Shown here: piece by piece, positions 1-64,000 of the stretch
Position numbering within the stretch: the stretch's first letter is position 1
Layout of the letters: every line of letters starts with the position of its first letter
From: Candidatus Thorarchaeota archaeon
GTDB lineage: Archaea; Asgardarchaeota; Thorarchaeia; Thorarchaeales; Thorarchaeaceae
Assembly (NCBI GenBank): GCA_021498125.1
Contig: JAIZWL010000001.1
Location: 633,434-697,433, forward strand
Direction of reading: 5' to 3'
DNA length: 64,000 nucleotides
Position numbers and translations under genes: made by a program
The notes under the pieces: model-generated
Database searches by the model: none
The model's input: the letters and a program-made list of their open reading frames with translations, nothing else
Told to the model about the DNA's origin: nothing

Positions 1-270
1 GTGTCTCCTCTGCTCTTTGCAGACATCACCTTAGGCGTAGTGGGAGCGATCCTATCGGAGTCAGGGCTGTCCTTCTTGGGGCTGACGGACCCGAGCGAGC
101 CGAGCTGGGGTAGAATGCTGGCAGACGCGCAAGGATCAGGAGGCTTCAGCAACGGGGCCTGGTGGGTGGTCGTGTTCCCAGGACTGATGATCACGATCTT
201 GTCGCTGGCGTTCACGTTTGTGGGTCACACACTTGATCAGGTGTTGAACCCGCGGTTGAGAGAGAGGTAA
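1..270 (+). CDS. Oligopeptide/dipeptide ABC transporter permease, C-terminal part (cut by window edge)
   Basis: This is the last 89 codons of an inner-membrane permease of the DppC/OppC type; the reading frame is open at base 1, so the true start lies outside the window. The piece contains the family's typical run GAILSESGLSFLGL followed by PSWGRML, a final hydrophobic segment (VVFPGLMITILSLAFTFVG) and the closing DQVLNPRLRER, which matches the usual C-terminus. The protein would form the membrane channel of a peptide or oligosaccharide importer. The solute-binding protein gene downstream at 2959 is of the matching family but is separated by an opposite-strand gene. Confidence 0.9.
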   Translation: MSPLLFADITLGVVGAILSESGLSFLGLTDPSEPSWGRMLADAQGSGGFSNGAWWVVVFPGLMITILSLAFTFVGHTLDQVLNPRLRER

Positions 271-412
271 TTCGATTTCTCCTCTCACTCGCCTCTTTCT
301 TCCACACACGCATACGTACGATGGGCCTGCCTGCGAACAAGCGGGCAGCTCCATCTCCCTCTTCTTTTTCGTTGACATTTCAAGACCTAAAATTATGGTA
401 TGTAGTATCTGT

Positions 413-2479
413 TTATACCAGATCTCTCCTCAGAGCATATTTGAGGAGATATGGCAGAGGCGCGCTATCATCAAGGTGAGTACGAGTAAAGGCACGACCT
501 GCGATTCTCTTTGTAGCCTCTACGTTGCCGCCAAGCAGATACACCTCTATTGCCTTGAAAAAGCGTGAGACGTTGGCCCAGTGTTCTTTGGATGAGACAA
601 TCTCTCCACTCTCGTAGGAGTGAATGGACTCCAGTCGCCTACGCAACTCAGCAGTTGAGTCAATGAACTTTAGACGTGAGAGGAGCTGACGGATCTCGGA
701 TGTGCGATGAGCATAAAATGTCTTCCAAGATTCGGTGTTGTCTTCGGGTGCTACTTTGCCTTTCTCTTTGTCAACGGCTAGTTCGAAGACTCGTAATAGG
801 CTGAGCAGGCCCACAGGCGCGTGTTTACCAGCATTGATCTCATTGCTGAACTTTTTGGCTTTCTGTTCATATCTTTGTGGGGGAACAAGTTGAGCCAACA
901 CGTGTAGGTAGTCCGCGGGGCTGTGAAATTCCTCAGGGACCGCGATGAAGCGATCCGGATACCTCGTGTTAGGTCTGTGTAACGGTAGCCATTTCATTCC
1001 TATAGGTGGTCTGTCTTGTGGAACCAATGAGGCAAATCTCACAAGGGATGGTGCTCCCCGTCCTTTTTTCCAGAGATCCAAGGCGACAGTCAGTCCAGTT
1101 CGCTGTTCAACTGCCTCAATTGGCCCGCCACGAAGATACTCCTTTAGTGTCTCGAAAAACCGTGAAGCACGTTGCCACTGTTGCTTCTCCCGTTCAGTAT
1201 TCATGATGCTAAAGGCATACACTGTAGAGAGCCGTTTCTTTATGGTTTCCAATGAGTCTATCCCGTTGAGCGCCTTGAAGATTTCACTCACGGTTTCGGC
1301 GCGCCGTCTTGAATCCACACCAAAGGCCTTGACGTAGATTTCCGGTCTGTCCCCATATTGAAGCCAATTATTGATGATATATTTAGTGAGCCCCATCAGG
1401 CTGGCGATTCCTGCGAAAGTACCTCTAGGGACCTGTTCAACGTTGCCGAAGATCTGAGCAAGTAATAGTTGAACCTCTGCTTGATAGAGCATCTGTTCTC
1501 CCTGTGGCTTGTCAAAAAAGTCTGGTCTTCGTGCGTTTACGAGGTTCCGGAGCTGGTGAACTGAAGTGATTGTTTCTTCATCAACAGAGGGCTGCCATAT
1601 GTTGACTGGAAACATCTTGCGTTCGGTGTCAGTATCCTGCTTTTTGGAGGACGGGGCATTGCTTTTTGAATCATAGAGTGCTTTCAATGTCATCAGGAGT
1701 GCGACGAGTCGTGGTGAGAATATGTTTTCCAACTCTTTTACTCCACCATAACCCTCAATGAATTTGACGAATGGTTCAATGATGTATATTGGGGTCTCAA
1801 ATGTTTCCAACGATTCTGCAAGTCCAAGAACGACCAGTCTTGGCAGAGCACCGTTGACGAAGTGTCTGACTTGGTGCTCGTTGATTGTTTTGCTCTTCGC
1901 AATGCCTTTTATCGTCCCACTTGTTTCTGTGTTGAGAAGTTTGAAAAAGTATTCTGCCTCTTTGATCCATTGTTTTGCCATCTTTGAATTAAGATAGCGC
2001 TCTTTTGGTGTGCCTCGTATTCGACTAATGACATCTTCAACACTTCGAATCTCCCCAAGCCGTTCCTTATGGGCCCTTTGGATTGCTCTAAACTCTGATA
2101 GTGATACAGCCTCTTTAATTAGGCTAAACAGGCGTGGTGCATACTCCTGGAACATGAGACTGACTGCCTTTGACCGATTGATTCCAAGGCTGTCCGCATA
2201 TGGATATAGATCGACACGACGTAATTCCCTTTGACCACCCAGTGCATCTAAGAGTTGCAAATAATCGCTGGCACGTTGTATTAGTTGATCAAAGTCTTTG
2301 CGTTTTTTCATATCGGGAAATTCAGTATCTATGAGCTCGTAAAGTTGCTTCACGCTGGTGATCGTGAGTCCCCGTAATTTAGGGAATTGTGCTATAACTG
2401 GGATTGGCGCACCACGTTTCCGACGTGGAACACTCTCCCCCTCCCCGTCTAGTTCGCTTTTTGATTTAGATTTTGGCAT
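413..2479 (-). CDS. Large repeat protein of unknown function (five degenerate ~80-residue units)
   Basis: I do not recognise this 688-residue protein. It starts with a charged, Lys/Ser-rich stretch and has no signal peptide or membrane segment, so it is probably cytoplasmic. Reading it against itself shows five diverged units at about residues 39-126, 143-222, 303-388, 406-486 and 605-686. Each opens with I-x-S-(V/L/T)-x-x-(L/I), has a central W/Y-x-x-A/V-x-x-F/L-F/L helix (clearest as WQRASRFFETL and WANVSRFFKAIEVYLLGG) and ends in a short G-rich turn plus helix. The pattern suggests repeated helical, possibly HTH-like, domains; this is inference. It stands alone between the permease end and the divergent binding-protein gene. 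Confidence 0.75.
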   Translation of the reverse strand: MPKSKSKSELDGEGESVPRRKRGAPIPVIAQFPKLRGLTITSVKQLYELIDTEFPDMKKRKDFDQLIQRASDYLQLLDALGGQRELRRVDLYPYADSLGINRSKAVSLMFQEYAPRLFSLIKEAVSLSEFRAIQRAHKERLGEIRSVEDVISRIRGTPKERYLNSKMAKQWIKEAEYFFKLLNTETSGTIKGIAKSKTINEHQVRHFVNGALPRLVVLGLAESLETFETPIYIIEPFVKFIEGYGGVKELENIFSPRLVALLMTLKALYDSKSNAPSSKKQDTDTERKMFPVNIWQPSVDEETITSVHQLRNLVNARRPDFFDKPQGEQMLYQAEVQLLLAQIFGNVEQVPRGTFAGIASLMGLTKYIINNWLQYGDRPEIYVKAFGVDSRRRAETVSEIFKALNGIDSLETIKKRLSTVYAFSIMNTEREKQQWQRASRFFETLKEYLRGGPIEAVEQRTGLTVALDLWKKGRGAPSLVRFASLVPQDRPPIGMKWLPLHRPNTRYPDRFIAVPEEFHSPADYLHVLAQLVPPQRYEQKAKKFSNEINAGKHAPVGLLSLLRVFELAVDKEKGKVAPEDNTESWKTFYAHRTSEIRQLLSRLKFIDSTAELRRRLESIHSYESGEIVSSKEHWANVSRFFKAIEVYLLGGNVEATKRIAGRAFTRTHLDDSAPLPYLLKYALRRDLV

Positions 2480-2958
2480 TAAAACGCTTCTTTTCTAACT
2501 TTTGATCTTGGTTTAGTATGAACTTTGAAGAATTGTTAGGATTGCTTTTTGCGAGCTTGCATCTTAGCGCAAACTGGTACTGTTTCCACTTCTACGGTGT
2601 GGTCATTTTCTTTGCCGTTGAGTGTAGGTTGGACTATTTTGGGCATCACATCCAGAGTCCGTCTTCCAACGGCAGAAACATGATCAATACCAGTTCTTTG
2701 CTGTTCTCTAATATTATTTTGCAAGCTATGGTATTTACGTACAGCGCAAAACATATTCTAACATGTCCAATATTAGATGTATCATCATATTTGCTTTCTT
2801 ACTTGGAAACGAAGATATTATCTTTCCCGAGTCAGGATACATGAAAACATGTGTTTTTTGAGGTATGTATGTGCTCCCAAGTCCATCATAAGGCTTTTAT
2901 TAGGGGTTCACGCAAAAAGACTCAATCCGATTTCGACTCGGAAGGAGATAGAGAGAAT
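2480..2958. other. Divergent intergenic region upstream of the solute-binding protein gene
   Basis: About 480 AT-rich bases separate two divergent genes. The open frames here (for example 2518-2844 on the plus strand and 2536-2754 on the minus strand) show no Shine-Dalgarno sequence and have odd composition, so I do not call them. The stretch should hold the promoters for both flanking genes. A purine-rich ribosome-binding sequence, GGAGATAGAGAGAAT, sits just before the ATG at 2959. Confidence 0.5.
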
Positions 2959-4812
2959 ATGCTGAGCGCACGTGCGAAGAAAGTACTTGCAGTATCGCTC
3001 GTTGCCGCATTCACAATTATGGCACTTTCTCCAGCTTTTGCCAAGGCACAAACAATGGACCTTGGATCATTAAAGACTGGACCGTTTGTAGACAAACTTG
3101 TGTATAATGTGATTGAAGGTGACGACCAGCAAGTGCTTGCTCTTCAGAACAATGAGATCGACCTCATTGGTGATATGGTCGATCCAACTCACCTGGCGAC
3201 ATTGTCGGCAGCTGAGAATATCGAAGTTGCAAACGTAATGCGAAATGGTTACGGTTACGTTACCATTAACACTGCAAAATACCCATTCAACATCACTGCC
3301 TACCGAAGAGCACTTGCTTTTGCTCTTGACAAGGCGAAGATCTCCGACGATGTCTGGGACGGTCTTTCAGAGCCTCAGGACTCTGTTGTTCCTAAGGTGA
3401 ACCCGTTCTCAGTTGAGAGTCTTCTTACTTACCACTACTATGAGGCAAACGTTGACAAGGGTAAGCAGCTCCTTGCTGCAGCAGGATTTGTTGACTCTGA
3501 CAGTGACGGTTACCTTGAAGGTCCCGGTCCTGGTGGTCCAGGTACAGTGGAACTCGATAAGGTCACTGTCGAGTGTGCACAGAGCTCCAACATCGCAGTT
3601 GAGGTTGGTACAATAGTCGCTGAGGCACTGACCAAACTTGGTCTGAATGCAGAGGCTAAGCCTACTGACTTCTATGAGTACCTCAACAGACTGTACTTCC
3701 ACCAAGACTACGATATTGTCTTCCTTGGTTCCAGCTTCAACAACTTTGATGTTGACTGGCTTGCCTATGAGTACTGGAGCGAGTACGCAAATGAGCCGTA
3801 CTGGAACTTCCCGAACTTCCGTAACTCTAGCTACGATAGCTGGAGAGACCAGCTGCTCCACTCCACCGACTATGATGACGTGTATGAGGCAGCTATTGAG
3901 ATGCAAAAGATCTGGGTCTATCAGAGCCCCATGATCATCTGTTACGAGAACATCCTACTATCAGCCTACCGAACCGACAAGTTCGAAGGCTTCGTTAACG
4001 ACGTTAGCGGTGGTGTACCTGGCTGGTGGACCAACCAGAAGGTTCACTTGAAGGCAGATCAGGGTGGTCCGTTCGGCGGCACATTCCGCTGGAGCAACCC
4101 ACTTGATATTGATACCTTCAACTTCATGGTCAGCAGCTCCGCATACACCGGAAATGTCCTTGGCGAACTCTATGACAGTCTGCTCACGCAAGACTGGACT
4201 GGCAAGGATGTCAACTGGCTTGCTGAGAGTTACACGGCTGAGACCCATGCAGACAACTCTGCAATTCCTGAGGGTCACACTCGGTTCACATTCAACATGA
4301 TCCAGAATGCTACTTGGACCGATGGAACGCCAATCACAGCTGATGATGTAGCATACTCATTGAACTATTACAAACTGGCTCCTGGTAACCCATATGGTAC
4401 TGACCTGACGGACCTTACTGCGGCTTATGCACCAACTCCATACACACTCGTTGTGGAGTTCAACACGGAGTCTTACTGGCACCTGCACACTGTCGGTTAC
4501 AAGACCGTCATCCCGAAGCACATCTTCGAGGATATCGGTTACGATAACTGGAACAAGTGGAATCCCAATCCACCCTCTGATGCAATGGTGACCAGTGGTC
4601 CATACAACATCTCAGAGTATGTTGCTGGTGAGTTCACTGAGCTGACCTACAACCCGAACTACTTCTACGGTCCTGATCGCACCGCAACCACCACACCAAC
4701 TACCACTTCAACCACAGGTGCTCCTGACTACACTCTTGCTATTCTAGCAGGTGCTGTCGGTGCTGCTGTAGTGGTACTTGTTGGCGGTTATGTGCTTCTC
4801 CGTCAGAGGTAA
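2959..4812 (+). CDS. Surface-anchored ABC solute-binding protein (family 5) with circularly permuted domain order
   Basis: This extracytoplasmic binding protein would capture peptides or oligosaccharides for an Opp/Dpp-type importer. I place the start at ATG 2959 because it follows GGAGAT and begins a clear signal peptide (MLSARAKKVLAVSLVAAF, cleavage near AFAKAQ); longer upstream reading is possible but lacks these. Of 617 residues, about 42-360 match the part normally found after the first third of the family (KLVYNVI..., the FNTKxxPF-like INTAKYPF, YRRALAFALDKAKI, LLAAAGF). About 368-572 match the normal N-terminal third (GGTFRWSNPLDIDTFN, NATWTDGTPITADDVAYSL, VTSGPYNISEY, NPNYFYG). A Thr-rich linker, one membrane helix and LLRQR end the protein, anchoring it outside the cell. 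The order is thus permuted. Confidence 0.88.
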   Translation: MLSARAKKVLAVSLVAAFTIMALSPAFAKAQTMDLGSLKTGPFVDKLVYNVIEGDDQQVLALQNNEIDLIGDMVDPTHLATLSAAENIEVANVMRNGYGYVTINTAKYPFNITAYRRALAFALDKAKISDDVWDGLSEPQDSVVPKVNPFSVESLLTYHYYEANVDKGKQLLAAAGFVDSDSDGYLEGPGPGGPGTVELDKVTVECAQSSNIAVEVGTIVAEALTKLGLNAEAKPTDFYEYLNRLYFHQDYDIVFLGSSFNNFDVDWLAYEYWSEYANEPYWNFPNFRNSSYDSWRDQLLHSTDYDDVYEAAIEMQKIWVYQSPMIICYENILLSAYRTDKFEGFVNDVSGGVPGWWTNQKVHLKADQGGPFGGTFRWSNPLDIDTFNFMVSSSAYTGNVLGELYDSLLTQDWTGKDVNWLAESYTAETHADNSAIPEGHTRFTFNMIQNATWTDGTPITADDVAYSLNYYKLAPGNPYGTDLTDLTAAYAPTPYTLVVEFNTESYWHLHTVGYKTVIPKHIFEDIGYDNWNKWNPNPPSDAMVTSGPYNISEYVAGEFTELTYNPNYFYGPDRTATTTPTTTSTTGAPDYTLAILAGAVGAAVVVLVGGYVLLRQR

Positions 4813-4952
4813 TCTAGAGTATATTGGGGACTCTTGTCCCCTCCCCCCTTTCTTTTTTCCAACTTTTCTCGTATCACAAAGTTGCCGTTCTTGTTTTGCG
4901 TTAATGTCTTAGTCTTTAACGTACAACAGGCTAAGTTGATTGGTGCTAATAG

Positions 4953-5813
4953 ATGGCTACTAGCTTGGGTCGTCTTGTATTGTTCATCCTCGCTGTGATA
5001 CCGATAATTGCGGGATCTCTTATCGCAGTCACCGTTCTTGGTTCTGATGTAATTGGGACTATTATCTCACAGGCACGTACATACTCCATACCTGAGCTAA
5101 TGGTACAGGCCATCGTCTCAATTCTTTTAGGCTCCGTAGTTGTTGCCTCATTGTTTTGGATGATCAAGCGTAGAGGTGCTCGGCGCATGGTTGTTGCCTT
5201 TGTTGTCTCCCCGCTCTTAGGTTTCATCTCCATCTTCATTAGTGAGACCTTTCTTCTTGTTCTGTTCAAAGGGACCACTAATGCCTTTGCTGGTATTGTT
5301 CTTCTGCTCTCACTTGCGGTCTCGATGTTGGCAATCGCTCTGATCATCATTGATATTATCCCCCCCACGATCCGGAATCTGTTTGTGGCATTCTATGGTA
5401 GCGTATTTGGTGCATTTCTTGGAATTACTCTTGTCACATCAAATATCTTTGTCATCATTGTCACCGTGATAATTGAGGACTATTTTCTCACGCGATATCA
5501 TCCTTCTGTTCATAGGGAGGTCATGCGGGATCAGATAGGTTCGGACCCATTCGATTATGCACGGGTCCAGATCAAGGGAAATGCTGTGGGTGCAGGTGAT
5601 TATGTGGTATACTCCCTCATCGCCTCGCACACAATGATCTTTTTTCCGTCCTTTGTGTGGGCAATGGCAGTGATGCTTGCTACAATCGGTATCGGCGTTA
5701 ATGCCTTTGTTCTTGTACGCGAAGACAAGCCTTTACCTGCAATTCCTTTACCAGCGATGCTCTCTCTATTCCCACTCTTGGTCTATATGTTGTTTTCATT
5801 ACAATTTATCTAA
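4953..5813 (+). CDS. Presenilin/signal-peptide-peptidase-like intramembrane aspartyl protease
   Basis: The 286-residue protein is almost entirely hydrophobic, with about nine membrane segments (near 8-28, 47-70, 78-105, 110-137, 140-161, 163-178, 214-237, 238-255, 262-286). The key signs are an Asp at the end of segment six in IIEDYF (Asp176), GAGD at 213-216 opening segment seven (the GxGD motif, Asp216), and LPAIPLPA at 261-268, resembling the PAL motif in segment nine. Spacing and topology fit family A22 proteases, which cut within membrane helices, for example of leftover signal peptides. The assignment is by motif only. GGTG lies 7 bases before the ATG. A small membrane-anchored protein gene follows on the same strand. 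Confidence 0.72.
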   Translation: MATSLGRLVLFILAVIPIIAGSLIAVTVLGSDVIGTIISQARTYSIPELMVQAIVSILLGSVVVASLFWMIKRRGARRMVVAFVVSPLLGFISIFISETFLLVLFKGTTNAFAGIVLLLSLAVSMLAIALIIIDIIPPTIRNLFVAFYGSVFGAFLGITLVTSNIFVIIVTVIIEDYFLTRYHPSVHREVMRDQIGSDPFDYARVQIKGNAVGAGDYVVYSLIASHTMIFFPSFVWAMAVMLATIGIGVNAFVLVREDKPLPAIPLPAMLSLFPLLVYMLFSLQFI

Positions 5814-5871
5814 AGTGCGCTAAACGGAAGGGAGATATTGGAATCAATGATTGCTCCACTTGTGAGGAAGA

Positions 5872-6411
5872 ATGATTAGTGATGCAAAGACCCAAAATAT
5901 CATAATTGTTTCAATGATTATTGTGAGCGTTATCAGTGGGATCAGTCTATACACAAGTGCTTCCTATTATGGTGGAAGCTACGTTATGGTCACATACTTG
6001 GATGTCAATCTCGAGAGCGTTAGAATATCTAATTTTGATCCTACAAATCACAGTCTCAATCCTCGGCTCACACTCGATTTTCGATTTGAGGCTCCTATGA
6101 CTCTCAATGGCGATGCTACCCTCTCGTTCTTGCTGGCGACGGTCTTTCTCAACAATGAGTCAATTACCTATTCTGCGTTCCGACTGAATGTACCCTCCGA
6201 GAAAAGGGCTCTTCATCCCGGATATAATGAATCATTTATCCTATCTTCCGAGATCAATGACAATCTAGATAAGGCGATATTCTTTAATGCCTCAGAGAGT
6301 GGTCAATGGATCTTCAGTATCCGTTTGATAATCTCTTATCATGTCTTCAAATCAACTGTTGATTCTCACCGTATTATGCTATTTGCTCAGGAAGGTGCTG
6401 TATTCGAGTAG
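5872..6411 (+). CDS. Membrane-anchored extracellular protein, unknown
   Basis: I do not recognise this 179-residue protein. An N-terminal hydrophobic segment (about residues 9-27, IIIVSMIIVSVISGISLY) is followed by a polar, probably beta-rich domain with several Asn-x-Ser/Thr sites, so it is likely exported and anchored by its N-terminus. GAGGAAGA lies directly before the ATG. It follows the presenilin-like protease with a short gap, so the two may be expressed together, and it converges with the isomerase gene on the other strand. Confidence 0.75.
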   Translation: MISDAKTQNIIIVSMIIVSVISGISLYTSASYYGGSYVMVTYLDVNLESVRISNFDPTNHSLNPRLTLDFRFEAPMTLNGDATLSFLLATVFLNNESITYSAFRLNVPSEKRALHPGYNESFILSSEINDNLDKAIFFNASESGQWIFSIRLIISYHVFKSTVDSHRIMLFAQEGAVFE

Positions 6412-6421
6412 AGAGATAGTA

Positions 6422-7450
6422 TTACTCTCTACTCAAGATCTCCTTGAGTTTCTTTATTCTCAAAACTCCTACAGAATCGACCTCACGTAAGTTGGCATAT
6501 TCCAGAGAGATCTCGTCTACAAATAGGGCCGTTGCAAGAGCTTCCATCACCCGTGAACTTCCCATAGGTGGAATCTCCAATGGCTCAACTCCTGCCTCCT
6601 GAAAGACGGCACGGGTGGCCTCAACTCTCTTTTTTATTCTCTCATCCTCAAATCCACTTCTGAGAAAGATAGGTCTGATCCCCATTGAGGCATATTCTCC
6701 GCACGCCTCTATCTCATTATGGTCCATTTCAGGAAGTTCCACTGACATTGCTGGTGCTTTGGCATTCTCATTTATCTGACATTTTGCACGATATGCGATA
6801 GCCGCAAGGTGTTGCCCACCAATAAATAATGGGATCGTGTTCATGATCAGCCGAGCGATTCTATGCGGCGAATTGACTGGGTCTTTGGACCATTGCTCTC
6901 TGAGTGCGCTTAGTTCCCTTGAGAGTGTGGGCATGTCGAGTTCATGTGGGTCTACCAGCTCTGTTAGCAAGGGATAGATCACTGAAAACATTAATGGAAG
7001 GGCGGCTCTTGGTTGGAGACCTGCGGGAATCTTTTGAAGCTCATCCGTTTTGAGAAGTCGCTCCAATTCGCCTCCTGTCGTGATGCCAAATATTATGCAT
7101 TCTCTATGTCGTGCCTCTTTGAGAGCGGATAGGGTTTCCTCAGTGTTTCCCGAATAGCTTACTGCTATCACGACCCATCCTTTATTGACGGCTGCTGGTA
7201 AGTGATAGTCACGAGAAGTGATTATGGTGACTGATGCCTTTGTTGCTAGCAAGCCCTTACTTATCTCTCCCGTGATTGAACTCCCGCCCATTCCGATCAG
7301 GCAGATGCCAGAGATTCCTTTGGTGTGAAGGCTGGCAGCCCGTTGTCTTATATGAGGATCGAGTTGAATTGTGGTAAGAAGATCCGGAAAGATCCCGACC
7401 ATCTCGGACATGTCACGGGCATGAATTACATTTTCCTCAGTCAAGTACAT
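6422..7450 (-). CDS. Bifunctional phosphoglucose/phosphomannose isomerase (SIS-fold)
   Basis: This cytoplasmic enzyme interconverts glucose-6-phosphate or mannose-6-phosphate with fructose-6-phosphate. The 342-residue length fits the archaeal PGI/PMI family. Visible signatures are GMGGSSITG (residues 53-61) of the first SIS domain, the VSYSGNTEETLSALKEA phosphosugar loop (from about 98), and LPEMDHNEIEA, which corresponds to the PELNHNEI motif typical of this family's active site. The C-terminal part (IRPIFLRSGFEDERI) matches the family's closing domain. It is a single gene, convergent with the exported protein gene and divergent from the gene at 7587. Confidence 0.92.
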   Translation of the reverse strand: MYLTEENVIHARDMSEMVGIFPDLLTTIQLDPHIRQRAASLHTKGISGICLIGMGGSSITGEISKGLLATKASVTIITSRDYHLPAAVNKGWVVIAVSYSGNTEETLSALKEARHRECIIFGITTGGELERLLKTDELQKIPAGLQPRAALPLMFSVIYPLLTELVDPHELDMPTLSRELSALREQWSKDPVNSPHRIARLIMNTIPLFIGGQHLAAIAYRAKCQINENAKAPAMSVELPEMDHNEIEACGEYASMGIRPIFLRSGFEDERIKKRVEATRAVFQEAGVEPLEIPPMGSSRVMEALATALFVDEISLEYANLREVDSVGVLRIKKLKEILSRE

Positions 7451-7586
7451 CCCTCTGAATGCTTGTTTACCGGGAAGCCTCTTATTCCACTTATGAATCT
7501 CTCTGGTTGGTCTTGTCTGAAACTATTTTCCGAAAATCTAATCAGTAAGGTAGCTTCATGTTCTTGTTATTACCGGAGGTATTCTC

Positions 7587-8087
7587 TTGGGTCTTACACG
7601 AATGGCTGCAACTCATGGATTAATTCCATGCCGAAACAAGCTCAAAGAAGTGAGCGACAATCTCTATAGCCTAATGACAACAATGGCCGAGGTCCTCGAA
7701 GAGAGATATGGTGAAGAAGGCCTCTCTGTTGTCGCGGATATCTTTCGTCGATTGGGCGAGGAGGATGCAATGGCTCTAAAGGCGCGACTTGGACTTGGTG
7801 ATACTATTGATGATGCTACTGATGCATGGATCGTCATCGGAAATGTGATGGGTGCGACGATGAGAGTGCGCCGTCTGTCACCAACTCGCGTTGAGACCGA
7901 TCATCCCTACTGTCCTCAGCATGAATCATTTGTAAAGCACGGGAAATTGTATTGTGATTCCGTGTGTCTTCCTTATGTCAGTGCCTTGGCCAAAGGCATT
8001 GCGCCCACCGTTGATACTGAGGTCGTGAGGCCAGCCGACATGGAACACACCTGTACAAAGGCTCTTGTGGTTCGAGGAAATGAATGA
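7587..8087 (+). CDS. L-2-amino-thiazoline-4-carboxylate hydrolase-like (DUF6125-like) protein
   Basis: The 166-residue protein has an N-terminal helical part (LYSLMTTMAEVLEERYGEEGLSV) and a C-terminal Cys-rich part with HPYCPQHE, YCDSVC and EHTC. That layout resembles the L-2AT4C hydrolase/DUF6125 group, often found in anaerobes and of uncertain substrate; the resemblance is from memory of the pattern, not a search. I use the TTG at 7587 because GGAGGT ends six bases before it. Its end overlaps the start of the next gene, an alpha/beta hydrolase, and a HAD phosphatase follows, so the three probably form one operon. Confidence 0.65.
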   Translation: MGLTRMAATHGLIPCRNKLKEVSDNLYSLMTTMAEVLEERYGEEGLSVVADIFRRLGEEDAMALKARLGLGDTIDDATDAWIVIGNVMGATMRVRRLSPTRVETDHPYCPQHESFVKHGKLYCDSVCLPYVSALAKGIAPTVDTEVVRPADMEHTCTKALVVRGNE

Positions 8088-8748
8088 ACATGGGGATAAG
8101 ATCGTAGTATCCGTGGGTCCTCAGCGCCTTCATGGTATTATCTCATTTCCTAACAGGCCTGCTTCCTGTGCAGTCCTCGTTCTGCATCCACATCCCCTCT
8201 ATGGTGGAACGATGGACGATCTTGTCACTTCGGAAGTAGAACGCACTCTCTTGGATGTTGGTCTAATCACGATGCGTTTCAATTTTCGAGCCGCAGAACC
8301 TGGTACCTCTTATGTAGGAGCGGCGGGTGCGATTGATGACGCATTGGCAGCTCTTGATGTTCTACGCGACAAAGTGCATGTGGACAAGGTCGGAGTAGTT
8401 GGATACTCGTTTGGTGGTTCTGTAGCCTTGCACATTGCTGCAATTCGTGATGTCGGGTTCTTGATCACTCTAAGTGCTTCCTATGATATCGCGGCCGAGG
8501 TGGTTTCTTTTGTTGAACATCTATCATCAATCATCTGTCCGACATTGTTGATTCATGGTTCAAATGATTTGGTCGTGCCATCAAGTGATCTACATCGTCT
8601 TGGTATGATGTTGGAGAACACAAGAGTTCAGAAGATTCTCTTGGCTGGTGAAGGACATTTTTATCATAGGTCTCTTGGTGAGGCACTTGATGGTATTCTG
8701 AGTTTTGTAGCGTCTCTTTGTGACGAGCCGCCAAAGAGTAATGATTAA
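8080..8748 (+). CDS. Alpha/beta hydrolase, dienelactone-hydrolase-like
   Basis: A cytoplasmic serine hydrolase of the short alpha/beta family. The nucleophile elbow is GYSFGGS, preceded by HPHPLYGGTMDD and MRFNFRAAEPGTS, which is the usual start of the COG2945-like group; a later LLIHGSNDLVVP supplies the acid residue and GEGHFYH the histidine. I chose ATG 8080, eight bases inside the upstream gene, with GAGG just before it; a TTG at 8065 is an alternative. The substrate is unknown. It overlaps the DUF6125-like gene and is followed by a HAD phosphatase gene on the same strand. Confidence 0.82.
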   Translation: MNEHGDKIVVSVGPQRLHGIISFPNRPASCAVLVLHPHPLYGGTMDDLVTSEVERTLLDVGLITMRFNFRAAEPGTSYVGAAGAIDDALAALDVLRDKVHVDKVGVVGYSFGGSVALHIAAIRDVGFLITLSASYDIAAEVVSFVEHLSSIICPTLLIHGSNDLVVPSSDLHRLGMMLENTRVQKILLAGEGHFYHRSLGEALDGILSFVASLCDEPPKSND

Positions 8749-8785
8749 GAACCCTCTTCACTTCCTCAGAGAGCAGGTGCTCTTG

Positions 8786-9457
8786 ATGCTTCGGGCCGCA
8801 CTCTTTGACCTTGATGGAACAATTACCGTTCTCACATTGCCTCTTGATGCAATGCGGTCTGACACCAAGAAGTACTATATTGATCATGGAATGCCCTCTA
8901 GTCTTATTGAACCAGCCGATGGGATCTCTAGCACACGAGTTAAGGCGCGAGAGTATTTTTTTACTCATGGTGTGACCGATGCCGAATGGGAACGTATGGA
9001 GCATGAGGTCGATGCTCTTCTCTCCCGTCATGAGGGGGATGCGGCATGGGACGCTCGTCTGATCTCTGGTACGCTTGATGTTGTGACGGAGATTAGGAAG
9101 CTTGGTATCAAGACTGCTATTCTCACCAATAATGGGCGACAGGCAGTCGATATCATCCTGAGCCATCTTCCTCTTCAAGACTATTTTGATCTCATTCAGA
9201 CAAGAAACGAATCTCCGAACCCTAAACCATATCCTGATGGGATATTGCACGTTCTCAAGCGTCTCGGGGTGTCTGTTGATGAGGCGGTCTATATTGGTGA
9301 CGCGCAGATTGATGCGGCCGCTGCACGTAGGGCTGGTATCCCCTTTTGGGCAGTGGCCACCGGAGAGACCCCAAAGGAAACGCTTCAGGAGGCTGGTGCA
9401 GATCGGGTGTTTGATAATTTGCGTGACATTCTACCCGTCATCCGACAGTTGATCTAA
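8786..9457 (+). CDS. HAD-superfamily hydrolase (phosphoglycolate-phosphatase-like)
   Basis: This soluble phosphatase has all four HAD motifs: FDLDGTIT at the N-terminus with the nucleophile Asp, ILTNNG as motif II, NPKPYPDG containing the motif III Lys, and YIGDAQIDAAAARRAG as motif IV. A helical cap lies between motifs I and II. Start ATG 8786 places the DLDGT motif at the usual position and has AGGTG upstream; a longer frame exists but would add an unlikely leader. Closest in layout to Gph-type phosphoglycolate phosphatases, though the substrate cannot be told. It is the third gene of a short run starting at 7587. Confidence 0.85.
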   Translation: MLRAALFDLDGTITVLTLPLDAMRSDTKKYYIDHGMPSSLIEPADGISSTRVKAREYFFTHGVTDAEWERMEHEVDALLSRHEGDAAWDARLISGTLDVVTEIRKLGIKTAILTNNGRQAVDIILSHLPLQDYFDLIQTRNESPNPKPYPDGILHVLKRLGVSVDEAVYIGDAQIDAAAARRAGIPFWAVATGETPKETLQEAGADRVFDNLRDILPVIRQLI

Positions 9458-9481
9458 AATCATCGTTCTCTTTGATTAAGA

Positions 9482-9502
9482 ATGTCCTTTTGTTAAGTAA
9501 AC
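9482..9502 (+). repeat. 21-base motif, copy 1 (second copy at 51479)
   Basis: The 21 bases from 9482 (ATGTCC, then TTTTGTTAAGTAAAC) recur at 51479 with a single mismatch. Both copies lie a few bases after a gene's stop codon and about 210-230 bases before a small orphan gene. The function is unknown. Confidence 0.5.
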
Positions 9503-9709
9503 TCATTTTATTCGAGCTATATGCAACGGCAAAAATTTGATGACTGCTATTATACGGCCTCGATTCCCTCTTTTGGGGCGTTTTTATGCGTACAACGTTC
9601 TATTATATGGGTTTATTTGTTCCTTGTCAACATATTGTTCTCATAATTGATTTGTGCAGCTATCAAATAGTCTCTTATTGAATTCATTGGGTCATAGAGC
9701 TGATGAAAA

Positions 9710-10108
9710 ATGAAACTGGATGAGGGATCCTTTATGGTTCTTAAAGCCGCTCCGGGTGCGTACTCCTGCAGCTCTCTTCCATTGCCTCAGTCATGGGATC
9801 CTGTCAAACGACCACATGTTGCATTATTGATTCCTACTGGAAATGAGTTGTTCCGTGTCATGCTTTCTACTCCCCAAAATAATAATGACCATTTGGAAAT
9901 ATCGAACCTGAGTAAGATCGATGTTGGTTCTATTATCGAGATACGCTATGGCGAAGTCGAGTATAAATATTTTAGAAAAGATAGTACTGGCTGGACCAAT
10001 GTCGGTGCCTCTGACGATCCCTTCTTTGTAGAAGTGTTTACTTCTGGTCTGACCCCTCTGTATCTTATTGCGCTTGAGACACCTATACGATCACTCATGA
10101 ACGAGTGA
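9710..10108 (+). CDS. Small soluble protein of unknown function
   Basis: I do not recognise this 132-residue protein. It has no membrane segment. Composition is ordinary and probably beta-rich, with PHVALLIPTGNELFRVML and VGSIIEIRYGEVEYKYFRK. The ATG at 9710 overlaps a short GATGAAAA leader with no strong ribosome site; an ATG at 9734 would also serve. It is isolated: about 250 bases of AT-rich DNA precede it and the 800-base non-coding cluster follows. Confidence 0.55.
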   Translation: MKLDEGSFMVLKAAPGAYSCSSLPLPQSWDPVKRPHVALLIPTGNELFRVMLSTPQNNNDHLEISNLSKIDVGSIIEIRYGEVEYKYFRKDSTGWTNVGASDDPFFVEVFTSGLTPLYLIALETPIRSLMNE

Positions 10109-10186
10109 CTTTGTTTTTGTGTAATGCTTATAGTCTGCAGTCTTCACCTGCTACTTTTTCTGGCTGACAAATTTGATTCGAAAAAA

Positions 10187-10349
10187 TACATGAGTGTGTG
10201 AGGAGGCGCAAAAAAGAGAAAGGTTCGCTTTGGTTGCTTGAGAGGAGGAGAGGAACTCTCTTAGGAGAGGATGTGTGCACTTCAAATGCGATCAGGATTG
10301 TGGGAGGGGTTCTCGTTTTACAACGAGTTCTTGCGCCTCCTCGACACAT
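10187..10349 (-). ncRNA. Putative stem-closed RNA with C/U-rich loop (element 1, minus strand)
   Basis: A 12-base perfect inverted repeat (GAGGAGGCGCAA at 10200-10211 and its complement at 10331-10342) extends to about 17 pairs with one bulge and would close a 119-base loop. On the minus strand the loop is C/U-rich and contains CTCTCCTCCTC, shared with element 2. A TATA-like TTATTAA (10375-10381) lies about 29 bases before the stem, and six Ts follow it on that strand (10181-10186), as expected for a short independent transcript. Strand and transcription are inferred; no known RNA family is recognised. Confidence 0.5.
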
Positions 10350-10374
10350 TCAAGGAATATTAGGAAGCTACTTC

Positions 10375-10381
10375 TTAATAA
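10375..10381 (-). promoter_or_regulatory. TATA-like box of ncRNA element 1
   Basis: TTATTAA on the minus strand lies about 26-32 bases before the first paired base of element 1 (10349), the usual archaeal TATA-to-start distance. Confidence 0.4.
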
Positions 10382-10453
10382 GGGTTGCGATTATCGCCAA
10401 AAATTACCGTAGTTCTTGCGAACTTCGCAAAAATACATCAATCGTAGATTTTA

Positions 10454-10460
10454 TTATATG
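10454..10460 (+). promoter_or_regulatory. TATA-like box of ncRNA element 2
   Basis: TTATATG starts 36 bases before the GGGG of the element 2 stem. The same heptamer lies 33 bases before the matching GGGG of element 3, so the promoter-to-stem layout is repeated. Confidence 0.5.
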
Positions 10461-10486
10461 GGTATAATACAATGCATACACAACTA

Positions 10487-10552
10487 ACCGGGGCCATTTC
10501 TCTTGTTCCCATTATTCTCTCCTCCTCCTTCCTGCGTTCTCTAGGCCCCGGT
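10487..10552 (+). ncRNA. Putative stem-closed small RNA with C/U-rich loop (element 2)
   Basis: A perfect 9-base inverted repeat, ACCGGGGCC (10487-10495) and GGCCCCGGT (10544-10552), closes a 48-base loop rich in C and U. The loop contains CTCTCCTCCTC (10517-10527), the same 11 bases as in element 1, complementary to GGAGG-type ribosome-binding sequences. A TATA-like box precedes it. There is no strong T-run after it, so the 3' end is uncertain. Confidence 0.55.
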
Positions 10553-10756
10553 ATCCTCCTCTTGTTTCTTTATGATCTGACGTAATTGAGTTCTTTTTTG
10601 ATTCCCTGGATCACAATGAATGAAAACACATTCATGGAATGCAACTATGGTGGACAGATCGTGACACATTACATGTCTCATTGAAAATGGTCGTATACTA
10701 CTTCTCCGACACTACGCGCATTCTATTATTGTTTCGAGGCAATACCACCAATACGC

Positions 10757-10763
10757 TTATATG
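10757..10763 (+). promoter_or_regulatory. TATA-like box of ncRNA element 3
   Basis: TTATATG lies about 29 bases (from its centre) before the first paired base of element 3. It is identical to the box of element 2. Confidence 0.5.
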
Positions 10764-10788
10764 CTAATATAACCTATTACGAAATAGT

Positions 10789-10869
10789 CGGGGACCACTC
10801 CCAACCGCTACTCTACAACCTCTCTCTCATCTGACATTTCTCATTCTAGGTCCCCGCGGACTCTTTTTT
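10789..10869 (+). ncRNA. Putative stem-closed small RNA with C/U-rich loop (element 3)
   Basis: CGGGGACC (10789-10796) pairs with GGTCCCCG (10849-10856) around a 52-base C/U-rich loop (includes CCTCTCTCTC). The sequence then reads CGGACTC and a run of six Ts (10864-10869), a good archaeal terminator. The TATA-like box is at the right distance upstream. The plan matches element 2: G-rich 5' arm, pyrimidine loop, and TTCT...CTAGG at the 3' arm. It does not carry C/D-box motifs (no TGATGA), so it is not an ordinary C/D guide RNA. Confidence 0.6.
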
Positions 10870-10920
10870 AGCAATCTTTAAAGGTGCGCCAAGGCTGTCA
10901 GAGGTCGAAGGTGACTCAAA

Positions 10921-11355
10921 TTGTCGTCAGCAAAGCAAGCCGTGGATAGCACCATTAAGCGTGTTCTAATTCACATGGCCGAGATCATTGCATCTATCAT
11001 TCTGCTAGTCATAATTAGTCTGCCGCTTATTTTCGTGATTCCAATGTGGTTCCAGGAAGTTGCATTCGGGACAACCATTGCAAATCTTGCGGTTAATCCT
11101 GTCACTTGGTTTGGTCTTTTCGGTGCGGTTGGAGTGACCGCACTGATTGCGATAGTAAGTCTGATCATCGGTTACGCATATGTCATGGGCATGAGCCATA
11201 GGATCGAGGTAAAGAAGACACGCCCCAAAAAGGTCAGTGAGCCTGAGCCTGCTGAGTCTGAGACTCCGGTTGAAGATGCCCTTGATGAAGAGGTACCAGC
11301 AGAACCCTCCGATGACGACGTAGTTGAGGAGTCCTCAACTGACACATCTGATTAA
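10921..11355 (+). CDS. Two-helix membrane protein with acidic tail, unknown
   Basis: I do not recognise this 144-residue protein. Two hydrophobic segments (about residues 19-43 and 62-85) are followed by a basic patch and a strongly acidic, Pro/Glu/Ser-rich C-terminal tail (about 100-144), probably cytoplasmic and disordered. The TTG at 10921 is preceded by GGTGAC with suitable spacing. It directly follows the T-run of ncRNA element 3 and converges on the Mrp gene. Confidence 0.7.
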   Translation: MSSAKQAVDSTIKRVLIHMAEIIASIILLVIISLPLIFVIPMWFQEVAFGTTIANLAVNPVTWFGLFGAVGVTALIAIVSLIIGYAYVMGMSHRIEVKKTRPKKVSEPEPAESETPVEDALDEEVPAEPSDDDVVEESSTDTSD

Positions 11356-11525
11356 TGGTACCATCGCAGTACGGCCATGTTCAACATGTGCCTACCTGCC
11401 TCTTTTTTTATAATACATCTTTAATTGTCTACACCTATTGAGGTATGAACAGCACTGTTGGGCATTGATGGTAGCGTAAAGAGAAAGAGAGCGACCGGGA
11501 AAAATATTCCCCGGTCATTGGGGAA

Positions 11526-12404
11526 TTATTCAATTCCAATTTTCTTGCTGATCTTTTCAGCAATTTCTTCAAATGCTTTTGCGACTCGTGAGTCCGGTTC
11601 GGCCACAACAAAGGGTGTTCCCATGTCACTGAGTGCAACGACTTGTGGGTCGAGTGGGAGTGAACCGAGAAGATCGATGCCATATTCTTTGGCGGCAATT
11701 TTTGCAGCGCCCTCACCAAAGATACGGTAGGTCTCCCCACACTTCGGGCAAACGAACTCAGCCATGTTCTCAACAATTCCTAATACTCCAACTCCCATTT
11801 TCTGGGTCAGTTGAATTGCCCGTCTTGCGTCAAGTGCTGCAACCTCTTGAGGTGTAGACACAATAATGACTCCATCAGCATCAGGAATGGACTGAAGGAT
11901 GCTTAGTATCTCATCACCAGTTCCAGGCGGTAGATCTACGACTAAGACATCAAGAGCACCCCATCGCACATCTCCGAGAAACTGAGTGACTGCCTTTGCA
12001 ACAAGTGGTCCTCGCCATGCAACAGCATCATCCGACTTGCGAAGCAGAAACCCCATGCTCATGACTTTGGAACCGAGAGGGCCTTCTACCGGATAGATGA
12101 AATTCTCTCCCGCCTCAGGATGCTCCCCTTCCAGTCCGAGGAGTTTGGGGACATTTGGCCCATAGATATCAACATCAAGGATCCCCACGGCTAGATCTTT
12201 CTTGGCGAAAGACATTGCAAGATTTGTCGCAACCGTTGTCTTTCCAACACCACCCTTGCCTGACAGCACAACTATCTTGTGCTTGACATCTTGCATTGCT
12301 TTCTTGATCTCTGGTGGTACGAATACTGGCCTTGTACCAGTGGAGGCCTTATCTGTTGTCTTTGCCTTTTCGATTTTTGGCATTTTGACGACTTTCTTCG
12401 CCAT
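11526..12404 (-). CDS. mrp: Mrp/NBP35-family iron-sulfur cluster carrier ATPase
   Basis: A cytoplasmic P-loop ATPase that holds and delivers Fe-S clusters. The 292 residues show the deviant Walker A SGKGGVGKTT (about 48-57), the switch DVDIYGPN, LPPGTGDE, and the CPKCG pair that binds the bridging cluster, followed by GSLPLDP. No N-terminal ferredoxin or DUF59 domain is fused; the N-terminus is a basic leader. I start at 12404 because GAGGA lies seven bases before that ATG; the frame could be read from 12434 but without a ribosome site. It is monocistronic and followed upstream by an inositol-phosphatase-type gene on the same strand. Confidence 0.93.
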   Translation of the reverse strand: MAKKVVKMPKIEKAKTTDKASTGTRPVFVPPEIKKAMQDVKHKIVVLSGKGGVGKTTVATNLAMSFAKKDLAVGILDVDIYGPNVPKLLGLEGEHPEAGENFIYPVEGPLGSKVMSMGFLLRKSDDAVAWRGPLVAKAVTQFLGDVRWGALDVLVVDLPPGTGDEILSILQSIPDADGVIIVSTPQEVAALDARRAIQLTQKMGVGVLGIVENMAEFVCPKCGETYRIFGEGAAKIAAKEYGIDLLGSLPLDPQVVALSDMGTPFVVAEPDSRVAKAFEEIAEKISKKIGIE

Positions 12405-12503
12405 TGTTAATTCCTCACACGTAAAATCGAGCACTTTTGCTATTTAATCTGTTAGATATGACTAACTCTTAATACCGTCTTGGTCTATAATTAGATTATA
12501 GAC

Positions 12504-13322
12504 CTACGTCCTGTCACCATTAAAATAAGAAAGAAGTTCGTGTGCGAGCTGTTTTGAAGAACCTGCGATAAAGCTCATTCTGTATCGTGTGTCAATCGGG
12601 AGGTTCAATCGTTGGCCGTCGGGCCCCATGACATAACCTCCTGCCTCTTGAACTATGTGGGTGCCCATGACATGAACAATTGGAAGTCTACCTCTCATGT
12701 CGATCATTGCATCAAGAGAGCCACCAGCGACCCAACAGAGATCCAAGAGGTTGCTGGCTGATCGCCTCATGTCCCTGACTGCTGAGAGTGTACGTGTGGT
12801 GGCCTCTGCGAATGTTCTATCCCACTGCCGTTTTGTGTCATACGAGATGATCGCCTCTCGTGCCTGACGAGGCTTTCTAACGGTCACGCGCTTACCATTT
12901 TTAGTCACACCTCTCCCCTTGACAGCAAGGTAGGTCTCGTCTGTAAAGATGGAGTCTACTATACTCAATTCAATATCGTCCATGGTCATTGCATCTCCAA
13001 ATGGAACAAGCGCAATGCCGATCGAGCAGAGAGGAATTCCCCGTTCGAGATTTGCAGAGCCATCAATTGGATCGATGACGGCAAGGTACTCCGGGCGACC
13101 ATCCGCCTCTAAGATTCCTAGCTCTTCAGACATGATCTTCATAGGTACTGACGATGATCTGATGGTCTCAACGATTGCATCCTCTGCTAATTTGTCTAAT
13201 AGGAGGGTCTTGTCGCCAAATTGGTTCTCGGTGCCTGTGAGTTCTGTAGCATTATCAATTCCTTCTAAGACGACGGTCTTGGCAGCACTTGCAGCGTCCC
13301 GAAGTAATTTCTGTAGATCCAT
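12504..13322 (-). CDS. Inositol monophosphatase / fructose-1,6-bisphosphatase family enzyme
   Basis: A Mg-dependent sugar phosphatase of the archaeal IMPase/FBPase type. The metal-binding residues are visible as SEELG (about 65-69) and DPIDGSANL (84-92), with the later GGSLDAMIDMRG and the VQEAGG turn of the third motif somewhat changed (THIVQEAGG instead of the usual D-x-A-A-G). Because of that change, activity on inositol phosphate versus fructose bisphosphate cannot be told. ATG 13322 follows GGAGAT at good spacing; upstream in-frame starts up to 13382 lack one. It is divergent from the ESCRT-III gene. Confidence 0.85.
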   Translation of the reverse strand: MDLQKLLRDAASAAKTVVLEGIDNATELTGTENQFGDKTLLLDKLAEDAIVETIRSSSVPMKIMSEELGILEADGRPEYLAVIDPIDGSANLERGIPLCSIGIALVPFGDAMTMDDIELSIVDSIFTDETYLAVKGRGVTKNGKRVTVRKPRQAREAIISYDTKRQWDRTFAEATTRTLSAVRDMRRSASNLLDLCWVAGGSLDAMIDMRGRLPIVHVMGTHIVQEAGGYVMGPDGQRLNLPIDTRYRMSFIAGSSKQLAHELLSYFNGDRT

Positions 13323-13439
13323 CTTTATCTCCGGAATACACATTTCGAGACTGACTTTAACCTTTGTCAAAAGGTCTCGCAATTGTTTAAAAGCCTCAGA
13401 TGTGCAGAATAAAACGAATGGGCAATACTGGTGGATGCA

Positions 13440-14150
13440 ATGGGCTTTCTAAGCGGCAAGAAAAAAGTGAATACCGAACAAAGTATCCTTGAACTCAAAG
13501 GAGTTATCAATTCCCTCTCACTCAGTATACGGCAGTACGATTCTCAAATCGATGAACATCGCCGGGCTGCCAAAGCCGCTATTCGGCAGAATGATCGGGC
13601 ACTTGCAAAGACCCACCTTCAAGTTGCGGCGGATCTCCAGATGCGGAGAGCAAAGCTTCATCGTCAAGTGATGACATTACAGGCTGCAATTACAAACATC
13701 ACAGATGCCACGACCCAGTCCGAAGTCTTTCGAGCTATCCGAGTTGCCCGGCAGGCTCTCAAAGAACAAGCCGCTATGTTGCGACCAGAAGCTATCCAGA
13801 CCGAGATGGATGGTCTTGCCGATGCCATGGATCAGGTTTCTATTGCTGGCGAGATTCTCTCCGAAGATCTCACCGGGGCGTCATCTTCACTTGAGGTGGA
13901 GGAGGCTGCTGATCGAGAGCTTGCCAGTCTTGAGGCTGAGATGCTTATGGAGACAGAAGGCGTCCTTCCTCCCGTCGATGCCAGCCTGACAGCCGATACT
14001 GTCCCGGCGACGACCAAATCCACAACGGAGACCAGTTCTTCTTCGGCTGAGGCGGGTAGCGGTTCTGATACTGATGCACAGATTGATCAAATCTTGGCCG
14101 AACTAGAACAAGAGGCGCGAGCAGAACGTAAAAAAGAGGCTGAGAAGTAA
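13440..14150 (+). CDS. ESCRT-III protein, Vps20/32/60 (CHMP6/CHMP4)-like
   Basis: A membrane-remodelling polymer subunit of the Snf7 family. The 236-residue protein begins MGFLSGKKKVNTEQSILELK, much like eukaryotic CHMP6, followed by a long basic helical hairpin (to about residue 90: RRAAKAAIRQNDRALAKTHL, RRAKLHRQV), an acidic second half, a Ser/Thr-rich linker and a terminal helix (IDQILAELEQEARAE) in the place of a MIM motif that would bind the Vps4 ATPase. Helix plan, charge switch and length fit ESCRT-III. I use ATG 13440, after GGTGGA; a GTG at 13431 is an alternative. No Vps4, ESCRT-II or second ESCRT-III gene is nearby, so this is a stand-alone copy. Confidence 0.85.
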   Translation: MGFLSGKKKVNTEQSILELKGVINSLSLSIRQYDSQIDEHRRAAKAAIRQNDRALAKTHLQVAADLQMRRAKLHRQVMTLQAAITNITDATTQSEVFRAIRVARQALKEQAAMLRPEAIQTEMDGLADAMDQVSIAGEILSEDLTGASSSLEVEEAADRELASLEAEMLMETEGVLPPVDASLTADTVPATTKSTTETSSSSAEAGSGSDTDAQIDQILAELEQEARAERKKEAEK

Positions 14151-14205
14151 CTAGTGAGGCCTACATACGATACAGATAGGTATGTTTACTGGCTGAGGTC
14201 TCTTT

Positions 14206-14853
14206 ATGACAATTCGTTTGGTAGTCTTTGATGCAGATGGTACACTGACAACGCATAGTAGCATTTGGTGGCGGCTCCATCAGGAGTTCGGAACAACGAA
14301 GGAGGGCCGAGAATATTACGACAAGTTCTTTGCTGGGGAGATCGACTATGATACTTGGGCGGACTTGGATGTGGGGCTTTGGAAGGGACAACCTGTTGAG
14401 GCTGTCGAGAGAGTTGTACGAGAGACCGATTTGGTCACTGGAGCAAAGGAAGCAGTGACAGTGCTGAAGGAGGCTGGTTTTGAGACCGCAATTCTCTCAG
14501 GTGGACTTGATTTTTTGGCCAATGATATTGCCAAGCGACTTGGTATCGACTATGTTCTTACAAACCGGCTTGATCATCATAATGGTGTTCTGACAGGTAG
14601 CGTGGAGAGCCATGTCGGATGGGGCGACAAGAAACGGGCGATTCGTCAAATAGTTGACCACTTTGGAGTGAGGCTTGAGGAGACCGCATTTGTGGGTGAC
14701 GGCCGTAACGATATCAGTGTCATGTCCGTTGTCGGGTTCGCAATTGCCTTTATGCCAGAGGATGAAGAGGTCGCTCAGGCTGCTGATGTGGTGGTGAGGG
14801 AGCATGACCTTCGAGCCATCCTCCCGTTTCTCATATCATCGGACCCCAAATGA
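14206..14853 (+). CDS. Phosphoserine-phosphatase-like HAD hydrolase
   Basis: A HAD subfamily IB phosphatase of 215 residues. VVFDADGTLT holds the nucleophile, AILSGGLDFLA is motif II, WGDKKRAI carries the conserved Lys, and FVGDGRNDISVM is motif IV; this set is typical of SerB and relatives. It may make serine from phosphoserine, but many relatives act on other small phosphates. GAGGTC lies seven bases before the ATG. It follows ESCRT-III on the same strand and its last 23 bases overlap the convergent exchanger gene. Confidence 0.87.
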   Translation: MTIRLVVFDADGTLTTHSSIWWRLHQEFGTTKEGREYYDKFFAGEIDYDTWADLDVGLWKGQPVEAVERVVRETDLVTGAKEAVTVLKEAGFETAILSGGLDFLANDIAKRLGIDYVLTNRLDHHNGVLTGSVESHVGWGDKKRAIRQIVDHFGVRLEETAFVGDGRNDISVMSVVGFAIAFMPEDEEVAQAADVVVREHDLRAILPFLISSDPK

Positions 14854-15991
14854 GTAAGATGAAGACATAGGCCTGAAGGAGTACGATCATCGCCCCCTCA
14901 AAGAGGTCGAGTTTGTGATCATCGGTGATTGCTCTCTTGAGGAACCAGAGGCTACCTGCAATGGCCACTATCTGAAACATGACGTATCTGTCCAGTGGAA
15001 TGGGCACAAATATACCGATGCCCCCCATCACAAGAAGGACGATCTGGAGAACTCCGCCGATCAGATTTCCTACGGCAAGATTGGTCTTTCCCCGTGATGC
15101 GGCCATTATTGCTACACCATGTTCTGGAAGTGCGCCTGCAAGACCGAGGATAAATGCTGCAATTGTGACGGGGTCTCCGAGTTGTCCCACAAAGGCATGG
15201 TGTTCTTCAAGAAGGAGCTCTACGGATGAGGTGAGAATCTCTCCGGCAAAGAAAATCCCAATGAATCCAATGAGCGTTAGTATCATGGCTGTCCGTCTTG
15301 CATGGTGTGGGATTGCTAAAGGCGCATCCTCAGCCACTTCTCCCGACTTCAATGCCCATGCATAGATGATGTATGAGAGAAAGAGCATAGAGGCTCCTAT
15401 TGGAGGGAACCGTGGATCAGGAGTGGTTCGAGATACAAAGTCTACCATCCCCAGGGCAAACATACTCAAGAGCGCAACAATTGTCCATCGGATGAGTACC
15501 GAGTCTTTCTTGATCGCCTCTTCCGGGACGGTCATGTCATCCTTGCCTTTTGTCGCAATAATTATCGTGATACCGAGCAATAGCATATTGAAGCCTGCCG
15601 AGACAAGAACTGAAAGCACAGAAATGTCCAGCATGTCCATGTTGTTTTGTGTGTATCCACTGTATGCTGCGAAACCGCTCACTACTGCCTCGGGCATATT
15701 GCTGGCAAGACTTGACAGCATCCCGGCCATGTATGCGGTCATAGCCGCATGGCCCGCAACACTCTCGATTCCCTCGACCGCCCACTCACTAGGTCTAAAT
15801 GCCAGCCACGTGCCGGCTACCAGTCCTAAGACAATCATCACTGTTGCATCGTGACTGATGAAACGATAGTATATGTAACTACACAGGAGTAGACCGACCA
15901 TGACTGTTTCTTTTTTGGTCATATTGATTGATTCACGGAGTGATTTGTATTCTCGACTTTCAGGTGGGTGATCATGGTCTTGAGAATGCAC
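14831..15991 (-). CDS. Cation/Ca2+:H+ or Na+ exchanger (CaCA superfamily)
   Basis: An integral membrane antiporter with about ten to eleven helices. Both alpha repeats are visible: SSLASNMPEAVVSGFAA in the first half and LAGALPEHGVAIMAASRG followed by NLAVGNLIGG in the second, each with the acidic residue in a (M/L)PE motif. The second repeat is close to the GTSLPE...AVGNxxGSN consensus. Ion preference is unknown. The GTG at 15991 has GAGAGGGAT upstream; the inner ATG at 15922 is the alternative and would remove a His-rich N-terminal tail (HSQDHDHPPE), which might bind metal. It overlaps the convergent phosphatase gene. Confidence 0.83.
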   Translation of the reverse strand: MHSQDHDHPPESREYKSLRESINMTKKETVMVGLLLCSYIYYRFISHDATVMIVLGLVAGTWLAFRPSEWAVEGIESVAGHAAMTAYMAGMLSSLASNMPEAVVSGFAAYSGYTQNNMDMLDISVLSVLVSAGFNMLLLGITIIIATKGKDDMTVPEEAIKKDSVLIRWTIVALLSMFALGMVDFVSRTTPDPRFPPIGASMLFLSYIIYAWALKSGEVAEDAPLAIPHHARRTAMILTLIGFIGIFFAGEILTSSVELLLEEHHAFVGQLGDPVTIAAFILGLAGALPEHGVAIMAASRGKTNLAVGNLIGGVLQIVLLVMGGIGIFVPIPLDRYVMFQIVAIAGSLWFLKRAITDDHKLDLFEGAMIVLLQAYVFILLIWGPMI

Positions 15992-16090
15992 GCAACATCC
16001 CTCTCAGACTACTATGTTGTAACTGATGGTTTTGCAGGAACAGGTACTGACATCTAATAATTCTATGTGCCAAAATGAACTCTGCTGGAC

Positions 16091-17245
16091 TCATCTCTGG
16101 AGATATCGTGCGTTTGATCCTGTGTTCAGTAATACGACCTCTTCGTCAGGGTCGATCTCTCCGGTCTCGATGAGGTTTCGAATGCCTGCCAGACCGACGG
16201 CTGGCTCTGGACCAAGATTGATTCCTTCCATGGTCGCAGCCATTCGCTGAGCCTCTGCAATATCAGTCTCGGCAACAGCCACAGCACCTCCCTCAGTTTC
16301 TCTGATGGCCCTCATTATCAACTCGCCAGCGAAAGGATGTGGTACCCTCAGGCCGAGTGCCTCAGTTCTTGGTTCGTTCCAAGGTTCAACAGTTGTCATC
16401 TTTTTCTCGACTGCTCTGACAATAGGTGCACAGTGTTCGCTCTGGGCTGCAATAAGGCGTGGCAGTCTCTCGCCGATGAGACCAATGGTCTGGAGCTCTT
16501 TCATTGCTTTCCATATCCCAATGATCGCGGTTCCACCACCAGTAGGGCAGACAATGACATCCGGGGCTTCCCATTCTAGTTGTTCGGCGATCTCAAAACC
16601 CAATGTCTTTTTTCCCTCAACACGGTATGGTTCTCGTGTGGTTGACAGATCTGTCCATTCTTCTTTTCTGTTCATCATCTCAGTACGGCAGTCTGATATG
16701 GTCCCTTGGATCAAGATGGTCTCAGCCCCATAGAATGAACAGTCTTGACGAAATACGTCCGGTGTATCTTCAGGCATAAAGATGGATGCTTTTGTTCCCG
16801 AACGTGCTGCGTATGCGCTCAGAGAGACTCCTGCATTTCCAGCAGTAGGCAGCGCAAAACTGTTGCCACCAAGTTCTACATGTTTTGACACGGCGGCGCA
16901 GAGTCCACGATCTTTGAAAGACCCTGTGGGGTTCAACGTCTCTTCTTTGATCCGTAGTGTCCTGAGTCCAAACTTTGCACCCAAATGTGGGGTGGTCAGT
17001 AGTGGTGTCCAGCCCTCTCCCAATGTAAAGACATAGGATGGTGACTTGACAGGAAGTAAGAGTGAGTAACGCCACATGGAATTGATCTTCGTGGGGAACA
17101 AGTCCAACTGTACAGCCTCTTCAACACCACTAAGATCGTATTGTGCCAGTAACGGAGATCCACACACGCATATGCTAGCTTCCATATCTGCCGAATATTG
17201 TCGTCCACATCTTGGGCACTCCAAATTAGTAATTGCAGAGAACAA
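16091..17245 (-). CDS. thrC: Threonine synthase
   Basis: A pyridoxal-phosphate enzyme that turns O-phosphohomoserine into threonine. The 384 residues open with a zinc-ribbon-like CPRCG...CVCG, as in many archaeal ThrC proteins, then GEGWTPLL, the PLP lysine in NPTGSFKDRG, TAGNAGVS, and the phosphate-binding CPTGGGTAIIG. Length and motif order fit the family. The gene is alone: a divergent 300-base gap leads to the ChlI-like gene. Confidence 0.94.
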   Translation of the reverse strand: MFSAITNLECPRCGRQYSADMEASICVCGSPLLAQYDLSGVEEAVQLDLFPTKINSMWRYSLLLPVKSPSYVFTLGEGWTPLLTTPHLGAKFGLRTLRIKEETLNPTGSFKDRGLCAAVSKHVELGGNSFALPTAGNAGVSLSAYAARSGTKASIFMPEDTPDVFRQDCSFYGAETILIQGTISDCRTEMMNRKEEWTDLSTTREPYRVEGKKTLGFEIAEQLEWEAPDVIVCPTGGGTAIIGIWKAMKELQTIGLIGERLPRLIAAQSEHCAPIVRAVEKKMTTVEPWNEPRTEALGLRVPHPFAGELIMRAIRETEGGAVAVAETDIAEAQRMAATMEGINLGPEPAVGLAGIRNLIETGEIDPDEEVVLLNTGSNARYLQR

Positions 17246-17592
17246 TCGGCAATCATCCCTCGTAAGTTATCTCTCCTTGGACAAGATAATCTTGTACATT
17301 GTGGGCGTGCGTGGTCTCTGTCTTAGAATGAATCATTTTTCATCCATCTTCGACATGTTTGCCACGCAGTACTTTTAATGCACACCTTCCTCATTTTGTC
17401 CAAAGATTGCTTAATTTCAGCGTTGCTGCTTGCAACCCAAGCACTCGATAGACCCCCTCCCTTATTTGTATGCCGTTTCTCTAACATGTTACGATCAGAG
17501 TAGTTGCCATCTCACTACTGCACGTACGTGAATAATGATACTTATTAGTGCTGTACCCAAATTTGGGTCAACTACTCAAGGTAGGGATTTGC
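17246..17592. promoter_or_regulatory. Divergent intergenic region with TATA-like box for the ChlI-like gene
   Basis: About 350 bases between two divergent genes. A TATA-like ATACTTATTA lies at 17538-17547; a start near 17570 would leave a leader of about 23 bases carrying GGTAGGG before the TTG at 17593. I see no RNA gene here. Confidence 0.4.
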
Positions 17593-18840
17593 TTGGAAGG
17601 CCATTCGCGTCCAATTCTACCATTTACTGGTCTGGTCGATTTGACGGAGCTGAAGTTGGCTCTTATCCTGAATGGGATCAATCCACGTATTGGTGGTGTG
17701 CTCATCTCAGGACCAAAAGGTACTGGAAAGACGACGATAGTTCGAGCATTTGCTGATCTGCTTCCCGACGTTGATGTAGTTGAGGGTTGCAGATTCGGTT
17801 GTGATCCTCATAGTCATGATAAGCTCTGTCCCGAATGTCAAGAGCGTCTTCAACGCGACGGAAGTCTTCCTGTTACTAAGCGAAAGATGCGCGTGATCAA
17901 TCTCCCCTTGTCGACTACGGAAGATCGACTTATTGGAGCACTTGACATCGAACGTGTTCTGCAGGATGGGATTCGTGCTCTCCAGCCGGGAATTCTTGCA
18001 GAGGCAAATCAAAATGTCCTCTATGTGGATGAGGTGAATCTGCTACCTGATCATTTGGTCGACGACCTTCTAGATGCTGCTGCTACAAAGATGAATGTCA
18101 TAGAACGAGAGGGGATTTCGATCACTCACCCTTCCGATTTTATTCTTATTGGAACCATGAATCCCGAAGAAGGCGAATTGCGACCTCAATTACTGGATCG
18201 ATTCCCTCTTCATGTTGCCGTAGGTGGTGGTCTCTCAATTGACGACCGCATGGAACTTGTGAGGCGCAATCTGGAGTTTGAACAGGACCCTGATGCATTC
18301 CGTGAGGCGTGGGCGAAACAGCAGGAAGAACTCCGTGAACGTATTGCTCATGCAAAGGAACTTCTCAATGATGTTGTTTTACCCGAGTCTGGGCTGCGTG
18401 CAATTGCAATGGCCTGTGATGCACTTGAGGTCGATGGCGTCCGTCCCGACATTATCATCAGCAAAACTGCGATCACTAATGCGGCCTTTGAGAACCGCAC
18501 TGAGGTGACCGTTGATGACATGCGACTTGCTGCAAAGCTTACACTGAGTCACCGTACCCGTCGTGGCGGTCTTCTGGAGCCTCCAAACCCTGACGATATT
18601 GATGAGGCTATCCTTCGTGCTATTGAGGTGGCAAAAAAGAAAGATCGACGCAAGTCCCCCACTGAGGTTCCCAAGTCCAAGGATGACGATGATGGGACCT
18701 CTGGACGCAGATTCAGTGGTGGCCGATTTGGTCGTCAGAAACAATATGCCGAATGGGGAAAGCAGGAAGGAAAAAAAAAGCTCCGGGTAAAGTTCGGAAT
18801 CCTGAGGGGAATCCTATCAAGGGGACTATATGTGCCATAA
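17593..18840 (+). CDS. Magnesium-chelatase ChlI-like AAA+ ATPase
   Basis: A AAA+ ATPase of the ChlI/BchI group. It contains PFTGLVDLTELKLALILN, Walker A SGPKGTGKTT, the GCRFGCDPHSHDKLCPEC loop typical of ChlI, Walker B VLYVDEVNLL, and GTMNPEEGELRPQLLDRF with sensor residues. In chlorophyll-making bacteria ChlI drives Mg insertion; in archaea without chlorophyll, such pairs more likely act as MoxR/VWA-type metal-insertion or assembly machines (inference). I prefer TTG 17593, which has GGTAGGG upstream; GTG 17548 lies inside the TATA-like region. The last 22 codons follow an A9 run; a -1 slip there would join the frame to the VWA gene. Confidence 0.85.
   Translation: MEGHSRPILPFTGLVDLTELKLALILNGINPRIGGVLISGPKGTGKTTIVRAFADLLPDVDVVEGCRFGCDPHSHDKLCPECQERLQRDGSLPVTKRKMRVINLPLSTTEDRLIGALDIERVLQDGIRALQPGILAEANQNVLYVDEVNLLPDHLVDDLLDAAATKMNVIEREGISITHPSDFILIGTMNPEEGELRPQLLDRFPLHVAVGGGLSIDDRMELVRRNLEFEQDPDAFREAWAKQQEELRERIAHAKELLNDVVLPESGLRAIAMACDALEVDGVRPDIIISKTAITNAAFENRTEVTVDDMRLAAKLTLSHRTRRGGLLEPPNPDDIDEAILRAIEVAKKKDRRKSPTEVPKSKDDDDGTSGRRFSGGRFGRQKQYAEWGKQEGKKKLRVKFGILRGILSRGLYVP
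18771..18780 (+). promoter_or_regulatory. Poly-A slippery sequence in phase for -1 frameshift (A AAA AAG)
   Basis: Nine As followed by G form, in the ChlI reading frame, the heptamer A-AAA-AAG (18774-18780) used for programmed -1 shifts in bacterial dnaX. A -1 shift here reads straight into the VWA frame (APGKVRNPEG...), giving a ChlI-VWA fusion. An assembly error in the homopolymer is the alternative. Confidence 0.4.
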
Positions 18841-20267
18841 TGATGGTTGCAATCTTCCCCTATTTCTTCTGGCTTCTCTATAGCCCGATCAATGTCTTGG
18901 CTGGTGGGGTTTTTGGAGTAGTACCACCCCTCCCCATTATTCTCATTGACACCGTTGTCTACATTCCCATCATAGGTACTCTCATCCGGATCTGGCTTCA
19001 AAATATGATGAAACGAAAAGGCGGTCCTGCTGCGGGGATCGATGTTGTTGAACCCGGTGGCGGTGAGCCTGAGGAGGGTGATGAGATGGGTACTGCCACA
19101 CGCCCCTATAGTGAGAAGAATCCTCCAAAGATTGCTGGCTCCAAGTCGGATATTCGTGATGCTCCTCACATTGCACGTGATTTCTTTGTGAAGACCCCTG
19201 ATATTGAGAGTGGGATGCCGCTCTTTGATATGGATGCACTTAGAGCTCGTGCCATGTTGAAATCTCGGGTGTCCTCAGGAGGTTGGATCAGAAAACGGGT
19301 TGCTACTCGGGGATCCGGTTCCCTGAAGGCATCAGAGTCTTCAACTGTGGGTAGACCATTACGTTCGCGTGTCCCTTTGGGTAAGGTCTCCAGTATCCAT
19401 GTCCCTGCAACCATCATGGCGGCTATTGCCCGCTCGGGAGGAAGACGTGAAGATGGCCGGATCAAGATCTTGCCTGTTGATCTTCGAGAGAAGGTCTTTA
19501 CTGCAAAGACTCCTCTTACGGTCATCTTAGTAATTGATGTCAGTCTTTCAATGAAGGGGAGTATGAAACAGGTCCGGAAGGTCGTTGAACGTATCGAGCG
19601 GGAGACCCGTGGCTCACGAGATCGGATTGGGATCATTGCGTTCAAGGATAGTGGTGCTATTGAGGTCCAAGCGCCAACGAGCAACTGGAACAAGCTGTAT
19701 CGTGCGCTGGCGCGTCTTCGTATCTCAGGTCTCTCTCCGCTTGCGGATGGACTGATGAAGGCCATTGAGACCTTGAAGCGTGAGCAGATGCGTTCTCGTA
19801 ATGTTGAGGCACTGGTCGTGATGCTCTCTGACTTCTCGGCGAATATCCCTCTTGCTCAGTTTGCAGGGCCCGGTCATCAACAATACACTCCTGTTCGAGA
19901 TCTCATCCGTGCTGCACGGATGGCACGTAGCCAAAAGGTCCGACTGGTGACGGTCAATTTCAGACAGGACCAGAAGCAATGGGTGCGACTACTGAAGCTC
20001 CCCTATCATGACGCAATTGACTTGGCCACCACTCTGCGAATGAAGAAAGAAGGGTATTATGATCAAATCGAGACCATTCTGGCTGTACCTGCCTTTAGAG
20101 AAACCTTTGGTGCCTTTCTTGTGGCAAAGATTGCAAATGGCCGGTCTTATCTTCCAGAGGAGGTTCTCAAGGCAAGCTCGGTCCTCGGAGAGTTTCTCGC
20201 AGCCTGTCAACGAAGGAGCAAGTTGAGACCCGAGGCTCTTGAAAATCCTGAGGCATACTTGAGTTGA
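18840..20267 (+). CDS. VWA-domain protein, ChlD-like, with N-terminal membrane helices
   Basis: The partner of the ChlI-like ATPase. The ATG overlaps the upstream TAA (TAATG), a usual sign of coupled translation; an earlier in-frame ATG exists at 18753. About residues 1-50 contain two membrane segments (MMVAIFPYFFWLLY and PIILIDTVVYIPIIGTL), unusual for ChlD. A long linker follows, then a VWA domain with the MIDAS DVSLSMKGS, the second-loop Ser in SPLADGLMKAI, and MLSDFSA. The C-terminal helical part ends in a basic tail. Such VWA proteins bind a target protein through the metal ion while the AAA+ partner hydrolyses ATP. The membrane helices suggest the complex works at the membrane. Confidence 0.82.
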   Translation: MMVAIFPYFFWLLYSPINVLAGGVFGVVPPLPIILIDTVVYIPIIGTLIRIWLQNMMKRKGGPAAGIDVVEPGGGEPEEGDEMGTATRPYSEKNPPKIAGSKSDIRDAPHIARDFFVKTPDIESGMPLFDMDALRARAMLKSRVSSGGWIRKRVATRGSGSLKASESSTVGRPLRSRVPLGKVSSIHVPATIMAAIARSGGRREDGRIKILPVDLREKVFTAKTPLTVILVIDVSLSMKGSMKQVRKVVERIERETRGSRDRIGIIAFKDSGAIEVQAPTSNWNKLYRALARLRISGLSPLADGLMKAIETLKREQMRSRNVEALVVMLSDFSANIPLAQFAGPGHQQYTPVRDLIRAARMARSQKVRLVTVNFRQDQKQWVRLLKLPYHDAIDLATTLRMKKEGYYDQIETILAVPAFRETFGAFLVAKIANGRSYLPEEVLKASSVLGEFLAACQRRSKLRPEALENPEAYLS

Positions 20268-20440
20268 GAGTGCCATCTCGATTAGGTTATTAACATTGGC
20301 TGAGCTGTCAGGACGCGCACGGATTCGCTATTCGCCTGGTGACATAGTGAGTGCGGAGAGTCCCGCAATGGGATATCGATGAAATCACTTTTCATACACC
20401 ATGGCACAGGATCTGTGCGCACCAATCTGAGGCAGATACA

Positions 20441-21460
20441 ATGCATCCCGGAAAAGTTCCACCCGATGTCTTGAGCAGACTCGTGTTTCCCTTTTTGGGA
20501 CATGCTGATCCAAATGTGCTTCTTGGTCCTGCGCTGGGTCAAGATGCATCTCTGATTCGGATAGGCGATAGGATTCTTATTGCCTCGACCGATCCGGTCA
20601 CTGGATCTGTTGAAGACATTGGCTGGATCGCCGTCAATGTGAATGCAAATGATATTGCGACCTTTGGTGTGCAGCCTCGCTGGTTCTTTGTCACTCTTAT
20701 GATGCCACCGGGATCCCAGCCTGATGATGTGGGCACGATAATGCAGCAGATCCATGAGGCCTGTTCAAGGCTCGGAATTACTGTTGCCGGAGGCCATACT
20801 GAAGTGACCGTTGGCCTTGATCGACCAATCGTTGTCGGGTTTATGCTTGGTGCCTGTTCGGAGGGAGAGTACGTGACCTCCTCCGGTGCGAGGCCCGGGG
20901 ATGCCATTATCATGACCAAGAAGATTGCAATAGAGGGCACGGCAATAATTGCAACAGAGGGTGCGGATTATTTCTCTGGCAAGATCGACCAATCGCTTCT
21001 TGAGGAGGCTCATGCACTTCGAGATCTGGTCAATGTTGTCAAAGAGGGGGTCACCGCCTTCAAGACCGGGCATGTCACGGCGATGCATGATCCTACAGAG
21101 GGTGGGCTGGCTGGTGGGCTTCATGAGATATGTGATGCCAGTGGAGTTGGCTTTCGTATATTTGAAGACGAGATTGCCACGCACCCTGCCACACTTGCAA
21201 TCTGTCAGTTGCTTAATATCGACAAGTACTATCTCATCAGTAGCGGTAGTATGCTTATCACCTGTGATCGTGATTCGGCTGATGATATTATTCGTGCGCT
21301 CGATGAAGTAGGCGTCTCTGCATCGGTCATAGGTGAGATCGTGAAAGACTCCCGCATTAGAGAGATCGTTACTGCTGCTGGGCCACGAGACCTCTCTCGC
21401 CCCACTACTGATGCTCTTTGGGATGCATTGGCTATTGTCATAGGTCAAGAAACTGCCTGA
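20441..21460 (+). CDS. AIR-synthase/HypE-like ATP-binding protein without the terminal cysteine
   Basis: A member of the PurM/HypE/SelD fold. Seen are GQDASLIRIGDRILIASTDPVTG, the NANDIATFGVQPRWF stretch, VAGGHTEVT, and MHDPTEGGLAGGLHEI, all characteristic of HypE-like proteins. True HypE ends in a Cys that carries the carbamoyl/cyanide group for hydrogenase; this one ends GQETA, so it is probably a relative with a different acceptor. Start ATG 20441 follows TGAGG at eight bases; a longer frame begins at 20351 without support. No hydrogenase genes are in the window. The end overlaps the convergent surE gene by 23 bases. Confidence 0.85.
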   Translation: MHPGKVPPDVLSRLVFPFLGHADPNVLLGPALGQDASLIRIGDRILIASTDPVTGSVEDIGWIAVNVNANDIATFGVQPRWFFVTLMMPPGSQPDDVGTIMQQIHEACSRLGITVAGGHTEVTVGLDRPIVVGFMLGACSEGEYVTSSGARPGDAIIMTKKIAIEGTAIIATEGADYFSGKIDQSLLEEAHALRDLVNVVKEGVTAFKTGHVTAMHDPTEGGLAGGLHEICDASGVGFRIFEDEIATHPATLAICQLLNIDKYYLISSGSMLITCDRDSADDIIRALDEVGVSASVIGEIVKDSRIREIVTAAGPRDLSRPTTDALWDALAIVIGQETA

Positions 21461-22214
21461 GCGTGTCGATGATCTCCTCGTCGGCCCCCGAGATTCTAAT
21501 TGGCGAGATTGCGATGTTATTGTTCTTGAGCAGTGCATAACCATCAGTTCCAGGTGCTGGTTCCACCTCAATTCCTTTCAACCAATAGTATTTCCGTCCG
21601 TGAGGATCGATTCGCTCCACGATTTCATTTCGCATCCTCACTCGTGTGGGGCTTGCGATCTCAATCTGTGTCGTCGCGGTTATGGCTCCGGGGAAATTAA
21701 TATTAATAACGTCGACATTCTTTGGCATTCCATGTTCTAGAACCTTAAGCGTGATGTCCCTGATTATCGCACATATTTGCTCATATTCGCATTCACTACC
21801 CTGATGATTGAACCATTCAGAGGGCGATGCTTCTACAGAGACCGCGATTGCCGGAAAGCCCTTCAAGGCCGCTTCCATTGCTGCGCCAACAGTACCACTG
21901 GTCAGCATACTCTGATACCCTACATTGGCTCCCGCATTGATTCCAGAAATGAACAGCTGAGTGTCCTTGGCAAACCAGTCTGCAAGTACTACTGAATCGG
22001 CAGGGGTCCCATCATGTGTGATGAGTCTATATCTATCACTTTTGATCTCGGTTGCCCGAAGTGGTCTGTTCAATGTCAGAGCTTTACCAGTGGCACTTCT
22101 CTGGCCATCTGGAACTATCACTGTCAATTCGACAACTTCGCTCAATGTTTCAGCGAGTGCTAGTAGTCCTTCGCTCTGTGGTCCATCATCGTTCGTAAGG
22201 CAGACTTTGTGCAT
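21438..22214 (-). CDS. surE: 5'/3'-nucleotidase SurE
   Basis: A metal-dependent nucleoside-monophosphatase. The N-terminal metal site LTNDDGPQSEGL, the SGINAGANVGYQSMLTSGTVGAAMEA active-site run and the GFPAIAVS strand are all present and the 258-residue length is normal. It removes phosphate from nucleotides in stress and turnover. The gene converges on the AIR-synthase-like gene, with an overlap at their 3' ends. Confidence 0.95.
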   Translation of the reverse strand: MHKVCLTNDDGPQSEGLLALAETLSEVVELTVIVPDGQRSATGKALTLNRPLRATEIKSDRYRLITHDGTPADSVVLADWFAKDTQLFISGINAGANVGYQSMLTSGTVGAAMEAALKGFPAIAVSVEASPSEWFNHQGSECEYEQICAIIRDITLKVLEHGMPKNVDVININFPGAITATTQIEIASPTRVRMRNEIVERIDPHGRKYYWLKGIEVEPAPGTDGYALLKNNNIAISPIRISGADEEIIDTLRQFLDL

Positions 22215-22348
22215 TCATGAAGTCCTCACATAATTAGGGATAGATTTTCAAATTATCCTATCCAGATAAGAATGACGATACTGTAAAAAAAAACGAGAAA
22301 TATGAAACGGGAAGTGCTGATCACACTTCCTGTTCCATCTAAAGTGCA

Positions 22349-22519
22349 CTACAAATCGTATGCTTTGAGGGTCTTCCTCTTGTTCTCTGTGCAGCGTTTC
22401 ATTGCTGCCTTCAGGAGCTTTTCAATCTCCTGATCCATAGCACCATAGAAGTCTGACCCTACCATCAGATTGTTTTTCTTCGCGAATTCCTGTATCTTAC
22501 TTTTAACAACAAAGCTCAT
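22349..22519 (-). CDS. Histone-fold protein, single short domain (56 residues)
   Basis: A very small protein: MSFVVKSKIQEFAKKNNLM, then SDFYGAMDQEIEKLLKAAM, then KRCTENKRKTLKAYDL. This is the plan of a histone fold: short helix 1, long central helix, and a final K-T-(L/V)-K-x-x-D-L strand-loop helix, as in archaeal histone-like and DUF1931-type proteins. Start ATG 22519 has GGGGT seven bases upstream and a TATA-like TTATAAG at 22573-22579. It may bind DNA as a dimer, either as chromatin protein or regulator. It lies alone between surE and wecB. Confidence 0.75.
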   Translation of the reverse strand: MSFVVKSKIQEFAKKNNLMVGSDFYGAMDQEIEKLLKAAMKRCTENKRKTLKAYDL

Positions 22520-22571
22520 TTTAATACCCCTTTGTTTTAAAGGAACGCTATTTAGATTCTATGGCTCTTGC

Positions 22572-22580
22572 TTATAAGGA
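22572..22580 (-). promoter_or_regulatory. TATA-like box of the histone-fold gene
   Basis: On the minus strand CCTTATAAG lies about 55 bases before the ATG at 22519, leaving an estimated leader of about 30 bases that carries the GGGGT ribosome site. Confidence 0.5.
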
Positions 22581-22642
22581 TTGTCGGAATGTCCTCCGAA
22601 ATTACACATTTGGCGCAGTTTTTGGCGGTCTGGGATGCCATT

Positions 22643-23740
22643 TTATAGCAGGTTGTCTAGCAAAATCTTGACAATTTGCTCCGACGCGACGCCCTCTCCA
22701 TACGGGCAAGGTCTCTTCCTGTCAAGTCCTTTTTCGATCTCGCGTTTTATTATCTCGGGAAATTCGTTAGGATTGACCCCGACCACTGTTGCATGGCCAG
22801 ATTCAACGGCCTCTGGGCGTTCGGTGGACGTGCGAAGTACAAAGACACGTTTATTGATGGATGGTGCGGTGACTTCTTCTTGAATGCCTCCCGAATCTGT
22901 GATTACAAAGGAGGACATCTTTAGGAGTCGTAGGAAGCTGAGGTAGCCAACAGGATCTACCAGATGAATGTTCTCACACTGGTCCAGTTCTTTCATGAGA
23001 TCAAATTGTTTGATCCGATTGACAGTTCGTGGGTGTGCTGGAAAAACAATGTCGGTCTCAATCTCACCAAGACCTCTAATCATCCCCGAGAGGATCTTTT
23101 TCTCATCAACATTTTCAGCTCTGTGCATCGTGAGTACTGCAAAGTTGTCAAGTTCTTTTGCGATATCCGGTATGGGCGCGTTCATGGCCGCAGGTAATCT
23201 TCGCTCCAAGGTGTCAATGACCGTGTTACCAGTCACGAAGATTTTGCCCCAAACATTCTCCTTCCTCAGAATTTCAGCAGACCGTTCTGTTGGGGCGAAC
23301 AAGAAGTCTGAGGCATGATCCGTGAGTCTCCTGTTGAACTCCTCAGGCATTCTTCGATCATAGCTTCTGAGACCGGCCTCGATATGCGCTATAGGAATCT
23401 GTAGTTTTGAGGCTGCCAATGCGGCTGAGAGAACCGCATTTGTATCACCCTGAACGAGCACTACATCAGGCTGTTCTCGCAATAATGCCTCCTCTATACC
23501 GACGAGTGCCTTTGCAGTCTGCTGCGAATGTGAACCTGAACCGATATTCAGATTGACATCAGGAGCTCGGAGCGCGAGATCCTCAAAGAATGCCCGGCTC
23601 ATCTTATCTGAATAATGCTGTCCGGTATGAAGTAAGAAACATCGGATTCCCTGTTTATCCTCGAACTCTTGAATGACTGGTGCTGTCTTGATGATCTCAG
23701 GGCGGGTCCCTATCACAAAGAATGGCTTCATGGCCTGCAT
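22643..23740 (-). CDS. wecB: UDP-N-acetylglucosamine 2-epimerase (non-hydrolysing)
   Basis: Converts UDP-GlcNAc to UDP-ManNAc, a precursor for surface glycans or N-glycans. Visible are VIGTRPEIIKTAPVI at the N-terminus, HTGQHYSDKMS, VQGDTNAVLS, HIEAGLRSYDRRMPEEFNR, MHRAEN, and the DSGGIQEEVTAP nucleotide-binding motif near the end. With ATG 23740 the protein begins just before the family's usual MKPFFVIGTRPE; the frame is open to 23791 but neither start has a strong ribosome site. No other glycan genes adjoin it. Confidence 0.93.
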   Translation of the reverse strand: MQAMKPFFVIGTRPEIIKTAPVIQEFEDKQGIRCFLLHTGQHYSDKMSRAFFEDLALRAPDVNLNIGSGSHSQQTAKALVGIEEALLREQPDVVLVQGDTNAVLSAALAASKLQIPIAHIEAGLRSYDRRMPEEFNRRLTDHASDFLFAPTERSAEILRKENVWGKIFVTGNTVIDTLERRLPAAMNAPIPDIAKELDNFAVLTMHRAENVDEKKILSGMIRGLGEIETDIVFPAHPRTVNRIKQFDLMKELDQCENIHLVDPVGYLSFLRLLKMSSFVITDSGGIQEEVTAPSINKRVFVLRTSTERPEAVESGHATVVGVNPNEFPEIIKREIEKGLDRKRPCPYGEGVASEQIVKILLDNLL

Positions 23741-23846
23741 CACACTGTTCCAAATCAGCTCTTCTTGATAAGCGTGGTGTTTTGCCATCACTCAGTAACA
23801 AGACCTTTAAGATGGAATTCCCCTTATCTCATGGAAGGACCCAGAG

Positions 23847-24653
23847 GTGTGGCATACCTTGCGATATGCTTACGGAATCATATTTGGTGCTTTGCTCCCC
23901 GGAATCATCTTTGTAGGAAGTGCATTCATCAAGTTGGCTGGCTTCGGTATTACCGACCCAACGATCTTGCAGACCATTTGGAATATGTACCTCATCTGGT
24001 TTGCCGTCTCAATCATATTGATTGTACTGCCGCTCATAATCAGTTATATCCAATTTCGAACGGAATTTAGGGAGATCATTGCTTTCGAATTCGGAGGACT
24101 CTTGTTCTTTACGCCGTTCTGGTTCATCTTTGCGACAGATATCTCTGGTGATTACTGGGTGGATGTTCTCATAAATGGTATTGAGAATGGACTCCCCACA
24201 TTTGGCTATGGCGGCGCTATTCAGGGAACTAACATTGGCCCGATAGTTATTATCCCCTCAATGATCATTTTTATTGTTCTTGGGCTCTACGTTTTGAGAC
24301 CCTCATTTGTCAGTGCCTTTGCTTCTGGAACTATGTCCATCTCCTTCTCTCTGGGTGGCTTTCTCCCATCGGGTTCTGCTCCAACCGAAGGTGAAGAGGG
24401 TGCAGCTCCAGCAGCAACAGGAGCACCTGCTGCCATAAGTGGCGATTCTGTGGAAGAACTGAAATCGCTTCTGACCGAGTTGGGAGTTGCTCCGGCCATG
24501 ATTGACTCTCTGATTAATGCGGGCATTGCGACTACAACCGATCTTGTTTCCACAAGTCCTGAGCAGATCGCGCAGATCACTGGTATGGGTCTTGCAGCAG
24601 CAGAAAACCTGAATGCTCAAGTCCAGAAGAAGATGTGGTTTGAGGGAATCTAA
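23847..24653 (+). CDS. Four-helix membrane protein with C-terminal helix-hairpin-helix domain, unknown
   Basis: I do not recognise this 268-residue protein. It has about four membrane segments in its first 160 residues (near 8-30, 45-70, 80-100, 128-150), an Ala/Pro-rich linker, and a C-terminal soluble domain of about 65 residues with two helix-hairpin-helix-like turns (LTELGVAPAMIDSLINAGI and ISTSPEQIAQITGMGLAAAENL types), as found in DNA- or protein-binding SAM/HhH domains. The GTG at 23847 follows GGAAGGA. Placing HhH motifs on a membrane protein is uncommon; a role in protein contacts is as likely as DNA binding. Confidence 0.7.
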   Translation: MWHTLRYAYGIIFGALLPGIIFVGSAFIKLAGFGITDPTILQTIWNMYLIWFAVSIILIVLPLIISYIQFRTEFREIIAFEFGGLLFFTPFWFIFATDISGDYWVDVLINGIENGLPTFGYGGAIQGTNIGPIVIIPSMIIFIVLGLYVLRPSFVSAFASGTMSISFSLGGFLPSGSAPTEGEEGAAPAATGAPAAISGDSVEELKSLLTELGVAPAMIDSLINAGIATTTDLVSTSPEQIAQITGMGLAAAENLNAQVQKKMWFEGI

Positions 24654-24668
24654 TCCCCCGAACCTTAT

Positions 24669-24718
24669 TTTTTCTGTTCAAAGTTCACGAGTGTTTTTCT
24701 GTTCAAAGTTCACGAGTG
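24669..24718. repeat. Perfect 25-base tandem duplication at the 3' end of the udp gene
   Basis: The unit beginning TTTTTCTGTTCAAAG and ending CACGAGTG occurs twice in a row, at 24669-24693 and 24694-24718. Being not a multiple of three, the second copy shifts the reading frame at the C-terminus of the convergent nucleoside phosphorylase. The single-copy version would end ...FEQKK. Confidence 0.85.
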
Positions 24719-25439
24719 CATCGAGTGCGACAAGGATAAGATCATCGATGGGGGGCTTGCTCTCTATCTTTGCCTCTTTTTCAACTGGTTCACCGATTAT
24801 CATGCAGACCGTGCCCACTCTGACATTCCGTAGATATCCAATCACAAAGAGTGCAGCCGACTCCATCTCTGTAGCAATCACTCCAGCCTTTCTCAGGACT
24901 GCCCACTTGCGACGGGTCTTTTCGGGGTCTGCTACAAGATCCGGGTGTTCACTGTAGAATGCATCTTTACTGTGTCCTATTCCCACTCTATGACGGACGC
25001 CTCTCTTTTCAGCCGCCCTCTTTAGCTCAATGGTGAGATCCGAATCTGCTAATGCGGGAAATTCCACCGGAACATACTGGACTGAGGTCCCATCTTCTCT
25101 TACAGACCCTGTGAAGATCGCAAGGTCTCCCGCCCGCAATGTATTATCAATGGCACCTGCTGTTCCCACACGCACAAAGGTCGTGCATCCCACTCGGACC
25201 AGCTCTTCAATTGCGATCGCTGCGGATGGGCAGCCTATCCCTGTGGAGCACACACCGACAGGAACGCCCTTGTACGTTCCTCTAAAACTCCAATACTCAC
25301 GTTGTCTTGCGACTTCCTGAGGCTCGTCAAAAAAGGTCTCTGCGATCTTTCTCGCACGATCCGGGTCTCCCGGTAAAAGTACAAGTTTCGGCATCTCGCC
25401 CGGTGCAATTCCAATGTGGTATTCTCGATTTTCGCCCAT
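24678..25439 (-). CDS. udp: Uridine phosphorylase-type nucleoside phosphorylase
   Basis: Splits a nucleoside with phosphate into base and ribose-1-phosphate. The protein shows LLPGDPDRARKIAE, GTYKGVPVGVCSTGIGCPSAAIAIEEL, the RVGTAGAI phosphate loop and ATEMESAALF, all typical of the PNP/Udp family. The ATG at 25439 is preceded by GGTGGAG at slightly long spacing and matches the family's N-terminus; the frame is open to 25547. The last residues (NTREL) come from a 25-base tandem duplication. Confidence 0.93.
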   Translation of the reverse strand: MGENREYHIGIAPGEMPKLVLLPGDPDRARKIAETFFDEPQEVARQREYWSFRGTYKGVPVGVCSTGIGCPSAAIAIEELVRVGCTTFVRVGTAGAIDNTLRAGDLAIFTGSVREDGTSVQYVPVEFPALADSDLTIELKRAAEKRGVRHRVGIGHSKDAFYSEHPDLVADPEKTRRKWAVLRKAGVIATEMESAALFVIGYLRNVRVGTVCMIIGEPVEKEAKIESKPPIDDLILVALDALVNFEQKNTREL

Positions 25440-25566
25440 GTTGGTTGTGACTCCACCGCGCTTCAAGTTCAGGGAGTAAAAAGAGTTTCTACACGCACCG
25501 CTAAAATGATGCCGAAGAGATAGCCTTAAAACTGAAGTCAGGCCCACGCCCGATAAGTGATGAGAT

Positions 25567-25791
25567 ATGAGCGATGAAATTACGGACCTAGAGCGTAGTC
25601 TTCTCTCGGTGATTCTTAAGGACAGTCACCGCCCAGCAGCCATCACCCGCATATTGCAGGGGCGTCATGTTGAGTGCGATCAAAATACAGTCGTGCATAC
25701 GCTAAACGAGCTCGAGAAGAAAGGTCTAGTGGAGCGTTTCACTACCAAGACATGGATCGCAACTTCGAAGGCCGAGAAGCTCTTCTCATAG
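25567..25791 (+). CDS. Small winged-helix DNA-binding protein
   Basis: A 74-residue protein with the shape of a winged helix: LLSVILKD (helix 1), AAITRIL (helix 2), NTVVHTLNELEKKGLVERF (recognition helix and first wing strand) and TWIATSKAEKL (wing). It probably regulates a nearby gene, perhaps the nucleoside phosphorylase with which it is divergent. The ATG lies just after TGATGAGAT, with no strong ribosome site. Confidence 0.72.
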   Translation: MSDEITDLERSLLSVILKDSHRPAAITRILQGRHVECDQNTVVHTLNELEKKGLVERFTTKTWIATSKAEKLFS

Positions 25792-25803
25792 AATGAAGGA
25801 TTC

Positions 25804-26790
25804 TCACAAGACACGCACAAGTGTATCTACTATGTTGTATGTCAGATGAGGTCTCTGTTCGCAAAAAGTGTGAGTCCTGATAGTATTTGATGTGACTATC
25901 TTCTCCCCACTCTTTTCAACAAGCCGTTCCAGAAGTGACTCACCCTTCTCTCTAATCGGGAGAACATGGGCCACAGCGAAACCAACATCTTCTGCTCCCT
26001 GCGACTTGAGCCGTTCAGCAGCCTTGAGCAATGTTCCACCGCTCTTTGTAAGATCGTCAACGATGATGACCTGCTTATTCTCGACTTCAAGGCTTCCCGT
26101 CAGTTCCACCGAGAACGAATCAGATCTACTCTTTCCGAACCCTTCAACACTGAAACGTTCTTGGCCACCCTCATCTGGAGTGATGACTACGTAGTTGTCA
26201 AAGCCAAACTGCTCTGCTCCAAACTTGATGAGATCCGGAGTGATATCTAATACCTCAATGAGACCCCGCTTAATGAGGTTGGCCATCCACGGAATAGTAT
26301 CTGATGCATGTGGGTTGATGACCCAGATCTTATTGCACGACTTGGCGATTAGGTCCATGGCCCAGCGGCTTGAGACCGCTTCCCCGGTCTTGAAGGCCTT
26401 GTCTTGTAGAGCAAATGGTTGGAACGAGAGGACGACCTCTACTCGTGAGGGCGGAACAAGAGGTGTTGCCTTGTATTTCTTATGACCGATCTCTTCAACC
26501 TCAACGGGTCGGTTCAGAACATCTAGAATGAGCAATAGTTCTGTCAGTCTATCTGAGGTGGAGAGATGCTCCTCTTCTGCGGGTCCTGCTCCCGTACACG
26601 ACTGGATCACAACCACGCGTCTATCCGCGAGCTTGGCAACATCCGCAATACGCACATACAGGTCTTCATTAGGGAATACCCGCTTGTTGTCATAATTGAG
26701 ATCGCAGGTAAAGACTCTATACCCGAGTTCCTCAAATCGCGTGCGGAGATGCTCTGCTCCACTGGCCAGGACAATATCGTAGTCTTTCAT
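25804..26790 (-). CDS. prs: Ribose-phosphate diphosphokinase (PRPP synthetase)-like
   Basis: Forms PRPP from ribose-5-phosphate and ATP for nucleotide synthesis. The C-terminal half holds VIIVDDLTKSGGTLLKAAERL, the PRPP-binding motif, and the middle the DEGGQERFSVEGFGKSRSD region. The N-terminal half is more diverged than in bacterial Prs (VVVIQSCTGAGPAEEEH in place of RPTCxPxN), so it could be an archaeal variant or a related phosphoribosyl enzyme. Ribose supply from the neighbouring nucleoside phosphorylase would fit a salvage role. Confidence 0.8.
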   Translation of the reverse strand: MKDYDIVLASGAEHLRTRFEELGYRVFTCDLNYDNKRVFPNEDLYVRIADVAKLADRRVVVIQSCTGAGPAEEEHLSTSDRLTELLLILDVLNRPVEVEEIGHKKYKATPLVPPSRVEVVLSFQPFALQDKAFKTGEAVSSRWAMDLIAKSCNKIWVINPHASDTIPWMANLIKRGLIEVLDITPDLIKFGAEQFGFDNYVVITPDEGGQERFSVEGFGKSRSDSFSVELTGSLEVENKQVIIVDDLTKSGGTLLKAAERLKSQGAEDVGFAVAHVLPIREKGESLLERLVEKSGEKIVTSNTIRTHTFCEQRPHLTYNIVDTLVRVL

Positions 26791-26937
26791 GTAATGACCA
26801 CTGAGACCCGCCGACGTAAACCCCTTTATGAGGCTTGCCTTTGCAATAATGAAGAACGCTGCCGTAGCCTCTCTATAATTATGTGTGTCAAATCATCTTC
26901 CGTTGCTTTTGGTGTGTTGTTCTTGTATGTTCTTCTG

Positions 26938-27489
26938 TCATAGACCTGTCATTCGCGGTTCCTCTTGCCCGATGTATTTACTTCCCGGTCGCGCGTCATA
27001 TTTCCTTCTTGCAGGACTGCTCAATTGTACGAACATTATCTGGACGATCTTCATTCCGGGATAAAGGAGCACTGGGCTTGCATTTTCACAAAAGATCTCA
27101 AGTGTCAGTTTGGTCTTCTTCTTGATTCCGGTTCCCGGATTCACGAGACCCGCCGCATGAACAATGATCCCAAGGCGTGCTATACTTGAACGCCCCTCAA
27201 GTAGTGCCGCATAGTTCTCTGAGACCATGATTGTCTCTTTTGTCTGACCAAGAACGAATTGGCGCGGCTGGATCGTAAATGGTTGTCCCTCTGTATCTAC
27301 GAGTTCTGTGGAATCGTCTACCTGTGTCTTAGACTTAATATCAACAGCTTTGCCTTCATGATATATTCGAAATACTGAATCCAGCGTGAGATCGATCGAG
27401 CAAGGTCCCAGTGCTGTCTCATCAAAAGGATCGATTGCAATCTCACTATTTTCTATTGCAGTCAATATTCCGCTATCTGATAACATCAT
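26938..27489 (-). CDS. dcd: dCTP deaminase
   Basis: Deaminates dCTP to dUTP in dTTP formation. The trimeric dUTPase-like fold is shown by GPCSIDLTLDSVF, EGRSSIARLGIIVHAAGLVNPGT (catalytic Glu region) and the closing GSKYIGQEEP. Its 183 residues are normal. The first two codons are both ATG (27489 and 27486); either may be used. The next gene downstream on the same strand is prs. Confidence 0.92.
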   Translation of the reverse strand: MMLSDSGILTAIENSEIAIDPFDETALGPCSIDLTLDSVFRIYHEGKAVDIKSKTQVDDSTELVDTEGQPFTIQPRQFVLGQTKETIMVSENYAALLEGRSSIARLGIIVHAAGLVNPGTGIKKKTKLTLEIFCENASPVLLYPGMKIVQIMFVQLSSPARRKYDARPGSKYIGQEEPRMTGL

Positions 27490-27633
27490 TACTGGTCACT
27501 TCTCCGTTTAACCGTTCTATTTTATCTGTGGTGTCTTGTAATGAATGCATTGCTATGTTTAGTGACGTATATTACGACAATCTAATATGACCGAAGTGTT
27601 TCCATACTCTTGCCACCAAGGTATGTGTGATTC

Positions 27634-28353
27634 GTGAGTCTGACTGCGCGTGAGCTTGTGCAACGGATTGCCAAAGATGCTGGCTGCAAGTACAGTGATA
27701 TTGCCGAGCGGGTCAACAAGGATATGAAGGCTGGCAAGAGCCTTGTAGGCTCAGTGCAGCATATTGCTAAAGAGTGTGGTCTTAATCCCTCCAAGTACAA
27801 ATTGGATGCGTCAAAAATCGCATCCACTATCAAGAAGATTCTTCGTGAGGACTATTCCCAGACGCTGATGATCTCTGCTGTACTCGCCCAAATGGTCGAG
27901 TCGAAAGGTAAGAATCGGCTGCCTCCTCCTGCGTTCTTTGCCTTTCTCGAGTTTCTCACGGAGACCAGCGAGACCGCAAGTCGGAACAATACTGACCCTC
28001 CTGATCATGTTGATGAATCTACGACTCTCGTCATTGAACTGACGACCTCTCTCGTGTCGGTTATCTGTAAGTGGTCCGTGACTGGTATTGAGGGTGTGTC
28101 CGAGGACTGTCCTCAAGATCTCCGAGACCTTGCCAAGGTGGTAGTTCGCAAGACTAAACTCTACCAGGCCGGGATGTGGACCTGTCTCTCGTGCGGAAAG
28201 ATCGTTGCTCTACGAAAGACGCATGCTCTTCTCTGTCCTGAATGTGATGCTCGTCTGTCAGGCGATGGCCCTCATGTGGCGGGTTCTAGCTCTCGTAGAG
28301 AACGCCATCGTGTTGGCTACGGCCAATCAGAGCTTGGCGAGAAGATCGAATGA
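27634..28353 (+). CDS. Zinc-ribbon protein of unknown function
   Basis: I do not recognise this 239-residue protein. An N-terminal helical domain (LVQRIAKDAGCKYSDIAERVNKDM) looks HTH-like, a central helical part follows, and near the C-terminus WTCLSCGKIVAL...LLCPECDARL forms a CxxC...CxxC zinc ribbon, then a basic tail. It could bind nucleic acid. The start is GTG 27634 with AAGGT some distance upstream, so the N-terminus is uncertain. It converges on the next gene. Confidence 0.68.
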   Translation: MSLTARELVQRIAKDAGCKYSDIAERVNKDMKAGKSLVGSVQHIAKECGLNPSKYKLDASKIASTIKKILREDYSQTLMISAVLAQMVESKGKNRLPPPAFFAFLEFLTETSETASRNNTDPPDHVDESTTLVIELTTSLVSVICKWSVTGIEGVSEDCPQDLRDLAKVVVRKTKLYQAGMWTCLSCGKIVALRKTHALLCPECDARLSGDGPHVAGSSSRRERHRVGYGQSELGEKIE

Positions 28354-28366
28354 GCGCGGTTTTTTA

Positions 28367-28990
28367 TTAATATAGCCCCTTGGTGAGCAAGTCTCTTGCA
28401 TTCTCGATATCTGTTAGTGTCACTGGAATGTCATCTATTTGAAGTACTATCTCTCCCGGTGTGCTCTCAAGATGTATGACTACTGGATCTATATCTACAA
28501 CATTACCAAGACTGAGCAACGGCGCAGTAAGACCATCATAGAAATCCGGTCGTCCTCGTGGAATGTTCATTCTCTTCAAAAGACGTTCTCCTTTATCTGT
28601 TAGAACTTGACCACATGTGGTATCATCGTATAGTGAGAATGCAATAACGAACCGTGTTGGAACATTACCTCTCAAATAAAACAGCATGTCCGTGACCCAC
28701 TCATAATCTTTGACAAACACATCCCCAAAGATCAATATCAGATTATCATCGACCATTCCCTGAACCGGAATTACAGGGGGTTTTTCTCCAGTCGGGTAGC
28801 GATTCCATGTTGAGAATGACGGTGAATTGAATACCAACACAGTCTCGTAGTGTCCCTTATTGTAGAACTCCCTGCAAAGCCCTTGTCCTATCGGATTTAA
28901 ACCCAGAATGACTGTGTAGCGATCTGTTAGCTTTCGCTTTTTGTAGACCTCTAAGATTGGCGAGATCCATTCTTGTTCGAATGTTGGCAT
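28367..28990 (-). CDS. PAC2-like (proteasome-assembly-chaperone-type) protein, tentative
   Basis: The 207-residue protein has an opening VILGLNPIGQGL loop, a long central NLILIFGDVFVKDYEWVTDML helix-strand unit, and a later FYDGLTAPLLSLGNVVDID turn. This order resembles the archaeal PAC2 family, whose members assist proteasome assembly, but the usual second glycine-rich loop is weak. The call is a guess from layout; no proteasome gene adjoins it. Confidence 0.45.
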   Translation of the reverse strand: MPTFEQEWISPILEVYKKRKLTDRYTVILGLNPIGQGLCREFYNKGHYETVLVFNSPSFSTWNRYPTGEKPPVIPVQGMVDDNLILIFGDVFVKDYEWVTDMLFYLRGNVPTRFVIAFSLYDDTTCGQVLTDKGERLLKRMNIPRGRPDFYDGLTAPLLSLGNVVDIDPVVIHLESTPGEIVLQIDDIPVTLTDIENARDLLTKGLY

Positions 28991-29099
28991 AGAGTTCGAC
29001 CAAATTCCTATTGGGTTTCCTCCCTAAAGCCTCTTTTTATGTTAGAACACGTGTTCCAAATTTACTTTATTATGGGGGCCTAATCCGATTCATTTATCT

Positions 29100-30497
29100 G
29101 TGTCCAACAATCCCGCGGTCGTGCGAACAACACGACGGAAGTTGTTACCCATGGACAAGTACATTGAGAGTGTCTACGACGCGGTCGTAGCCAAGGATCC
29201 TATCCAAAAGGAATTCCATCAGGCAGTCCGCGAGGTCCTCGAGTCCTTGGAGCCTGCCATCAAGAAGTACCCCAAGTTTCAGGAGTACTCAATTCTTGAG
29301 CGAATTGTTGAGCCCGAGCGCGTGATCATGTTCCGCGTGCCCTGGAAGGACAGAGATGGCAAGATTCAAGTAAATCGAGGTTTCCGAGTGCAGTTCAATT
29401 CCGCGATTGGCCCATACAAGGGTGGTCTTCGATTCCACAGGACCGTCAATCTCGGCATCTTGAAGTTCCTCGGTTTTGAGCAAATCTTCAAGAACAGCCT
29501 CACTGGCCTTCCAATGGGCGGTGGTAAAGGTGGTTCTGATTTTGATCCTCATGGTAAGACTGATGCAGAGGTTGAAACATTCTGTACTAGCTTTATGCTT
29601 GAGTTGAACAGGCACATCGGCCAGTTCACCGACGTACCTGCCGGTGACATTGGTGTTGGTGGCCGCGAGATCGGTTATCTCTATGGTGCCTACAGGAAGA
29701 TCAAGAACGTTCACGGTACTGGTGTCCTTACAGGTAAGGGCCGGGGCTGGGGCGGTTCCCTCATCAGGCCAGAGGCCACAGGTTATGGTCTTGTCTACTT
29801 TGTTGAAGAGATGCTCAAGACAAAGGGTGAGGCACTGAAGGGTAAGACGGTTGCCATTTCCGGTTCTGGTAATGTGGCACAGTTTGCAGCCCAGAAGTGT
29901 ATCCAACTTGGTGCAAAGGTCGTTACACTGAGCGACTCTAATGGCTCTATCTATGATCCTGATGGTATTGACGAGAAGAAACTCGCATGGGTCATGGAAT
30001 TGAAGAACGTTCGCAGAGGCCGAATCAAGGAGTATGCTGAGCACTTCAATGTAGAGTACAACCCTGAGAGTAACCCATGGACCGTCGGTGCACAGATTGC
30101 TCTGCCAAGCGCAACTCAGAACGAGCTTGATGGCAAGGAAGCACAGGCTCTCGTAGACAACGGTGTCATCGCCGTTGGTGAGGGTGCTAACATGCCATGC
30201 ACACCAGAGGCAATTGATATCTTTAAGAACGCCGGTATCCTCTTCTCACCCGGTAAGGCATCCAACGCTGGTGGTGTCGCAGTATCCGGTCTTGAGATGG
30301 CTCAGAACTCGCAGCGTCACTTCTGGACTCGCGAGCAGGTTGATCAGAAGCTCCACGAGATCATGGTCAACATCCACGCAACTGCCTACAAGACAGCAGA
30401 AGACTTCGGCAAGAAGCACGACTACGTCCTTGGTGCAAACATTGCTGGCTTCCTGAAGGTCGCAGAGTCAATGATTGCTCAGGGTCACCTGATGTAA
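29100..30497 (+). CDS. gdhA: Glutamate dehydrogenase (hexameric, bacterial-type, NADP-dependent class)
   Basis: Interconverts glutamate with 2-oxoglutarate and ammonia. The 465-residue chain contains the substrate region GPYKGGLRFH, catalytic Lys in LPMGGGKGGSD, DVPAGDIGVGGREIGYL, the GSGNVAQFAA dinucleotide fold and VTLSDSNGSIYD. Length and the insert at GTGVLTGKGRGWGGS are those of the bacterial GdhA (about 450 residues) rather than the shorter archaeal enzyme, so past transfer from bacteria is likely (inference). The GTG at 29100 lies about 30 bases after a TATA-like TTTATTATG (29066-29074), which would make the message nearly leaderless; ATG 29151 is an alternative. Confidence 0.95.
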   Translation: MSNNPAVVRTTRRKLLPMDKYIESVYDAVVAKDPIQKEFHQAVREVLESLEPAIKKYPKFQEYSILERIVEPERVIMFRVPWKDRDGKIQVNRGFRVQFNSAIGPYKGGLRFHRTVNLGILKFLGFEQIFKNSLTGLPMGGGKGGSDFDPHGKTDAEVETFCTSFMLELNRHIGQFTDVPAGDIGVGGREIGYLYGAYRKIKNVHGTGVLTGKGRGWGGSLIRPEATGYGLVYFVEEMLKTKGEALKGKTVAISGSGNVAQFAAQKCIQLGAKVVTLSDSNGSIYDPDGIDEKKLAWVMELKNVRRGRIKEYAEHFNVEYNPESNPWTVGAQIALPSATQNELDGKEAQALVDNGVIAVGEGANMPCTPEAIDIFKNAGILFSPGKASNAGGVAVSGLEMAQNSQRHFWTREQVDQKLHEIMVNIHATAYKTAEDFGKKHDYVLGANIAGFLKVAESMIAQGHLM

Positions 30498-30574
30498 TAT
30501 TTTTAAAACAAGTTAGGAGAGCCCTCTGGGTTCTCCCTTCTCTTCTTTTCTCTTTGATTCTCTCCGTGTTGAAT

Positions 30575-31180
30575 CTAACTACGGATAATCTCAAGTAGTT
30601 CTCCGAGGCGTCGTTTCACATCGCTCTCGACTGTTCGGAGTTCTGCAAGTTGCCCTATCTGTTCTACACGTTCTCTCCTGTATTCTTCATCAGTTATGGT
30701 TCCTGCTCGGCGTTTCTTCTCCAGTTCATCCATCTGTTGATTGATCTCTTTTCGTCGCTGAGAGATGAGGTCGAATCCCTGACGTAAGGACATCCATTCG
30801 ATCATGGCATTGGACTTTTCCTGTTCGATTCTCTCGCGTCTGGCCAGTTCCTCTTCCTGAAGGCGTAATTGACGATTGGCTGCACGAATTTGTTTCTGAA
30901 TCTCATAGAGGCGCGATTCGACTTCCCGTTTCACTTGAACCAATTCTGTGGACTTGAGCCATTTCTCTTTATACCGCGCAAGATGTTCGGTTTCGGTGAT
31001 CTCCCCTGCCTGAAGCTGTCTGTCCAGTTCTGAAAGCTCCTCCTTGACTTCTTGTAGTCTAGTCTTTAGCTCTTCATATGATTTTCTCAGGGCCACCCAT
31101 TCAACACTATATTGTGTGAGAATCTCCTTTGGGTCCATGTCATATGCATCTTGCTCTGATGTTCCCTCTCGATGACTCAT
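30575..31180 (-). CDS. Coiled-coil protein with an internal duplication
   Basis: I do not recognise this 201-residue, highly charged helical protein. It consists of two copies of one unit, about residues 26-100 and 126-200. Both begin with (V/I)EW(V/M)(A/S)LR, contain a long heptad stretch, have a turn of the form AG(E/T)IT(E/D)EE/T(H/Y), and end RL-E-I-R. The G-x-I-x-x-E-E-Y turn also occurs near the end of the coiled-coil protein at 58981. No membrane segment is present. Confidence 0.7.
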   Translation of the reverse strand: MSHREGTSEQDAYDMDPKEILTQYSVEWVALRKSYEELKTRLQEVKEELSELDRQLQAGEITETEHLARYKEKWLKSTELVQVKREVESRLYEIQKQIRAANRQLRLQEEELARRERIEQEKSNAMIEWMSLRQGFDLISQRRKEINQQMDELEKKRRAGTITDEEYRRERVEQIGQLAELRTVESDVKRRLGELLEIIRS

Positions 31181-31201
31181 ATTTCAGCCGTCCATTGTAT
31201 A

Positions 31202-31441
31202 TTATTTATTCTTCGATCTGAATTCGTTGCATGTGGTGTTGGACTTGGAATGCACCAGTTCAGGGGGCTTCCCATTTATCCTCGCCATAACAATTTCACC
31301 ACAATATTTGACGCCTGTAGACAGACCATCTATTATGACTGTCAAGTCCACAGATGAGTTAGCAACCCTCGAAGCTGTTATTCCTATCAATTCATTTGAT
31401 GCTCTTAAATTATGTCGTGATTTTACCTGTAAAACTGACAT
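31202..31441 (-). CDS. Possible small protein (79 residues), uncertain
   Basis: An open frame just upstream of the coiled-coil gene (21-base gap, same strand) reads like a small alpha/beta protein: LRASNELIGITAS, SSVDLTVIIDG and CGEIVMARINGKPPELV. The spacing resembles HPr-type proteins faintly, but the active-site His would be Arg. No ribosome site is seen before the ATG and an 86-residue frame overlaps it on the other strand. Real status is open. Confidence 0.35.
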   Translation of the reverse strand: MSVLQVKSRHNLRASNELIGITASRVANSSVDLTVIIDGLSTGVKYCGEIVMARINGKPPELVHSKSNTTCNEFRSKNK

Positions 31442-31483
31442 GTCGCAACATCTAAGAGTAGGAATAACAACGAACTATTCTGA

Positions 31484-32560
31484 GTGAAAACAATGGAAAT
31501 AGAGGTCAACCTAGTCCCTCCAGAGAAACGCGGTAGTCTGCCTGACGATCCGCTGAACATTTCCTTCGGAACGCTCTTCACCGATTACATGTTCACAATG
31601 GAATATTCTGAAGGTCATTGGCATGACCCAAAGATAGTGCCCTACCATCCGCTTGCGCTTGATCCCGCTGCGCTGGTCCTTCATTATGGCCAAGGGATCT
31701 TTGAAGGAATGAAGGCCTATCGACGAGGTGACAGGGTGTTTCTCTTTCGCCCGGAAAAGAACCTTGAACGACTTAATGCCTCTGCAAGACGCCTCGTGAT
31801 GCCCGAGATTGATTCACAGTTTGTTCTTCATGCAATTAAAGATCTTGTGAGACTAGAGCGGGACTGGGTTCCCCAAGAGCAGGGCACTTCGCTCTACATC
31901 CGTCCCACCATGATTGCAACAGAAGCCCGACTAGGCGTCAAACCCGCAAAAGAGTTTCTCTTTTACGTCATCTTGAGCCCGGTGGGACCATACTTTAAGG
32001 AGGGTTTCCGACCTGTCAAGGTCTTCGTCAGTGACAAATATGCTCGGGCGGTGCGAGGCGGAGTTGGCGCAGCTAAGACAATAGGCAATTATGCTGCAAG
32101 TCTTCTAGCCACGCAAGAGGCCAATGATCTGGGATATTCGCAGGTTCTATGGCTTGATGCACTGGAATACAAGTACATCGAAGAATGTGGGACTATGAAC
32201 GTGTTTGTCAAGTTCAAGGACGAGCTGGCGACTACCCCTCTTGATGGGGCGATACTCCCGGGAATCACTCGTGATTCTGTCATTCAGCTGGCTCGTGATT
32301 GGGGTGTGACCGTCAAAGAACGCAAAATCTCTATCGATGAGGTCATTGCGGGAATTAAGGATGGTAGTGTTGAAGAGATATTCGGAACTGGAACCGCTGC
32401 AATCATCGCTCCTATTGGTGAACTCTATTACAAAGGGACCGCCTACAAGATCGACGGTGGTGAGGTCGGTGCTCTCACACGCCGGCTCTATGAGACCCTC
32501 ACGGGACTTCAGTCAGGTGAGATCCCTGACAAGTTTGGATGGACCGTACAAGTGTCCTGA
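31484..32560 (+). CDS. ilvE: Branched-chain amino acid aminotransferase
   Basis: A class IV PLP enzyme that makes or degrades Leu, Ile and Val using glutamate. Motifs are HYGQGIFEGMKAYR, RPEKNLERLNASARR, the catalytic Lys in GAAKTIGNYAASLLA, the EECGTMNVF stretch and FGTGTAA near the C-terminus. The 358 residues fit group II BCATs. Possible starts are GTG 31484 and ATG 31493; no ribosome site precedes either. Gdh upstream could supply glutamate. The ferredoxin/AOR pair follows. Confidence 0.93.
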   Translation: MKTMEIEVNLVPPEKRGSLPDDPLNISFGTLFTDYMFTMEYSEGHWHDPKIVPYHPLALDPAALVLHYGQGIFEGMKAYRRGDRVFLFRPEKNLERLNASARRLVMPEIDSQFVLHAIKDLVRLERDWVPQEQGTSLYIRPTMIATEARLGVKPAKEFLFYVILSPVGPYFKEGFRPVKVFVSDKYARAVRGGVGAAKTIGNYAASLLATQEANDLGYSQVLWLDALEYKYIEECGTMNVFVKFKDELATTPLDGAILPGITRDSVIQLARDWGVTVKERKISIDEVIAGIKDGSVEEIFGTGTAAIIAPIGELYYKGTAYKIDGGEVGALTRRLYETLTGLQSGEIPDKFGWTVQVS

Positions 32561-32660
32561 GCATTTCTCTGAAGAAGTGGCCACGAATCGACAACTAGCT
32601 TAAAAACAATGGTTCGGAATCCTTTTAGAGGCGTGCTCTATTGTTGAGAGTCCCTCAGAG

Positions 32661-33158
32661 GTGGTCACTCTGCAGAAGCAACTGTCTGTTGATTACACAA
32701 AATGTACTGGCTGTCGTCTATGCGAACTAGCCTGTTCTGCAAAACACGAAGGCGTCTTTCAACCGAGTCTTGCTCGTCTAAGAATCGTCAAGTATGATGA
32801 TCTGGGACTTGATGTTCCGAATGTGTGTGGACCTTGTGAAGAGGCTCCGTGTGTGGAAGTCTGTCCTGTCTATGCGATGCGGCGCGATCCTGTTACAAAG
32901 ATGGTGTATATTGATCATGACAAGTGTATACTATGCAAATCGTGTATTGGAGTCTGCGTTCATGGAGTGATTCGCCTTGACACAGTTGCTATGAGGATCA
33001 TCAAATGTGACCATTGTGGGGGCGATCCCGAGTGTGTGAAGATCTGTCCAACTGGGGCTATCACGTATGGAACTCCTGCTCAGACTGCGGTCGTCGAGCG
33101 TCATGGAAAATTAAAAGCATACGTGGCCGAGATCAAAAGAACTGCGAAGGCCAAGTAA
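32661..33158 (+). CDS. Ferredoxin-like protein with four 4Fe-4S sites, AOR partner
   Basis: A 165-residue electron carrier with four Cys groups: CTGCRLCELAC, CGPCEEAPCVEVC, CILCKSCIGVC and CDHCGGDPECVKIC, sixteen cysteines in all. This is the DMSO-reductase-B/HycB-type arrangement. It ends six bases before the ribosome site of the aldehyde oxidoreductase gene, so the two are surely one operon, and the protein likely takes electrons from that enzyme. The start is GTG 32661 beside CAGAGG. Confidence 0.93.
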   Translation: MVTLQKQLSVDYTKCTGCRLCELACSAKHEGVFQPSLARLRIVKYDDLGLDVPNVCGPCEEAPCVEVCPVYAMRRDPVTKMVYIDHDKCILCKSCIGVCVHGVIRLDTVAMRIIKCDHCGGDPECVKICPTGAITYGTPAQTAVVERHGKLKAYVAEIKRTAKAK

Positions 33159-33170
33159 GGGGGAGTGAAG

Positions 33171-35054
33171 ATGTCTATTGGTGGTTATACTGGTAAAATT
33201 CTCCGTGTCAATCTCTCGCAGGATACGGTACGGGTTGATAAGATTCCACAAGATTGGATTCGCCAATTTATTGGTGGCGATGGATTCGCCGCTCGAATTC
33301 TCTATGAAGAAGTTCCAAGTGGTACCAATCCTCTCTCTCCGGCTAACAAACTGATTTTTGCGACAGGCCCCATTACCGGAACATTATGGCCGATGAGTGG
33401 CCGCTCAGTTTTTGTAGCAAAGGGTGCTCAGACTGGTATATGGGCTGAGAGCCACGTTGGAGGGTTTATTGGCCCGGAGCTAAAATATGCCGGATATGAC
33501 CTACTGGTCGTGGAGGGCCGGTCCGAGAGGCCGGTGTATATTTTGGTTGAGGACGATTATGTTGAACTTGTAGACGCATCCAAGCTCTGGGGTCTCAGCA
33601 CCTCCGAAGCAACTGTAAAAATTCAGGAACAACAACGCGATCCTGATGTGCAGGTTGCTGCCGTGGGTCCTGCTGGTGAACGGCTTGTGAAGTTCGCCTC
33701 ATTAATTGTCAATCACGCTCGGGCCGCAGGACGTACTGGGATGGGTGCTATCTTAGGCTCGAAGAATGTCAAGGCCATTGCAATCCGCGGGCATGGGGGC
33801 GTCCGGGTTGCAAATCATGAGGAATTTGTGGCCTTGGCCAAGCGTGCTCAGGAACGTGTCCGCGTCAATCCCCAGGCCAAAGAGATGGGGCAATGGGGAA
33901 CTTGGATACTCACTGCCGTGAAACAGGAGATCGGCGAGCTTCCCACCTACAATCACCGGACGGGTGTCTTCCCCGGTTGGGAACAATTAAGCGGCGATTA
34001 CATTCGACCCCGCTACACAATCTCAGATCGAGCGTGTTTCGGTTGTAGTCTAGCTTGTAAAAAAGTGAACTACATTCCTGATGGCCCCTTCGCAGGAACG
34101 CTGGAAGAAGGTCCGGAGTACGAGGGTCTGATGGCCTTTGGCAGCACGCTTGGAATAGCCGACTACCCCACTACATTGAGAGCAAATCAGATCTGCAACA
34201 AATACGGTATGGATGTGATCTCCGCAGGAACGACCATCGGCTTTGCTATTGAGGCCTTTGAACAGGGGATTATTACCGAGGCAGATACGGGAGGTCTGAA
34301 GCTACAGTGGAATGATAGTGCCCTCGTCATTCAATTACTTGAGATGATTGGAAAACGCGAGGGGTTCGGCGACCTTCTTGCAGAGGGGAGTCGAGAGGCA
34401 GCACGGCGAATTGGTAAGGGTGCAGAAAAATATGCGATGCATGTGAAGGGTCTTGAGATCTCTGGCCAAGATGGACGTACACATCGCAGTATAGGTCTCT
34501 CACACGCTACTGGTGCTCGTGGTGCAGATCATCTTCGCAGTCTGGTCACTGTTGACCAACTGGGGTATGAAGAGGTTGCGGCAAAACGGTGGGGGCGTGA
34601 CAAATTACCCGAGATCATTAATCCGTATACCGAGAAGTACAAGGCGACAGCAGTAGTTGAGACCGAGAACACCTATTGCATTCGAGATACACTCATTGTC
34701 TGCTGGTATTCCGTATCATGGCCTCCTATCTTTTGGATGGACGACTTCGCTGAGATGCTTCCACTTGCTACTGGGATTGCTGAGTTTGGAAGCACCGAGC
34801 GGCTCACCGAGATTGCAGAGCGACAGGTCACCCTAAAGCGTCTGTTCAATGCACGTGAGGGGATAACCCGTAAAGATGATCAATTACCTGAACGATTCCT
34901 CAAAGACCCAATGCCCGAGGGTCCAGGTAAAGGGCAGGTGGTTCATCTCGATCCAATGCTCGATGACTATTATCGACTACGTGGCTGGGATCTGGAGACA
35001 GGTCTGCCAACTGACGATACTATTCGCCGTCTCTCTTTGCAGTGGGCCACATAA
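33171..35054 (+). CDS. aor: Tungsten-containing aldehyde:ferredoxin oxidoreductase
   Basis: Oxidises aldehydes to acids with ferredoxin as acceptor, using tungstopterin and one 4Fe-4S cluster. The N-terminal domain opens GGYTGKILRVNLS, then FIGGDGFAARILY and FATGPITGTLWPMSGR; CFGCSLACKK and a later Cys in DTLIVCWYS are the cluster ligands, and EGPEYEG binds the pterin region. The start at ATG 33171 follows GGGGGAG by six bases. With 627 residues it fits the AOR family. Coupling to a dedicated four-cluster ferredoxin is typical of anaerobic amino-acid fermenters; the adjacent aminotransferase may supply the 2-oxo acids. Confidence 0.94.
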   Translation: MSIGGYTGKILRVNLSQDTVRVDKIPQDWIRQFIGGDGFAARILYEEVPSGTNPLSPANKLIFATGPITGTLWPMSGRSVFVAKGAQTGIWAESHVGGFIGPELKYAGYDLLVVEGRSERPVYILVEDDYVELVDASKLWGLSTSEATVKIQEQQRDPDVQVAAVGPAGERLVKFASLIVNHARAAGRTGMGAILGSKNVKAIAIRGHGGVRVANHEEFVALAKRAQERVRVNPQAKEMGQWGTWILTAVKQEIGELPTYNHRTGVFPGWEQLSGDYIRPRYTISDRACFGCSLACKKVNYIPDGPFAGTLEEGPEYEGLMAFGSTLGIADYPTTLRANQICNKYGMDVISAGTTIGFAIEAFEQGIITEADTGGLKLQWNDSALVIQLLEMIGKREGFGDLLAEGSREAARRIGKGAEKYAMHVKGLEISGQDGRTHRSIGLSHATGARGADHLRSLVTVDQLGYEEVAAKRWGRDKLPEIINPYTEKYKATAVVETENTYCIRDTLIVCWYSVSWPPIFWMDDFAEMLPLATGIAEFGSTERLTEIAERQVTLKRLFNAREGITRKDDQLPERFLKDPMPEGPGKGQVVHLDPMLDDYYRLRGWDLETGLPTDDTIRRLSLQWAT

Positions 35055-35086
35055 TTGGTCTTCGACTCTAAGATTACTCGATATGA

Positions 35087-35299
35087 TCAGCGTCGAGGAA
35101 TCGATATGTAGAGTATATCATCATAGCCCAAAATTCCAAATCCGGCCTCATTTTCGAGGCGTACATGATCATCATGAATGTCATTCACTTTGACATTTGG
35201 GATCTTGGCAAGAGTATCCTTCTGCATATAGCGCAGATAGACTGTAAAGACGGTTTCACTATTTTTTAGTTCTTGAAAAACACTGGCCCAATTCGGCAT
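35087..35299 (-). CDS. Small beta-rich protein of unknown function (70 residues)
   Basis: A short protein ending GFGILGYDDILYISIPRR, with a likely small beta-barrel (VKVNDIHDDHVRLENEAGFGI) reminiscent of Sm/KOW-type folds by eye only. The ATG follows GGAGGA by eight bases, which supports a real gene. It lies between the AOR gene (convergent) and the GIY-YIG-like gene. Confidence 0.65.
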   Translation of the reverse strand: MPNWASVFQELKNSETVFTVYLRYMQKDTLAKIPNVKVNDIHDDHVRLENEAGFGILGYDDILYISIPRR

Positions 35300-35360
35300 G
35301 CACTGTTTCCTCCGCTTTTGTTTTGTATTCCACTTTTACTTTTAACAATGACGATTTCAG

Positions 35361-35813
35361 TCAGCGTGGTCTCATCACCTCTGGCTTCAGTCCAAGGCCG
35401 ATCATGACCCCTCGAACCTGTTGCTCAAGATCCTTCCCTCCTGTAAAATGGAACATATGTGTGCCACAGTGTCGAGTGCAATCAGACGCTCCAAAGCCTG
35501 CTGGTCCCGGCTCGAATAGGATATGTTCTCCCAGCGCGTGGGCCACATCGCATTCTCTGTTGATCTCGCTCTGGGACCAGATGGCAAATCTGGCTCTTCC
35601 TCCCGCTTGAAGTAGGTAGTCTATATGCCAGTGCACAGTCTTGTTTTCTGAAAAGTGGCGTTTCAATCTATTCTCGATACTTGTGGATCCCGTGCCCATT
35701 GCGGAACCAACATAGGCCCACTCTCCTCTATCAAAGGAGAGACCTCCCATTGCCCCCACGCGGGCCTCTATTTTCTTTGGCACATCTACTATGAGAACAT
35801 AGACACCTCTCAT
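35361..35813 (-). CDS. DUF123/GIY-YIG-like protein
   Basis: A 150-residue protein of the DUF123 group, related to GIY-YIG nucleases and sometimes fused to endonuclease III. Features are GVYVLIVDVP, WAYVGSAMG, RHFSENKTVHWHIDYLL, ECDVAHAL, and FGASDCTRHCGTHMFHF. The order matches the family. It may cut or bind DNA, but no activity is established for the group. The small protein at 35087 lies downstream. Confidence 0.87.
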   Translation of the reverse strand: MRGVYVLIVDVPKKIEARVGAMGGLSFDRGEWAYVGSAMGTGSTSIENRLKRHFSENKTVHWHIDYLLQAGGRARFAIWSQSEINRECDVAHALGEHILFEPGPAGFGASDCTRHCGTHMFHFTGGKDLEQQVRGVMIGLGLKPEVMRPR

Positions 35814-35894
35814 ACATCAGACCTCACGTGCGTGGTGAAAAATATAGCTCACCTTGGTCTTTCAACAATCAGGCCGATCTTCGAAGCAAGTTTC

Positions 35895-36947
35895 CTATTG
35901 ATTCTGCCTATTCTTCTCCGAATGAAACACGGGCTTCACGATTTTTTTAATTTGTTCCAGTGTTTGGCCGGTCGTGAGGATTCCCGCCTCGAGTTCACGA
36001 AGGATTCTAAATATTGAAGGTCCCAGCATGCTCCATTGTGGTCTCAGTACCTTAGATAGTAACCTGCAGCCATACCGTCCGCCGAATGGCTCGGTCTTTG
36101 CATGTTTGCAGATCCTCCCAGTTCTAAACTTTGACATGGCAAGTGCGGCTGGTAGGTGTACTACAAGCAGGTCTTGATCTACGACAACTGCCTGTCTTCC
36201 TGTAGGTAGTAGCTCGCCAGTGATTAGGATATCATGTCCGCTTTTTCTGACGTACTGATAGAGTGCCTTGTACATGCTCTCGTGGCATGGTCCGCAGGGA
36301 TGTAGGTCTCCGGTCTTTGCTCGCTCTGCAATAAGATGATGGTCTGCTTCCGGCTCGACAAATTGATGAGCGAGTCCAATCTTTTCTCCAAGCTGGCGAA
36401 TGTGGTCCTGGTCTCTTCTGTTGAGAAACTCTTCTCCAAGGCGTACTGTGAGCAGTACTGGCGATAGCCCCATCTCCTTAAGTAGCAGGGCGGTTGCGCA
36501 GCTATCACTGCCACCTGAAAATGCCACAGCCGTATCACACTGATATGATTGGATCACCTTCGGTTCTCTCTCAGGATAGTCCAACTCCGTTCTGACGCGG
36601 TCACGTAGTACCATGATCATTCGTCGTTGGTTTTCACTGATAGTCCGTTCCAGTTCATCGCATCTACGAAGAGTCAGTTCTAGTCTATGTTGTCGTACTC
36701 TTAGTTCGTCGCGTCCATAGAATGTAGTATGGCTCCCGACACGCTTGGTAAATTCTGAGGCAATGCGCCCACCTGGGCCAAGACACATACTCTTCTCTGC
36801 TCTATCTGGAAGTACCACATGTAGCGAACCGTCTGAATGAGTGAAGACATCCTCAACTACTGGCATGACGCCGCGATTATATCCAAGACTGCTCCTGATA
36901 TCTCTCAGGATCACCGTGACTTCATCAGCATTCATCATCAATAACAC
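35895..36947 (-). CDS. PP-loop ATPase with N-terminal KH-like domain
   Basis: The C-terminal two-thirds is an adenine nucleotide alpha-hydrolase domain: AVAFSGGSDSCATALLLKEMG is the PP-loop, with CGPCHESMYKALYQY later and ITGELLPTGRQAV. Enzymes of this fold adenylate tRNA bases or other substrates. The N-terminal 80 residues look like a KH domain with the GPGGR loop (LGPGGRIASEFTKRVG), which suggests RNA binding, followed by a helical linker. So a tRNA- or rRNA-modifying enzyme is likely; the target is unknown. CxxC near CGPC could hold a metal or sulfur. Confidence 0.75.
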   Translation of the reverse strand: MLLMMNADEVTVILRDIRSSLGYNRGVMPVVEDVFTHSDGSLHVVLPDRAEKSMCLGPGGRIASEFTKRVGSHTTFYGRDELRVRQHRLELTLRRCDELERTISENQRRMIMVLRDRVRTELDYPEREPKVIQSYQCDTAVAFSGGSDSCATALLLKEMGLSPVLLTVRLGEEFLNRRDQDHIRQLGEKIGLAHQFVEPEADHHLIAERAKTGDLHPCGPCHESMYKALYQYVRKSGHDILITGELLPTGRQAVVVDQDLLVVHLPAALAMSKFRTGRICKHAKTEPFGGRYGCRLLSKVLRPQWSMLGPSIFRILRELEAGILTTGQTLEQIKKIVKPVFHSEKNRQNQ

Positions 36948-36998
36948 GTTATACCAAGTTCCTGATTAAGGCTCCCTCTCAGATAGTATGATAAGTAA

Positions 36999-37967
36999 GT
37001 GACGAGTCACTCATATGCAACAATGCCAGCTACACAGATCGCTCAAGGAGTCTATGTTGTCAAGGGAAAGTTTGTTGAGAACTTTGGCTTCATCCAATCG
37101 TACCTGTTCATTCATAATGATGAGATAGCAGTCATTGACCCGGGTACGGCCGGTCATCCCGGCGAAGAGATTTTGAACGCAATCGATCGCTTGGGTTATA
37201 ATCCCCGGCAGAATGTGGTTGCTATCGTTCTCACACATGGTCATCCGGACCATGTTGGTGGAGCTGCCCGTTTGAAGAAGGCAACTGGTGCGCCTGTCAT
37301 GATTCATGAGGGTGATGCACCAATTCTTGAGAACCCATCACGGTTCATTAAGGAGCGCTTGCTGCTCGATGCTGCTGGTCGTCTTGCAATGAAGGTGGAT
37401 AGGACCCCATTGCGTGTGAACTATCGAGGCATCAAACCCGACCGTCTTCTCAAGCACGGGGATGATCTGCATATTGGCGGGACAAGTTTCCGGGTCATCA
37501 GCACGCGGGGACATTCTGCTGGTCATTGTGCCTTTTACTCTCCCCGGGTGCACGCGTTGTTCTCAGGTGATGAGGTCAATAATTATCCAAATGACCCACG
37601 TAAGTTCTTTGTTGATCTAAGTGGCAGTCTAAGCGCACGTTCGATTGCTTTGAAGTCGTTATCCAAGCTGACCATTGAATATCTGCTTCCTGCTCATGAC
37701 ACGTTCTATCTCTTCAATGATATTGCACTGCAATTTTCAGGTGCATTAGCCGGGATTGAAGAATTTCAGGATGCCGTGTTGCAGGTGATCGCAGCTCGCG
37801 AAGAGGCGGACATTCAGCAGATCGCATTTGATATTATTCAGGGTCATGGCGTCTTGATACCTACTGGTCATCATGCCCTCTTGCCAACCACTATCTCAGT
37901 GGCTCTCCGGAATTTGACTGAGGCGGGTCTTCTTCACGAATATGAGGGTGTGTGGAAAGTAGTATAA
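36999..37967 (+). CDS. Metallo-beta-lactamase-fold hydrolase with C-terminal winged helix
   Basis: An MBL-fold enzyme of 322 residues. The metal ligands are visible in LTHGHPDHVGGAA, in RGHSAGHCAFY, in LFSGDEV, and in LLPAHD; these are the HxHxDH and later His/Asp sites. After residue 250 comes a helical tail with a winged-helix look (TISVALRNLTEAGLLHEYEG), similar to LACTB2-type or glyoxalase-II-like hydrolases. The substrate is unknown. GTG 36999 and ATG 37023 are both possible starts. Confidence 0.85.
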   Translation: MTSHSYATMPATQIAQGVYVVKGKFVENFGFIQSYLFIHNDEIAVIDPGTAGHPGEEILNAIDRLGYNPRQNVVAIVLTHGHPDHVGGAARLKKATGAPVMIHEGDAPILENPSRFIKERLLLDAAGRLAMKVDRTPLRVNYRGIKPDRLLKHGDDLHIGGTSFRVISTRGHSAGHCAFYSPRVHALFSGDEVNNYPNDPRKFFVDLSGSLSARSIALKSLSKLTIEYLLPAHDTFYLFNDIALQFSGALAGIEEFQDAVLQVIAAREEADIQQIAFDIIQGHGVLIPTGHHALLPTTISVALRNLTEAGLLHEYEGVWKVV

Positions 37968-38079
37968 AATTTCTTTATTCTCTCTCGAACTAGAAAAAGT
38001 TAGTCTTAAGTCAAAATTATGCATACATATAGCCCCCTGTTTATCACAATAAACAGTCGAAAGTATGGAGGATAATACT

Positions 38080-39231
38080 ATGGCGGTGAGCAGTAAGACT
38101 ATCGTTGCGATGATGAGTCTAGCACTTGTTTTAGCTCTTTTTGTGACTAGTCTGTCCGTTGGCCTTCCTGTTGTTCGGGAGTCACCCGGCATTTCTGTTG
38201 CAGAAAGTCCGTATTCTGATTTTATTGGCTATGACGCAAGAATTCAAAATATGACATCTTATGTGATAAGCGTCCACCCTCTTATTGTGAACTACTCAAA
38301 TTTACAGCCCTTGATTTCTGAAGATGACGCAGTAGCGTCTGCTTTGAGTTTTGTGAAATTCAATTATCCATGGGTTGGGGATATTAATAATGTAACACAT
38401 CTTGGTCTACTCGATCGTGCTTTTGCATGGAGGATGTTTCTTTTCTACTCTTCACTCGAGTTTGAAGTCTGGGTTTCAGCCTCTAGTGGGGCTGTAATTC
38501 ATCTAAGTGTTCTCTCAACCCCAATTCATAATCCCGATTATAATGGCACACATCAATACATTGATCCATCAGTTGCAATCACTACAATCAATTCTTTTCT
38601 TAAGGTCAATAACATTAGGATTCCTGAAGATGCTCGCTATCTCGGATTCCTGAATACTAGCCCCTCCCCACCATCTCAATTCTTCACCGGACCATATGTA
38701 CTTGCATTCCTACATACAATCGGTGGAGTTCCCTTTGTATCTAAGATCCCGTTTAATGCTTATTCTCTTGAGGGAATTTTTATTGAGGTTGATCCATATT
38801 CCGCTGTTGTATGTGCATTTCATTACTTGTGGCGTGATATTGGTGATATGTCTTTCTCGAGGATAATCACCTCTCAGCGTGCTCTCGAAATCGCTCGTTC
38901 ATTTCTGAATTCCAGTTCAGATTATCCAGTGATCCTCGCCAATTTAACTGTGAGCGATGTTGGTATGAGCTCGGTATCTAAAAATGATGATGCAATACGT
39001 CTAGTGTGGCGGATAGTTGTTAACAAGGATCTTGGTCGAAAGGACATCCTTATTGATGCATTCACTGGTGAGGTCTTGGAAACACAACTCTTTCGTGAAC
39101 AGATAAACCTCCCTCCCCTCCGTTCTGAAGACCCAATTACGGTGTTATGGATAGTTTCTGTGGCTGCTGCATCAGCTTCTATCATATTTGTCCTAATGAA
39201 AAAAGTGATTGGTTACCGATGTATAATATAA
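38080..39231 (+). CDS. Secreted/membrane-anchored protein with PepSY-like repeats
   Basis: A surface protein of 383 residues: an N-terminal signal segment (TIVAMMSLALVLALFVTSLSVG), a large extracellular part with several Asn-glycosylation-type sites, and one C-terminal membrane helix (VLWIVSVAAASASIIFVLM). At least two sections, around residues 85-155 and 265-335, follow the PepSY plan: a helix (ISEDDAVASALSFV; TSQRALEIARSFL), then W-R strand and (S/T)GxV(I/L)E or SGAVIHL. PepSY domains often inhibit or accompany peptidases; a peptidase-like gene lies two genes on. ATG 38080 follows GGAGGATAAT. Confidence 0.72.
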   Translation: MAVSSKTIVAMMSLALVLALFVTSLSVGLPVVRESPGISVAESPYSDFIGYDARIQNMTSYVISVHPLIVNYSNLQPLISEDDAVASALSFVKFNYPWVGDINNVTHLGLLDRAFAWRMFLFYSSLEFEVWVSASSGAVIHLSVLSTPIHNPDYNGTHQYIDPSVAITTINSFLKVNNIRIPEDARYLGFLNTSPSPPSQFFTGPYVLAFLHTIGGVPFVSKIPFNAYSLEGIFIEVDPYSAVVCAFHYLWRDIGDMSFSRIITSQRALEIARSFLNSSSDYPVILANLTVSDVGMSSVSKNDDAIRLVWRIVVNKDLGRKDILIDAFTGEVLETQLFREQINLPPLRSEDPITVLWIVSVAAASASIIFVLMKKVIGYRCII

Positions 39232-39268
39232 TCTGGAATGACAGATACTCTTGACGGAGGTGTTGGGT

Positions 39269-39718
39269 TTGATTTCCGATGATGATGATGCCTTGCGGCA
39301 CCAATTACAGGGTCGTACTCTTGAAGTATACAGATGGCTCTTAATACAAAAGGCGCCCCAGACTGCGCGTCAGATTAAGGAAGGCACCGGATTTTCAAGT
39401 GTAAGCCTTGCAAAGTACCATTTGAAGAAGTTATGTGATGCAGGGTTGGTGGACGAGACCGACTTGGGTGAATATAGCGTAATCAAAGAGAAACTTGTAG
39501 GTGAACTTCGATTTTACATCTATATGCGGCAACGCCTTATTCCACGATTCCTCTTCTATTCAATATTCTATGGTACCCTGCTTATTTTGTCCGTCCTATA
39601 CCTGTTCCCACTATTGTCATTGGCCACATCGTTCTTCATACTTATTGTTATTTTCTTTGCGCTGGGTACGTCTCTGTTCGAAACGTTTGTCCTTGTTCGC
39701 GGGTCGTCATCAAGATGA
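39269..39718 (+). CDS. Membrane-tethered winged-helix regulator
   Basis: A 149-residue protein with an ArsR-like winged helix at the N-terminus (LEVYRWLLIQKAPQTARQI, SSVSLAKYHLKKLCDAGLVD) and two membrane helices in the second half (RFLFYSIFYGTLLILSVLYLF and LATSFFILIVIFFALGTSLF). It probably controls the adjacent surface-protein genes from the membrane. TTG 39269 is chosen because GGAGGT ends seven bases before it; the frame is open to 39251. Confidence 0.75.
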   Translation: MISDDDDALRHQLQGRTLEVYRWLLIQKAPQTARQIKEGTGFSSVSLAKYHLKKLCDAGLVDETDLGEYSVIKEKLVGELRFYIYMRQRLIPRFLFYSIFYGTLLILSVLYLFPLLSLATSFFILIVIFFALGTSLFETFVLVRGSSSR

Positions 39719-39854
39719 TAGGTTTTTCTTGAAGATCATGTGTGTTCTTTTCTCAGTCAATGCACTATTAATCAGAATACGAAAATATTCAAATACTTCC
39801 TATACTAATGAATCCCACTCCCTGTTTTTGCAGGAAGGGATGGAGAAATGAGTC

Positions 39855-41588
39855 ATGTATGTTTATCAAAATGCTAGAAACTATACCATTTTATTCATTT
39901 TATTTATAGGTCTCAGCTTCCTTAGTCTAGGGGCTGAATGGCAAATAGCTGCTCATCAACAGATATACCATCAAGAGAATGAATTGAGGGATACTGTTCT
40001 TGGTATTGCAACAAATCTAATGAATGTTGATGAAACATTCATTATTGATCAATGCGAGCTTCTGGGCGTGGGTGAACCAATTTGGAACATTCGCTGGATT
40101 GGACCAGAAAATGAACTCGTTGAAATTCATTTGTCAGCAAAAGATTACACTCTCTTATCACTATTCGATGGTAGAACATATACCTCGACTTGTAGTCCAG
40201 CGGCAGCAATTACAACATCGGATACTGCTGTCATGATTGCAGAGTCGTATCTTCAACAACTACATGAAAATGGGCACTTTACTATCCCCTTAGATCGTGT
40301 ACTTTCAGATGTGCGCAATGATGGGGCATTATGGAAAATTGTATGGTTTCACGCGATAGATTCTATACCAATTGTTGGTGATCATCTTATTGTTCAACTT
40401 GATAGGACCACACGCAGCCTCATTAGTATCGATTTATCATGGTCACCTGTACCTATGGTTGCACCTATTCGTCATGCCCCTTCATACCAAGAGATGGTAC
40501 GAATTGCAGGTATTTCTGCGCTTGCCGATATTATTGGTCCCCATGAACAATTAGTATCCTCTCGTAACGACCATTGTCTAATACCTGTCTGGAAATATTC
40601 GGAGATTAATAATGGCGTTGAACTCCTTTCAATCTCTATTAGCGCCTATACAGGTAATGTTGTAAACATTGATGGGCCTCGATCATACTATGGTTTTGCT
40701 GTAGTGAGCGATGGTGGTACTGACTTTGAAGAGAGTGCTGATTGGGCCGATTTTACTTTGGATGCTGACAATTATCTACCAAATCGTCAATCTCAACCAA
40801 CAGTGAGCACGATGAGCTACTATTGGTCTTGGGAAAATGTCATCGTATATATTGGACATGGTGGGTTTTCGGGATCTTATACCGTTCTTGCGCCGCAAGG
40901 CCCTAATGGAGATCTGTTTTATCCTTCTGATATACCTTCAAACATGAATCAAGCAATACTCGTCTATGCATCCGCGTGTCAATCAGGCTGTTATGCGGCT
41001 CAGGAAAGCTCTGTGCATCTTTATCTATCAAATACGTCACTTAACAATGGAGCTGAGGCATTCTTTGGATGGATAGGTTCCCCAACTAACTCTGAAGCCA
41101 CTACCTTCGACAAGTACTTCTGGTCCGCAGCAGCAAATGGTGCTTCTTTTAAACAATGTAGGGACTATGCCAACGGAAAAATCAGTTCCAGCGCGAATCC
41201 AATCGTTCATGGAAATGCTCAAGCGCACCTAGAAAAGAAAGATGTGTCTTGGAATTATTATCTAGGTAGTGCTCCTTATAGAGAAGATGCAACTCTAAAG
41301 TATGACGACGAAAATGCATTTTATACCGATTATGACTACTTCAGATTCGATGTCACCGGAACACATGAGATCACAATAATGGTTGTTCCTTCACGATCCG
41401 AGTTCGATGTCGGATTCAAGGTGTACTCTTCATCCTATCAGCTGCTTTACACAGTGAACAGCCGCGGCGGTGGTGGATACGAGCGTATCACCTACAGTGG
41501 ATCGGGGACTTATCACATCAAAGTCTACATTGCCAATGGCGGACTTGGAGGAGTCTATGATTTGAAAGTCACCTGTGCAGCATCATAA
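39855..41588 (+). CDS. Exported clan-CD-like cysteine peptidase with PepSY-like N-terminus and PPC-like C-terminus
   Basis: A 577-residue exported protein. A signal segment (TILFILFIGLSFLSLGAEW) is followed by PepSY-like sections to about residue 280, then a domain with VIVYIGHGG (His335) and ILVYASACQSGC (Cys375). A hydrophobic strand ending in H-G and, about 40 residues later, a strand ending in A-C is the dyad pattern of gingipain/caspase-type (clan CD) peptidases. The last 90 residues (from about 490) form a beta domain like a pre-peptidase C-terminal (PPC) domain, with DYFRFDVTG and SGSGTYHIKVYI. GGAG lies about ten bases before the ATG. The pairing with the PepSY protein and the membrane regulator suggests one unit. 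Confidence 0.68.
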   Translation: MYVYQNARNYTILFILFIGLSFLSLGAEWQIAAHQQIYHQENELRDTVLGIATNLMNVDETFIIDQCELLGVGEPIWNIRWIGPENELVEIHLSAKDYTLLSLFDGRTYTSTCSPAAAITTSDTAVMIAESYLQQLHENGHFTIPLDRVLSDVRNDGALWKIVWFHAIDSIPIVGDHLIVQLDRTTRSLISIDLSWSPVPMVAPIRHAPSYQEMVRIAGISALADIIGPHEQLVSSRNDHCLIPVWKYSEINNGVELLSISISAYTGNVVNIDGPRSYYGFAVVSDGGTDFEESADWADFTLDADNYLPNRQSQPTVSTMSYYWSWENVIVYIGHGGFSGSYTVLAPQGPNGDLFYPSDIPSNMNQAILVYASACQSGCYAAQESSVHLYLSNTSLNNGAEAFFGWIGSPTNSEATTFDKYFWSAAANGASFKQCRDYANGKISSSANPIVHGNAQAHLEKKDVSWNYYLGSAPYREDATLKYDDENAFYTDYDYFRFDVTGTHEITIMVVPSRSEFDVGFKVYSSSYQLLYTVNSRGGGGYERITYSGSGTYHIKVYIANGGLGGVYDLKVTCAAS

Positions 41589-41665
41589 ACGCATCAAAGT
41601 GCTGTCTGCCGGGATAAAGCATCTACTTGCTTTCCCGGCGCTTCTTTGCATATGAGGGATTTCAT

Positions 41666-42487
41666 TTGCCTGATCAGAACGAAGATGAGTTTGTGTCAGA
41701 AATATTACAATATGTTTATTCGAAACGGTTGAAAGAAACTATTTTCCCCACACTGAAGCTTGTACGTGATTATGCTATCAGCGTCTACCTCTGTGGTTCA
41801 CTTGTAAACGGCTCTCGCAGTATGAATAGTATGAATTTTGATATTGATCTCGAAGTACTTGTTAATGCATCGTCAACCCGAGATAAGTTATTATCTAATA
41901 TCACAAAGGCAAACAATCAAATTCAAGGTCGTCTTCTATTCGATTTCAATGTTCACACGCCTCAAAATTTTCAACGCTCGCTGGACAGCAAAGATCATTT
42001 CAAAATCTGGTCTAGGATACACAACGGTAAGTTACTTTTAGGGGAACCCATCGATGTGCGTTTGAACCACAAACTTGCAGTACAAACACTATGGTCTGCA
42101 TATGAAAATCTCGAAGAAGCTTCCCTATTGGTGTCATCCCATAATGCGTACAATGCAGCATCGTTCTATCTTCACGAAGGTATTAGCACATTTTATTTTG
42201 CGGACACATTATTATTGGGGTCAAAAGAATTTAAGACGCGGCATAAGGCTCTCCAGTCCTTACTGGGTTCAAGCTTAACTTCGGTCCAATCTGCTTATTA
42301 CGATCTTACACGAAGGGCTAATGTACGTACTGGAGAATCCATTAAAATCCTTAGTGTCCCATTAAAGTCAAAAGCTTCTCCCGATGACTATGATATTTTA
42401 GAAACAAGAATGGATTCTATTCTCTCCTATTCAAAGTCTATATTGAATCAAGTCCAACATCTGGATGATAGTAGCTGGCCTTCTTGA
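41666..42487 (+). CDS. Nucleotidyltransferase (MNT) - HEPN fusion protein
   Basis: The N-terminal half is a minimal nucleotidyltransferase: YLCGSLVNGSRS followed by FDIDLEV supplies the GS loop and D-x-D metal pair. The C-terminal half is a HEPN-type helical bundle (ENLEEASLLVSSHNAYNAA, YLHEGISTFYFADTLL, RHKALQSLL). The two usually occur as separate antitoxin and toxin or as nucleotide-transfer pairs; here one chain holds both. I see no R-x4-6-H RNase motif. TTG 41666 has GAGGGA six bases upstream; the frame opens at 41627. The region is AT-rich like the genes before it. Confidence 0.7.
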   Translation: MPDQNEDEFVSEILQYVYSKRLKETIFPTLKLVRDYAISVYLCGSLVNGSRSMNSMNFDIDLEVLVNASSTRDKLLSNITKANNQIQGRLLFDFNVHTPQNFQRSLDSKDHFKIWSRIHNGKLLLGEPIDVRLNHKLAVQTLWSAYENLEEASLLVSSHNAYNAASFYLHEGISTFYFADTLLLGSKEFKTRHKALQSLLGSSLTSVQSAYYDLTRRANVRTGESIKILSVPLKSKASPDDYDILETRMDSILSYSKSILNQVQHLDDSSWPS

Positions 42488-42683
42488 CTCGGTGCATACA
42501 TATTCTACTTGGCTGCACCAGCCAGCTATGGAAAACGTAGGGCACATTATCACATCTCTATACATTCACTCGGCAGCGCGAACAGACACACAAGATTCAA
42601 GATATCGATTGTAATCTACTTTATTTACGAGTCTGACTATTTGATGTCTAGTTTAATTCGTACTTTCCTTGGAGGTCACAATA

Positions 42684-45278
42684 TTGAGCGGTTCCGAAAG
42701 ATCACAGCCATCGACCCCGAGTACAATTGAAGCCATTCGTCTGGCCTCTCTCTCTGTCCTTGGTCTAACTACGCGCCGAGGTTATCCTCTTGGTACTGTT
42801 GCAGGCTCTGGAAGCATGATGCAACAGAACTCTGACGAAGTGGCGATGAATGTTGCTCCCCTGACCTTTGCTGTCCGTGATGCACTCTATACCTCAGAGG
42901 ATCTTGAGATCCTCTCCATGGAATGGGAACTCGAGCACGCATCAGGGATTGGGCTTGTGCCAGAGCAGCTTCTGATTGCAGGTGGGGGTATTGCTGGCGG
43001 AGTCGGTTCGCACGTGAGTGTGTTAGGTTGGGAGCGAGGGATGATTGATCCCTTCCGAATGGATGACTATGTAAAACGGGTCTCAAAGAAGATTGCAGAT
43101 ATCGAGCTGGCTGTGAATGCTAATGGTCTCGAATACGAGACTCAGGGGCTTGAGGTTTTGCGCAAGTTCTGTGACCGGCTCAATAATGTGTTATATGTGG
43201 ATCTTCTCGATCGAAGGTTCCAGCGCTCTTGGGACTCCATTCAAATCCGCAAAGAACATACCGAGCCTCAAGTGGTTGTTCGACTAGAGTGCCGAGATGA
43301 TTTTACAACAACGCCTCCTGGGATTAAGATTATCCGGCAGACAAGCCGAGACTTTCTCCTTCCAACCGGTTCCGAAGATGAGATAGTTGCAAAGTTCAAA
43401 CACCGCGTTCTCACACCGCTTGGAGTTGAGACCCTTGCCATGAAAATACCACGTCTTGGGCAAGCGGTGCTCTCTGAGCTTAATTCCTATGCATATGCAA
43501 TCGAAGAGGAGGATATCGCCCGTACTGCTATCAAGTTTCTGACCGAGTTTATCGGTGCAGATGAGGTGGCTCCTGCACAGGTTCAGAATCTTCGTGGGAA
43601 GGCTGCCGAGTTCACTAAGATTATGGGGCGAGTGATCCAAGCAATCCGTAATGCCACGGACTCTCATCTGCGTTCGGGGATGACGCTTGATCTTGCAGGT
43701 CACCATGCTGAGTTCAAGAGGTCCCTTATGGGCAACGATCTAAACGAGTTCGAAACCTCTTTTGCAGAATCTCTGATTGACAATCTTGTCAGATCCCTTG
43801 AACGACGGTTCCCCACTGATACCGAATTCAGAGCATGGCAGATGCGAAGCTCTGTGACACATTTCCTTCCATACTGTGAACGTGTGGCCTCCTACTTTGC
43901 TGATGAACTGCGCCAGTATCTTTTGGTCAACTCGGCACGAAAGGCCTTTCTTGCGGCCCTACACGAGTTCAGGGCGGAATCAATCACACCCGACACTGAT
44001 GAAGTCTCCTTAGTCTTGTTTGAGAAGTTCTATTCTGAACTGTATGCTCAGTTGAATGCTATTTTTGACAGAAAGGCGTATCAGCGGTCTGGGCAGGAAT
44101 CATTCGAAGAGATCGTCTCAATTATTGCACGAGAGATGATCGAGGTCTTTGGTCAGATTGACATGTGGGATCTTATCGAGTTCACTGATGTGGCCAATAT
44201 TGCAAGGTCCGAGATAAAAAGAAAGTATGAGCAGGAGGGCAGTCTGACGCCCCATGGAACGACTCTCATGGAGATGCTGGACTCTCTTGAGACCCTAGTG
44301 GCCGAGATAGTACCCGATATCGCTCAGACATTGCTCTCTCGCGGGTTTATCACGCAAGTCATCGACCGTGTTGTTGCAGGTTCGAATCTTATGACCGAGC
44401 TCTATTCGGCTGTAGAAAACACTCCCGAAAAACCTGAAGAATGGCGTGAGGAGGCAAGGCGCTGGTTAAAGATATTCGAGGTTGGGACCGATACCTCAAC
44501 TCCTCTCTCCAAGAAATTACTATCATTTCAGGAAGTGGTTCATGAGCGTGCGGGGACTGTTGTATCTGCGGGTTCGGTTGTAGTGCGTGTGTCTTTTGAG
44601 GCCGAGGTGCGTCAAAATGACTTTGATCAACAGGTCAAGGCATGGGAGGAAGAATGTGCTCGTATTGAGACTGAGAATGCCCCCATAATCGAGCGAAATA
44701 GGATGCGTGAGGAACTCTCCCAAAGAGCGCGTTCTGATTATGCTGTGGACTATGTGAAATACAAGGCCAAGATGCATGAGTATCAGGAGAAAAAGAGTCA
44801 ACTTGAAGCATCTGGGAGTCCAACCGATTCGCTCTACGAACCAACGCCCCCTGAGCCGCTTGAGGCACGATTGGAACGAATTGCAAAAGACTATCCTAAG
44901 GGCGTTGTCAAGCCATTACCGCCCAAACCTGAGCCTTCAGAAGAACTCTTGAACTATACGGAACTACGAGATCTGCTGACTGAGCGTATCACGTCAATGG
45001 ACGAGTCCCAAGAGGACATGGAGCGCGTCTTCTCAGAGCGGCTACGTCAAATGGAGGCCGAGGCATCTTCTATGACCGAGCAGATTCATGTCAGTCTGGG
45101 TGACGAATTTCTGGACTACCTTCTCGCATCGGTGATCCGTTCTCTCGGGCGTCTATTTCCACAACCTACTCGAACCTATCTTCGAAATCCGGATGATTCG
45201 TCACGGATCTATCTTGTAACGTATGAACGCGAAGGTGACGAGCTAACGGTCACCATTGGCGATACTATTTTGAGGTGA
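42684..45278 (+). CDS. Very large helical protein of unknown function, first of a pair (864 residues)
   Basis: I do not recognise this protein. No membrane segment or signal is seen. A Gly-rich stretch near residue 100 (LIAGGGIAGGVGSHV) is followed by long helical parts, and residues around 640-760 form a charged coiled coil (QVKAWEEECARIETENA, KYKAKMHEYQEKKSQLEAS) with a Pro/Glu-rich section. The C-terminal 60 residues look beta-rich (RIYLVTYEREGDELTVTIGD). TTG 42684 is used because GGAGGT ends seven bases before it. Its stop is five bases before the next gene's start, so the two are one operon. Confidence 0.75.
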   Translation: MSGSERSQPSTPSTIEAIRLASLSVLGLTTRRGYPLGTVAGSGSMMQQNSDEVAMNVAPLTFAVRDALYTSEDLEILSMEWELEHASGIGLVPEQLLIAGGGIAGGVGSHVSVLGWERGMIDPFRMDDYVKRVSKKIADIELAVNANGLEYETQGLEVLRKFCDRLNNVLYVDLLDRRFQRSWDSIQIRKEHTEPQVVVRLECRDDFTTTPPGIKIIRQTSRDFLLPTGSEDEIVAKFKHRVLTPLGVETLAMKIPRLGQAVLSELNSYAYAIEEEDIARTAIKFLTEFIGADEVAPAQVQNLRGKAAEFTKIMGRVIQAIRNATDSHLRSGMTLDLAGHHAEFKRSLMGNDLNEFETSFAESLIDNLVRSLERRFPTDTEFRAWQMRSSVTHFLPYCERVASYFADELRQYLLVNSARKAFLAALHEFRAESITPDTDEVSLVLFEKFYSELYAQLNAIFDRKAYQRSGQESFEEIVSIIAREMIEVFGQIDMWDLIEFTDVANIARSEIKRKYEQEGSLTPHGTTLMEMLDSLETLVAEIVPDIAQTLLSRGFITQVIDRVVAGSNLMTELYSAVENTPEKPEEWREEARRWLKIFEVGTDTSTPLSKKLLSFQEVVHERAGTVVSAGSVVVRVSFEAEVRQNDFDQQVKAWEEECARIETENAPIIERNRMREELSQRARSDYAVDYVKYKAKMHEYQEKKSQLEASGSPTDSLYEPTPPEPLEARLERIAKDYPKGVVKPLPPKPEPSEELLNYTELRDLLTERITSMDESQEDMERVFSERLRQMEAEASSMTEQIHVSLGDEFLDYLLASVIRSLGRLFPQPTRTYLRNPDDSSRIYLVTYEREGDELTVTIGDTILR

Positions 45279-45283
45279 GTATA

Positions 45284-47728
45284 ATGTCGAGCGCTTGGTT
45301 ACTAAAGACTCCACAGATGCATGAGGCCGGAAGAGAAATTCTCCTACGGGAGGCACTCGTTGCACATATGCGAAGTACACGTGATAGACAAATCCTCGCA
45401 TCAATTGCTGGTGATGCCAGACCATTGGAAGGGCTTCTCTCTTTCTTTGCCAGTTTTTATGTATTCAATTATCATGGGCTTCGTCTGTTCAGTCCCAAAC
45501 ACGAATCGACAACCACCTCTATTGATCAAAAGGCCGATCTGGAAAAGGAAGAACGCAGGCAGCTGGAATTGGAGATTCGGCAACTGCTTGGTAATGGTTT
45601 CAGGGAGGAGGTGGATATTGCTCATCTTGTCAGTGAATTCTTCATTGACCTGTGTGCCAAATTCAATACGATGAAGAACAGTCCCTCTCCACCAGATGGA
45701 TTGAAGGATCAGATCACGGACTATCTTCGAAAGGTTCCTACAGACTATTCTCCGAACGCATCAATCGATTTCATCAACGAGATAACTGGCTGGGGTATAG
45801 AGGCACGAAAAGAACTCTATGCCAAGTCCTCAGGTCTGAAGGAGTCCGCCCTCACACTGCGTGATGAACTCTTGCGCGAGCATGAAGAAGAGATCATTGA
45901 GATTTCCACTCTTAAACGGGCGATTGTGAGGCTCCGTGGGCATCTCGGATGTTTCCCGCAACCGATTGATCCTGATGACCTCTCGGCTGATACTATTGAT
46001 GCGATTGTCAGTGCAACATGGTCCCGCTTCATCTCGGTCCGGGATCTTCAAGCGATGGAGACCGCACACAAAATCCGTCTTAACCTGCTTGATCTACTGG
46101 AAGAAAATATTGATTTGCCTACAACATTGGGTGAACTTGAGACCATGCTTATGCATCGTGTTTCCACGCTCTTCTCAAGTGCTATTGAGAAAAGTCCCAA
46201 TCAGGCCTTTGCAATAATAAGCCACTTTGTAGGGATTCCTGAGCAGGATGTTCAAGCATCTCTGCGTTCTCAAGGGGTTCGTGACCCCCTTGAACTGGCT
46301 AAGGGTCTGTTAGAAGAGGACACTGATGAGGCCGTCTCGGGTGAGGACGGTGAAACCATCTCGCCTGATGATCTCGAGTATATTGAACGGTCCATGCGGT
46401 CTCTTGAAAAGATCGAGCAAAAGCTCGAAGGCCCCGTCAAGGGAATGCTCAGGTCTCGTGGACTCAGAGCCTCCGAACTTGAAAAGGTCAAACTCGATTT
46501 TCTCACAAAGGATCGTACGACCCTTATGGCTTTGGAACTACAGATTCTCTCCGAACTGAAAAAGAAGGTACGCGTTCCTTCACCTGACGAGATGAAACGC
46601 TTGTTAGAGCTTCGAGATCGTGTGAAGAGTGGGGAGGTCTCTGGAGTAGCTGCAACCTCTGGTACTGAGATGGTCAAGCAACGAGTACACAAAGAGGCGA
46701 TCGCCTCGCTTCGTCTGGATCTTGTCTGGTACTTTATGATTGGTGTCATGACAAATGTTTCCCGGGTCGTTGAGACCTATCTTCGATCAAAGCATGATAT
46801 GCTACGAATTCGTGCTGTGCTCAAGAGTATCTATGAGGAGACCGAGACCGAACTTCAATTCCTTCGTGAAGAGATATTGATCGATCTGCTCTCAATGAGA
46901 ATATATGAGATGAAATGTGTGCATCCTGATCTTGATGCTCCTATGGTCTGTTCATGGCTCCATGCGCGTCTGTCTAACAAGAGCCTGACTGCCGCACGTG
47001 ATGAACTCGATGCAACTCCAAGTCCTGTCTTTGAGGGTATTGTTGATGTGCCTCTCAAGCTGACCGACCTGGAGTTTGATAACTATGCAATTGCTTACGA
47101 TGTCATGCATAGATTCCTCATCCGGCAACGTATCGCAAAGGCAAAACGCGAAGAGGATGCATTGGAGGCCAAGATTCGCGAGCAGGAGTTCATCCAGAAG
47201 CGGCGCAAGAACCTTGATGTCCTCAACTTCATCTACACAAAGTCGCACACAGTGTTTCGTGTGATCGGTCGTGTTGGTACTAAAGGTCTCGAGTGGGGCC
47301 CTAATGATGATATGAAGTGTGCAAACCTCTTGGCCTTCTATATTCAGACGAACCGAGGTCGCCCTATCTGTAAGCAATGCGGTGCCACGCCCAAAGATGG
47401 CATCTGTCCAGATCACGGTAAGGCCTTCCAAGGAGTGGCTGATGACATGGATAATCTCTCAGTCTTTGTCATGCATGCTCTCTCCGATATCAAAGAGGGC
47501 CTCATGGGGTCTCAGGCAACCCCGGTCCCATGGGATAAGGCACGCTCGTTGGTTCAGCGGGAAATCAGTACGCTCAAGAAACAGGGACGTATCACTTCCA
47601 AGACCAATCTCTCCAAGCTACTCCCCGGCGAGATTAATAACGTCATTGGTCCAAAGATCGCACAGCTCATTGGCAAGCAGTTCAACGAGTCTCTCGTCTA
47701 TGCCGCACGACGGGCTAATCTTGCTTAG
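45284..47728 (+). CDS. Very large helical protein with C-terminal zinc ribbon, second of a pair (814 residues)
   Basis: I do not recognise this protein. It is helical and charged through most of its length, with a predicted coiled coil near KREEDALEAKIREQEFIQKR, and near the C-terminus CKQCGATPKDGICPDHG forms a CxxC...CxxH zinc-binding knuckle. The start at ATG 45284 follows GAGGTG by eight bases; GTG 45275, overlapping the previous stop, is another option. Size and tandem position suggest it forms a complex with the preceding protein. It overlaps the convergent cutA gene by four bases. Confidence 0.75.
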   Translation: MSSAWLLKTPQMHEAGREILLREALVAHMRSTRDRQILASIAGDARPLEGLLSFFASFYVFNYHGLRLFSPKHESTTTSIDQKADLEKEERRQLELEIRQLLGNGFREEVDIAHLVSEFFIDLCAKFNTMKNSPSPPDGLKDQITDYLRKVPTDYSPNASIDFINEITGWGIEARKELYAKSSGLKESALTLRDELLREHEEEIIEISTLKRAIVRLRGHLGCFPQPIDPDDLSADTIDAIVSATWSRFISVRDLQAMETAHKIRLNLLDLLEENIDLPTTLGELETMLMHRVSTLFSSAIEKSPNQAFAIISHFVGIPEQDVQASLRSQGVRDPLELAKGLLEEDTDEAVSGEDGETISPDDLEYIERSMRSLEKIEQKLEGPVKGMLRSRGLRASELEKVKLDFLTKDRTTLMALELQILSELKKKVRVPSPDEMKRLLELRDRVKSGEVSGVAATSGTEMVKQRVHKEAIASLRLDLVWYFMIGVMTNVSRVVETYLRSKHDMLRIRAVLKSIYEETETELQFLREEILIDLLSMRIYEMKCVHPDLDAPMVCSWLHARLSNKSLTAARDELDATPSPVFEGIVDVPLKLTDLEFDNYAIAYDVMHRFLIRQRIAKAKREEDALEAKIREQEFIQKRRKNLDVLNFIYTKSHTVFRVIGRVGTKGLEWGPNDDMKCANLLAFYIQTNRGRPICKQCGATPKDGICPDHGKAFQGVADDMDNLSVFVMHALSDIKEGLMGSQATPVPWDKARSLVQREISTLKKQGRITSKTNLSKLLPGEINNVIGPKIAQLIGKQFNESLVYAARRANLA

Positions 47729-48051
47729 TCGCCTTGCGGTTCGAGAGTGGCCGTGATCCACGATAAGTAATCGGCAGCACCACTGGCAATGTTGATGGCC
47801 ACAAACTCAGGGGTCTCATATGGATGGATTTCTTTGAGGCTAGACTCCATACGTTGGACCATTTCTTTTCGGGTCTTAATTATCAGGAGGCTTTCCGTAT
47901 CCGATTCGATCTTTCCTTTCCAGCGGTATATGCTTGATACATGTTTGATGATATTGACGCATGCCGCCAGTCGTTGCTCCACAAGTGCCGTGGCGATACG
48001 ATTCGCGTCTTGTGGTCTACATGTAGTAAGGCAGATGATGTAGTCGTTCAT
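47725..48051 (-). CDS. cutA: CutA1-type divalent-cation tolerance protein
   Basis: A small trimeric protein of 108 residues. The sequence YIICLTTCRPQDANRIATALVEQRLAACVNI, SIYRWKGKIESDTESLLIIKT and HPYETPEFVAINI is the complete CutA pattern. Its exact role is unsettled; metal binding and stress tolerance are usual suggestions. The gene is convergent with the large pair and divergent from the DapA-Fae genes. Confidence 0.96.
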   Translation of the reverse strand: MNDYIICLTTCRPQDANRIATALVEQRLAACVNIIKHVSSIYRWKGKIESDTESLLIIKTRKEMVQRMESSLKEIHPYETPEFVAINIASGAADYLSWITATLEPQGD

Positions 48052-48123
48052 GGTGGAATGTATCTGCTCATCACCTTAAGAGCATAGTTTCGTAATGAAA
48101 CTATTTTTCCAATATGGCACAAT

Positions 48124-48131
48124 CTATATAC
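48124..48131 (+). promoter_or_regulatory. TATA-like box of the DapA-Fae operon
   Basis: CTATATAC is centred about 47 bases before the ATG at 48174, which would give a leader of some 20 bases containing GGTGAA. The divergent cutA gene starts 73 bases upstream of the box. Confidence 0.5.
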
Positions 48132-48173
48132 GAGATGTGGCCCGTCACTTGGATGTAGTACAGGTGAATTCCA

Positions 48174-49604
48174 ATGGGCAGACGTTTTGTACCTGAGGGA
48201 GTCATGCCTGCTCTCGTTACTCCGTTCACAAAAGATGGTGACATCATTGAGGACGGGTTCAAGCAGATAATTGACTACGTGATCGACAAAGGTGCCACTG
48301 GTATTGTACCCGGAGGTACAACTGGCGAATTTGTGTATTTACGCACTGAAGAACGCAAGAAGCTCTTGCGTCTTGCCGTAGAGTATGCTGATGGTCGAGT
48401 ACCTGTTGTCGCTGGGACCGGACAGACAAGTACGGAGGCCACTGTTGAACTGACCAAGTACGCAGCGGATATTGGCTGTGATGCCGCACTGGTCATCTCC
48501 CCATTCTATCTTCGGCCAGCTGACAAGGGCTACTACGAGCACTATGCGACGGTGGCGTACAAAACAGACTTTCCAATCATTTTGTACAATATTCCGCAAT
48601 GTACTCTTGGCGCATTGAATGCAAATGTCATTGAAGACTTGGCACAGATCGATAACATTGTTGCAGTCAAGGATAGCAGTGGGAACATCCCCGCAACAAT
48701 GGAACTCATTCAGAAACTGAAAGGCAAACTGCCAGTTCTGATCGGTCATGACGAATGTTTCCTCTCAGCAGTTGCAGCAGGTGCTCAGGCGGCCATTCTC
48801 GCTTCCGGGAATGTGATTCCTCACATCTGGCTCGAGATAATGGACAAGGTTCGAAAGGGTGATTTCGAGGGCGCAATGAATCTTCAGCATTCTGTCCAGA
48901 CGCTCTCACGACTGATCACACGGCATGGTGGTGCTCCCCCAGCAAAGGCTGCTCTGCGAATGATGGGCATTAATGCTGGGAAATCCCGGATGCCTCTTGA
49001 CTCTGGTGGCACATTCACGCCCGAGCTCAAGGATGAGATTCGTATGGAACTGGAGAAACTTGGGCTCATAGAGTCACTGAACCATCCTCCCATCACCAAG
49101 AATCTCAATATGGCTGATCTGTTCAAAGAGTTTGGCGTATCACTTACTGATCTTAAAACGTCTGACTTGATGCATAGCCCGCAAGATTCTGCGCGATACG
49201 GGACTGCCGCAAATGATATGGTTTCGGCAGCAGTCGCAGTCGATGCGAAGAATAGCCTGTTGGCCCTTGCTTTTGTACGTCTTCTGACTCGGGCCAAAAT
49301 AGGATATGAAGCGCTAAGCGTGATTCTTGAGCCAAATCTTCCGGTCAGGCCCTCGAGCATTATGCTTCCTGCCCGCCCGATCAAGTCCCTTCGACAGGCC
49401 TCACTCTTTTACGGTCCTGTTCAGTCCGGTACGGCCAAGGCGATTGCGGGATTTTTGGAGGCCGGGAAGATTTCACAAGAAGAGATTCATTCAAGCCTGA
49501 TGATCATCGCTCTTGATGTGGACTTGAATACACGAGACAGACGGGCTGTCACTGCTGCTGCAGAGGACGCAGTCACCAAGGCCCTTGCTGAGGTCTGGGG
49601 GTGA
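48174..49604 (+). CDS. DapA/NanA-family pyruvate aldolase fused to a degenerate Fae domain (first paralogue)
   Basis: Residues 1-300 are a class I aldolase of the dihydrodipicolinate synthase/N-acetylneuraminate lyase family: PGGTTGEF (46-53), Tyr138 in YNIPQCT and the Schiff-base Lys166 in VAVKDSSGN. The DHDPS-specific Arg after YN-P-S is absent, so lysine biosynthesis is doubtful. From about 345 to 476 the chain resembles formaldehyde-activating enzyme: EPNLPVRPSSIMLP and FYGPVQSGTAKAIAGFL match Fae's PNLPxKP and GPAQxxVAxAV. The catalytic His of the AHID motif is replaced (SAAVAVD) and the closing HPF motif is missing. ATG 48174 has GGTGAA upstream. It overlaps the second paralogue by four bases. 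Confidence 0.85.
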   Translation: MGRRFVPEGVMPALVTPFTKDGDIIEDGFKQIIDYVIDKGATGIVPGGTTGEFVYLRTEERKKLLRLAVEYADGRVPVVAGTGQTSTEATVELTKYAADIGCDAALVISPFYLRPADKGYYEHYATVAYKTDFPIILYNIPQCTLGALNANVIEDLAQIDNIVAVKDSSGNIPATMELIQKLKGKLPVLIGHDECFLSAVAAGAQAAILASGNVIPHIWLEIMDKVRKGDFEGAMNLQHSVQTLSRLITRHGGAPPAKAALRMMGINAGKSRMPLDSGGTFTPELKDEIRMELEKLGLIESLNHPPITKNLNMADLFKEFGVSLTDLKTSDLMHSPQDSARYGTAANDMVSAAVAVDAKNSLLALAFVRLLTRAKIGYEALSVILEPNLPVRPSSIMLPARPIKSLRQASLFYGPVQSGTAKAIAGFLEAGKISQEEIHSSLMIIALDVDLNTRDRRAVTAAAEDAVTKALAEVWG

Positions 49605-51085
49605 ATGTCATGGAAGAGAAATATCGTTTCAAAGGAGTATATCCTGCGCTTGTGACCCCATTTGATGAGAATGGTGTTAATGAGGAGCAGTTTAAGGGTC
49701 TCATTGACTATGTGATCCGTGCTGGTGCAACGGGGATAGTGCCATGTGGAACAACTGGTGAATTTACGAATATGACCTTTGATGAAAAGGTCGAGGCTAT
49801 CCGAATTGCCTGTGAAGCCGCGAGGGGTCGTGTTCCAGTCCTCGCAGGGTGTGGTGCTGCATATACAAATGATGCTATCAAGCTGGTCCGTCGAGCTGCT
49901 GAGTTCGGGGCCTCCGCTGCGCTTGTAGTGTCCCCGTATTTTCTCAAGCCCACCAATAAAGAGATCTTTGAGCACTATCAGAAGGTTGCAAACAATAGTG
50001 ACATTCCTATCTTCATCTATAACATTCCCCAGGTGACTGGCGTTCCCATTCACTGGACTCTTGTTGATGGTCTTCGTGATATTGATGGCATTGAAGGAAT
50101 GAAGGACTCTAGTGGAAACCTTGTCAATCTCACGACGATACTCGTGCGCAAGCCCGAGAATTTCCAAGTCGTTGTGGGCCATGATGAGGTTGCCTTACCT
50201 GCCCTTGCTGCTGGTTGCGATGGTGCTATTCTTGCCAGTGCCAATATCTTTCCGAATCGCTATATCAAGATGGAGAACGCTCTTGCGCAGGGCGATCTCA
50301 AAGAGGCATATCTTCTCCAGCGAAGTATTCAGAAGGCCGTTCGTATCATTGTCAATAAGGGTGGCGGGATGGCTGTCAAGGCGGCTCTGAATATGATGGG
50401 CGTTCCAGTTGGTCAGGCGCGAATGCCGCTGCTCGAAGGTGATTCTCTAAGCTATGAGGACATAGATGAGATCCGTGCCTGTCTAGAGGATATGCAATTG
50501 ATCAAACGCGGTCCTGTGACGTTCAAGACACCAGACCGGTCAATTGTTGCCGAGGCATACCCAAAGGCCATCGGCCTAGTTCCTGATGAGATTCCCGACC
50601 TGACACTTCTACATGGTGAGGCTCTTGCCGGAGGTAATCTGGAGGTTGCACATGTGGATCTTGTGATGGGACTCAAGAAGGGGCCACTGGCCGCAGCGCT
50701 CGCAGACACTGGTAAGATCATTGATGGTTTCCACCCCTCCACGATTATCAAGGATCTTGAGCCAACGACTGTCTTTGCTCCTACTGTGACTATTACCAGT
50801 GAGAGCCACAAAGCTCTTGTCTATGATGTTGCTCAAAAAGCAGTGGCCGATGCCATCACACGGACCATTACCGATCGCATCCTTCCTGAGGAACTGCTCC
50901 CGGACATTGCAATCGCAGTGAATGTCTTTGTTCATCCAAAGGCTGTCAATGCTCGTCGTGTCCACATCAATAATTTCCGTGCAACTCGTTTTGCGCTTCG
51001 TCGCGCTATTGAGGGGCGACCCTCTACAACGGAAATCGTGGCACGAAAGGAGTCCGCAAGGCATCCCTTTGCATACAATCCATAA
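49601..51085 (+). CDS. DapA/NanA-family pyruvate aldolase fused to Fae (second paralogue)
   Basis: Residues 1-305 repeat the aldolase domain: PCGTTGEF, Tyr140 in YNIPQVTG and Lys168 in GMKDSSGN. About 334-490 is a Fae domain: GEALAGGNLEVAHVDLVMG with the catalytic His351, VNVFVHPKAVNARRV, NNFRATRFALRRAIEGRPS and the terminal HPF. Fae condenses formaldehyde with tetrahydromethanopterin. Unlike normal Fae it lacks the PNLPxKP and GPAQ motifs (it reads KDLEPTT...YDVAQKAV), which are kept in the first paralogue. A joint site is therefore likely. GTG 49601 overlaps the preceding stop; ATG 49610 is an alternative. A hairpin terminator follows. Confidence 0.9.
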   Translation: MNVMEEKYRFKGVYPALVTPFDENGVNEEQFKGLIDYVIRAGATGIVPCGTTGEFTNMTFDEKVEAIRIACEAARGRVPVLAGCGAAYTNDAIKLVRRAAEFGASAALVVSPYFLKPTNKEIFEHYQKVANNSDIPIFIYNIPQVTGVPIHWTLVDGLRDIDGIEGMKDSSGNLVNLTTILVRKPENFQVVVGHDEVALPALAAGCDGAILASANIFPNRYIKMENALAQGDLKEAYLLQRSIQKAVRIIVNKGGGMAVKAALNMMGVPVGQARMPLLEGDSLSYEDIDEIRACLEDMQLIKRGPVTFKTPDRSIVAEAYPKAIGLVPDEIPDLTLLHGEALAGGNLEVAHVDLVMGLKKGPLAAALADTGKIIDGFHPSTIIKDLEPTTVFAPTVTITSESHKALVYDVAQKAVADAITRTITDRILPEELLPDIAIAVNVFVHPKAVNARRVHINNFRATRFALRRAIEGRPSTTEIVARKESARHPFAYNP

Positions 51086-51092
51086 TAGTCAG

Positions 51093-51125
51093 AAGAGCCT
51101 TTTACGGCTCTTTTACCTTTTTTTA
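51093..51125 (+). terminator. Hairpin and T-run terminator after the DapA-Fae operon
   Basis: AAGAGCC (51093-51099) and GGCTCTT (51106-51112) form a perfect 7-base stem with a 6-base loop, followed by TTACC and a run of Ts, eight bases after the stop codon at 51085. Confidence 0.75.
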
Positions 51126-51264
51126 AGAAAAAGTTCATTTTTTTCTCTTGTTTGCTTTTTACTTTTTCAAAATGTATGAGCAAAAGTAATATTGTACTTT
51201 GTTCTGCTGTTGGACTAACCCCCCATCCTCTTCCGCGAGGTTGTAGTATTCCGCATTGGTGACA

Positions 51265-51477
51265 ATGATGAACCCTGATAATGACTATGGCACTCGACTA
51301 CAAAATATACTTGATACGGTCATCGCATCAGGTGCCGATCAGATTCTTTCTGATGGAGATGAACTAGTGATGGACGTTGATGATGAATCAATAGTTATCT
51401 CTAGGATTAATGGACGCATATCCGTTCGCATTCTTGGAATGCAATCCTCATCCGGTCTGGACGAGGCCTCTGACTGA
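51265..51477 (+). CDS. Small acidic protein of unknown function
   Basis: A 70-residue protein beginning MMNPDNDYGTRLQNILDTVI, acidic and without membrane segments; the second half (ESIVISRINGRISVRIL) is probably beta-strand. GGTGA lies a few bases before the paired ATG codons at 51265/51268. It follows the terminator of the DapA-Fae operon, so it has its own promoter. I do not recognise it. Confidence 0.5.
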   Translation: MMNPDNDYGTRLQNILDTVIASGADQILSDGDELVMDVDDESIVISRINGRISVRILGMQSSSGLDEASD

Positions 51478-51478
51478 G

Positions 51479-51499
51479 ATGTCCGTTTGTTAAGTAAAC
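51479..51499 (+). repeat. 21-base motif, copy 2 (first copy at 9482)
   Basis: Matches the copy at 9482 in 20 of 21 bases (ATGTCC, then GTTTGTTAAGTAAAC). It begins two bases after the stop of the small gene before it. Confidence 0.5.
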
Positions 51500-51547
51500 C
51501 CCCAAGTTCCGGACTATATTTTGAGTATATGTTTAGGTCGTGTCATC

Positions 51548-51567
51548 GCATACCATTTTGGGTATGC
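51548..51567 (+). repeat. Short inverted repeat (7-base arms)
   Basis: GCATACC (51548-51554) and GGTATGC (51561-51567) are perfectly complementary around ATTTTG. It could be an operator or a hairpin in the leader of the 51715 gene; there is no T-run after it. Confidence 0.4.
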
Positions 51568-51714
51568 AGAATGCCTTCAAATAGGCTTCTCCATCGAGTT
51601 TTCGGCCAGTGACGCTATTCGTTCCTATTATATATTCAGTATTCCTCTGTACCCATAGTTGTTAGTCGCTCTTACGAGCAACGCCAACATCCGCACTTGT
51701 GGAGCTGAGATCAA

Positions 51715-51936
51715 ATGGCTGAGACCTGCACACTTAACCTCCGAGTACCCTCATGGAAATTGCGTCGCAGAGTCCGAAAATTTGTTAGAGGAGATCCTGT
51801 GCTGGTAGTTCTTGCTGGTAGCACTTATTCGGTAGATATGAAGAGGGACAAACTAGTTTTTACACACGAGAACGAAACCTGTCGACATTCTCAAGGGGCG
51901 AAGGGGATTTCCCGATTGGTTTCGTCGCCCAGCTAG
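51715..51936 (+). CDS. Small basic protein of unknown function
   Basis: A 73-residue protein, basic in its first half (SWKLRRRVRKFVRGDPVLVVLAG). The ATG follows GGAGCTGAGATCAA, a weak ribosome site. No family recognised; it may bind nucleic acid. It stands alone between two non-coding stretches. Confidence 0.45.
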   Translation: MAETCTLNLRVPSWKLRRRVRKFVRGDPVLVVLAGSTYSVDMKRDKLVFTHENETCRHSQGAKGISRLVSSPS

Positions 51937-52371
51937 GTCTTCTCACCAGGTCTTGCCAATCTCGGCTCCTTTTTAGTCGGATGGGGAGTGCATGGGGGCA
52001 CCCCCCAATTTAATAGACGTTCTGTGAAAATAAGGTGGTCTCAGCCTGCTCTTGGATCGTCATCGCATAGTGCTCGGCCAGGGATAACTGCTTCATCGAC
52101 CAACATCGCAAAGGGCATTTGGATATATATGTACAATCTAAGGGCGGTTCTGCTCCAAGTTTGAGTTTGATCTCAAATGAATTCTGTTCAGCATAATGAG
52201 ATTGACGGTTTGTGATAATGGAGCACAAGCAATTTTATTAGTAAATTTGCCTATATTATATTGGGGGAACATATTCTATTTACTATTATTTTCAACAGAT
52301 TTGTTACTTGAGATTGCAGCGCGATCTACGATTCAGTGAAGTCCCCCTTTACGATGTCGAGGTGAAAGTTG
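51937..52371. other. Non-coding stretch with a strong hairpin at 51982-52007
   Basis: About 430 bases with no convincing gene. At 51982-52007 TGGGG-A-GTGC pairs with GCAC-C-CCCCA around ATGGGG (one mismatch), a GC-rich hairpin in otherwise AT-rich DNA; TTTTTAG precedes it rather than following. The 72-residue minus-strand frame at 52010-52228 has no ribosome site and I do not call it. Confidence 0.45.
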
Positions 52372-52704
52372 ATGACGGATATGTGGTCTTTTGAGTTAAA
52401 AGATGGCAGCACTTGGACAACAACACTACCATGGTCCTTTGTACCATATGTTGATGATTTTAGGAAATGGCTTCGTGGAGATTACCCGACGACCCATGTT
52501 TTGGACTGGTTAAGTTTTCCCGTGGACTGGATCAAGGAATTTCTGGCTTTGCCATCAATAAAGTATGAGAACAAGAAACGAGCAATGCATCCTATTGCAT
52601 GGGTCACGCGTCGAGTGGACGCATGGTTATACGGTGACGACGAAGAAGCAGATGATGATGAGAGCGTTAATGTCTATAATCGTAATCATATTTTGGCAAG
52701 TTGA
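52372..52704 (+). CDS. Trp-rich small protein of unknown function
   Basis: A 110-residue protein with many aromatic residues (WSFELKDGSTWTTTLPWSFVPY, DWLSFPVDWIKEFLALP, WVTRRVDAWLYG) and an acidic stretch (DDEEADDDES) near the C-terminus. GAGGTG lies seven bases before the ATG at 52372; the TTG directly before it is too close. Function unknown; the amphipathic aromatic segments could lie on a membrane surface. Confidence 0.6.
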   Translation: MTDMWSFELKDGSTWTTTLPWSFVPYVDDFRKWLRGDYPTTHVLDWLSFPVDWIKEFLALPSIKYENKKRAMHPIAWVTRRVDAWLYGDDEEADDDESVNVYNRNHILAS

Positions 52705-52822
52705 TCGCACTATTGAACTCGTTTTAAGCAGATTCGAGGTCTGTACGTGAACAGGCCTCATTTATTATTTTTATACGTAATGAACTTCATTCACGTACCA
52801 TAAGATACCTTCTTAGGTACTT

Positions 52823-54004
52823 GTGAGTCTATCACAACTGTGGTCGCTCATGCGTGCTGACAGAGATCGAATCATTGCTTTTGCCCGCGAACTCATTGCT
52901 ACGAACTCCGAAAATCCTCCGGGTCACGAGGCGGAGGTTGCAAAGTTACTGCGCGAGCATCTGGAAGGATATGGACTTGCCTGTAAATCTGTAGGCTCTT
53001 CGAATCGTCCCAATTTGATTTTCTATACTCACGAGGGTGAAACTGGGCCTCTGGTCATTCATGGTCATATGGACACGGTTCCTGTAGGTGACATTAAGGA
53101 CTGGGACTACGATCCTTTTGCTGGTGAGATTCACAATGGACGGCTGTATGGGCGTGGCGCCTGTGACATGAAGGGCCCGGTTGCAGCACTTGCAGAGACA
53201 ATGATCCAATATGTAGAAGAGCATCCCAAGGTTCCTCTTGTAATGCTTGCTACCTCTGATGAGGAGAGTGGTTGTTCAGGGGCGGAGGCCGTGGCTAAGA
53301 GTGGTCTGCTTGAAGGAATCCCATTTGGGGTCTGTGCTGAACCGACCGACCTGAAGGTACTGGTTGGGGAAAAAGGTATGCTCTGGACTCGTGTTGTGGC
53401 ACGTGGGAAAGCAGCTCATGGGTCTCGACCAGAAGAGGGACTTAATGCAATCACTCTTTGTACTGACGCTTTGAGAGTTCTTACTGCCACTCCTTATCCT
53501 TTTGAGGACACCGAGCTGATGGGTGCTCCCACCATTAATGTTGGCATGATTGAAGGTGGGGTCAAGATAAATGTGGTACCCGATAGTTGTCAGGCTCAGA
53601 TAGATATGCGTCTTGTCAAGGGCCAGGACATCGAGGGTACTCTTGCTGAGATGCGTCGTCGATTGACTGAGGCGGGTCTCTCTGATCACGTGAGTGTCGA
53701 ATACCTTCATGGTAAGCCCGCAGTCATCACTCCCTCGGATGCTCCTATTGTTGATGCGGCCCTTGGTGCTCTTGAGCGAGTTGTTGGTTCACGTCCACAG
53801 ATCACAGCAGCGACCTATGGGACTGACTGTTCCGTCTTACAACCAAAAATAGGGATTGTCAATGTTATTCTTGGTCCCGGGTCGATAGAACAGGCACATC
53901 AACCCAATGAATTCATTCTTGTTGATCAGTTGCTACAGGCTGTAGATGTCTATCTTGACACTGTACACAATATTGCTAAAAACACGATTGTTAGTGGTAC
54001 ATGA
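52823..54004 (+). CDS. M20-family metallopeptidase/deacylase (ArgE/DapE type)
   Basis: A zinc hydrolase that removes an acyl or amino-acid group. Metal ligands are seen in IHGHMDTVPVGD, YGRGACDMKGP, and ATSDEESGCSG (catalytic Glu), with GKAAHGSRPEEGLNA for the dimerisation domain and the late AHQPNEFI. The 393 residues fit the ArgE/DapE/carboxypeptidase G2 group; the real substrate could be acetyl-ornithine, succinyl-diaminopimelate or a peptide. GTG 52823 follows TTAGGT. Confidence 0.9.
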   Translation: MSLSQLWSLMRADRDRIIAFARELIATNSENPPGHEAEVAKLLREHLEGYGLACKSVGSSNRPNLIFYTHEGETGPLVIHGHMDTVPVGDIKDWDYDPFAGEIHNGRLYGRGACDMKGPVAALAETMIQYVEEHPKVPLVMLATSDEESGCSGAEAVAKSGLLEGIPFGVCAEPTDLKVLVGEKGMLWTRVVARGKAAHGSRPEEGLNAITLCTDALRVLTATPYPFEDTELMGAPTINVGMIEGGVKINVVPDSCQAQIDMRLVKGQDIEGTLAEMRRRLTEAGLSDHVSVEYLHGKPAVITPSDAPIVDAALGALERVVGSRPQITAATYGTDCSVLQPKIGIVNVILGPGSIEQAHQPNEFILVDQLLQAVDVYLDTVHNIAKNTIVSGT

Positions 54005-54107
54005 TGAATATCCGCTGATCAGAAAGATACGTCCCCGCACGATAACTTTATGAGATTATACATGAAGTTATTTATAGGAAACCTTACAATAGTATGAGTG
54101 AGTTCAA

Positions 54108-54788
54108 TTGAGTGAGAAACAAAATGATCTGGAAGTAATTTCTGCTCTGGATAGTGTCAATAAGCAGCTTTTAGAAATTAGAAAGACACTTGTAGAGTTT
54201 GCAAATCGAATTGAGAACCTAGAGCAGGCAGTCAATAGTAGTGTACCTCAAGAGACCAGTGATCCACTCATTTATTCTAGGGTATTGATGGCGACTTTGA
54301 ATGCGATACAGACGTTCGAACGTGATAACGGTAGGGGGATTACTGCAAAGGAATTAGCGGCGGTCCGAAATGTGGAATTGCCAACGATATACGATCATCT
54401 CTCCAAGCTTGAAGATGCAAATCTTGTCTTTTGGCAACGTGGAACTGAGTTGGGCCTGCAGCCATATAATGCTAAATTCTACTCGACTTCAAAGCGCGAA
54501 TATTCTCTTGCTGATCCAAAGATTCTTTCTTCGCTACCCGAACACATCCAGCCAGTTGCGCGAATCATTGTGCGGGCTGCACCGAAGGCTGTGGATCGTA
54601 AATTACTACTGAAGAAATTGATGGCACTTCGGTCGCGGGGCGAACAACCATGGGTTGACCTCACCGAGAGTGCGGTGGAGCAGCTTCTTGATGATGCCAT
54701 TAAATATCTGCTACGCGCGGTATTGATTAAGCGCAAGCGTTCTCTTAAGGGCGAACACTTTACGATGTGGCAAAAACAGAAGAAATAG
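54108..54788 (+). CDS. Coiled-coil winged-helix regulator
   Basis: The 226-residue protein opens with a coiled coil (ISALDSVNKQLLEIRKTL, ANRIENLEQAV), then a winged helix (ITAKELAAVRNVELPTIYDHL, SKLEDANLVFWQR), and a basic helical C-terminus (RKLLLKKLMALRS, LIKRKRS). It is probably a DNA-binding regulator that acts as a dimer through the coiled coil. TTG 54108 is used; no clear ribosome site is seen. It converges on larB. Confidence 0.72.
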   Translation: MSEKQNDLEVISALDSVNKQLLEIRKTLVEFANRIENLEQAVNSSVPQETSDPLIYSRVLMATLNAIQTFERDNGRGITAKELAAVRNVELPTIYDHLSKLEDANLVFWQRGTELGLQPYNAKFYSTSKREYSLADPKILSSLPEHIQPVARIIVRAAPKAVDRKLLLKKLMALRSRGEQPWVDLTESAVEQLLDDAIKYLLRAVLIKRKRSLKGEHFTMWQKQKK

Positions 54789-54792
54789 ACAC

Positions 54793-55581
54793 CTATGCTA
54801 TTCGCCGTGAGGCACTCTTTTTAGCGATCAGGCAGGCAAAGGCCCCAGCACCAATTCCATTTCCAATATTGACAACCGCAATCCCCGGTGCACATGACTG
54901 TAACATAGCAGCCAGGGCGGTCTCTCCTTCTCCTCCGAAACCATATCCCGTTGGAATTGGTACCCCTATTACTGGAATATCTACCAGTGATGCGATGAAT
55001 GTTGGAAGGGCACCCTCCATCCCCGCAAGAACAACAATTGCAACCACATCCTCTTCAATTATCTTTTGAAGTGGTCTGATGAGTCTGTGTACTCCTGCAA
55101 CACCCACATCATTGAAGACCAGTGACTTGACGCCCATCACATAAGCAACAGCCTCGACCTCACAAGCATAGGGGATATCTGAGGTGCCCGCAGTTATGAT
55201 TGCTATCTTTGCATCTATGACTGGTGGTTCCCAGTCCCTCTGTCTGATAATGGCCGTGTGAATTTCTCCACTACCCATGATCTCTACAACTTGGTCTGAA
55301 AACTGGGCTTCTAATGCGACCGTTTTTTTCTCATCCAAGCGTGTCAGAAGTGCATAGCCATTTGATTCCAACATTGATTCCGTTATTTGTATCAACTGAT
55401 CTATTGATTTGGACGCTCCATAGACGACCTCAGGTATCCCGGATCTTTCCTCGCGCTGAGAGTCGAGCAATGCAAACTCTTCGACCTTGCCTAAAGACCA
55501 CATCTTGAGTCTTTTTTCGGCCTCATCAATAGTAATGCGGCCCTCTTTTAGATCGCGGAGTATTTTTTTTCGAGTACTCAT
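54793..55581 (-). CDS. larB: LarB-type nickel-pincer-cofactor carboxylase/hydrolase
   Basis: LarB carboxylates and hydrolyses nicotinic acid adenine dinucleotide, the first step toward the nickel pincer nucleotide cofactor of lactate racemase and relatives. Family marks include RSGIPEVVYGASKS near residue 45, ITAGTSDIPYACEVEAVA, NDVGVAGVHRLI, VLAGMEGALPTFIASLVDIPVIGVP and SCAPGIAVVNIGNGIGAGAFA, in the usual order, resembling PurE-type mutases. LarC and LarE are not in the window. ATG 55581 has GGTGC upstream; the frame is open to 55602. Confidence 0.92.
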   Translation of the reverse strand: MSTRKKILRDLKEGRITIDEAEKRLKMWSLGKVEEFALLDSQREERSGIPEVVYGASKSIDQLIQITESMLESNGYALLTRLDEKKTVALEAQFSDQVVEIMGSGEIHTAIIRQRDWEPPVIDAKIAIITAGTSDIPYACEVEAVAYVMGVKSLVFNDVGVAGVHRLIRPLQKIIEEDVVAIVVLAGMEGALPTFIASLVDIPVIGVPIPTGYGFGGEGETALAAMLQSCAPGIAVVNIGNGIGAGAFACLIAKKSASRRIA

Positions 55582-55747
55582 GACTATTGCACCATTGCTC
55601 ATAGATGTGGTTAGCAGTGTAAAACTTGAGGTTATTGCATTACACCAGTCGGTTCCACTACGTTCAGCCTTTCACGCAAAACTTAAAGTTGACGCAATGC
55701 TTGCGAACAAACATATGCGGCACTCATAGTTGAGGCGGTGAAAGAGT

Positions 55748-56173
55748 TTGCCATTCTTCGGGAAAAAGAAACGTGCACACCCTGCGATCAAACAAGTGAA
55801 GAAGATGCAAAAGGCTATCGAAAAGGGAAAGCGCCTGCCCGACTTGGAGGTGGAATCTCGTCAAGCCATTGTCACAAGATTGTTTGTGGAACGCATGCTG
55901 GCAGCAGGGCTTGAGCCTTCTATGGACTCGGGTTATGTCCCAATATCGTACACGCCCTTGGCACGCTTTCTCAGAGACTGTGGTATCAGTGATGTCATTG
56001 CTGAAGCAATCTTATCTGGCATTATGGAAGAGACAACCGAAGACGGAGTGCGGATCATTATTGAGGCCAGTGTGGATACACCTGGTATCTCGCTTACCGA
56101 TGATGAACTGAAGCAGGCCCAAGATCTAGCAGTGGATGAATGGCGTCGGAAGAAAAAGTCCATGGGTCTATGA
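55748..56173 (+). CDS. Small basic protein of unknown function
   Basis: I do not recognise this 141-residue protein. The N-terminus is strongly basic (FFGKKKRAHPAIKQVKKMQKAIEKGKRL), followed by a helical part (SRQAIVTRLFVERMLAAGL) and a mixed domain. The basic front suggests nucleic-acid binding. TTG 55748 follows GGTGA. Its end lies eight bases before the AlaX start, so the two are probably translated from one message. Confidence 0.62.
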   Translation: MPFFGKKKRAHPAIKQVKKMQKAIEKGKRLPDLEVESRQAIVTRLFVERMLAAGLEPSMDSGYVPISYTPLARFLRDCGISDVIAEAILSGIMEETTEDGVRIIIEASVDTPGISLTDDELKQAQDLAVDEWRRKKKSMGL

Positions 56174-56180
56174 GGTGGTC

Positions 56181-56915
56181 ATGGTGACCGAACTGTTGCA
56201 CATGCATGATAATTATCTTCAAGAATTTGATGCGAAGATTATCGAGTTGGGGGATGGGTATGTCATCTTAGACCGTACAGCATTCTATCCTGAAGGTGGC
56301 GGGCAGAGTGGTGATCGCGGGGTCTTGTCAGATGGGACCTCGGAGGTCCATGTGATTGACACAAAGAAACGCGAAGGAAAGATCTTTCATCTTCTTGACG
56401 CGAATCCACCGTTCGAAGTTGGCGCCACAGTTCATGGTAAACTAGACTGGGACTTTCGCTATGAGTGCATGCGCTTTCACACTGCACAGCACGTTCTTTC
56501 ACGATATCTACAGATCAATCACGGGCTTGAGACCTACGGGAACATGATCAAGCCGGGACGGAGCCGTGCGGATTATCATCCGATTGATCATTTTACTGAG
56601 GAGCTTAAGCGCGAAGTCGAGGCTGGTGTAAACGAAATCTTTGCCAAGAATCTTGATGTGACGATTCAGTTCATGCCTCGTGATGAAGCGATTGCGTTCT
56701 TGAGGGAAAAGGGGTATCAGGTGCGTTATCTGGAGATGGTCCCTGCTACTGTATCGGAGTTTCGAGTTGTCATGGTCGATGATTATGATGCGGCCGCCTG
56801 TGCAGGAACCCATGTTGCCAACACTCGGGAGATTGGCAAGATCCGACTGGGAAAGACGAAGAATGTAGGTTCCAAAAAACAGCGACTTTACTTCAGTCTG
56901 GAGCCTCCAAAATGA
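56181..56915 (+). CDS. Alanyl-tRNA editing hydrolase, AlaX-type
   Basis: Removes wrongly attached Ser or Gly from tRNA(Ala). The 244-residue protein has the GGGQSGDRG stretch, the zinc ligands HTAQHVLS (HxxxH) and CAGTHV, and the closing TKNVGSKKQRLYF. Presence of the N-terminal beta domain (HDNYLQEFDAKIIEL) fits the AlaX-M class. I start at ATG 56181, which has GAGGTG directly upstream; an earlier frame opens at 56136 inside the preceding gene. Confidence 0.92.
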   Translation: MVTELLHMHDNYLQEFDAKIIELGDGYVILDRTAFYPEGGGQSGDRGVLSDGTSEVHVIDTKKREGKIFHLLDANPPFEVGATVHGKLDWDFRYECMRFHTAQHVLSRYLQINHGLETYGNMIKPGRSRADYHPIDHFTEELKREVEAGVNEIFAKNLDVTIQFMPRDEAIAFLREKGYQVRYLEMVPATVSEFRVVMVDDYDAAACAGTHVANTREIGKIRLGKTKNVGSKKQRLYFSLEPPK

Positions 56916-56960
56916 CGCAACTTGCTAAAGGTTTATTGCTTCTGACTGCATGCATTTGAC

Positions 56961-58253
56961 ATGTGTGCTAAAATGAAAGCGCTTGTCTTGACCGCCGGAC
57001 GTGGGAATCGTCTGCGTCCCATTACTTCAAACCGTTCGAAATCTATGTTGATGATCGCAGGTCGTCCTGTGTTGGAATATATTATTGAGAGTCTCAGGGA
57101 GAATGGGATCAAAGACATAGTAATGATTGTGGGCCATGGTCGTGAGGAGATAATGACCTTCTTTCAGCAGGGTGGCGATTTTGATGTGCGAATTCGCTAT
57201 ATCGTTCAGCATGAGCAGAAGGGCGTTGAGGATGCTATGTTGTTGGCTCGTGAGGAGATCGATTCAGATACTGAGTTTCTCCTTGTGAACGGTGATGTAC
57301 TTGTCGAGCCCGATATGGTGAAGCGCACTCTTACGAATCATGAAAATATGGATGCCGACGTCACAATGTTAGTGACTTTGGTTCCCAATCCAGAGCAGTT
57401 TGGTACCGTAAAGATTGGACGTAATGGTATTGTCGAACGAATGGTTGAGAAAGGTGGTCCCGATCGTTATGTCAGTAATTATGCTGTTGGTGGTGTAACG
57501 GTCTTCACGACTGAGATCTTTGACTATCTCCTCAAACATGATACAATGGAGCTGGCAATCGAAGCAATGATCTCAGAACGCAAAAAGATTACAGCAACAG
57601 TGTGGGAGCGTGAGTGGGCAGAGTTTACGTGGCCTTGGGATATTCTTAAGGCGAACCGGATTGTGATGGATCGGATTCTGCGTGGGCGCGGCACATTCAT
57701 TGCAGAATCGGCTGAGATCCATAAGAATGTAGTACTTGAAGGTCCCGTGTACATTGGAGAAGAGAGCATTATCCGGCCAGGCACCACTCTTCGTGGGCCC
57801 GTGTATATTGGCAAGGGTGTGTATGTTGGGAATAATTCTCTTGTACGAGATTATGCAAGTCTCTGTGAAGGTGTTCATCTTGGGTATGCGGTAGAAGTCC
57901 GTAACTCGATGGTCTTTGACCGAGTGAATGTAGGGCGCATGACCTATCTTGCGGATTCGATAGTTGGGGCTGATACTTGCATTGAGGCGGGAGCACAGAT
58001 GTGGAATTGGCGTCCAGGGAGCGAGTCCCTCTTTCTACAATACAATGATCAGCGTGTCCAGATTCCCATGAGCAAATTTGGATCTATTGTGGGGGATGGT
58101 GTTATCATTGGAGTTAACTCCTCTATCTATCCTGCTATTCGAATTGGAGAGAACTCGCTTATTGCTCCGGGCTGCATTATTAATGAAGATATTCCGCCTA
58201 GCAGTCTAGTGCAGGTGGAACAAAAACTAAAGATCAAACACCGTAAAGAATAA
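56961..58253 (+). CDS. Sugar-1-phosphate nucleotidylyltransferase with left-handed beta-helix domain
   Basis: The N-terminal half is a nucleotidyltransferase (MKALVLTAGRGNRLRPIT, FLLVNGDVLV, FTWPWDIL), and from about residue 240 hexad repeats (IRPGTTLRGPVYIGKGVYVG, SIVGADTCIEAGAQ) form a left-handed beta-helix, as in archaeal GlmU-like enzymes (glucose-1-P/GlcNAc-1-P uridylyl- or thymidylyltransferase, with possible acetyltransferase). A TATA-like TTTATTGCT at 56932-56940 lies about 25 bases before ATG 56961, so the message is probably leaderless; ATG 56973 fits the family start as well. It may feed the WecB pathway. Confidence 0.9.
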   Translation: MCAKMKALVLTAGRGNRLRPITSNRSKSMLMIAGRPVLEYIIESLRENGIKDIVMIVGHGREEIMTFFQQGGDFDVRIRYIVQHEQKGVEDAMLLAREEIDSDTEFLLVNGDVLVEPDMVKRTLTNHENMDADVTMLVTLVPNPEQFGTVKIGRNGIVERMVEKGGPDRYVSNYAVGGVTVFTTEIFDYLLKHDTMELAIEAMISERKKITATVWEREWAEFTWPWDILKANRIVMDRILRGRGTFIAESAEIHKNVVLEGPVYIGEESIIRPGTTLRGPVYIGKGVYVGNNSLVRDYASLCEGVHLGYAVEVRNSMVFDRVNVGRMTYLADSIVGADTCIEAGAQMWNWRPGSESLFLQYNDQRVQIPMSKFGSIVGDGVIIGVNSSIYPAIRIGENSLIAPGCIINEDIPPSSLVQVEQKLKIKHRKE

Positions 58254-58289
58254 TATATTTCCTCTCTCTTGTCGAGTATGGTTTCGGCA

Positions 58290-58844
58290 TCAATGCTCTG
58301 TTCGGTCAGCAATGGTGCCTACAACATCATGTATCTCATAGATTCTTGGGCGTCTGCTAGGTACTAGTCCAAAATCACCAAGTAGGCGATCAAGCCATCC
58401 ACACTCTCTAGTGGATATCTTCTCTCGTATAGACAAAAAACCTAGGTACCGGTCTTCATGGTTCAGTCGGTCATCATGATATCTCCCTATGTATGCACGT
58501 TCGAAGGCAAGATACACAGCAAGGCCTCTCTCCAAGACATCGCAATCGGTCCGATATTCGGCCTGTTGAGTATCTCCTACAACTGGATGGCTCAGTTCGT
58601 GTGCAAGAAGGCCGATGATTGCAGGATCCGGCCAACGCATGACCTCATTATTGATTCTGATTCGGAGCGATTTTGATCCTGTTGACCACGTGGCATCTCC
58701 GATGGCTCTAATTCGTCCTGTACAAATTGATATCGACCATTCTGTTAATTCGGGATAGCAGCAGTCTGCAATGTCCCTAAAGCGTGAAAAAACCGACTTG
58801 GTCGAGCGATGCCATCTGATCATCAAACAACTGATTGGGCACAC
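58290..58844 (-). CDS. Small HExxH zinc-protease-like protein
   Basis: A 184-residue protein with AIIGLLAHELSHPVVGDTQQAEYRTD: HExxH (HELSH) and a downstream Glu as possible third ligand, in a hydrophobic helix like that of small zincins. Ser/His-rich ends vary. No signal peptide is seen. GTG 58844 lacks a ribosome site; an inner ATG at 58823 is an alternative. The rest of the sequence is unlike any family I know. Confidence 0.6.
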   Translation of the reverse strand: MCPISCLMIRWHRSTKSVFSRFRDIADCCYPELTEWSISICTGRIRAIGDATWSTGSKSLRIRINNEVMRWPDPAIIGLLAHELSHPVVGDTQQAEYRTDCDVLERGLAVYLAFERAYIGRYHDDRLNHEDRYLGFLSIREKISTRECGWLDRLLGDFGLVPSRRPRIYEIHDVVGTIADRTEH

Positions 58845-58980
58845 GCAAATGAAATTTACTGTAAGACGAAGACTTTTTTGCTCTTCTTATAATTAGCATT
58901 TATTCCATGCACATCACGACAAAGGTTAAGAATAACTCGAAGAATACAAAGGTAAGGGCCTAAGCGCTAGGTGACTATTC

Positions 58981-59556
58981 ATGGACCTAAACATTACTGA
59001 GATACTTGAGCAGTTGAAGGCAATTGAGAGTTTTGCCAGTAAAGTGTCAGAGACCAAAAAACTGGCGGATCAGCTTGCTGAGAACTTCGCACGCATGAAA
59101 GAATCGATCAACAGTGCAATGAATCAAGCATTTGGTGAGATTGCAGATCAAATAGAGCAGCTCCGGCGTAATATGGAATCAATGGAGAGCGTTCAAGCAG
59201 CATCCACAGGAAAATCTGCTCCTGCGACACCTCAAGCTCCGCCTCCTAAGCCAGAGCCAACACCCCCTCCTGAGCCGCCTAAGAAGACAGAGGCACCTCA
59301 AGCTCCGCCTCCTGAGCCAGAGGCCGCATCTGTTGACAGTGCTGCAGCTGGAGAAACAGCAACCTCACCTGAGCTTGAAGTATTAGAGCAAAAGTTGGAC
59401 AAGCTCAAAGCGGCATTGACTGATCTGCGCTTTGATTATATGCGCGGATATATTCCCGAAGAGGAATACAAGCAGAAAGAGTCTGACCTCACAAAGCAGA
59501 TTGAAGATCTTGAACGGCAGATCGCAGATCTCAAGAAGAAACTAGGCATCGCATAA
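58981..59556 (+). CDS. Coiled-coil protein with proline-rich linker
   Basis: A 191-residue protein: an N-terminal coiled coil (about 5-70, LKAIESFASKVSETKKLADQ), a linker of some 55 residues with repeated PPPKPEPTPPPEPPKK and APPPEPEA, and a C-terminal coiled coil (ELEVLEQKLDKLKAAL, QKESDLTKQIEDLERQ). The polyproline stretches are the kind of sequence profilin or SH3/WW domains bind; in Asgard archaea profilins exist, so a cytoskeleton link is conceivable but only a guess. GGTGAC precedes the ATG. A terminator follows. Confidence 0.7.
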   Translation: MDLNITEILEQLKAIESFASKVSETKKLADQLAENFARMKESINSAMNQAFGEIADQIEQLRRNMESMESVQAASTGKSAPATPQAPPPKPEPTPPPEPPKKTEAPQAPPPEPEAASVDSAAAGETATSPELEVLEQKLDKLKAALTDLRFDYMRGYIPEEEYKQKESDLTKQIEDLERQIADLKKKLGIA

Positions 59557-59614
59557 GTGTCAATGATTTATTGTCCTGTGTTGCCGCTTCTGCATTCAAG
59601 TAATGCTGGTCACT

Positions 59615-59653
59615 GTCCGTCACGCGCGATCGTGACGGGCAAGAGTCTTTTTT
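59615..59653 (+). terminator. Hairpin and T-run terminator after the proline-rich gene
   Basis: CCGTCACG (59617-59624) pairs with CGTGACGG (59631-59638) around CGCGAT, extended by one wobble and one G-C pair; six Ts follow at 59648-59653. Confidence 0.75.
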
Positions 59654-59918
59654 AGTGAGTATCAATCTCGCCTCATTTTTATTTATTTTGGGGTACGATT
59701 TTATCTCTGCGAAGTCATGTTATTACGAGTCATTGGATTCTTCAGGTCATGTGTGATGATCTTCAGTCAGTAGTGGTAGGTACTGGCAACATCCAAACTT
59801 GAAACTTGGGAATGCACTAAAGCAGAGTGATGAGTCGGCTTCTTTATGATCTACGCCGACTCACTTCTTTAGAGAGAGTCACCTTCAATATGAAGTGCAA
59901 AGATTACTATTGCATAGT
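59654..59918. other. Non-coding stretch between terminator and eS25 gene
   Basis: About 260 AT-rich bases. I see no RNA gene or promoter that I can support. The eS25 gene ends here from the other side. Confidence 0.4.
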
Positions 59919-60641
59919 CTATTCTGAAGACTTCTTCTTTGTGGTCTTCTTCTTGGGTTTCTCTTCGGCCTTTTCCGATTCAGCCTTTTTCTTTGTGGTC
60001 TTCTTCTTAGGCTTCTCTTCAGCCTCGGCCTCGGTCTTCTTCTTTGTGGTCTTCTTCTTGGGTTTCTCTTCGGCCTTGACCTCGGTCTTCTTCTTTGTGG
60101 TCTTCTTCTTGGGTTTCTCTTCGGCCTTGACCTCGGTCTCCTTTTTCTCAAGTGGTTCAACAATGACTTCTGGCCGACGATCCTTGGCACGTTCCTTCTT
60201 GGTACCAGCCTCGCGTCGTCGTCGCATCATCTTTGATGGTTTTACTGCGCGGATGGCTTCGGCTGCCGCAAGAGCCAATTCTGCTTCCATCTCATCAGTA
60301 AGGAATGTTTCAGAAGGTGTGAATGTTGCAACTTCTTCAAGAACATCTGATATGACAATGGGTTTGGAATCTTTGTTCTCCAGCTCGCTGGGGGTTGTAT
60401 AGACAACGAATCCGCTCTCACGAATATATGGCACGATCATTCCCTGTGCTTCTTTCTCACGGAGAAGTTTACGTGCAGTACTGAGCCGAATCCCAAACCG
60501 ATGTGCAATATCATACACGGTAATAGAACGGGCCTTTGAAATATAATTATCAATCTCTTCAAGAGTTTCAGGTTTTGGAATAGCATCACGAACGATCTTT
60601 TCGTGTCGTGCTGCGCTCTTTCCCCATTTCTTTTTGCTCAC
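59919..60641 (-). CDS. rps25e: Ribosomal protein eS25 with lysine-rich repeat tail
   Basis: The first 90 residues match eS25: a basic MSKKKWGKSAARHEKIV, then a winged helix (ITVYDIAHRFGIRLSTARKL, LREKEAQGMIVPYIRE, FVVYTTP). Archaeal eS25 normally ends near 100 residues; this protein is 240. The added part contains a linker (DEMEAELALAAAEAIRAV) and, from about residue 165, four copies of AEEKPKKKTTKKK separated by TEVK, TEAE or AESEK. Such tails resemble histone-H1-like repeats and may bind rRNA or DNA. GTG 60641 has GGAGAG upstream. The repeat is also visible at DNA level. Confidence 0.8.
   Translation of the reverse strand: MSKKKWGKSAARHEKIVRDAIPKPETLEEIDNYISKARSITVYDIAHRFGIRLSTARKLLREKEAQGMIVPYIRESGFVVYTTPSELENKDSKPIVISDVLEEVATFTPSETFLTDEMEAELALAAAEAIRAVKPSKMMRRRREAGTKKERAKDRRPEVIVEPLEKKETEVKAEEKPKKKTTKKKTEVKAEEKPKKKTTKKKTEAEAEEKPKKKTTKKKAESEKAEEKPKKKTTKKKSSE
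59921..60140 (-). repeat. Tandem repeats coding the AEEKPKKKTTKKK units
   Basis: Four near-identical units of about 50 bases encode AEEKPKKKTTKKK plus a spacer of four or five residues. The codons are nearly the same in all copies, which points to recent expansion by slippage or unequal exchange. Confidence 0.8.
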
Positions 60642-60769
60642 TTCTAGTGACTCTCCTAGTATCTTCTGTTGGGGTTCAGCGGAATCTCCCGAGTTTATCT
60701 TTTAAAGATGATGCCACGGCAGTAATATGCATTATAGATGTGACCTTGACCTGCAAATGGTTATTAATT

Positions 60770-61612
60770 TTATTTACTGTCGCTCTTTCCTTCTAAGATT
60801 GCTTTCCGGATGATCTGTATTAGCCGGTCCCTGTATGATATATCGATTGCCACCAGCTCATATGTGGGTATTCCTAAAATTTGACCTACTCTCTCAGGTG
60901 TCAGGGCAGTCGGTAGATCCTGTTTATTGGCAATCCCAATGATTCGTGCATCTGGGACCTCTTCTTTCACAAGGGACACCAGTTTCTTGCTTCGCAATAC
61001 GTTCTCAAGGGTGCTATCAGTGACGATGATGACCACTTGGGCGTTTGCGATCATCTTTGCCCATAGGATACTGAAGCGTGCCTGTCCTGCGAGATCCCAC
61101 AAGACGATGTTGGCATTCTCAACTTCTTCTGGTAATTTTTTGATGCTGACGCCTATTGTTGGGTCGTGAATGAGTGGTAAGGTTTCACCACGCAACAGGT
61201 GTAATGTGGTTGTCTTACCGACCCCCGCATATCCGAGGATGGCCACCTTGACCATGGTGACAGCGATCTCGTCAACCTTCTCGTCAAAACCGGTGAGCGG
61301 TTGATTTGCGGCTGCAAGATTTGCAAAGTCTTTCATAAAAACCGCAATAAGTTGACCGAATCGCTCTTCGATTTGAGTCATGTCATCTGCCTTGTCTGCA
61401 AAGATGATGAATGTGAAAGGTTCTCGTGTCGCATAGAAAATTCTCCATGATCCAATATTCATGTGTTCGATACTTTCACCAATCTGTACTGCTTGGAGAA
61501 ACTGGGCGAGACTCACAAAGAACTCGATAAAGCTATCTGTAAGGCTGTTTTCAGAGTACTCTTTTGAATACACCATGCTTAGACTGTTAAGGATGTAAAT
61601 TCCCCTGATCAT
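60770..61612 (-). CDS. Longin-like domain fused to Arf-family small GTPase
   Basis: The C-terminal part is a small GTPase: G1 GYAGVGKT (127-134), switch I PTIGVS with Thr152, G3 WDLAGQ (172-177), G4 NKQD (229-232). The WDLAGQ box and PTIGV are typical of Arf/Sar-type GTPases. The N-terminal 120 residues (IRGIYILNSLSMVYSKEYS, WRIFYATREPFTFIIFADKA) look like a longin or Roadblock-type beta-alpha-beta domain, suggesting the GTPase carries its own platform. There is no N-terminal myristoylation or C-terminal prenyl motif. ATG 61612 overlaps the upstream TAA by one base (TAATG), so the two are translationally coupled; the frame extends to 61627. Confidence 0.85.
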   Translation of the reverse strand: MIRGIYILNSLSMVYSKEYSENSLTDSFIEFFVSLAQFLQAVQIGESIEHMNIGSWRIFYATREPFTFIIFADKADDMTQIEERFGQLIAVFMKDFANLAAANQPLTGFDEKVDEIAVTMVKVAILGYAGVGKTTTLHLLRGETLPLIHDPTIGVSIKKLPEEVENANIVLWDLAGQARFSILWAKMIANAQVVIIVTDSTLENVLRSKKLVSLVKEEVPDARIIGIANKQDLPTALTPERVGQILGIPTYELVAIDISYRDRLIQIIRKAILEGKSDSK

Positions 61613-62736
61613 TATGTCTCGCTCCAAGTCTCAATGAGGAGTTCAAGATATCTTCCTACTATGTCCTGCCCTATTTCCTTTTCGGCGAACCTTTGTTTGA
61701 TAATTGGCAGTGCATACTCCGGCATGAATGTTTCTATTATTGGGTCCGACACCAAGAGCCAATAGCCGCTCTTAGTACTGATTGCAACTCGTTCGGCCTC
61801 AAGAGTCCACAGGATCTTGTTTACCACCGATTCTGGTAGTGCCGTCTGTGTGCAGATCTCCTTTAATTGCATTGGTCTAGTCCGAAGTTGGTTCAGTACT
61901 GCATACGTCAGGTTCTTAGAGAGGAGCGCAGCCAACTTTTCTCTGTCTTCAATAATTGGTGCGTTGGGGTCATCTGCCGGGAGAGTCGGGTTGTATCCCT
62001 TGGCTGGAGGGTCTGGTGAGAAGAATTCTTTCACACTATGCTTATACGACTCATAGAGCTCGGGTAAATTCTCTTGTGTATACCGGAGCGCCTCGACCGG
62101 TGGCGATCGGAATGCAAAAACATCTCTCAGCAGAAAGACGACCTCCTTTTTCTCAACGGCCTCGACACGTACAATGTCTGAGGCCATTAATGGTCTTATT
62201 GCTCTAAGGATGTCAATATCTTCTGTCTGAACCTGGTTTCTCAACCACACCGACAGAGCTGCTGAGCGATCAATTCCTTTCTCTTGAAGGCGTTCGAGTA
62301 ACAAGAGTGAGGATGGAGTCAAAAAGATACTTGCACACATTTGTTCTGGTGCGGGTTCTGTTATACCACTGCGATTACGAATGATGTCGCCGATATCTAA
62401 TAGATTGGGATCTTCTACGGCAAGTTCAAGCATGAGCCGTCCCATAGCTGAAAATTCTTCCTGATTGGGGCCAAAATCTTCTTCCATTGCAAGAACAAAG
62501 CAGACAAGCCACCCCGGATGCTGTTTTGTTCCGAACGTGACCATTCGTTTTTCTTCTATTTCGTGAAGCTGTAGTTCTACTGACCCGCCCTGAACATGAT
62601 TGTAATAGACAAGGTTCAGTAGTTTCTCATTTAGACTGAATGTTGAGGGATATCTTTTTGCTACTAGAAATCCCTGTTTGTCATCGAAACGGATTACGAA
62701 TACTGCGGCTGGCATGCAACGCCCCAATCTAGTCAT
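61612..62736 (-). CDS. Longin-like and winged-helix protein, partner of the GTPase
   Basis: The first 120 residues (PAAVFVIRFDDKQGFLVAKR, WLVCFVLAMEEDFGPNQEEF) have the beta-rich opening of a longin domain; a middle helical region follows, and the C-terminal third includes a winged-helix-like stretch (KNLTYAVLNQLRTRPMQLKEI, LPESVVNKILWTLEAERVAI). In eukaryotes longin plus winged-helix or DENN-type proteins regulate Rag and Rab GTPases. It is coupled to the GTPase gene by TAATG. The longin assignment rests on pattern only and needs structure prediction. Confidence 0.68.
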   Translation of the reverse strand: MTRLGRCMPAAVFVIRFDDKQGFLVAKRYPSTFSLNEKLLNLVYYNHVQGGSVELQLHEIEEKRMVTFGTKQHPGWLVCFVLAMEEDFGPNQEEFSAMGRLMLELAVEDPNLLDIGDIIRNRSGITEPAPEQMCASIFLTPSSLLLLERLQEKGIDRSAALSVWLRNQVQTEDIDILRAIRPLMASDIVRVEAVEKKEVVFLLRDVFAFRSPPVEALRYTQENLPELYESYKHSVKEFFSPDPPAKGYNPTLPADDPNAPIIEDREKLAALLSKNLTYAVLNQLRTRPMQLKEICTQTALPESVVNKILWTLEAERVAISTKSGYWLLVSDPIIETFMPEYALPIIKQRFAEKEIGQDIVGRYLELLIETWSET

Positions 62737-62778
62737 GTCCCCTATACCATAAAACTATTCCGTGTTACGTCTATAGTA

Positions 62779-63159
62779 TCACGATGTTACTCTGTGATGC
62801 TGGATGCATACAATTCCCTTTTCCTCATCAAGTATCCAGCAATATTCGCAGACCAGACTTCCGCAGATCCCACATATACAAATATGCTCTTCATTGGAGG
62901 TTATCTTTGAGAGTGTAGTGTTGATGAAATGGTCTTCGCAATAGGCTCTCCCGCACCTTGAACACTGGACTACTGCTTTTTGCCCGCACGCCTCACATTC
63001 TAGTGACTGTGGCAATTGTACAGTTGATGATGGTGGTGGCTCTTCTTTGCCTGCCCACAGTTCTCTACAGGTGTCCCTTGTGCAAGGCCCGATCCCCTTG
63101 TACTGCCCGCAGAACTTGCAGTACGGATTAAGGATATCTTGTTGAGTCGGGCACATCAT
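62779..63159 (-). CDS. Multi-zinc-finger protein, unknown
   Basis: A 126-residue Cys/His-rich protein with several CxxC pairs: CKFCGQYKGIGPC, CEACGQ, CSRCGRAYCEDHF, CICGICGSLVCEYC. The CxxC...C-x2-C...CxxH order of the middle part resembles AN1/B-box-type fingers. It has no enzymatic sign and may serve as an adaptor. It lies 42 bases upstream of the longin/winged-helix gene on the same strand, so it probably belongs to the same operon. ATG 63156 is an equally good start. Confidence 0.68.
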   Translation of the reverse strand: MMCPTQQDILNPYCKFCGQYKGIGPCTRDTCRELWAGKEEPPPSSTVQLPQSLECEACGQKAVVQCSRCGRAYCEDHFINTTLSKITSNEEHICICGICGSLVCEYCWILDEEKGIVCIQHHRVTS

Positions 63160-63215
63160 TACGCACTATTTAGCTCAACTCAGAAAGTGTGAAAAGGCTT
63201 ACCTTCATCTTCAAT

Positions 63216-64000
63216 ATGGGATTCATGATGGGCCCAACGACAACTGACTCGATTGTACCGATGACTGCAATTCGTACTCTGGATGTGGCAGGGAGTACAT
63301 CTCTTGAGCAGGCCATTCCCGAGGACTATACATTGGCATCAATTGTTTTCAAGGCGCTGGCTGAAAGAGATGGCCGTGATATTCAGTTTATAGTCAAAGC
63401 ATACCTTCCGATTCGCATCACGAGTGTGCCAAGCGCTAAAGGAGTTGTAATGACCGAGCCCCTTGGGCTTGTTTCTGAGAGGGTGCCAGTTCCTAAGATC
63501 TCTGACATCTCAAAGTTTGCTGAACAGGTCGGGACTCTCCGCGATCCGCAATCCGCAATGCGTCTTCTGAAGGATATTACTTCTCAGCTCGAGCGATTTG
63601 ATCTATCCAATGATACAGCAGTTCCGGGGCTCTTATCTGGTAATCTTCTCAAAGCAGTTGCTCAATTGGCCCGATGGCCAAGTAGAAAAGATGTCGAACC
63701 ATATGCGGTCATGTTGCAAGAGGCTGTGGGTTCAGAAGCGATGGAAACAGCTCTTACAACAGTACGAGATTGTTTCTCGGCATTTGAGGCAATTTCGATC
63801 ATTGAAAAACTTCTGGTGCAAGTTGTCACAACAGTATCGGATATTATCACAAAAGCCCCTTCTATTATCCAAGGGACTGTCACCAAACTGGAAGATCGAA
63901 TTGCTCACATTGAGCGTGATATAGAGTATCTGGAATCACGATTACAGGCAACATCCCCCACGAGTAAAACGTACGATGAGATTGCACTCAAACTTCAGGC
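63216..64000 (+). CDS. Unknown protein, N-terminal part (runs off the window)
   Basis: An open frame from ATG 63216 (or 63225/63228) continues without stop to the last base, giving at least 261 codons. The sequence begins MGFMMGPTTTDSIVPMTAIR, has a mixed alpha/beta first part (FIVKAYLPIRITSVPSAKGV) and becomes helical, ending in a coiled coil (KLEDRIAHIERDIEYLESRL). No family is recognised. It is divergent from the zinc-finger gene; a TATA-like CTATTTAG lies near 63166-63173. No ribosome site is evident. Confidence 0.7.
   Translation, partial: MGFMMGPTTTDSIVPMTAIRTLDVAGSTSLEQAIPEDYTLASIVFKALAERDGRDIQFIVKAYLPIRITSVPSAKGVVMTEPLGLVSERVPVPKISDISKFAEQVGTLRDPQSAMRLLKDITSQLERFDLSNDTAVPGLLSGNLLKAVAQLARWPSRKDVEPYAVMLQEAVGSEAMETALTTVRDCFSAFEAISIIEKLLVQVVTTVSDIITKAPSIIQGTVTKLEDRIAHIERDIEYLESRLQATSPTSKTYDEIALKLQ

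Follow-up and report, generated by a model that had tools for sequence, protein, structure and literature searches.

Three predicted small RNAs with stem-closed, pyrimidine-rich rings conserved in Candidatus Thorarchaeota

Introduction

Of all known lineages, the Asgard archaea are most closely related to eukaryotes. C/D box sRNAs are recognized by box C (RUGAUGA) and box D (CUGA), which occur twice. The archaeal Hgc RNAs are GC-rich, lineage-restricted orphan ncRNAs of unknown function that were found by composition. In Methanosarcina mazei, sRNA162 is an intergenic sRNA restricted to its lineage, and its unpaired region masks a predicted ribosome binding site (PMC3510493). The alpha-r14 RNAs are built of three hairpins; their anti-Shine-Dalgarno motif CCUCCUCCC is ultraconserved and unpaired, and the stems diverge widely in sequence (PMC10746234). 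Eukaryotic Y RNAs have paired ends, a pyrimidine-rich loop in several members and a polyuridine tail (PMC4726728). We found no description of conserved Asgard small RNAs in the open-access literature.

Here we analyzed a window of 64,000 nucleotides from the 3.1 Mb genome of a Candidatus Thorarchaeota archaeon (G000, C1:633434-697433). One of its intergenic regions (10187-10869) harbors three stem-closed elements, E1 on the minus strand and E2 and E3 on the plus strand. Nearby genes encode, among other proteins, a Snf7/ESCRT-III homologue and a NUBPL/Mrp ATPase, and the relatives carrying the same locus also bear the name Candidatus Thorarchaeota.

Results

The original prediction described three GC-rich inverted repeats of 12-17, 9 and 8 bp closing pyrimidine-rich loops, and direct reading of the sequence found all of them, stems and loops, where it had placed them. 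The identical TTATATG boxes of E2 and E3 stand at exactly the predicted distances before GGGG, E1 has its own TATA-like box on the other strand, six Ts follow both E1 and E3, and the 11-base loop sequence CTCTCCTCCTC is indeed common to E1 and E2. Covariance models were built from E2 (R1), from E1 (R2) and from E3 with its promoter (R3). The features are as follows.

10186-10181, minus strand: six Ts after E1, 8 bases beyond the outer stem, a probable terminator
10195-10348, minus strand: predicted E1 RNA, stem GAGGAGGCGCAA/TTGCGCCTCCTC of 12 bp; R2 match 10200-10342
10381-10374, minus strand: TATA-like box of E1, TTATTAAG, 39 nt before the inner stem, a spacing retained in relatives
10385-10399, strand-neutral: palindrome TTGCGATTATCGCCA, one mismatch to TTGCGANNNTCGCAA, adjoining the E1 TATA box; probable operator
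10416-10430, strand-neutral: second palindrome, TTGCGAACTTCGCAA, at a distance of 31 bp from the one above and flanked by the divergent E1 and E2 promoters; probable operator
10454-10460, plus strand: TATA-like box of E2, TTATATG, 36 nt before GGGG (10490)
10487-10552, plus strand: predicted E2 RNA, ACCGGGGCC (10487-10495) paired with GGCCCCGGT (10544-10552), 9 bp; R1 match 10489-10550
10757-10763, plus strand: TATA-like box of E3, TTATATG, 33 nt before GGGG (10790)
10789-10856, plus strand: predicted E3 RNA, CGGGGACC (10789-10796) paired with GGTCCCCG (10849-10856), 8 bp; R3 match 10756-10856
10862-10869, plus strand: T-rich tract after E3 with six Ts at 10864-10869, a probable terminator
10877-10883, plus strand: TTTAAAG, the separate, conserved TATA-like box of the downstream membrane-protein gene

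The E1 stem is extended by TGTGT/ACACA past one bulged base, giving 17 bp altogether. It closes a large ring with the single-stranded motifs CCCTCCCACAATCCTGAT, CACACATCCTCTCC and CTCTCCTCCTCTCAAGCAACCAAAGCG, and small hairpins are grafted at the ring joints. A minimal E1 of 80-95 nt, stem plus ring, is found in genus g5. E1 of other genera has three conserved unpaired segments, with one to three hairpins inserted where these meet. The pyrimidine-rich loop of E2 has the near-invariant core TCTCTCCTCCTTCC..GCGTTCT, with one extra CTC unit in this genome, and in the E3 loop CCCAACCGCTACTC..ACCTCTCTCTCATCTGACA is conserved within the genus. At the E2 position of one relative (G015, 6153-6230 in the locus orientation used), a stem-loop was seen whose ring lacks the usual CTCTCCTCC core, possibly a diverged or replaced E2.

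Both strands of the window were scanned for stems of at least 8 bp with at least 5 GC that close loops of 35-150 nt with at least 72% pyrimidine. Exactly E2 and E3 were found, each with a TATA-like box; 20 dinucleotide shuffles of the window gave one such structure altogether and none with a TATA-like box upstream. Folding, which had been proposed as a check, bore out E1, whose energy was significant (z -6.2), and did not do so for E2 (z -1.8) and E3 (z -0.9), neither of which was significant. Such weak energies are expected of one short helix around a large unpaired loop. Judged by energy z-scores alone, E2 and E3 would have gone unnoticed, and the proof of the elements is the comparative evidence from the sequences of relatives.

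Loci in relatives were located via the neighboring Mrp gene. The training sequences of R1 and R3 were N-padded, and some long loops of R3 were shortened mid-loop before alignment. In the unedited model matches over 41 loci, from which the stem pair counts were taken, the closing stems were paired in 96.9% (R1/E2), 93.0% (R2/E1) and 96.4% (R3) of cells, in model-made alignments that lean towards the structure of the models. The original prediction had staked its reading on compensatory changes in relatives, and these are abundant in all three stems: in the same loci, 13 stem cells were changed on both sides in E2, 61 in E1 and 58 in the E3 plan, for which the R3 set mixes E3, E2 and two E1 matches. 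The covariation scores were reached by 0 of 500 shuffles for all three stems, and sliding the partner by one base lowered the pairing to at most 78%. In the closing stem of E1, 10 of the 12 pairs show changes on both sides. The E2 stem ACCGGGGCC was swapped wholesale in relatives (AACTCAAGAGTCA, CGACCTGAGGA, GTGCTTGGGGC) with the pairing kept.

R2 also found nine genomes outside its training alignment (best E 1e-12). Among the four species of the genus, identity to the RNA bodies of this genome was 85% for E1, 77% for E2 and 89% for E3; in the same comparison, the E2-E3 spacer was 20% identical and the 3' flank of E1 41%. The strands were assigned from promoters, T-tracts, ring composition and the counts of G-U against A-C cells in the stems (7:0, 12:7 and 13:2); this G-U excess is consistent with the assigned strands, in models that themselves tolerate G-U. 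Comparison makes it almost certain that E1-E3 are real conserved structured RNAs.

The three elements appear to form the small family that had been proposed. R3 gave 52 matches in the 331 kb of the 41 loci, of which 34 were of E3 type, 16 lay at the E2 position with a lower score, two lay on E1 and none was elsewhere. Within the loci, a model built from E3 thus picks up only E2 and, weakly, E1 besides elements of its own type, so the three share a plan. In this plan, a TATA-like box is followed after 33-42 nt by a GC-rich stem and then by a CU-rich ring; the TATA-to-stem spacing is fixed (about 33-42 nt) in almost all relatives, though stems and box variants differ. Independent transcription, also part of the original prediction, is supported by this box at fixed spacing before each element and by the divergent orientation of E1. 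It is further supported by the separation of E2 and E3 by 1.2-3.5 kb in part of genus g5 and by the separate TTTAAAG box of the next gene. An own promoter at a fixed distance, a covarying structure and conservation in relatives are among the features looked for in an sRNA gene, and all three were found here.

Over 228 Asgard genomes, the covariance models found E1 in 23, E2 in 24 and E3 in 35, under many-genome filters that were stricter and lose weak matches. All were in one GTDB family, which was represented by 47 genomes. A direct scan or the motif additionally revealed E2 in G007, G009, G010, G020, G026 and G033, where R1 had missed it, and genera g10, g4 and g2 have either no E1 or a degenerate one. 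According to R1-R3, each element is single-copy per genome; two equal-scoring E2 matches near contig ends in G027 probably reflect an assembly break, and R3 with looser settings gave no further genome-wide copies in five genomes. In a pattern scan for E1 over 84,980 species, each represented by one genome, the matches fell in Thorarchaeota and in scattered unrelated taxa, where they look like chance. In viral contigs, the E2 pattern had no match and the E1 pattern a single one that looks like chance. Because they are conserved across the family with strong compensatory changes, E1, E2 and E3 look like a real, undescribed RNA family.

E1-E2-E3 recur in one order and orientation across the family, with HAD/hypothetical genes on one side and the membrane-protein gene on the other. 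G014 and G029 retain these neighbors of the cluster, with Mrp located elsewhere. The gene of a conserved hypothetical protein without a Pfam match (9710-10108, plus strand) and E1 converge in most relatives; this protein was not found in two of the three genomes of genus g10, where E1 is missing.

The original prediction recognized no known class, in agreement with our searches. Rfam 15 gave no match above the gathering cut-off in the whole window and none up to E=10 in 10100-10920, and ARAGORN gave no tRNA or tmRNA match in the window. C/D box sRNAs were considered and rejected, as E1, E2 and E3 contain no UGAUGA on sequence reading and have no Rfam match. The Y RNA-type lower stem, with a bulged C opposite a three-nucleotide bulge, is absent: the E2 and E3 stems are uninterrupted, and E1 has a single unopposed bulge. 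None of the 37 same-family genomes searched has TROVE/Ro60 (PF05731). In a search of 59 genomes, a partial TROVE (Ro60-like) match was seen just once, in an Asgard genome of another family (G048:C47:4822-5025).

E1 and E2 are divergent, and the promoter region common to both contains two palindromes (TTGCGANNNTCGCAA), which may be the operator for a regulator of E1 and E2. They are present, with varying quality, in most genomes having E1 and are largely absent where E1 was lost. Genome-wide, perfect matches to TTGCGANNNTCGCAA number two in G000 and two in G003, in each case one at E1/E2 and one unlinked (G000:C5:128952, G003:C462:4272). The unlinked loci contain a fourth, longer stem-closed ring RNA, E4 (G000:C5:128738-129048, minus strand; G003:C462:4077-4369). 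It has a stem of its own, AGGCAGGCC/GGCCTGCCT versus AGGCAGGTCG/CGACCTGCCT, with one compensatory change between the two genomes, the ring motif CCTCTCTC and the conserved promoter ACACAACAAAAGAACTTAAATTG. At E4, the likely TATA box precedes the palindrome, which may therefore have another role at this locus. No ring RNA was found beside the perfect palindromes elsewhere in G001 and G002, and BLAST with E4 beyond G000 and G003 gave weak matches that, on reading, were not E4-like.

Discussion

The best explanation of these data is one Thorarchaeota-specific family of three sRNA genes whose rings would act in trans on initiation regions, and we give this reading as a whole an even chance. Within it, the structure, conservation, promoters and family relation of E1-E3 are shown by comparison of the related loci. 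Each element would be transcribed from its own TATA promoter, with a start about 5-15 nt before the stem. The short GC-rich terminal helix would hold both ends together and present a mostly unpaired, pyrimidine-rich ring of ~40-120 nt with conserved motifs. A regulator at the paired TTGCGANNNTCGCAA palindromes would switch E1 and E2. The ring sequence is fixed and that of the stem is free to change, so the ring is most likely the functional part. In the least certain steps, the stem would protect and display the ring, and the ring would pair in trans, over short stretches, with purine-rich translation-initiation regions (GGAGG/GAGAG) and thereby repress translation.

CCUCC, the complement of the SD core, occurs in the ring cores of both E1 and E2, and the 16S ends with GGATCACCTCCT. 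The anti-SD reading rests on this CCUCC, the 16S tail and the analogy with alpha-r14; the absence of CCUCC from E3 of this genus weighs against it. The rings paired best just upstream of starts; shuffled rings did equally well, so this pairing reflects base composition. Perfect antisense targets of the E2 core were near the chance level, with none orthologous among those read, and targets of the E1 CUCAAGCAACCAA segment were near the level of a reversed-pattern control. Complementarity between rings and rRNA in the 12 kb stretch around 16S amounted to one isolated 12-mer.

The rings may instead be protein-binding platforms, either as the scaffold of an RNP or as a sponge for a protein that binds pyrimidine tracts or single strands, with base pairing uninvolved, and we regard this as a serious competitor with somewhat under an even chance. 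Conservation of the ring motifs extends over 13-17 nt and takes in non-pyrimidine parts (CUCAAGCAACCAAGCG, GCGUUCU, CCCAACCGCUACUC), and no conserved complementary target was found for the E2 core or the E1 CUCAAGCAACCAA segment. Hairpins may insert at the ring joints with the motifs undisturbed, as in protein-scaffold RNAs. The motifs are also longer and more exact than a generic anti-SD requires, a feature that a protein or a specific partner would explain equally well. However, E1, E2 and E3 lack one long common motif beyond CUCUC/CUCC. Antisense action by the rings is placed slightly ahead of protein binding.

It is very unlikely that E1-E3 are cis-acting leaders or attenuators of neighboring genes. 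E3 does lie upstream of the conserved membrane-protein gene, but its distance to this gene ranges from about 70 to about 600 nt, and the gene retains its own TTTAAAG box after the E3 T-tract, an arrangement that speaks against E3 as its leader. E1 is directed towards the 3' end of a convergent gene, and the E2-E3 gap in part of genus g5 also counts against such a role. Even less probable are DNA elements such as protein sites or replication-origin-like dyads; some dyads are GC-rich with G-runs, but wholesale stem replacement with pairing kept, G-U pairs and the fixed TATA spacing point to RNA. Least credible of all are Y RNA-like Ro RNPs with a Ro60 partner, which share the outline of paired ends and a pyrimidine-rich loop (PMC4726728), but the 37 same-family genomes lack TROVE/Ro60, E2 and E3 have no upper stem, the bulged lower-stem Ro site is missing and no Rfam model matched, so that E1-E3 are not Y RNAs.

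A further idea, which we consider doubtful, is that these elements represent a new archaeal RNA kind, 'ring RNAs'. Its hallmark would be a conserved single-stranded ring, held shut by a short terminal helix and accepting hairpins at fixed joints. E1-E3 would then belong to a co-regulated set of three or four paralogues acting via a Thorarchaeota-specific RNP or target. E1-E3 offer comparison-supported RNA genes with shared promoters, models that find them in draft genomes and a candidate operator, which makes RNA-based regulation in an Asgard lineage directly testable by RNA sequencing.

Like the Hgc RNAs, E1-E3 are lineage-restricted archaeal ncRNAs, and no Rfam model of any family matched them. 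Like sRNA162, they are archaeal, intergenic and lineage-restricted; in sRNA162 the single-stranded linker is the most variable part, whereas the ring is the conserved part here, so the architecture differs and there is no homology. A conserved CCUCC-type motif in an unpaired region together with variable stems was found in E1 and E2 and not in E3 of this genus. Alpha-r14/NfeR1 of alphaproteobacteria has three hairpins in one bacterial RNA, whereas the Thorarchaeota elements are separate archaeal genes with longer ring motifs and, in this genus, an E3 without CCUCC. The likeness, without demonstrated sequence homology, lies in the near-invariant, CU-rich and CCUCC-containing unpaired motif that alpha-r14/NfeR1 shares with E1 and E2, set in stems that differ (PMC10746234).
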